DNA of 22,738 nt. Source: a virus. This document shows, piece by piece, positions 1 through 22,738 of the stretch (positions are counted from its first letter, which is position 1; every line of letters begins with the position of its first letter). Location of the stretch: the IMG/VR virus record IMGVR_UViG_3300030107_007660, positions 9,012 through 31,749 of that record; one strand, written 5' to 3'. Made by a program: the position numbers and the translations under genes. Under the pieces are notes generated by a model, which was not told the DNA's origin, made no database searches, and saw only the letters and a program-made list of their open reading frames with translations.

Positions 1-151
1 GATGTTTATTCTTCAAATCTTCATTCTCGTTCATCGTGATGATAAAATCAGGATTAACATACATGTTGCGTAAAGAATAATAGCTCTTTACCATTTTAGT
101 TTCAGGATCATAATTTCCGGCATCTTGTACCAGTTGGGTTAGCTTAATCAT
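1..151 (-). CDS. Hypothetical protein, N-terminal part only (runs off the left edge)
   Basis: An open frame starts with ATG at 149-151 on the minus strand and stays open to base 1. It encodes about 50 residues beginning MIKLTQLVQDAGNYDPETKM. The start overlaps the end of the upstream 73-residue gene by 8 bases, the same tight packing seen through the window, which supports it as a real gene. The visible part is polar, with several Asn, Asp and Tyr, and shows no signal peptide or membrane segment. I do not recognise the family. The true length and C-terminus lie outside the window. Confidence 0.6.
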   Translation of the reverse strand, partial: MIKLTQLVQDAGNYDPETKMVKSYYSLRNMYVNPDFIITMNENEDLKNKH

Positions 152-365
152 TGTTTAATACCTCGTAAGTTTTGTTTTTTCTAACAAGCCAGTTTTCTCT
201 CTCGTGGAATACCACGTAAGTAGTTTCATTAATTTCTGTAACTAACAATTTGGCCGGCCTGGATAGCTTCATAATCTTTCTTGTGCTGCCGTCATCGTCT
301 TCGGTAAACAGAGTTACGCCAGATGGCACATGTACTAAGTCCCCTTTAGCTGTCGTTGTCTTCAT
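144..365 (-). CDS. Small hypothetical protein, probably a beta-rich (SH3-like) fold
   Basis: A 73-residue protein starting MKTTTAKGDLVHVPSGVTLF. The start is well marked: GAGGAG lies 7 bases before the ATG. Its start overlaps the end of the preceding 100-residue gene by 20 bases and its stop overlaps the next start, so it sits inside a translationally coupled group downstream of groEL. The pattern of alternating hydrophobic residues (the KLLVTEINETTYVVFHE stretch, then WLVRK and TYEVL) suggests a small beta barrel. It resembles short SH3-like proteins I remember from marine phages, but that is memory and not a search. There is no catalytic motif, so function is unknown. Confidence 0.7.
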   Translation of the reverse strand: MKTTTAKGDLVHVPSGVTLFTEDDDGSTRKIMKLSRPAKLLVTEINETTYVVFHERENWLVRKNKTYEVLNND

Positions 366-648
366 CTTCTTTCTCCTCTTCAGGCAGGGTCGGAAACTCT
401 AGAGGCATCTCTGTCTGTAGCATCTCCTTGTAGCCTGAATATATAAGATAACAGTCATCTAGTTGTGTCATAACAAGTTCCAAGCTGTCTTGTACTCGCT
501 GAATTTCCTCTCTGGCCGATTTCAAATCGTGTGGATTAAACTTTAGCGCAGCTGCATTGCTTAGTTGCTGTCGACATTTTTTTAACAAGTCGTCAACAAA
601 AGATGGAACTTCTTCGTGGTCGATCGTGTGCGTGATTTTTACCTTCAT
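346..648 (-). CDS. Hypothetical protein, helical with an acidic tail
   Basis: A 100-residue protein whose ATG shares one base with the TGA stop of groEL (TGATG), which points to translational coupling with the chaperonin. The middle (about residues 15-75) looks alpha-helical and possibly coiled-coil, with repeated Leu and charged residues and a run containing SAREEIQRVQDSLELVMTQL. The last 15 residues are almost all Glu and Asp. There is no Cys pair, signal peptide or membrane segment. I do not recognise a family. Coupling to groEL could mean a shared role, but dense packing is the rule here, so the inference is weak. Confidence 0.7.
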   Translation of the reverse strand: MKVKITHTIDHEEVPSFVDDLLKKCRQQLSNAAALKFNPHDLKSAREEIQRVQDSLELVMTQLDDCYLIYSGYKEMLQTEMPLEFPTLPEEEKEDEDNDS

Positions 649-2213
649 CAGCTTTTCTCTACTATAGCTTTGTTTGTTGTGACTAAAGTTGAAGCGACCG
701 ACACGGAATTCTGCAGAGCTACTCTGGTAACTTTCGCAGGGTCAATAATCCCAGTCTCCAACATATCACACAATTGTGAATTTTTAAAGTCCCAGCCTTT
801 ACCTTCAGAGTTAATAATCTTATCTACTATCAGGTCAGGGCTTTCGCCGGCGTTCAAAGCCATTTGTCTAACTGGTGCCTCTAAAGATTTTCTTATAATC
901 TCTGCACCTATTCTTTGATCTTCGTTTTCAAATTCTATACAAAAATTTGTGCAGCTTAGCAGGGTGCTCCCACCACCGGGTACTATACCCTCCTCTTGGG
1001 CTGACCTCACCGCCTCTAGAGCATCTTCGACTCTATGCTTCTTTTCAATCATTTCAACTTCGGTCGGAGCGCCGATCTTCAAAACAGCCACCCCAGAGGC
1101 CAAGCGCGTGATGCGAGACTGAATGGCGCGGCACTCGCTCATATCCTCGGTTTGCTTTATTTCGTTTTTTAGTGATTCAATTTTGGCTTCAACTTTTTCA
1201 TGATCAGCGAAGCCACCCATGATCGTAGTGTGGTTTTTCAAAACTTCTACTTTTTTACACAAACCAAAGTCGTTTAAGGTAACGTCCTCTAGGTGCCTTC
1301 CGGACAGCCGGCTGAAGAAATACGCTCCAGTAGAAATGCAAAGATCTTTCATAGCATCGATCCTCTCTTTGCCATAGGCAGGCGCCTTGACCGCTGCCAC
1401 CTTCATCGACCCTCTTACGGAGTTCATTATCATAGCAGCTAATGCTTGACCCTCACATTGCTCTGCCACTATCAGCAGTGGCTTGTTTTCTCTTGAAGCA
1501 ATCTCAAGGGCCGGGAGTATGGGCTTTACTGTGTCTAATTTAAAGTCTGTAACAAGAATCAAAGCGTCCTCATAGACAACACAGTTTTTTCTTTCGTCAG
1601 TTACAAAAGACTGCGCAAAGTATCCAGAATTAAATCTAAATCCCTCTGCTAGGTCCAAAGTTGTTTCCATTGACTTGGCTTCTTCGACCAAAATAGAACC
1701 CTCATGGCCTACTTTGTCGACTGCTGAAGATATTAATTTACCAATCACTCTATCATTATTCGCAGAAATTGTGGCAATGTTTTCTATATCTTCAATAGAA
1801 ACAACGGGCTTTGAGCTTTGCTCAACTAGCTCTAATATCGCCTCAAGAGCCTTGTCCATGCCTCTTTTTAATTCTATCGGGGAGCTACCAGCAATTAGGT
1901 ACTTCTGACTATTCTTAATAATCTCCCTGGCCAACACGGTTGAGGTCGTTGTGCCATCGCCTGCCATTGTATTCGTTTCTGAAGCGGCCTGTTTTAAAAT
2001 CTGTGCGCCGGCGTTTTCAAAAGGATCATCGATATCAACAAAGTTGGCCACGGTGACTCCATCTTTTGTAATAATTGGTGCCGCTGAGCCCTTCGAAAGA
2101 ATAACGTTTCTTCCCTTTGGTCCTAAGGTGACCGCAACGTTGTCCGCTAATTTTTCAACTCCATTTAAGATCTTTTGTTGTAGATCTAAGTCGCAACAAT
2201 ACACTTTAGACAT
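648..2213 (-). CDS. groEL: Chaperonin GroEL (phage-encoded large subunit, 521 aa)
   Basis: A full-length group I chaperonin of 521 residues that would form ring complexes folding phage or host proteins using ATP. Visible hallmarks are the N-terminal VTLGPKGRNV segment, the nucleotide-binding GDGTTT motif near residue 86, the apical domain, and the KKHRVEDAL segment holding the Asp equivalent to E. coli D398, followed by EEGIVPGGG. It ends soon after the equatorial domain and lacks the Gly-Gly-Met repeat tail of bacterial GroEL. Many Cys residues are present (for example YCCD near the N-terminus), unlike typical housekeeping GroEL. An AGAGAGG ribosome-binding site lies 5 bases before the ATG, and a TATAAT box lies about 31 bases upstream, so it may have its own promoter. 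A matching GroES-like gene lies at 14892-15155. The family assignment is very secure. Confidence 0.97.
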   Translation of the reverse strand: MSKVYCCDLDLQQKILNGVEKLADNVAVTLGPKGRNVILSKGSAAPIITKDGVTVANFVDIDDPFENAGAQILKQAASETNTMAGDGTTTSTVLAREIIKNSQKYLIAGSSPIELKRGMDKALEAILELVEQSSKPVVSIEDIENIATISANNDRVIGKLISSAVDKVGHEGSILVEEAKSMETTLDLAEGFRFNSGYFAQSFVTDERKNCVVYEDALILVTDFKLDTVKPILPALEIASRENKPLLIVAEQCEGQALAAMIMNSVRGSMKVAAVKAPAYGKERIDAMKDLCISTGAYFFSRLSGRHLEDVTLNDFGLCKKVEVLKNHTTIMGGFADHEKVEAKIESLKNEIKQTEDMSECRAIQSRITRLASGVAVLKIGAPTEVEMIEKKHRVEDALEAVRSAQEEGIVPGGGSTLLSCTNFCIEFENEDQRIGAEIIRKSLEAPVRQMALNAGESPDLIVDKIINSEGKGWDFKNSQLCDMLETGIIDPAKVTRVALQNSVSVASTLVTTNKAIVEKS

Positions 2214-2243
2214 GCATACCTCTCTGTAACATACAATAACAAC

Positions 2244-2249
2244 ATTATA
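2244..2249 (-). promoter_or_regulatory. Possible -10 box (TATAAT) upstream of groEL
   Basis: The 55-base gap between the large unknown gene and groEL is AT-rich and holds a perfect TATAAT on the minus strand, about 31 bases before the groEL ATG. No good -35 hexamer is seen 16-18 bases further upstream, so it would be a weak or activator-dependent promoter. AT-rich composition makes a chance match possible. Confidence 0.35.
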
Positions 2250-2268
2250 AGATAAATCAATTTAAAAT

Positions 2269-3819
2269 TTAAATTTCTTTATCTACTTTTTTCATATATT
2301 GTCTTTGCCGTTTTTCAATTTGACCAGCGGTCCTAGCAGCTTCGATGCCCTGTTCCTTTTCACCGCCAATGAAATATGAATTAATTTCATTGGTAAGCTT
2401 CTCAACCCTGGAGAATAGTTCGAAAATCTGTTCGTTTAGAATATCAACATATTGCTCTGCTAAGTCTCTAACAGCTTGCTGGCCGATTTTTATTTGACCC
2501 AGATAACCAAAACCATCTCTGTCATAGTATTTTTCTTTATAGTATCTAGAGCTTACAATAAATTGTGTCTCGCCAGCAGAGCCTTCATAGCCAGAAGTCC
2601 TAGTAATCAACTCCCAGAACTGTTCTGGCCCTTTTCCTAAAGCGGCGCGGAGCATCGCGATCGATTCTCTATAAGTACGATAACCCTGATATGTCTTGAC
2701 TCCTACGGACTTCCACCTAGAATCGCCAGGTGGCAATTTTTCAAACTGCACCGGACCTCCGTCCTTGTACAACCTAAACCTTTTACCGCGCGGATTATTT
2801 GATTCTACGTTGTCAGCATCCATCAGTTCTGCCCCTGCAAACAACTCTTTAACATAGTCAGAATCATAAGAATTTAAAATCTTGTTGTATTGATTTAATC
2901 CACCAGGACCAGTCTTGACCCACCCTTGAGCCTCCACAGAGTCCATAGAGATAGGGCTGTAAGCTTCGTCTTCAGTCGCCGGCTCCTGCTTAGAGGGATC
3001 AGAAGTTAAATCTTTGGGCAGCAAAAGCAATAAATAGTTTTTCTTGTAAGACAACAAAGACTCTAAAAATGTCACAGCTGAAAAATCAAATTGATAAAAC
3101 TTAATAGCTTGCGATTCCGCGCCGGTAAGTGCAGCTGCAGATCCAGCTTCTTTAAAAGTTTTTAATCCAACGATGTAGGTCATCTTACCTTCGCCGCCGG
3201 CTTGCCCGACATATTGATCGCTCTCTGGATCTCGCTTTAACCCCGTTGGATCAATAAAGTGATCAACTAAGTCTCTGTAGCTACCGTGTACGTCTCCAGG
3301 CTTCTCCCCAAGCAATTTCAAACTTACAGGGTTCTTGTCATTGTCAATCAAGTCTTGAATACCGGCGGTGCCGGCGGGGACTTGCTCTCCCTGCAGCAGC
3401 GCTGCTAGAAAGCCTTCGAAGGCGAATCCAGCCGCGGATGCGTTAAAATGCAGCAAAATGTTAGTTAATGTGTCTAAAAGTACAATGTGTGAAAGGATTT
3501 CCGATATATCCTCAGTGACGGGAGGGTCTTCAATAAAATCATTAATATATTGAATTTTTTCAGTTAAGTTATTGCCCTTTGCAACAATTTTAGAAAGCAA
3601 GCTTTGAATTATTTCTCTATCTTTTGTTCCCTCTTTGCCCCACATCTTCTCAGATATTCTTATGATAGGGAGCCTGAGAGTTATGTCCTTATCTTGGACC
3701 TCGGAAGGAGGCAGAGCTTTTTCATTTAAAACCTCTTCTAGAGCTTCAAATATAAAACTCAGGTCTGCTTTTTTCTTGAAAAAATTCTCGCTCAAATATT
3801 TTATTTCGCTGTCATTCAT
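2269..3819 (-). CDS. Large protein of unknown function, possible PD-(D/E)XK nuclease-like core
   Basis: A 516-residue protein with GAGGTG 5 bases before its ATG. I do not recognise it as a named family. About residues 127-170 have the layout of a PD-(D/E)XK nuclease core: a hydrophobic helix with Glu135 (FAFEGFLAALL), a strand with Asp156 (GIQDLID), a short turn, then a strand with Ser166-x-Lys168 (PVSLKLL). The usual Glu of the E-x-K pair would be Ser. Small-residue and Gly/Pro-rich segments follow, with helical N- and C-terminal regions (EKLTNEINSYF, RQRQYMKK). It lies between the ClpP-like gene and groEL. A virion or nucleic-acid role is possible. The nuclease idea rests on motif spacing alone. 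Confidence 0.8.
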   Translation of the reverse strand: MNDSEIKYLSENFFKKKADLSFIFEALEEVLNEKALPPSEVQDKDITLRLPIIRISEKMWGKEGTKDREIIQSLLSKIVAKGNNLTEKIQYINDFIEDPPVTEDISEILSHIVLLDTLTNILLHFNASAAGFAFEGFLAALLQGEQVPAGTAGIQDLIDNDKNPVSLKLLGEKPGDVHGSYRDLVDHFIDPTGLKRDPESDQYVGQAGGEGKMTYIVGLKTFKEAGSAAALTGAESQAIKFYQFDFSAVTFLESLLSYKKNYLLLLLPKDLTSDPSKQEPATEDEAYSPISMDSVEAQGWVKTGPGGLNQYNKILNSYDSDYVKELFAGAELMDADNVESNNPRGKRFRLYKDGGPVQFEKLPPGDSRWKSVGVKTYQGYRTYRESIAMLRAALGKGPEQFWELITRTSGYEGSAGETQFIVSSRYYKEKYYDRDGFGYLGQIKIGQQAVRDLAEQYVDILNEQIFELFSRVEKLTNEINSYFIGGEKEQGIEAARTAGQIEKRQRQYMKKVDKEI

Positions 3820-3837
3820 AATTACACCTCATACTAA

Positions 3838-4521
3838 TTAGAAAATTATATCCGCAATACCCAATTTTACCGCCTCTTCAGCATTTAAATATACATTTGC
3901 TTTCTTATTCATTAATTTTCTAACGTAAGCTTGGCTCATGTTTGTTTCTTCTACGAGAGCCTGGACATACATTTTCTGTATAGCTTTGGTCTCTTTGAAC
4001 TCGTTCTCAACGTCAGCCAAATATCCATGCTGGCCGGCCATGACTCCGTGTATCATGACTCTACAGTACTTGCCAATTCGCCTCTCTCCCTTTGTGCCAG
4101 CCGCTAAAAGAAGTACGCCAGCGGACATAACTTTTCCTATCCCCTTGGTTCTAATGGGCGACTTTTCACGCACCTCTCTCATAACATCGTAGACAGAAAA
4201 CATATCTGCTGCTAGGCCGCCGTGAGTAGATATGACAAAATCGATTGGCTGGTATGTTTCAATCGGCTCTGCTGCTTCATCTTCAGTTTCTGGATATTCA
4301 TTGCCAGTACCAGAGAGATGCAAAGCTAGTAAGCCGTAAACAGCCTCGGAGCACTTCTCTTCGTTGATGTCTCCGTATATTCCTGTCACCCTAAGTTCTG
4401 GCCTAGCATCGCTTGGCATCAACATTGAAAACAACTCTTGTGACTCAATATTCTCTTTTTGCTCTTCCTGCTTTTCTTCTTGCTTCTCTTCTTCTGCAAG
4501 TATTTTTTTACCGATTCTCAT
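3838..4521 (-). CDS. ClpP-like serine protease with substituted catalytic Asp
   Basis: A ClpP/crotonase-fold peptidase. The best start is the ATG at 4521, which has AAAGGAG 6 bases upstream and gives 227 residues. In-frame TTG (4548) and ATG (4527) codons lie too far from or too close to that site. From the 4521 start, the N-terminus (about 9-25) is a charged EEKQEEKQEEQ stretch. The oxyanion Gly-Gly is at STHGG, the nucleophile Ser at KVMSAG (residue 133) and the base His at RVMIHG (158). Where E. coli ClpP has its third catalytic residue (Asp in RDRFLSAPEAV), this protein has Asn (ANVYLNAEEAV, residue 209). ClpP-like proteins in phages can act as head-maturation proteases or as altered Clp subunits. 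No ClpX/ClpA-type ATPase gene is in the window. The fold is secure; activity and role are uncertain. Confidence 0.9.
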   Translation of the reverse strand: MRIGKKILAEEEKQEEKQEEQKENIESQELFSMLMPSDARPELRVTGIYGDINEEKCSEAVYGLLALHLSGTGNEYPETEDEAAEPIETYQPIDFVISTHGGLAADMFSVYDVMREVREKSPIRTKGIGKVMSAGVLLLAAGTKGERRIGKYCRVMIHGVMAGQHGYLADVENEFKETKAIQKMYVQALVEETNMSQAYVRKLMNKKANVYLNAEEAVKLGIADIIF

Positions 4522-4864
4522 TCTCATCTCCTTTTGACTCCATTGCAATTAATATTTTCATAGCTTGGTCCCAATCTCCAATTGAGATCTGCTGCCATGT
4601 TCCATCTGGGATGGCGTTTTTCAAAGAAGACAAAGCCATGCTTTGCCAATACTTGAAAATTATTTCAATTCCTTGATCTTGTTCCGGGCTAACCGCTTTT
4701 AATAGCTCTTTTGAGGTCTTCTCTGTGTACCTCAAAAGAGCTAGGCAGTTAACAAGCGTGATCTTGTAAAGTAGAGTCCTACTCCAAAGACCAAATATTC
4801 TAATTCCAGAAGCATGTGCTAACACTCCTGAAAAAAATGTAATAAATATATCTATAAGCTCCAC
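4508..4864 (-). CDS. Conserved hypothetical protein with hydrophobic N-terminus
   Basis: A protein of about 118 residues. Two in-frame GTG codons are possible starts. The second (4864) has AAAGGTG 6 bases upstream and is preferred over the one at 4873, which overlaps that site; the protein then begins MELIDIFITFFSGVLAHASG. The first 40 residues are strongly hydrophobic and could form a membrane-associated or buried helix pair. The C-terminal half holds conserved-looking aromatic positions (IFKYWQSMALSSLK, WQQISIGDWDQAM). Similar short proteins occur in marine T4-like phages as I remember, with no known function. It starts immediately after a strong terminator hairpin, so its expression would need read-through. 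Its end overlaps the ClpP-like start by 14 bases. Confidence 0.75.
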   Translation of the reverse strand: MELIDIFITFFSGVLAHASGIRIFGLWSRTLLYKITLVNCLALLRYTEKTSKELLKAVSPEQDQGIEIIFKYWQSMALSSLKNAIPDGTWQQISIGDWDQAMKILIAMESKGDENENR

Positions 4865-4880
4865 AATTTTCACCTTTTAC

Positions 4881-4911
4881 AAAAAAAAAGGCATGCCAAT
4901 TGGCATGCCTT
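4881..4911 (-). terminator. Rho-independent terminator after the acidic-protein gene
   Basis: A perfect 10-bp stem (AAGGCATGCC pairing with GGCATGCCTT) with an AATT loop is followed on the minus strand by nine T residues. It lies just past the stop of the acidic 186-residue gene and only about 17 bases before the preferred start of the next gene. It would end the late transcript from the TATAAATA promoter, giving a one-gene unit. The hairpin is a perfect palindrome on both strands, but the T tract follows it only in minus-strand RNA. Confidence 0.92.
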
Positions 4912-4935
4912 AAACAAACAGCTTTGTTTTATTAC

Positions 4936-5496
4936 TTACAGCGCTTCAGTTCTTTTCTTTAAGAGTCTCACGCGGCGCGCGACACGGCGCGCAACCTCCT
5001 GAAGCATCTCCTCTTGAATTTCAGCGTCTTCATCGACCACTGTTACTTCTTCAAGACCTTCCATACCTTCTGGTTCTTCGGCGCCCGTTTCCATTTCTGG
5101 CGCTTCTCCCCCAAGGTCCATACCTTCTGGCTCTTCTCCGCCCTCGTCCTCGCCACCTTCTACGAAGATTGCATCGGCGGCAGCTTGGCCCTCTGGGCCG
5201 GCTGCAGCTAAGGCGCGCTTAAGACCATCCACTACGTCTTCTACGGCTTCTAGCACTTCATCGCCGGCGCCTTCTTCTTCGCCGGCCATATCCATGTCCA
5301 TTTCGCCTTCTTCGCCCTCTGGCTCGGCGTCGGGCATGGGATCACCCATGGCATCGGGGGCGTCTTCTTCCTGTTCTTCGCCTCCCATCATTTCCTGCTC
5401 ATGCAGGCGCTCAACGAAGCCATCAGACAAGGATCCGATGTTCGCGTACTTCATCATTCTGCGAATCTGTGTTTCTTTTAAAAGCTGCTTTTTCAT
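4936..5496 (-). CDS. Very acidic protein, candidate prohead core or internal virion protein
   Basis: A 186-residue protein dominated by Glu, Asp and Gly from about residue 32 to 165, with a basic N-terminal segment (MKKQLLKETQIRRMMKYANI) and a basic C-terminal tail (EEMLQEVARRVARRVRLLKK). A ribosome-binding site (TAGGAG) precedes the ATG. It is the only gene here with both a T4-type late promoter and a strong terminator, so it is probably made late and in large amounts. Composition and setting resemble the acidic prohead-core proteins of T4 (gp67/gp68 type). LKE, LHE, IQE and LQE tripeptides match the T4 gp21 cleavage rule (Leu or Ile, any residue, Glu). Similar N-termini occur in marine T4-like phages as I recall. 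The scaffold or internal role is inference. Confidence 0.85.
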   Translation of the reverse strand: MKKQLLKETQIRRMMKYANIGSLSDGFVERLHEQEMMGGEEQEEDAPDAMGDPMPDAEPEGEEGEMDMDMAGEEEGAGDEVLEAVEDVVDGLKRALAAAGPEGQAAADAIFVEGGEDEGGEEPEGMDLGGEAPEMETGAEEPEGMEGLEEVTVVDEDAEIQEEMLQEVARRVARRVRLLKKRTEAL

Positions 5497-5542
5497 TTTT
5501 TATCTCCTAAAATGCTGTTAGCATACACATTAAATAGAACTT

Positions 5543-5550
5543 TATTTATA
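5543..5550 (-). promoter_or_regulatory. T4-type late promoter (TATAAATA)
   Basis: The minus strand carries an exact TATAAATA, the consensus -10 element of T4 late promoters, 47 bases upstream of the ATG of the acidic-protein gene in a non-coding gap. It is the only minus-strand copy I found in an intergenic position in the window. T4 late transcription uses a gp55-type sigma factor with the sliding clamp and a gp33-type co-activator. None of these is identified here with certainty. Confidence 0.7.
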
Positions 5551-5564
5551 TAAATGACCATTTT

Positions 5565-5792
5565 TTATTCAAACTCATTTTTAATCTTATTTAAAACTTT
5601 GTCTTGTATTTGTTTCACTCTCACAAAACTTATACCTAATCTTTCGGAGACCTCTCTCAAGGTCATTTGTCCATTCCTATCGACGCTTTCGAAAGTGCAA
5701 TTACTTTCTTTTTTGTAATCGATCCAATAGCGACAGTCTTCAACTGGACACGATACTTTTAATTTCCTGCAAGTTTCCAAACACTGTATCAT
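5565..5792 (-). CDS. Small sigma-70 region-4-like protein with Cys cluster
   Basis: A 75-residue protein. Residues 44-71 (TLREVSERLGISFVRVKQIQ and the following helix) closely follow the sigma-70 region 4.2 helix-turn-helix pattern, TLxEVgerLgvsreRvrQIexkaLxkL, which normally contacts the -35 element and the RNA polymerase beta flap. The N-terminal half has Cys4, Cys8, Cys15, Cys20 and Cys32 with CRYWIDY between the last two, possibly a zinc site. There is no region 2, so it cannot recognise a -10 box by itself. GGAG lies 8 bases before the ATG, and the start overlaps the previous stop as ATGA. It lies directly upstream of the T4-type late promoter. A gp33-like co-activator or an anti-host-sigma role is possible. 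Confidence 0.82.
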   Translation of the reverse strand: MIQCLETCRKLKVSCPVEDCRYWIDYKKESNCTFESVDRNGQMTLREVSERLGISFVRVKQIQDKVLNKIKNEFE

Positions 5793-6127
5793 AAATTTGT
5801 CTCCGTCTCTATCATATCAAATATATTTTCAATTTCTTCTTTGTCTAGTGAATATTTTTTTGAAACTTCTTGAGCATTCTTTTTTATTTTATTTATTTTG
5901 CTTCTCTTTTGTTGCCCTTGGACCTTGTGTTCTCCCTTGAGTTTGTCTAGAAAAGCGTGAACTAACTCGTCATGTTCAATGTAGCCAGTTATCATCATTC
6001 TAAAGAACTGAGATTGAGTTATGCCATCAAAATCACATCTAATTTTTAATTTAGCTTGGCGATCACTGCTGTCATAAAACATAATTTTCTTTCTGTCTTC
6101 TAACGTTGGAACAGTCGGGTCCTTCAT
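5789..6127 (-). CDS. Conserved hypothetical protein, ribbon-helix-helix-like
   Basis: The preferred start is the ATG at 6127, with a strong GGAGG 5 bases upstream and an ATGA overlap with the stop of the IMPDH/GMPR gene; it gives 112 residues. An in-frame TTG at 6139 has no such site. Residues about 25-55 show a short strand followed by a helix (KLKIRCDFDGITQSQFFRMM), the order expected of a ribbon-helix-helix DNA-binding unit. A Lys-rich middle (KRSKINKIKKNAQEVSKKYS) and an acidic end (EIENIFDMIETE) follow. I recall similar proteins in marine phages, annotated as hypothetical. It is coupled to the sigma-region-4-like gene, so a joint transcription role is plausible but unproven. Confidence 0.75.
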   Translation of the reverse strand: MKDPTVPTLEDRKKIMFYDSSDRQAKLKIRCDFDGITQSQFFRMMITGYIEHDELVHAFLDKLKGEHKVQGQQKRSKINKIKKNAQEVSKKYSLDKEEIENIFDMIETETNL

Positions 6128-7149
6128 TTGTTCCTCCAAAGTATATGTGTATTACTTTCTAGTTGCGCAGCGTTTGATTGTCGTATGAAAGATGCTCTTC
6201 CTCGAAGCTCTTCCAAGCTGCGTGCGCCTGAATAAGACAACCCACTGCGAATACCACCAGCAATATCTTTAAGGATACTTTCAACACTACCCCTGTACGG
6301 AACTGTGGTAGAGACACCCTCGGGCGTAGAGGACTTACCTCGCCAGGATTTCTGCGCTGCGCTGGAAGCCATCCCTCGATATACTTTATACTTTTTTTGA
6401 TCTTTGCCAACGAAGGTCTCTCCAGGCGTTTCTTTAGTTCCGGCCAACATAGAGCCCACCATGACAAAGTCCGCGCCTGCTGCAAGAGCTTTCACCATGT
6501 CACCCGTAGTCTTTATACCGCCATCTGCAATAATTTTAGTATCATAAGTAGTACGAGAACAATCTAAAATGCTCTGAAAAGTTGGCATGCCATGGCCAGA
6601 CACCATCCTCGTAGAGCAGATCGATCCTCCGCCGATGCCAACTCGAATAGAGTCGGCACCCCAACTGGCTAAGGCATCAAAAGCCTCCAATGTTGCTACA
6701 TTGCCGGCCATTATGTGTGCGTGAGGCACCTCATCTTTTAAAGACTTTATACAGCGCTCCATCATTGAATGGTGTCCGTGTGCCACATCAATACAAAGAA
6801 TATTTGCGCCAGCTTCATGACACCTCATGGCTCTCTCAATATAATCGCCTGTCATTCCAACCGCTGCTCCCACAGGTCCAAGGTAGGTGGTCGCAGCTTT
6901 GAACACCTCATGAGCCTGCTCCTCCGGAGTGTTATATCTGTGCACAACACCTAGACCGCCTGCTTTTTGCATGGCAATTGCCATGTGGCGTTCGGTGATC
7001 GTGTCCATAGGGCTTGAAATCACCGGTAGTTTAAAAACATGGTCGTTGTCGAGATCGCTAGCTAAATCAACTTGCGATCTGCTTTCGATGTCACTATACT
7101 TTGGCGTCAGCAAAACATCATCGAAAGAAAGCGTTTGATCAAAATCCAT
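6124..7149 (-). CDS. IMP dehydrogenase/GMP reductase family enzyme without CBS domains
   Basis: A TIM-barrel enzyme acting on IMP or GMP with NAD(P). The ATG at 7149 (341 residues) is preferred because the protein then begins [20 protein letters not shown], the normal family start, with AAGGA upstream; an ATG at 7167 lacks a site. Visible parts are SSPMDT, the phosphate-binding DGGIKTTGD and GSMLAGT, and the catalytic loop [11 protein letters not shown] with Cys178, where the usual Pro of GIGPGS is Gly. The pair of CBS domains found in most bacterial IMPDH is absent, giving GMP-reductase-like length. The mobile flap ([13 protein letters not shown], then TTVPYRGS) lacks an obvious IMPDH Arg-Tyr dyad, whereas the C-terminus ([17 protein letters not shown]) looks like IMPDH. 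IMPDH versus GMP reductase cannot be settled by eye. Confidence 0.92.
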
Positions 7150-7708
7150 TTGGCAACCATCCTTCATCCCGGATTAACTTCGCGATGCTATCATTCTTTC
7201 TTGGAAAGCGATCTCTCATATCTAATTCAGCTGTAGATGCTTGCTGCTCTACTGACATGTCAGTTGAGCCCAAAGATCCTTCGCCTCGACCGGACATGGT
7301 TATTGACTTTTCATAGAGATCGCCCTGAATCTGCGTAGTTCTAAAGTGGACCACTGGGATAAGAACTAATTGAGCAATCTTATCGCCAGATGCGACGAAT
7401 TGTTCTTCAGTACCAATGTTGTGGAGATCAATAAAAACCTCACCATCGTATCCGCTGTCGACAATATGGGCGCCGACGACGAGAGATCTCTTTGCGCCCA
7501 TACTGGAGCGGTTACAAACTTGCAACATATAGCCATGCGGCACACCAAATCTCAAACCAGTTGGAAAAAGTTTGTTTTCGCCTGGTTGAACGGATGCAAC
7601 TTTTACGTTTGGATCTGTTGGGCAATAGAACACGTCTAAGCCAGCGTCACTCGGATTCGCTCTGTTGGGAGCCTTCGCCCCCTCTCTCACTTTTATTTCT
7701 AAGATCAC
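7139..7708 (-). CDS. dut: dUTPase with a C-terminal extension
   Basis: Trimeric-type dUTP diphosphatase, converting dUTP to dUMP and supplying dTMP synthesis. It starts with GTG, with GAGGAG 7 bases upstream. All five family motifs are visible: DAGLDVF (residues 21-27), NRSSMG (66-71, usually GRSSxA), IVDSGYDGE with Asp84 and Tyr87, GDKIAQLVL (108-116), and the C-terminal RGEGSLGSTD (141-150, usually RGxGGFGSTG). About 39 residues follow the last motif, where most dUTPases end; they include RDRFPRKNDSIAKLIRDEGW and end WLPNGF. The end overlaps the IMPDH/GMPR start by 11 bases, and the start overlaps the zinc-ribbon gene by 62 bases. Function is secure; the extension is unexplained. Confidence 0.94.
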   Translation of the reverse strand: MILEIKVREGAKAPNRANPSDAGLDVFYCPTDPNVKVASVQPGENKLFPTGLRFGVPHGYMLQVCNRSSMGAKRSLVVGAHIVDSGYDGEVFIDLHNIGTEEQFVASGDKIAQLVLIPVVHFRTTQIQGDLYEKSITMSGRGEGSLGSTDMSVEQQASTAELDMRDRFPRKNDSIAKLIRDEGWLPNGF

Positions 7709-7964
7709 CTTGTATCTCCTCTATTAGTTTATTTGCTTTATCCCAACACTCTGGGCAGTAAAGTCTTACAAGTTTTTCTTTCTCTCTTACAACAACATTC
7801 CAAGTAGTTGCATGCTCTTTGCATTTTTTATCAAAGGGTTTTTGACAGGCGGCACACTCATCTTCTAGCATATCAAACATCATGAGTTTTTTGGCCATCT
7901 TCTTTTCTGCCTTAACTTTTTTTTTCTGCGTGGCCCGGGCCATCTTTCTCTTCAAGCTTCCCAT
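7647..7964 (-). CDS. Zinc-ribbon-like hypothetical protein
   Basis: The first ATG (7964) gives 105 residues; an in-frame TTG at 7973 overlaps the polymerase stop, and a further ATG at 7943 has GAAGAG upstream, so the exact start is unsure. The N-terminus is very basic (KRKMARATQKKKVKAEKKMA). Two Cys pairs, CAAC and CPEC about 35 residues apart, with WNVVVREKEKLVRLY between them, suggest a zinc ribbon. The C-terminus is polar. Its 3' end overlaps the dUTPase start by 62 bases. I recall similar proteins in marine phages, annotated hypothetical. A nucleic-acid-binding role fits the charge and Cys pairs but is inference. Confidence 0.8.
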   Translation of the reverse strand: MGSLKRKMARATQKKKVKAEKKMAKKLMMFDMLEDECAACQKPFDKKCKEHATTWNVVVREKEKLVRLYCPECWDKANKLIEEIQGDLRNKSERGGEGSQQSESE

Positions 7965-7969
7965 AGTAA

Positions 7970-10900
7970 TCAACCCAATAGTCTAAACGTGTGTCTAATT
8001 GATCTAGTGCTAAATCCCCAGTCTTCACTGTAATCTAATTTAGCGGCATAAGGCCTGTTAAGGTGTATACTGTCGCCCTCCTTAACACCCCAACATTTAA
8101 TAGATGTAGAGGAGGAGGAGTCGTCAATAACTTTAACAATCCAGTAAGGTTTGCCATTTTTTGTCATCTTAGGTATAATCTCTCGTGGGATGAACCAAGC
8201 TACACCAAGAGCCTTGTCCCAAGACCCAATCGATGGTACCATGTGTCTTTGAATGGATTCTCTGATAGCTTTTGTCATGACCAGATTAAATGGAAAGATA
8301 CCTGTTAAAGAAGAAACATGATCGATCTTCTCTTCAATCGAAAAGTCCTCTTCTGACACGTGCTCCTTAATCTTCTCTGCCAGTTTCTTAGCAGTCTTTG
8401 GTCGATCTTGGACACACGCCATCCAGAAGTGTTTGCAGCCATTGAACCTTTCATCGATTAGGTGGTCTAAAGCGCCAGAGCGGCAAAGAACATCTAGGGA
8501 CTTCTTGTTTAGTTTTGTTTTCTCGCCGAACAAAAGCTCCTCGACCGTATTGTAAGGTCGATTGTTGATAATCTGCTCAACTGCTTTATCGCCCAAGCCC
8601 TTAATAGAACTGAACGGCTGAATTAAAGTTTTGCCATCCTTATCAATTTCCCACTGTGCAGTTGATGTATTAATATTAATGTTTTTGATACGAAAGCCAT
8701 ACTTCTGAGCTAAGCTGATCGCTGCTTCTTTACGTGACTCAGGCTCCTTATCTAGGAAAGCAGCAGTCCAACACTCTGGATAATAGTTCAAGAGCCAAGC
8801 ACACTGAAAAGAAAGGATACTGTAAGCAACAGCATGAGACTTATTAAAGCCATACCCACTAAAATATTCAAAATTTCTCCAGAGGCCCTCTGCGGACTCT
8901 CGATCGATTGACTTATCAGCACAGCCTTCAATAAATCTTGCTCTGATACTTTCTTTTTCTTGAGCACCTTTATCTGTTCCTTTCTTAGTTAGAAGCTTTC
9001 GAAGTTTGTTGCCCTCTTCTAGAGAGATGTCCTTACCAAGCTTGTGAGCTAACAATGCAATTTGTTCTTGGAAGATCATGAACCCTGCCGTTTCTTTAGT
9101 CACCTCTTCAACAACATCGTTTAGATACGTCACACCTTGCTCTTTCTTGGCCTTAACATATGACTTGTCAACGCCGGCGCTCAACGGGCCCGGTCGATAG
9201 ATCGAAGTAATAGCCGAGATATCAATAATGTCCTTAGGCTTAACTTTGCGAGCCAGCCTCTGGGCTCCTGCGTTTGTAAATTGAAAAATGCCGACGAACT
9301 TTCCTTTATGAAACACGTTCTTGTACACCTTTTGATCGTTCAAATCAATTTTGTCGGGGTGCAAGTTTTCATCATAGTAGCGCTTGATATCCTGAAATGT
9401 TGGATTCTCGATACCATGATGGCGCTTAAGAACATGACCAACTGCAGACTGAATCATTTCTAGTGTGGACAACCCCAGAATGTCAAACTTGATAAAGCCT
9501 AGCGGCTCAAGATGTCGTACATTCATGCCCTCAGACCATGGAGTTTGTACTACGCCACCTGAACAGATCAAAGGCATATACTTGTCTAGGTCTTCGCCGA
9601 TAACTACGCCGCCGGCATGTCGGCTAGTCGACCTGACTTGCCCGACCAGGGCCTCGACGTGTGTTTTGATATGTGGATACTTTCTTAGAAACTTGTTCAG
9701 TGACTCTGAGTATTCCATGACCTCCTCAAAGGTCGGTGCATAGACGCCGGCACGAATGCCATGCTTGGCCTTGGCCTTGGGTGTAGCTTCTTTAACCATG
9801 CGGCTAGTCACCGGGTTAACCTCGGTGAACGGCACTTTGTAGAACTTGCTAATATCTTTAATAAGGGAGCGAAGTTGCAAGGTGTTGAAGTTAGAAATAG
9901 GCACAACAGTGGTTTCCCCCCACTCTTTTGCTAAGATTTCTTTAAGGCCAAAAGCATCACTTACGTCGTAATCAATGTCTGGATAGTCTTTAGCGTCCGA
10001 CCTTAAGAATCTGCTGAACAGCAAGCCATACTTAATCGGATCAACCTGTGTGATTCCTAAGACGTAAGAAACAAGTGAACCTGCAGCGGAGCCTCGACCC
10101 GGGCCGGCTAGCATGTGATTATTAGCCGTGTCTGATATTGCCTTCATAGTAAGGAAATATTTACTGAACCCTCTGTTGTTGATCACGGTAAGCTCATGCT
10201 TGAGGCGATCAATGTACTCTTGATTGTCGGCAAACCCCATTTTTCTCAGGCCTGTTATGGACTCCTTGATTAAAGTTTGCTCGCCGGTCTCACCGTCTGG
10301 GATTACAAAGCCTGGTAGCCGAACTGTGTCGTCTGGCATAAAGTCTTCAATCCTTTCATTGGCAATCCAGTGGGTCTTGACTAATGAATCATACACAACG
10401 TCGTCATCGTATTCGACGCCACACTCTTCCGAGTATTTTTTGTAGGAGGCCCACATTTGATCGCCGTTCTTAGGATAAAGCTCCATGCCCATTTCGTCGA
10501 TATCAATGGGAAGTTCAGACTTCATGTATTCTGGTACTTTTGATTTACCAAGCCAACCTAGTCGTTTATAAAGCTCGCGGTCCTTCCATGCTTCAGAGCT
10601 GGGGTAATGAGAGTCAGCGGTAGAAATAAGTTCGATGCCGAACTCTTCATGCATCTTGATGACATACTTGTTTAGCTCGTGCTGCTCAGGCACATTGTTC
10701 CACTGCAACTCTCCATACCAGCGGTCTCCGAGACATTCAACCATTCTTCGTGTGGTCGTTCGCATGGCCTCTAGGACGGCTTCTTCGCCTTCTTCACGAT
10801 TGTTCCAGTAATCTTTTGCGTACACTCCGCCGAGACAAGCAGAAGAGGCGATGACACCTTCACCGTGCTCTTTCAGAAGTTTGTAATCTAGACGAGGCTT

Positions 10901-11389
10901 GCGATAGAAATTGTTACCCTGATGGGAGTCAGACACTATTTTAAAGATGTTGTTTAGGCCTGTTTGATTCATGGCAACCAGCACAAGGTGCCCACTAGAA
11001 TTAATTACACTCTTAGATTTACTCTTTGATGCACCTTCGTCTTCGGCCTCAACCTTGTCCGTATCGTTGATAACCTTTCTAGCTTGCTTCTTGTCCTCTT
11101 TGATTCGGTCATACTCCTTTTTCCACTCTTCGACAGAGGGAACGAAGTAAGCTTCAACGCCAAAGATTGGTTTAAAGTCGCGGCCTTGGGCTTTCATCTT
11201 TCTAGCATGTAGTACTTGATATGACATGCCGTTCATGTTGCCGTGGTCTGTCAAAGCCAGAGCAGACATGCCGTTCTTATATGCAAAGTCCATGTGATCT
11301 TGTGGATATCCAAATCCGTCAAATACAGAGCCAGCGACGCTGTGGGCGTGTAGGCCTACGAAAGGAATCTTGGGTTGTTCCCGCTCCAT
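7970..11389 (-). CDS. dnaE: DNA polymerase III alpha subunit (DnaE type, 1139 aa)
   Basis: The replicative DNA polymerase of the window. TAGGAG lies 5 bases before the ATG. The N-terminal PHP domain (1-270) keeps all nine positions that bind metals in T. thermophilus DnaE: His14, His16, Asp24, His49, Glu79, His134, Cys185, Asp259 and His261. The palm has GPGRGSAAGSLVSYVLGIT (429-447), the catalytic pair in PDIDYD (Asp473, Asp475) and the third Asp in FIKFDILGL (Asp636). The rest carries the finger region and tandem helix-hairpin-helix (PFSSIKGLGDKAVEQII), with an OB-like end. No intein is visible. T4-type phages normally use a family B polymerase, so this is a replisome swap. An intact PHP site suggests intrinsic proofreading, as no DnaQ-type exonuclease is in the window. 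Confidence 0.97.
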   Translation of the reverse strand: MEREQPKIPFVGLHAHSVAGSVFDGFGYPQDHMDFAYKNGMSALALTDHGNMNGMSYQVLHARKMKAQGRDFKPIFGVEAYFVPSVEEWKKEYDRIKEDKKQARKVINDTDKVEAEDEGASKSKSKSVINSSGHLVLVAMNQTGLNNIFKIVSDSHQGNNFYRKPRLDYKLLKEHGEGVIASSACLGGVYAKDYWNNREEGEEAVLEAMRTTTRRMVECLGDRWYGELQWNNVPEQHELNKYVIKMHEEFGIELISTADSHYPSSEAWKDRELYKRLGWLGKSKVPEYMKSELPIDIDEMGMELYPKNGDQMWASYKKYSEECGVEYDDDVVYDSLVKTHWIANERIEDFMPDDTVRLPGFVIPDGETGEQTLIKESITGLRKMGFADNQEYIDRLKHELTVINNRGFSKYFLTMKAISDTANNHMLAGPGRGSAAGSLVSYVLGITQVDPIKYGLLFSRFLRSDAKDYPDIDYDVSDAFGLKEILAKEWGETTVVPISNFNTLQLRSLIKDISKFYKVPFTEVNPVTSRMVKEATPKAKAKHGIRAGVYAPTFEEVMEYSESLNKFLRKYPHIKTHVEALVGQVRSTSRHAGGVVIGEDLDKYMPLICSGGVVQTPWSEGMNVRHLEPLGFIKFDILGLSTLEMIQSAVGHVLKRHHGIENPTFQDIKRYYDENLHPDKIDLNDQKVYKNVFHKGKFVGIFQFTNAGAQRLARKVKPKDIIDISAITSIYRPGPLSAGVDKSYVKAKKEQGVTYLNDVVEEVTKETAGFMIFQEQIALLAHKLGKDISLEEGNKLRKLLTKKGTDKGAQEKESIRARFIEGCADKSIDRESAEGLWRNFEYFSGYGFNKSHAVAYSILSFQCAWLLNYYPECWTAAFLDKEPESRKEAAISLAQKYGFRIKNININTSTAQWEIDKDGKTLIQPFSSIKGLGDKAVEQIINNRPYNTVEELLFGEKTKLNKKSLDVLCRSGALDHLIDERFNGCKHFWMACVQDRPKTAKKLAEKIKEHVSEEDFSIEEKIDHVSSLTGIFPFNLVMTKAIRESIQRHMVPSIGSWDKALGVAWFIPREIIPKMTKNGKPYWIVKVIDDSSSSTSIKCWGVKEGDSIHLNRPYAAKLDYSEDWGFSTRSIRHTFRLLG

Positions 11390-11443
11390 GTGTTCTCCTA
11401 GTTAGTTTCCATATTAATGTAATAATATGTTTTTTAAAGTAAA

Positions 11444-11656
11444 CTAAAGTGTGTCAAGGTTCTTCTTGATCAAATACTGTATAGTCATCTCTAAATTTAA
11501 GAACTTCGGCAAAGGAATAAATGGCAAAAGAGAATGCAAGAAGAATGCCAAAGCAGACATGGTGATACGCGCTGAGATGCAGAACGCAAAATAGAAGTGG
11601 GAAAAGTATCCGCTATGGCCATTTTCTTTAGCATGCTTTGTGAATGGATTATACAT
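11444..11656 (-). CDS. DUF6356-like small membrane protein
   Basis: About 70 residues starting MYNPFTKHAKENGHSGYFSH. The ATG at 11656 has TAGGAG 6 bases upstream; an ATG at 11659 and a TTG at 11662 lie too close to it. The layout FTKH, then YFSHFYFAFCISARITMSAL, then HSLLPFIP matches what I know of DUF6356, a short membrane-associated family often found in phages and near sugar-nucleotide genes. One or two hydrophobic helices cover about residues 20-50. The start overlaps the end of the nucleotidyltransferase-like gene by 8 bases, so they are probably co-translated. Function is unknown. Confidence 0.72.
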   Translation of the reverse strand: MYNPFTKHAKENGHSGYFSHFYFAFCISARITMSALAFFLHSLLPFIPLPKFLNLEMTIQYLIKKNLDTL

Positions 11657-12494
11657 CATCAACTCCTATCTCATTCCACTCTGAGTACTTTAGTATACTC
11701 GGTTTTTTTATATCTTTATAAATAGATAGAAAATTACAATATTCCTCCCAGCAGTCAACCGAATGATATTGTTCTACTGAAACATTTTTATAATTTGAAA
11801 GGTCAACATTCATGAATACTTTTTGTAAATCAAAGTTTCTATATGAATACCTATCTTTCAGGGGCAGCTTTTGTGTTCTGCTCTCGTTCCACAGTCCGGA
11901 GGAGGTAGTAATCGATTCTTCAAGTAAAACCTCTATTTGCTGATTGTTTAAATTGAATCCTAAATATTTATTATCCTTAAAGGTTTTTTGATTATTTGAA
12001 AGCATGAAGGGGCCGCGGCGCACTTCTTTTCTATAATCACGTAGAATCCATGGCTCGTAATAACCATACGGCCAAGATATATAGAATAGATCCGGTGACA
12101 AATGAACGCTTAGTGATGCCAGAACATTATTTGCAGTTTGCGCGCCGAATATGGCAGACCATGCTAAGTTGTCTCTTTTGTTTATGTCTTTAATAGCCAA
12201 AGGAACATAATAAACACGTATTGGTTTCTTAACGTCATTTTTTTTTACTTCAAAATGACGATAATTGTAAACTGGATCCTGTATCTTTTCCCCGATTTGG
12301 TATCTTATAAGCGGCGTTACATCATCATCACAAACAATCCAGATAGAATCACATCCTGCATATGCGCATTCAGCGACTGACCTTTCAACTGCTAAATAAT
12401 CCGGACCTATGGGCATCAAACTGTCGTGCCATGGCATATTAAAGTTTGTTTTTAAGCCTGCAACAGGTACAATGCCAGCTAAATGCTTCTTCAA
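11649..12494 (-). CDS. Nucleotidyltransferase/glycosyltransferase-like conserved phage protein
   Basis: A 281-residue protein beginning MKKHLAGIVPVAGLKTNFNM from a TTG start directly after the TAA of the metalloprotease gene, with GAGGAA just upstream. No suitable ATG lies nearby and the family starts with this sequence as I remember it, so TTG is accepted. The N-terminal GIVPVAG, a Rossmann-like segment ending in IWIVCDDDVTPLIRYQIG, and YYVPLAIKD resemble the GT-A/nucleotidyltransferase fold. Aromatic motifs follow (FYISWPYGYYEPW). Related proteins occur in marine T4-like phages with no assigned function. The DDD cluster could bind metal. It precedes the DUF6356-like gene, which hints at sugar-nucleotide or surface chemistry. 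Confidence 0.75.
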   Translation of the reverse strand: MKKHLAGIVPVAGLKTNFNMPWHDSLMPIGPDYLAVERSVAECAYAGCDSIWIVCDDDVTPLIRYQIGEKIQDPVYNYRHFEVKKNDVKKPIRVYYVPLAIKDINKRDNLAWSAIFGAQTANNVLASLSVHLSPDLFYISWPYGYYEPWILRDYRKEVRRGPFMLSNNQKTFKDNKYLGFNLNNQQIEVLLEESITTSSGLWNESRTQKLPLKDRYSYRNFDLQKVFMNVDLSNYKNVSVEQYHSVDCWEEYCNFLSIYKDIKKPSILKYSEWNEIGVDDV

Positions 12495-13523
12495 TTATTC
12501 CTCTGCGGTGGCAAATTCTGTACGAGGAATTTTTTGGGTGCCTGGAGTCTGTCGCGCTGGATTTTTAAAATCAATCTTAGCAACGCTGTTGAGAAGATCT
12601 ACGTTTTCTTGCGTGACAAAACCTTTCCGGCATTCAATATTGTCTATAAACATGTTTTGTTCCAGAAGTTCATTACTCCAGCCTCGCGCGCTTAATTGTT
12701 CACGCCATGACTGTTTTTGTTCGTCTTCGGCGTTTTTCCATACGCATATCATTTTTATATCGTCCAGGCTAAAGGCACCGCGTTCAAAAACTATCTCTTG
12801 AAGATTAGCCAAGATCTCTGTTACGTCCTGTGCATATGGTATCTGCACCGGCTTTTGCCAGTCTCTTTTACTATGAGCTTGCTGTGGTTTAATGTCTTCC
12901 ATGGCAAAGCCCAATACTGAATTAAAAAGCATTTGTATTTGTTTTTGTTGGTGCACCGCAAGACCTGATGAGAAATCATAACCTGGCTGTTCTTTTCCCT
13001 TGAGTTTGCCTGGATAGTCTATTCTGTTTGTTGACCACAGATAGTCCATAGCGTGAGTTAACTCATGATATATCGTTGTGCGTATTTTTTCATCTCTTTC
13101 TGCTTCAGAAGAAAATGTGTCATCCAACAAGAAGTCTGTGCAAAGACGTACTGCGCTATCTTCTGGTCCGTAACTTGCGTAACAGCGCACGGTCGGGTCG
13201 AAGTCTATGGTGAGACTTTCAATGTATTCTTTTATAACCGGCACGATATCAGATTCATAAAGATTCTCTACTGTTTTTTCATCCATGCCGGATTGTTTAA
13301 TTATTAGACTGATCGCTTGAGTGCTTTTGTAGCCGCTGGTCCATGAATCTACAAATATTTTTCGGGCGAGGCTAGCCACTCGCTCTGCGGTGGTGCGATT
13401 TTTTTCGACGGACTTCGAGGATCTGGCGCTCATGCGCGCGATGGCTGCGCCGTCTGCAGCTCTTTTTTCCCCGTGCTCATTAATAGAGCAAAATCGTCGC
13501 CAATTTTCCATTATAAGCTTCAT
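12495..13523 (-). CDS. HExxH zinc metalloprotease with possible capsid-targeting leader
   Basis: A putative zincin. The preferred start is the ATG at 13523, one base after the stop of the preceding gene, giving 342 residues; ATGs at 13541 and 13511 are alternatives. The zinc motif HELTH (His153, Glu154, His157) sits in TTIYHELTHAMDYLWS, and Glu236 in DVTEILANLQEI is a candidate third ligand. The N-terminus MKLIMENWRRFCSINE resembles, in layout, the T4 capsid-targeting leader (MKTYQEFIAE): an aromatic residue, then Phe, then Ile-x-Glu, which matches the gp21 cleavage rule. A basic Ser/Ala/Arg stretch follows. If cleaved after Glu16, a packaged protease of about 326 residues would be released. 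The protease motif is clear; packaging is inference. Confidence 0.85.
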   Translation of the reverse strand: MKLIMENWRRFCSINEHGEKRAADGAAIARMSARSSKSVEKNRTTAERVASLARKIFVDSWTSGYKSTQAISLIIKQSGMDEKTVENLYESDIVPVIKEYIESLTIDFDPTVRCYASYGPEDSAVRLCTDFLLDDTFSSEAERDEKIRTTIYHELTHAMDYLWSTNRIDYPGKLKGKEQPGYDFSSGLAVHQQKQIQMLFNSVLGFAMEDIKPQQAHSKRDWQKPVQIPYAQDVTEILANLQEIVFERGAFSLDDIKMICVWKNAEDEQKQSWREQLSARGWSNELLEQNMFIDNIECRKGFVTQENVDLLNSVAKIDFKNPARQTPGTQKIPRTEFATAEE

Positions 13524-13524
13524 G

Positions 13525-14175
13525 TTAATAAATAGTGCCATATACGGGATAAATATCCCTTTTCCAAAAAGTCATCTTTGGATCTTTAATTCCAGATTTC
13601 TCAAGCAGATCAACAACTTTAAATCTAGCCATTGTTTGACCATACTCAAAGTTTTTTAACTGATCCTTAGTCAATTTTGATTCGCAAAGCAGATCTAAGT
13701 ACCTTTGATCGCCATCGATACGTAAGCTCTTAAAAAACACTATCTTTTGCACAAACCTGTCTTTTGTTATTATAACGTTGTTAGCCACATCAAACAAGCC
13801 GTGACAATCAAACCAATCTACAACTCGGTAATGAAGTAACTCTCGATTTAAACACTTCCCTTCTACATTCTCGTCATCAAATAGATGTAAGTTGTTGTAA
13901 TTTATTGTGTAAGCCTTGCGATCCGTGAACACCTTAATGACCTTACGCTCTGGAAATATTCTTATACCTCTTGACTTATCTGTAAAAGGTACGAGAGCCA
14001 TCTCGTAAAGTTGGTAGATTTTATCTGCCCACTCGTCTTCTAAGCCTTCGTATGAATGGTGGTGGGGTGATCGGTTCTTGATCAGGAAATATTTGTTGTC
14101 GTAAGCGAATCTAACAGCATCCAGATCAGCGCCGATAACAACAGTTTCCCACTCATAATCAACAACCACATCCAT
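13525..14175 (-). CDS. Conserved hypothetical protein (marine T4-like phages)
   Basis: A 216-residue protein starting MDVVVDYEWETVVIGADLDA. The ATG overlaps the transglycosylase end by 17 bases. The N-terminus (TVVIGADLDAVRFAY) looks like a strand-turn-helix of a Rossmann-type unit but lacks a clear GxGxxG, so nucleotide binding is not claimed. A HHH cluster follows in PHHHSYEG. The C-terminal half has features I recall from a conserved hypothetical family of marine T4-like phages (RFVQKIVFFKSLRIDG, NFEYGQTMARFKVVDLL). There is no membrane segment or signal peptide. It lies between the lytic transglycosylase and the metalloprotease. Function unknown. Confidence 0.72.
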   Translation of the reverse strand: MDVVVDYEWETVVIGADLDAVRFAYDNKYFLIKNRSPHHHSYEGLEDEWADKIYQLYEMALVPFTDKSRGIRIFPERKVIKVFTDRKAYTINYNNLHLFDDENVEGKCLNRELLHYRVVDWFDCHGLFDVANNVIITKDRFVQKIVFFKSLRIDGDQRYLDLLCESKLTKDQLKNFEYGQTMARFKVVDLLEKSGIKDPKMTFWKRDIYPVYGTIY

Positions 14176-14869
14176 CCATTGGTGCGCACTCTTCTGCTAC
14201 TTGTCTATCTTCGCGAATCTTTCTGTGCCACTTTTTCAAAAGCTTATAGTGCAAAGGTCGCTCTTTGCATCGGCCGCCGGCCTTCTTATAGCGAATTCCA
14301 GTCACCCAGGCCGCTAACCATATTTTTTTAGCGCTCCTATACTTACACTGTTTCTTGACTTTTGGTATCATCTTTACTATGTGACTCATCCATGCCACTG
14401 CCGCGTCCTGCGGATTTGTCCTGTCTAGGCCTGGATACATCTTTTCATATATTGGCCATAGCTGCAGCATCCCAATAGCCATCGGAGTTTTTTTGTTCTT
14501 GCTGAACTTTCTATCTCCTTTAGCTTTATGATTATAGCCAGATTCCATGCAAGCAGCTGCTAAGAGCATGCCCCTCATCTCTGGTGCGGGATTAAAAGAT
14601 TTTTCGATATCTATAAGAGAGTCAATTAATTGTGGCTTTCTTTTTTTGCTTCGCTTGCAATCGTATAAAGCATAATATCGAATCTCGTCGTAAGTAATAT
14701 CAGCATCTACAACGTTAACATATAGCCTATTTTTTTTATCGGCTACGTTAATTAAGTTTTGATAAACCTCCGCCCCCTGTACTTCTGATGGGCTTGTGGG
14801 GTTAACAAAGACTTTGGAAGGGCTTGCTGCCGTTATAATCAAAGTCGCAAGAAAAATTGAGATGTGCAT
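14159..14869 (-). CDS. Secreted lytic transglycosylase (SLT-like)
   Basis: A 236-residue peptidoglycan-cleaving enzyme. GAGGAA lies upstream of the ATG. Residues 1-16 form a hydrophobic signal segment (MHISIFLATLIITAAS), implying export to the periplasm. The SLT core shows the catalytic Glu109 in AAACMESGYNHKAKGD, then AIGMLQLWP (131-139), matching the family's A-x-G-(L/M)-x-Q signature, and an AAVAWMSHI helix. Basic Lys/Arg-rich C-terminal sequence follows, ending in a Cys cluster (CAPMDGCGC). It could serve as the lysis enzyme or act during DNA entry. No holin or spanin is adjacent. Family assignment is good; the lysis role is inferred. Confidence 0.88.
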   Translation of the reverse strand: MHISIFLATLIITAASPSKVFVNPTSPSEVQGAEVYQNLINVADKKNRLYVNVVDADITYDEIRYYALYDCKRSKKRKPQLIDSLIDIEKSFNPAPEMRGMLLAAACMESGYNHKAKGDRKFSKNKKTPMAIGMLQLWPIYEKMYPGLDRTNPQDAAVAWMSHIVKMIPKVKKQCKYRSAKKIWLAAWVTGIRYKKAGGRCKERPLHYKLLKKWHRKIREDRQVAEECAPMDGCGC

Positions 14870-14891
14870 TTAATTTCCTCTTAACAAATAA

Positions 14892-15155
14892 TTAGTTACG
14901 TAATTTTGCTACGACATGATTTTCTAGCACTAAATGATATATTTCGCCGAAAACATCAACTTTTTCTATCATGTGCCTGGGCAAAATTAATCTCTCGCCT
15001 TTTTCTAGAGTAGATTCTGGATTAGCCGCTAAGAGTTCTGCAACACAAAAACTATCTTGCTGCTCGACGTAAGAATCTGGTACTAAGACTCCAGATTCTT
15101 TTTTCTCCTCAGTGATCGGCAATACTAGCAAATATTTGTTAACTGGTGATAACAT
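14892..15155 (-). CDS. groES: GroES-like co-chaperonin
   Basis: An 87-residue protein with the small beta-barrel pattern of GroES/gp31: an N-terminal PVNKYLLVLPI strand, the mobile-loop region TEEKKESGVLVPDSY with a hydrophobic VLV tripeptide where GroES carries IVL, a KGERLILP turn and a C-terminal LVLENHVVAKL strand. It is slightly shorter than bacterial GroES (about 95). GGGG lies 7 bases before the ATG, which directly follows the TAG of the upstream gene. It sits about 13 kb upstream, in the transcription direction, of the phage groEL and is in a different transcription block. It may cap the phage GroEL, the host GroEL, or both. Confidence 0.88.
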   Translation of the reverse strand: MLSPVNKYLLVLPITEEKKESGVLVPDSYVEQQDSFCVAELLAANPESTLEKGERLILPRHMIEKVDVFGEIYHLVLENHVVAKLRN

Positions 15156-15401
15156 CTATACCCCTACGCCGCTTTTAATTTTTTCAAAATAGTCGGTGAA
15201 CTGATTGATGTCGTCGTCCTTCTTGAGCATTCGGTAAGCGCGAACGGCCTGTCTTAACTCATCAGCGGATAACCAAGAATTCTGAACATAGTTCTTTCTA
15301 AGATCTCTCTTGTGTTCTTTGTACGGCTCCATTTCATCTTCAATAGCCTTGAAGGCTTTAATAAATTCTACTACATAATCTTCTTTTGTCGGTTCAGACA
15401 T
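15156..15401 (-). CDS. Small helical protein, possibly GapR-like (DUF2312)
   Basis: An 81-residue protein with AAGGAG 7 bases before the ATG. Its helical pattern (FIKAFKAIEDEMEPYKEHKR, DLRKNYVQNSWLSADELRQA, VRAYRMLKKD) lines up with GapR/DUF2312 nucleoid proteins, which have a long coiled-coil helix, a D-x-x-x-x-Y turn and an LR-x-x-x-R helix and bind overtwisted AT-rich DNA. Identity looks low, so this is a suggestion only. It is the first gene after a good sigma70-like promoter and precedes groES, so it may be made early and strongly. Confidence 0.7.
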   Translation of the reverse strand: MSEPTKEDYVVEFIKAFKAIEDEMEPYKEHKRDLRKNYVQNSWLSADELRQAVRAYRMLKKDDDINQFTDYFEKIKSGVGV

Positions 15402-15425
15402 TTTTTTCTCCTTGTGAACAATAAT

Positions 15426-15453
15426 ATTATAATATCTTTTTTGTTTTTGTAAA
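15426..15453 (-). promoter_or_regulatory. Sigma70-like promoter (TTTACA, 16 bp, TATAAT)
   Basis: In the 60-base gap after the ribonucleotide reductase gene the minus strand has TTTACA (15448-15453), a 16-base spacer and a perfect TATAAT (15426-15431), about 25 bases before the ATG of the GapR-like gene. This would start the block running through groES and the transglycosylase. The sequence ATAAAGTTCTATTT just upstream is shared with the late-promoter region at about 5532-5545. Confidence 0.65.
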
Positions 15454-15461
15454 ATAGAACT

Positions 15462-17318
15462 TTATATAATTTCGCAAGCGCCGCCGGAGCATGCTAACTC
15501 ACCTGTTAGGTTGGTATCATCTTCTATCTCGACTATCTTTGTTAGATCAACTTTCTTTAAGGTTTGCAACAAGACTTGATATTTTTCTGGTGAGCAATCT
15601 TCAAACGGCGCTTGCTTGTAAGTTCCGCCATCTGCAGGTAGTACACTTAGTCCGTTATAACAAGTTCTGTTTTCCCACATCCACTCACCAACATCTGTCC
15701 ACTCATCTGGGCGAATTGATATGGTTGCTGAAACGTTATGTGTATTTTGGCCAGCTCGATGGCCTGGCTTCACCCATTTATCAGTTACGTCTTTAACTCT
15801 TTTTAAAAGCTGCAGGGCACTCTCGCTTCTCGTGATTGCATCAGCCGGCGCGCGCTGAGGCACGCTGATTACGGCTGTGTCGTGTGGTCTAAAATACTCG
15901 TCTTCTAATAACTCTGGATGGTATATTTGCAGGTGAGTATAAATAGACTCATTTTTTCCGACTCTCATTCTTCGAATGTAATAATCATTGTGCCATGCGT
16001 GTATTCCTGAAGAGGTACCTAGAGTGAGTGAGGTCGTGCCGGCGGGCTTAACACACGTCGTGCGCGCTGCTGGTCGGATGCCTATCTTTTTGGCAACTCT
16101 GACATTTTCTTCTTTAACAACCTTCGCTGCGCTGGTCATATCCAGCTCTAGAACTTTTCCAGATGCGATACCAGTCATTGAAACTCCGACTAAGGCATCC
16201 TTTTCCGTGTTTCTTCTCCAGACATCTCTTAAATAGTGAAAGTCAGTATATCCGGCTTGTAGTGTACCTATAAAAGCAGCTGCCTTAGCTCGACTCTCGT
16301 ATTCACTCTGTGTGTCGACATCAGAGACGTTTACCTCCGTAAGATTGCAAAATTGATAGGGGCGCAGACCAATCTCGCAACAGGGATTTGTGCCCCAATC
16401 TTTATCATTTGAAAAATAAAAACCGGGCTCACCGGTGCCACTCTCTTTCACCCTTTCCCAAATATTATCAAAAAATTCTTTGGTGATTAAATGTCTCATC
16501 AGGACAACGGAGTTGTTTGCTCTCCCTCTTTGTGGGTTTGTTTCCCACCAATTACCAATTTTTGCGGCCAGCATTTCCTCATCATCGGCCGAAAAGAGGG
16601 AAATAAGAGCAGCGCGGCGAATCCCCCCGGCAAGAACAGCATCAGCAATGTGGCAAATAATATCATGTACTTCGATAGGCTCAAGCTTGTCACCACTCTC
16701 CTTTTCGGCTAAGATACCCTGTACTTTTACAAGGCACTCCTTTAACGGCTGCGGGCCGGGAGCTTTACCTCCACTAGTAACTAGTCTTGAACCTTTCGGA
16801 CGGATATCAGAAAAATCAAAACGTATCTTTGAGCCGCCGCGAAAATAAGAATTTATTAAAACTTTAACAGAGTCAGCCCAGCCCTCAATTGAATCCGCCA
16901 CTAAATATCGTCGCGTCCTTTTGGAATTTGGTTTCTGTATTTCTGGCAGCTTTTCTACGTGGTGTTTCTGCACAGAATATCCGACACCCGTCCCGCCCAG
17001 GAGGAGAAACATGCACTCGCTAAAAGAGGCAACATGATCAATAGGAAGAAAAGCGCAGTTGTATACCCTGTTAGGTGCCACCTCAATCGGCTTACCACCG
17101 AATTGCATGGACCGCATTGATGGTAGAACTTTTTTTTCATAAACATAACTATACACCTCCTCAATCTCATTTTTAAGTTCAGGGTATTTTTTGATATGCA
17201 TCTTTTTATTGCGGGTAACTAGTTCCTTCCAAGTCTCTCTTCTATTTTTATTTGAAAGATGCCGCGCGTACTTCATGTGTACGGTAATGTCTGATAAAAT
17301 TTTATTAGGTAGTTCCAT
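15462..17318 (-). CDS. nrdJ: Adenosylcobalamin-dependent ribonucleoside-triphosphate reductase (class II)
   Basis: Reduces ribonucleoside triphosphates to deoxyribonucleotides using coenzyme B12. Visible residues are Cys88 (VYNCAFLP), Cys313 and Glu315 in NPCCEIGL (thiyl-radical Cys and catalytic Glu), Cys324 in QFCNLTEVN, the ACVKPAGTTS-type phosphate loop (here TTCVKPAGTTSLTLG), and the C-terminal redox pair Cys610 and Cys615 (ELACSGGACEII). At 618 residues it is shorter than the 739-residue Lactobacillus enzyme but complete in its core. GGAG lies 7 bases before the ATG, which overlaps the helicase end by 14 bases. Needing no oxygen and no separate small subunit, it supports dNTP supply during replication, but depends on host cobalamin. 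Confidence 0.95.
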   Translation of the reverse strand: MELPNKILSDITVHMKYARHLSNKNRRETWKELVTRNKKMHIKKYPELKNEIEEVYSYVYEKKVLPSMRSMQFGGKPIEVAPNRVYNCAFLPIDHVASFSECMFLLLGGTGVGYSVQKHHVEKLPEIQKPNSKRTRRYLVADSIEGWADSVKVLINSYFRGGSKIRFDFSDIRPKGSRLVTSGGKAPGPQPLKECLVKVQGILAEKESGDKLEPIEVHDIICHIADAVLAGGIRRAALISLFSADDEEMLAAKIGNWWETNPQRGRANNSVVLMRHLITKEFFDNIWERVKESGTGEPGFYFSNDKDWGTNPCCEIGLRPYQFCNLTEVNVSDVDTQSEYESRAKAAAFIGTLQAGYTDFHYLRDVWRRNTEKDALVGVSMTGIASGKVLELDMTSAAKVVKEENVRVAKKIGIRPAARTTCVKPAGTTSLTLGTSSGIHAWHNDYYIRRMRVGKNESIYTHLQIYHPELLEDEYFRPHDTAVISVPQRAPADAITRSESALQLLKRVKDVTDKWVKPGHRAGQNTHNVSATISIRPDEWTDVGEWMWENRTCYNGLSVLPADGGTYKQAPFEDCSPEKYQVLLQTLKKVDLTKIVEIEDDTNLTGELACSGGACEII

Positions 17319-18684
17319 CGCCAGTCTCCATATTATCTTGTCTATGTTGTTTATATTTTTGTCTCAAAGCTGCAGCGAGGTCGCCAGGATTGTTGGCGCC
17401 AGTAAATTTAGGCGCCTCAGGCTCGGCCAGCACTTTCAGCTGCACTAGGCTCGTATCCATGAACATGGGAAATACTAAGCCGTCTGGGCCGTTTCTATTT
17501 TTTGCAACAAAAAGTCTAGCGGTGTTTGCATTCTTGTCTTTAATTGTTCTTGATATAGAACAAATAAAGTCTGCTACAAAACACTTGTTAAAAGCTTCCG
17601 AAATAGACTCCATCGTAACAACCTCTGCATTCAGTCCTGTCCTGTTCGTTTGTGAAGCAGTCCATAGTGGACATTTATTTTCTTGCGCGATGGCGCGCAG
17701 GTCTTCATAAATAGATCCTAGTTCATCTCTTTTCTCTCTAAAATTTGATACAGATCTCAACAAATCAGCGTAATCTACTATAATCATATCAACTTTTTGA
17801 TTTCTTTTTTTTAATTTCTCTAGATGAGTTCGTATTGTATTACAGCTAGCTGTCTTAGTTGGATACTCTTTGATTATTAAGCTTCCGTCTAAATCACTGA
17901 TGCTTTCTAATACTTCGTCTTTTCTAGCAAAAAGAGTTGAAAGCGGCACAGAACTCAAGCAGCTGTCGTATCTCTGACCAGTGACAGACTCAGAAAGCTC
18001 TAAGGTATAGTGGACTACATTTTTTCCACTTTTGATAGCACTGGCGCCTAAATGAGCCAGGGCCATAGACTTGCCGGCGCCAGTTGGGGCAATAATCACC
18101 CCTAACTCACCGGATCCAAGACCCTTCTTCATTATATTGTCAACTCTATCCCAGCCAGTTGTAATCGGACTTCTAGCTTTAATTTGATACCTAAGTTCAA
18201 AATCTCTTAAGAAGTCATGGCCAAAGTTATTGTCTGTTCCCAGACGAAGCGCTGTGTCGATAACACCTCTTACTTCGTCATAAGACGAGTTTTGTATCAG
18301 ATCAACTGACTTCATGAGCGCCTCCTTCAACTTTTGCTTTTTGCAAAAGTCTAAAGAGGTCTCTTTGATATACTTTTCGTCTTGTACACGATTAATACAA
18401 ATTCTGGCAAAGTAGTCTCTTACTTGCTTGCGCAAGGCCTCAGGATGATTATCTAATTCTGTTCGCAAGACCGATGCTAGAATTTTGTCAGTCGGATGTA
18501 CGCCATATCTTTTTCTATATTGAAAAAGTTTTGCAACAAAGACTCTTAAATATTTTAGCTCAAAGAAGCTTGTGTCTAGAACTTCTTCTACTTGATCTGC
18601 AAATGGACGATCCTCAACGATGAGCTGTGCCAATGATTCTTGAAATTGTTTTCCGTATTTTGAAAAACCAACGTGTTCTTCCAT
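17305..18684 (-). CDS. Replicative DNA helicase, DnaB/T4 gp41 type
   Basis: A 459-residue SF4 hexameric helicase that would unwind DNA ahead of the polymerase. AAGGAAAGAGG precedes the ATG. The N-terminal 150 residues form a helical domain unlike classical DnaB. The RecA-like motor has Walker A APTGAGKS (199-206), a Glu-containing YTLELSE segment (DnaB motif H1a), Walker B MIIVDYADLL (300-309) and the DnaB-like EKRDELGSIYEDLRAIAQEN, followed by SQTNR. The C-terminus ends in a Gln/Arg-rich tail. No separate primase is seen in the window. It lies between the exonuclease and the ribonucleotide reductase. Confidence 0.94.
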   Translation of the reverse strand: MEEHVGFSKYGKQFQESLAQLIVEDRPFADQVEEVLDTSFFELKYLRVFVAKLFQYRKRYGVHPTDKILASVLRTELDNHPEALRKQVRDYFARICINRVQDEKYIKETSLDFCKKQKLKEALMKSVDLIQNSSYDEVRGVIDTALRLGTDNNFGHDFLRDFELRYQIKARSPITTGWDRVDNIMKKGLGSGELGVIIAPTGAGKSMALAHLGASAIKSGKNVVHYTLELSESVTGQRYDSCLSSVPLSTLFARKDEVLESISDLDGSLIIKEYPTKTASCNTIRTHLEKLKKRNQKVDMIIVDYADLLRSVSNFREKRDELGSIYEDLRAIAQENKCPLWTASQTNRTGLNAEVVTMESISEAFNKCFVADFICSISRTIKDKNANTARLFVAKNRNGPDGLVFPMFMDTSLVQLKVLAEPEAPKFTGANNPGDLAAALRQKYKQHRQDNMETGDGTT

Positions 18685-18723
18685 CCTCTTTCCTTTATAA
18701 CATAACTAAAAGTTAAGAATTTA

Positions 18724-19698
18724 TTATTGATTGTCTAGAGAAATCTTATTCATGTGCCGAAATAAATCTACAAAATTGATCTCGCCGAAACCATCCTTTA
18801 CCATCATCTTTATTAGTTCGGTTTTATTAAAAGAATTGTCAGGATTTTTCAGCGTTTCATTTACTATCTTCTTGTCTCTTATGCTAAGCATTGGAGTGTA
18901 AAGCTGCATCATCTGGTAGTTTCTTCTGAGAATTTTTTCGTGGTCTAAAACATTTCTGTAAGCTTTAATTTCTTTACTTTCTAGTTCTCTTTTACAGTGC
19001 CCTAAAACATCTGAAAAGCTCTTGGTTTGGCTCTCTCTCAAAAATGGAAATCTCGTCGAAATGGTTTTCAAACCAACACCTGGGATCCCATCTATATTGT
19101 CTGACTTGTCGCCTGCCATTGCACGTGCCATGGCAAAATTAGTAGGATGAATGTCAAACTTTTCAACGATATTGTTCTTATTTAGCACCTCTTTTTGTAT
19201 TGGTCGATAAAGCAAAGTCTTATCGTCCAAAAGCTGAAAAAAATCTTTATCACTGGAAAGGATGATTTTTTCATGTTCTTCTAAAAGCTTGTGCTGTGAA
19301 ACATAAGCAATGATGTCATCTGCCTCAGTCGACTTAAACATAAATTGCACTACTGGTATTTGATTGTAATATTCTATTAGACGGGTCTGTTGCCAAAACT
19401 TGTTATCCATCTCTTGTTCGTCAGACATGTTTCTAATCGATCGATTAAGACGAATGGGCTTTCTCCCAGCCTTGTAGTCTTTTTTAATGGTTTTCCTTTT
19501 CTTTGAGCCACCTTCGCCGTCCCAACAAATCACAACCATGTCAGGCTTAGATTCTCTGATAACTTTCTGTAGGCTCTGCATACAACCCCTCAATCCTCCG
19601 ATAGGAGCGCCGTCGGTGGACAAGCTAGGATTGACGATATAGTTACGAAAAAAAAGGTTTAATTGGTCTACGATTAGAACTCTTTTGTTCTTCTTCAA
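18724..19698 (-). CDS. 5'-3' exonuclease, FEN/T4 RNase H-like
   Basis: A 324-residue structure-specific nuclease that would remove RNA primers and flaps. It starts with TTG, with GAGG 5 bases upstream. Metal-binding acidic residues are visible in VLIVDQLNLFFRNY, VICWDGEGG, STEADDIIAYVS, LSSDKDFFQLL and MAGDKSDNIDGIPGVGLKT, the last also being the H2TH region. These are the expected N-terminal nuclease and helix-hairpin-helix blocks. It precedes the helicase gene in the replication block. The family is certain; whether its main job is primer removal or host DNA breakdown is not visible. Confidence 0.94.
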   Translation of the reverse strand: MKKNKRVLIVDQLNLFFRNYIVNPSLSTDGAPIGGLRGCMQSLQKVIRESKPDMVVICWDGEGGSKKRKTIKKDYKAGRKPIRLNRSIRNMSDEQEMDNKFWQQTRLIEYYNQIPVVQFMFKSTEADDIIAYVSQHKLLEEHEKIILSSDKDFFQLLDDKTLLYRPIQKEVLNKNNIVEKFDIHPTNFAMARAMAGDKSDNIDGIPGVGLKTISTRFPFLRESQTKSFSDVLGHCKRELESKEIKAYRNVLDHEKILRRNYQMMQLYTPMLSIRDKKIVNETLKNPDNSFNKTELIKMMVKDGFGEINFVDLFRHMNKISLDNQ

Positions 19699-19708
19699 GT
19701 TTACCTCG

Positions 19709-20047
19709 TTACTTCCTGTAGATTCTGTTAACTACCTTAGTAGCTCTAGTGTATGGTATGAATGATATCACACCATCTATTTTTCTAGCGTCAAGAGACA
19801 TCCTCTTGAGGTGTTCTCTTGGCGTTGGCTCTAATTGAAAAAATTTAACTTTTAAGTACGTTTTTTCTAAATCAGCCGAAATTGGCTCTGCCGGCCCTAT
19901 AACTGTAACCACTGTTATTCCACAAACTCCACGAAGATTGTCCGTAACGATAGTAAGTTTTTTATCACGAGCAGACTTCATCACTATTTCGACTTCGTAT
20001 AGTGTGTCTTCAAAATATTCCCTAACAAGGTGCTTAAGAGAGTGCAT
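19709..20047 (-). CDS. Conserved hypothetical protein, ferredoxin-like fold suggested
   Basis: A 112-residue protein with GGAGG upstream of the ATG. After a helical start (MHSLKHLVREYFEDTLYEVE) it has strand-helix-strand units (KLTIVTDNLRGVCGITVVTV, TYLKVKFFQLEPTPREHLKR) in the order of an ACT/ferredoxin-like fold. A C-terminal Arg/Lys tail (RATKVVNRIYRK) could bind nucleic acid or the capsid. Similar proteins occur in marine T4-like phages as I recall, without a known function. It lies between the dCMP-deaminase-like gene and the exonuclease. Confidence 0.72.
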   Translation of the reverse strand: MHSLKHLVREYFEDTLYEVEIVMKSARDKKLTIVTDNLRGVCGITVVTVIGPAEPISADLEKTYLKVKFFQLEPTPREHLKRMSLDARKIDGVISFIPYTRATKVVNRIYRK

Positions 20048-20074
20048 TATGTTTTCCTCCGTTAAATAATTAGT

Positions 20075-20512
20075 TCAAAGTTTATACATTTCAAACGTAT
20101 TATCGTTGGTGGTGTAATAAACCCTCTTTACGCCTACGTGCTTAAGCGCCTCGTGGCACATTGCACATGGCTTGCTGTTGCGATACTCGCCGTCTCTGTT
20201 GATCCTACAGACATACACATCTGCACCTGTAGTAACTTCTCGTGATAGTCCCAAAATGCACCCTATCTCCGCGTGCACAGTAGCGGGCCCGCGATTTGGA
20301 TTGCGAAATCTAGTTCCAAAAGAGCTGTAATTTTCTTTATTGAAAGAAGCGTTAAGAACGGAGCCACCTTTAACGATAACTGCTCCGTGTCTTATCTTGC
20401 CATACGGGCTGTTGTAAGCAACGTTCCTAGCTAAAGAAAACAAGCGATTCATTTTCTTTGTCTTCTCAACAACTTTGCCTGAGATGTGAGTTCTTTCTTT
20501 AAAATCAGCCAC
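20075..20512 (-). CDS. Cytidine/deoxycytidylate deaminase family enzyme
   Basis: A zinc deaminase, probably converting dCMP to dUMP to feed dTMP synthesis. The preferred start is GTG at 20512, with AGAGGTGG 4 bases upstream, giving 145 residues; a TTG at 20545 has no site, and an internal ATG (residue 21) is also possible. The zinc and proton-shuttle residues are His80 and Glu82 in TVHAEIG, with Cys116 and Cys119 in KPCAMC. It is short, and I see no extra regulatory zinc site of large dCMP deaminases. It directly follows the recombinase gene. Whether it acts on dCMP or on free or tRNA cytidine is not fixed by the motif, but dUTPase and ribonucleotide reductase nearby favour dCMP. Confidence 0.9.
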   Translation of the reverse strand: MADFKERTHISGKVVEKTKKMNRLFSLARNVAYNSPYGKIRHGAVIVKGGSVLNASFNKENYSSFGTRFRNPNRGPATVHAEIGCILGLSREVTTGADVYVCRINRDGEYRNSKPCAMCHEALKHVGVKRVYYTTNDNTFEMYKL

Positions 20513-20558
20513 TGGGCCACCTCTTGTATAAAGGTAACAACGCAATGACTAAAATAAA

Positions 20559-21701
20559 CTATTTTTCCTCGCTGTCGATGTCGTAAAAATCCTCTGCTTT
20601 GCCCTCTTTATTCTCAAATCTCATTATAATTTCTTCGTCCATCAACTGCAGCACTCTAGATCTAAATTTCTCATTTTCTAGTTTGTCAACCCACTTTGAG
20701 GCCTGGAATTTTTCTTGAGTACCATCTTCATGTGTTAGGGTGTACCAAGCGCCTGACACTTGCAAAGAGTCCGACACTTTTATTGCCTCGAACCAACTCT
20801 CTTCATCTTGGATACAAGCGTCTTCAGAGCCCCATAGAATTTTAAATGTGCATTGACGTCCTTGAGTGCCGAACCTGCTCTTCTTTAAAGTAACTTTGAC
20901 TTCTGATCCGATTCTAAAACCATTTTCGTCAGTAACAAATGATGCTTTAGCTTTTCTAGACGTCAGCCACATTCTCAAGGAGTAGGTATATGGCAATGAC
21001 TTGCCACCTGGAGTGAACCAGGGAGTTGTCATAGCTTCTGCTACATTGCTAGTAATGTTAGTTTTTAACTGGTTCAGTACCAGCAAGGTAGATTGCGTGT
21101 TGGCAATCGGCTGTGTCAGTTTTTGTACGCCTTTTGATAAAATTCTAGGCTTTACGGCCATTGAGGACTGAGGATTGAAGTCGCCGGCGATATCGGTTTC
21201 ACAAGGAGTTTGCGCAACGGAATCCCAAACAAAAAGCATAGAGTTTTCGTTTGTCCCCAACATCTCTTCAATGGTCTCTAAGACCGTTTCGACACTATGA
21301 GCTTGCGTATATAAAAACCAACCCATTCCATCAGGTGGCTCTTCTTCTAAGTGGCAACCAACTCTCTCTAAAAACACACTATCGATAGCAGATTCTGAGT
21401 CGAAATAAACCACGTCGATGCCCATTTTTTGAGCATTTGCAGCAATCTGTGCTGCCATATAAGACTTGCCGGTGCTTTCTTGACCGGCGATTTCAACAAC
21501 CTTTCCTAGTGGAATGCCGGCTAGTTTTCCCTTGCAGACAATACTATCCAACCATCGTGAGCCGGTTGGAATCCACTTTTTTACATCGGTAGGGTTCTCA
21601 CCGGATAAAGAAAAAGCGATCTCAGATCCAGCTTTTTTATTAACGAGACTTCTCATCTCTTTAAGATTTAATCTTCCCAGCTTTTTTGCTTTTTTGGCCA
21701 T
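20559..21701 (-). CDS. RecA/UvsX-type recombinase
   Basis: A 380-residue strand-exchange ATPase used in recombination-dependent replication and repair. Walker A is GQESTGKS (73-80), matching RecA GPESSGKT, and Walker B-like MLFVWDSVAQTP follows, then the loop region (SSMAVKPRILSKGV) and LLVLNQLKTNI. The C-terminal part (about 290-380) is acidic, ending EDFYDIDSEEK. Length and end resemble T4 UvsX and marine-phage RecA more than bacterial RecA. The start overlaps the preceding one-helix protein by 34 bases. A gp32-type ssDNA-binding protein would be expected nearby; the partial gene at the right edge is a candidate. Confidence 0.95.
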   Translation of the reverse strand: MAKKAKKLGRLNLKEMRSLVNKKAGSEIAFSLSGENPTDVKKWIPTGSRWLDSIVCKGKLAGIPLGKVVEIAGQESTGKSYMAAQIAANAQKMGIDVVYFDSESAIDSVFLERVGCHLEEEPPDGMGWFLYTQAHSVETVLETIEEMLGTNENSMLFVWDSVAQTPCETDIAGDFNPQSSMAVKPRILSKGVQKLTQPIANTQSTLLVLNQLKTNITSNVAEAMTTPWFTPGGKSLPYTYSLRMWLTSRKAKASFVTDENGFRIGSEVKVTLKKSRFGTQGRQCTFKILWGSEDACIQDEESWFEAIKVSDSLQVSGAWYTLTHEDGTQEKFQASKWVDKLENEKFRSRVLQLMDEEIIMRFENKEGKAEDFYDIDSEEK

Positions 21702-21979
21702 TGGTCTTCTTCCAGTTGTGGTATCTCCAAAGTTATCTCTGGATCTCGTGTATTGTTGTAATCAACAAGAGTGTGGTTTATGAAATCTCTCTGTCGCATA
21801 TCAATATGCTCTACCTTGTTCCCGAGAGGAATTAAAATTTCTTTTGTTTCTTTAAGATTTTCATTTATCTCCTGGACTAACTTTACAGAATAGATTCTTT
21901 TGTTCTCCAAATAAGCGCCTAGCGACATCCCTGAAATAAACAACCCAACCAACATGGCTATTATTATAATAAGCTCCAT
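21668..21979 (-). CDS. Small membrane protein with one N-terminal helix
   Basis: A 103-residue protein with a hydrophobic N-terminal membrane helix at about residues 2-23 (MELIIIIAMLVGLFISGMSL), followed by a soluble, helical and charged remainder (VKLVQEINENLKETKEILIP) with an acidic end. No clear ribosome-binding site precedes the ATG, but a TATAAT lies at 21999-22004, just after the first pseudoknot-like element. The end overlaps the recombinase start by 34 bases. No family is recognised. It could anchor a complex at the inner membrane, but nothing in the sequence proves it. Confidence 0.75.
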   Translation of the reverse strand: MELIIIIAMLVGLFISGMSLGAYLENKRIYSVKLVQEINENLKETKEILIPLGNKVEHIDMRQRDFINHTLVDYNNTRDPEITLEIPQLEEDQWPKKQKSWED

Positions 21980-22008
21980 AACAATAACTAGTCTTGTGAT
22001 TATAAATT

Positions 22009-22044
22009 AAGGCACCTGTAAACCCGTGCCTTCCTGCGGTTTAC
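22009..22044 (-). promoter_or_regulatory. Pseudoknot-like RNA element, copy A
   Basis: In minus-strand RNA two interlocked stems are possible: GTAAACC (22044-22038) with GGTTTAC (22024-22018), and AAGGCAC (22032-22026) with GTGCCTT (22015-22009). The strand order is that of an H-type pseudoknot. It starts about 10 bases after the lipoprotein stop and ends about 30 bases before the next start. A second copy with about 30 of 36 matching bases lies at 22406-22440. A U-rich tail is weak, so it is not a standard terminator. I do not recognise it as a known riboswitch. Confidence 0.7.
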
Positions 22045-22054
22045 TACCTAGATT

Positions 22055-22375
22055 TTAACAATCAGGATTTGTACTTGACGTTGGCTCTGTAGTCGGCGTT
22101 GGAACTACAGGAGTCGGCGTCGGGGCGGTCTCCGTGGGCACATTAGCACTTGGCGGAGTGACAGTCTCCGTAACTGTCGCGGGCTGCGCCGAGGGCGTAA
22201 TTGCAGTCGGTACCGCACTTGCCGCCGGCTCATTATCGCTAGTCACAGCCACAGAGGGAGTGGTAGTTTGGTTCGCATTAGCAGAAGTTGCTTCTGTCGA
22301 AGAGTTACTAAAAAACTCACAACCGCTCATAGTCAACATGATTGCCGAAATGGCAAGTAAATTTCTAATCATCAT
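22055..22375 (-). CDS. Thr/Pro/Ser-rich lipoprotein
   Basis: A 106-residue protein with AAAGGA 8 bases before the first of two ATG codons. It has a type II signal peptide ending in a lipobox (LTMSGC), with Cys19 as the predicted lipid-modified residue. The rest is low-complexity Thr, Pro, Ala, Ser and Val (for example TPTPVVPTPTTEPTSS), ending NPDC, and would be an extended, possibly flexible chain. Phage lipoproteins often block superinfection or alter the envelope, but the sequence gives no direct sign of which. It lies alone between two pseudoknot-like elements, beside the recombinase block. Non-virion expression in an infected Gram-negative cell is likely. Confidence 0.85.
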   Translation of the reverse strand: MMIRNLLAISAIMLTMSGCEFFSNSSTEATSANANQTTTPSVAVTSDNEPAASAVPTAITPSAQPATVTETVTPPSANVPTETAPTPTPVVPTPTTEPTSSTNPDC

Positions 22376-22405
22376 TTTTAAAATCCTTTTGTTTATTTTA
22401 GAAAT

Positions 22406-22440
22406 AAGGCACCTGTAGCCCGTGCCTACCTGCGGCTTGT
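22406..22440 (-). promoter_or_regulatory. Pseudoknot-like RNA element, copy B
   Basis: The second copy, between the right-edge gene and the lipoprotein gene. AGGCAC (22427-22422) pairs with GTGCCT (22412-22407), and AGCC (22437-22434) pairs with GGCT (22420-22417). Compared with copy A, one pair changes from U-A to C-G on both sides, a compensatory change. The element begins 4 bases after the preceding stop and ends about 31 bases before the next start, nearly the same spacing as copy A. Confidence 0.7.
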
Positions 22441-22443
22441 ATT

Positions 22444-22738
22444 TTAGCCCAACAGCTCTTCAAATGCCTTGTCAACATTACTTTGAGGCGAAGAGCTTTG
22501 GTACTTTGATGTTTCGGTACTCACATCCTCTGCATCTTCCTCTCCAAGCAGGAATTCATCCAGCATGACTTGAATCTCACCTGGAGTCTTACGAGCAGAC
22601 TCAAAGACGTCATCATATGCAGGAATTGAATCTAGCATACCAGCAATGGCGTCATCGTCCTCAGCTAGAGGCGAGGGGCGCCGGCGCGGAGTGATCGCAG
22701 TTTGCGGGAACTGAGCGCCTGCAGGCTTTCCATAGTGG
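22444..22738 (-). CDS. C-terminal part of an acidic-tailed protein, possibly ssDNA-binding protein
   Basis: The reading frame stays open from the stop at 22444 to the right edge, so this is the last 97 codons of a longer gene; an internal ATG at 22638 is not its start. The segment runs from a Gly/Pro/Gln/Arg-rich stretch (KPAGAQFPQTAITPRRRPSP) to an acidic, Ser-rich tail ending NVDKAFEELLG. A flexible linker and an acidic C-terminal tip are typical of phage gp32-like ssDNA-binding proteins, and the neighbours are recombination and replication genes. No OB-fold is in view, so this assignment is a guess. Confidence 0.6.
   Translation of the reverse strand, partial: HYGKPAGAQFPQTAITPRRRPSPLAEDDDAIAGMLDSIPAYDDVFESARKTPGEIQVMLDEFLLGEEDAEDVSTETSKYQSSSPQSNVDKAFEELLG

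Follow-up and report, generated by a model that had tools for sequence, protein, structure and literature searches.

A conserved H-type pseudoknot RNA with terminator-like features downstream of gp32-like and other viral genes

The gp32–uvsX region and its two pseudoknots

The window, i.e. the whole stretch of 22,738 nt analysed here, forms the right-hand portion of an IMG/VR contig of 31.7 kb, and the genes there lie on the minus strand. A gp32-like single-stranded DNA-binding protein (SSB) gene at the contig end is separated by pseudoknot A from a lipoprotein gene, which pseudoknot B in turn separates from a small membrane-protein gene; uvsX comes next (Table 1). A full-length member of the gp32 family was assigned to Pfam PF08804 and PHROG 1192, and the family search gave no match for the lipoprotein gene.

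Table 1. Features of the gp32–uvsX region (positions in the window)
Feature	Position	Strand	Remarks
UvsX/RecA-like recombinase gene	20559..21701	-	PHROG 97, E 2e-52; cluster 1; usual gene downstream of the element
Small membrane-protein gene	21668..21979	-	Cluster 9; homologues also 3' of the element in other contigs
A/U tract 3' of copy B, AAUUUAUA	22001..22008	-	
Pseudoknot copy B	22009..22040	-	S1 22040-22038/22024-22022, extendable to 22044/22018; S2 22032-22026/22015-22009
Loops of copy B	L1 22037-22033; L2 22025; L3 22021-22016	-	L1 GCAGG; L3 UUACAG
Small lipoprotein gene	22055..22375	-	Lipobox MLTMSGC; belongs to the variable set of small genes in the gp32–uvsX interval
A, then U-rich tract 3' of copy A, AUUUCUA	22399..22405	-	Position-specific U enrichment in the family
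Pseudoknot copy A	22406..22436	-	S1 22436-22434/22420-22418; S2 22428-22422/22412-22406
Loops of copy A	L1 22433-22429; L2 22421; L3 22417-22413	-	L1 GCAGG; L3 UACAG
gp32-like ssDNA-binding protein gene (T4 type)	22444..22738	-	C-terminal 97 aa; contig ends within the gene; clusters with gp32 homologues (cluster 0)

A first-pass annotation had described two near-identical pseudoknot-like elements in minus-strand RNA around the lipoprotein gene, and we located both stems in both copies, the outermost S2 pair of copy A being U.U, which leaves 6 bp formed. That annotation had not recognized the upstream gene as a gp32-type SSB or the presence of UvsX downstream. The compensatory difference in S1 that it had pointed out is present, with an outer pair of G-C in copy A and A-U in copy B. 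Its placement of the elements between a stop and the next start codon also agrees with our measurements: copy A begins 7 nt after the gp32 stop codon and copy B 10–14 nt after the lipoprotein stop codon, and the next ATG follows at 30 and 29 nt, respectively. A model built from relatives, whose training set held both copies or near-identical ones, found exactly two sites in the contig, copies A and B (E 1e-8 and 2e-10). Thermodynamic folding of the single copies yielded z values of –0.24 and –1.9; single-copy energy folding is weak evidence and uninformative here, and the comparative evidence decides. Elsewhere in the window, positions 4693-4761 form a long near-perfect hairpin (GCTCTTTTGAGGT / ACCTCAAAAGAGC) with a weak and probably meaningless miRNA match.

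Structure, covariation and distribution of the RNA family

The element is a 31–32-nt H-type pseudoknot composed of S1 (3 bp), L1 ([G/A]CAGG), S2 (7 bp), L2 (1 nt) and L3 (5–7 nt, with a 3' end that is mostly ACAG), and 195 distinct elements (306 copies) fit this layout. APC-corrected mutual information, computed for 146 distinct sequences, recovered the stem pairs without prior input of the stems: the top pairs were S1a3-S1b3, S2a1-S2b1, S2a6-S2b6, S2a7-S2b7 and S2a2-S2b2, followed by the loop set L1-1/L2/L3 and S1a2-S1b2. In 44 sequences, 99.1% of pair cells contained standard pairs, and two-sided changes occurred in 68 cells, compared with 21.9 ± 3.9 after shuffling and no more than 18 after sliding. 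The stems contain 32 G.U and 0 A.C wobbles; therefore, the coding-strand RNA is the folded, working molecule. These sequence comparisons strongly support a conserved pseudoknotted RNA. They also bear out the structured RNA proposed in the first-pass annotation, which had named a lack of further covarying copies in related phages as grounds for rejection; the stems covary, and many more copies were found in such phages.

The loop set L1-1/L2/L3 switches jointly from G,G,A to A,A,U (types I and II). The gp32 tree requires six or more such changes, so they do not go back to a single inherited event, and their repeated, joint character suggests a tertiary contact. The conserved loops are likely to form a tertiary core, which would stabilize the knot despite an S1 of only 3 bp. 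In type III, a hairpin is inserted in L3 and the end reads TAATAG. Tandem knots separated by 10–14 nt occur at L171:4001-4069, L173:3928-3996 and L092:2811-2883, the last being composed of one knot of each type.

Rfam 15 covariance models gave no match, up to E values of 1–10, at the elements in the window and in loci L001, L171, L092, L057, L195, L228 and L217, in accordance with the earlier failure to assign the RNA to a named riboswitch class. REP/BIME elements are likewise intercistronic and recurrent; however, REP sequences are simple imperfect hairpins, whereas the element is a pseudoknot with invariant loops. The STAXI motif (RF01728) resembles the element in consisting of pseudoknots, sometimes in tandem, in the vicinity of genes for SSB and other DNA-handling functions, although it is known from Enterobacteriales and has two or three repeats with UUCG tetraloops, unlike the element (PMC2864571). 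We rejected this candidate: cmscan gave no STAXI match, and none was found in seven records, though 14 control genomes gave no match either. The literature that we searched, with preprints and most subscription journals outside its scope, contained no description of such an element. The family, with its strong structural and tertiary covariation, is apparently undescribed so far.

An exact pattern that fixes 22 bases and allows a loop of variable length (GCAGGNNGGCACG-N3-7-ACAGGTGCC) matched at least 119 IMG/VR viral contig stretches, such exact-pattern counts being lower bounds. The same pattern had six matches in 84,980 cellular species genomes, of which about four look like chance, with S1 not forming or a different context. 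In 31 viral records read whole, we found 1–3 copies each, on one strand per record, and 0 matches to the reversed pattern; a relaxed fixed-length pattern returned mostly chance matches. A blastn search of cultured phages with a 41-nt consensus, a query so short that power is low, found none, and the relatives-built model had no match on the gp32 loci of T4, SPO1, LysYB1, immuto, Bellamy, DSL-LC03 and Mel-JY01. The carriers are all uncultured, and their contigs are probably mainly marine.

A GC-rich variant with a GGC/GCC-type S1 was also seen (L124:7361, L125:1377 and 3083, and L057), located 3' of a family of ~420 aa that had no PHROG or NCBIfam match and no Pfam match above cutoff, and which, judged by eye, resembles DUF932. 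The contigs with this variant include some that were binned as a Poseidoniaceae MAG and a proteobacterial MAG.

Gene context and the position behind gp32

With genes called by simple ORF rules, the element started within 15 nt of a stop codon in 155 of 184 cases, and the next gene began 16–45 nt 3' of it in 162 of 184, about 26 nt after the knot. The preceding gene was gp32-like for 76 of 159 copies and the next gene was uvsX for 41 of 159; others were found 3' of FKBP, ParB-like or other small genes. Downstream lie UvsX/RecA, FKBP or small lipoprotein genes. A few elements follow unrelated families (DUF932-like by eye, PHROG 4652) in contigs without detected gp32. Among records with non-adjacent copies, 12 of 18 also encode gp32; a search for gp32 gave no match in G010 (81 kb), G012, G004, G017 and the 5.8-Mb G039, where viral records may be fragments. 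At many loci, the interval between gp32 and uvsX contains a variable set of small genes, encoding lipoproteins, an FKBP isomerase, a cold-shock-like protein or membrane proteins. These often have their own pseudoknot 3' of each gene, resembling exchangeable units. A pseudoknot for stop-codon readthrough was rejected, as downstream ORFs fell into frames 0/1/2 in 39/50/37 cases, which is near random.

We then considered 79 loci fetched by the gp32 protein and not by the motif. A pseudoknot was called by script directly 3' of the gp32 stop codon in 46 of these (24 type I, 15 type II and 7 type III), or 48 when L236 and L208 were added by eye. The same slot held 13 script-called terminator-like hairpins, one or two of these calls being doubtful (we treated L164 as having an adjacent gene instead), and several more were seen by eye; the next gene was directly adjacent in 11 loci, and a few loci had other arrangements. 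Changes between the pseudoknot and terminator states occurred at least nine times on the gp32 tree, a quick tree with many weak branches on which states were labelled by hand and four large-loop hairpins were counted as terminators. For example, the sister genes L200 and L204 (78% identity, SH-aLRT 100) differ in this state. Hairpins with a T tract are also found 3' of T4 gene 32, SPO1 gp32.4 and LysYB1 gp32. The sequence data thus establish both the post-stop position of the element and its repeated exchange with terminator-like hairpins. In L163, L180, L181, L247, L272 and L292, long stems 3' of gp32 or before uvsX enclose a large loop with TTCCTCCTAG / TTCCCCCTA, possibly an anti-Shine-Dalgarno loop. 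A pseudoknot candidate of different appearance, lacking the GCAGG loop, occupies this slot about 50–75 nt before uvsX in L251 (ACCG-TTT-GGGAGCAC-G-CGGT-TTAAAATAA-GTGCTCCC-ATTTTT).

A U-rich tract follows the element, enriched and phase-locked to the end of S2: U reaches its highest fraction, 0.74, at +5, G is at most 0.01 from +2 to +6, and the longest T run is 3.7 behind the element compared with 1.9 in 155 control junctions. The element resembles intrinsic terminators such as the hairpin after T4 gene 32 in its post-stop position, in a G+C-rich stem at the gene 3' end (S2, 7 bp and covarying) and in occupying the gp32–recA/uvsX interval, and it too has U-rich sequence behind the stem. However, it is a pseudoknot with invariant loops and not a short-loop hairpin, and its U tract is weaker (4.05 compared with 6.3 T of 8 in the terminator class) and offset by a conserved A that follows S2. 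The loop closed by S2 (L2, the S1 3' strand and L3) spans 9–13 nt in type I and type II elements and more in type III, with most S2 loops at 12–14 nt, compared with 3–8 nt for a short terminator loop.

Upstream of gp32, the element was found in only 1 of 71 leaders within 250 nt, and in that locus (L192) it lies at the end of the preceding gene, directly before the promoter-like site of gp32. The leaders contain a second conserved RNA, observed in 59 of 70: AG, an 8-bp stem, an 8-nt loop (G/A)A(G/A/T)ATTNG and ACTWTA, located 30–60 nt before the gp32 start in L162-L241 (e.g. L222:2467-2503 and L196:755-791). All eight pairs covary, with 147 two-sided changes compared with 46 in shuffles, in a set whose selection required pairing, and no Rfam match was found in the loci scanned. 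It is possible that this hairpin is a gp32 operator or a 5' stabilizer. A promoter-like sequence was present upstream in 39 of the 59 leaders with the hairpin, often 8–9 nt from it, and gp32 therefore looks like its own transcription unit. Behind the elements, L241 has TTTACA-16-TATAAT between the element and uvsX; among elements with long gaps, promoter-like sites numbered 5 of 17 (2.9 expected), with no overall enrichment.

A putative 3'-boundary element and its alternatives

Because the common factor among the copies is a gene end, mostly that of gp32, and because the element interchanges with terminator-like hairpins, we favour, with moderate confidence, the reading that it is a cis-acting, pseudoknotted, terminator-like 3'-boundary element. 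Just 3' of the stop codon, the nascent mRNA would form a compact H-type pseudoknot with a U-rich tract behind it, and together these would stop part of the RNA polymerases and/or 3'-to-5' exonucleases, so that termination or 3'-end protection would yield a stable message with a defined 3' end for gp32, which is presumably highly expressed. The short gap to the next gene leaves no room for a promoter, and read-through would therefore be required; it would supply smaller amounts of the following products (lipoproteins, FKBP, UvsX). The weaker U tract, the A that precedes it, an S2 loop longer than usual and invariant loop bases beyond what a terminator needs all run counter to a terminator, and a next start 16–45 nt downstream suits a 5'-leader element equally. 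Among the roles that had been offered in the first-pass annotation (processing, transcript-end protection and translation control), definition or protection of the transcript end is preferred here, since a terminator-like hairpin occupies this position behind gp32 in relatives and U-rich sequence comes after the knot; for translation control of the next gene, we saw no positive evidence here.

The main rival, which we regard as rather unlikely, is a gp32-binding translational operator following the T4 paradigm, in which the SSB would nucleate on the pseudoknot, spread over the A/U-rich leader and the Shine-Dalgarno sequence, and repress the next gene. T4 gp32 represses its own message in this manner: in its operator, a pseudoknot precedes a stretch rich in A/U that contains the ribosome site (PMC535899, PMC3014915). 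The T4 leader is compatible with an S1 of the CC/GG type and an S2 of 7 bp. The element is similarly an H-type pseudoknot before an A/U-rich leader with a ribosome site, its spacing to the next start is suitable, its usual upstream gene is gp32-like, and most records with non-adjacent copies encode gp32. However, the T4/RB69 operator is located 5' of gene 32 and is autoregulatory, whereas the element lies 3' of the gene and has an L1 of 5 nt with the consensus [G/A]CAGG, compared with 1 nt in T4. Its near-absence from gp32 leaders (1 of 71), which bear another conserved hairpin, led us to reject gp32 autoregulation through the element, and both the five carriers without a gp32 match and the exchange with terminator-like hairpins also argue against an operator. 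The same exchange weighs against mRNA processing, an unlikely scheme in which an RNase would cut the A/U-rich stretch behind the knot and the knot would stop exonucleases, separating the gp32 and uvsX messages without termination. The stretch is A/U-rich and G-poor and tandem knots exist, and a precedent is provided by T4 gene 32 mRNA, which is cut by RNase E near the stop codon, with processing sites conserved in five relatives (PMC3014915).

In view of its near-invariant loops and correlated tertiary positions, the element might instead be a riboswitch-like RNA that senses a small molecule or protein and controls the next gene or termination. Small H-type pseudoknot aptamers (preQ1-I, SAM-II and SAM/SAH) are similar in size, topology and loop conservation. 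The SAM/SAH riboswitch has been described as a pseudoknot of the H type (PMC7367207). The element differs from these in consensus and gene context and does not capture the ribosome site; the knot does not include the Shine-Dalgarno sequence, the downstream genes are diverse, two or three copies are possible per operon, and Rfam riboswitch models do not match, making a sensor quite improbable. Least probable, and very unlikely, is a DNA recombination site of the attC type for exchange of the small genes between gp32 and uvsX, as might be suggested by the variable genes between copies and a site after each stop codon. attC folds on the bottom strand, whereas the wobble polarity indicates the coding strand and argues against any DNA-level site, as do the U tract and the swaps with terminator-like hairpins.

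A further reading, to which we give only a small chance, is a switchable pseudoknot terminator, in which gp32 or a metabolite would bind the knot and thereby set the balance between stopping after gp32 and running on into uvsX. Such a switch would couple the SSB level to the recombinase level and would represent a new class of regulated terminator in uncultured, probably marine, phages. If the element binds gp32, the classic T4 regulation would be extended to a different place and target. If it terminates transcription, a pseudoknot can stand in for a terminator hairpin, and both terminator annotation and the physical models of termination would be broadened. The RNA family itself is found in at least 100, and probably many more, uncultured viral genomes and adjoins a core replication gene.
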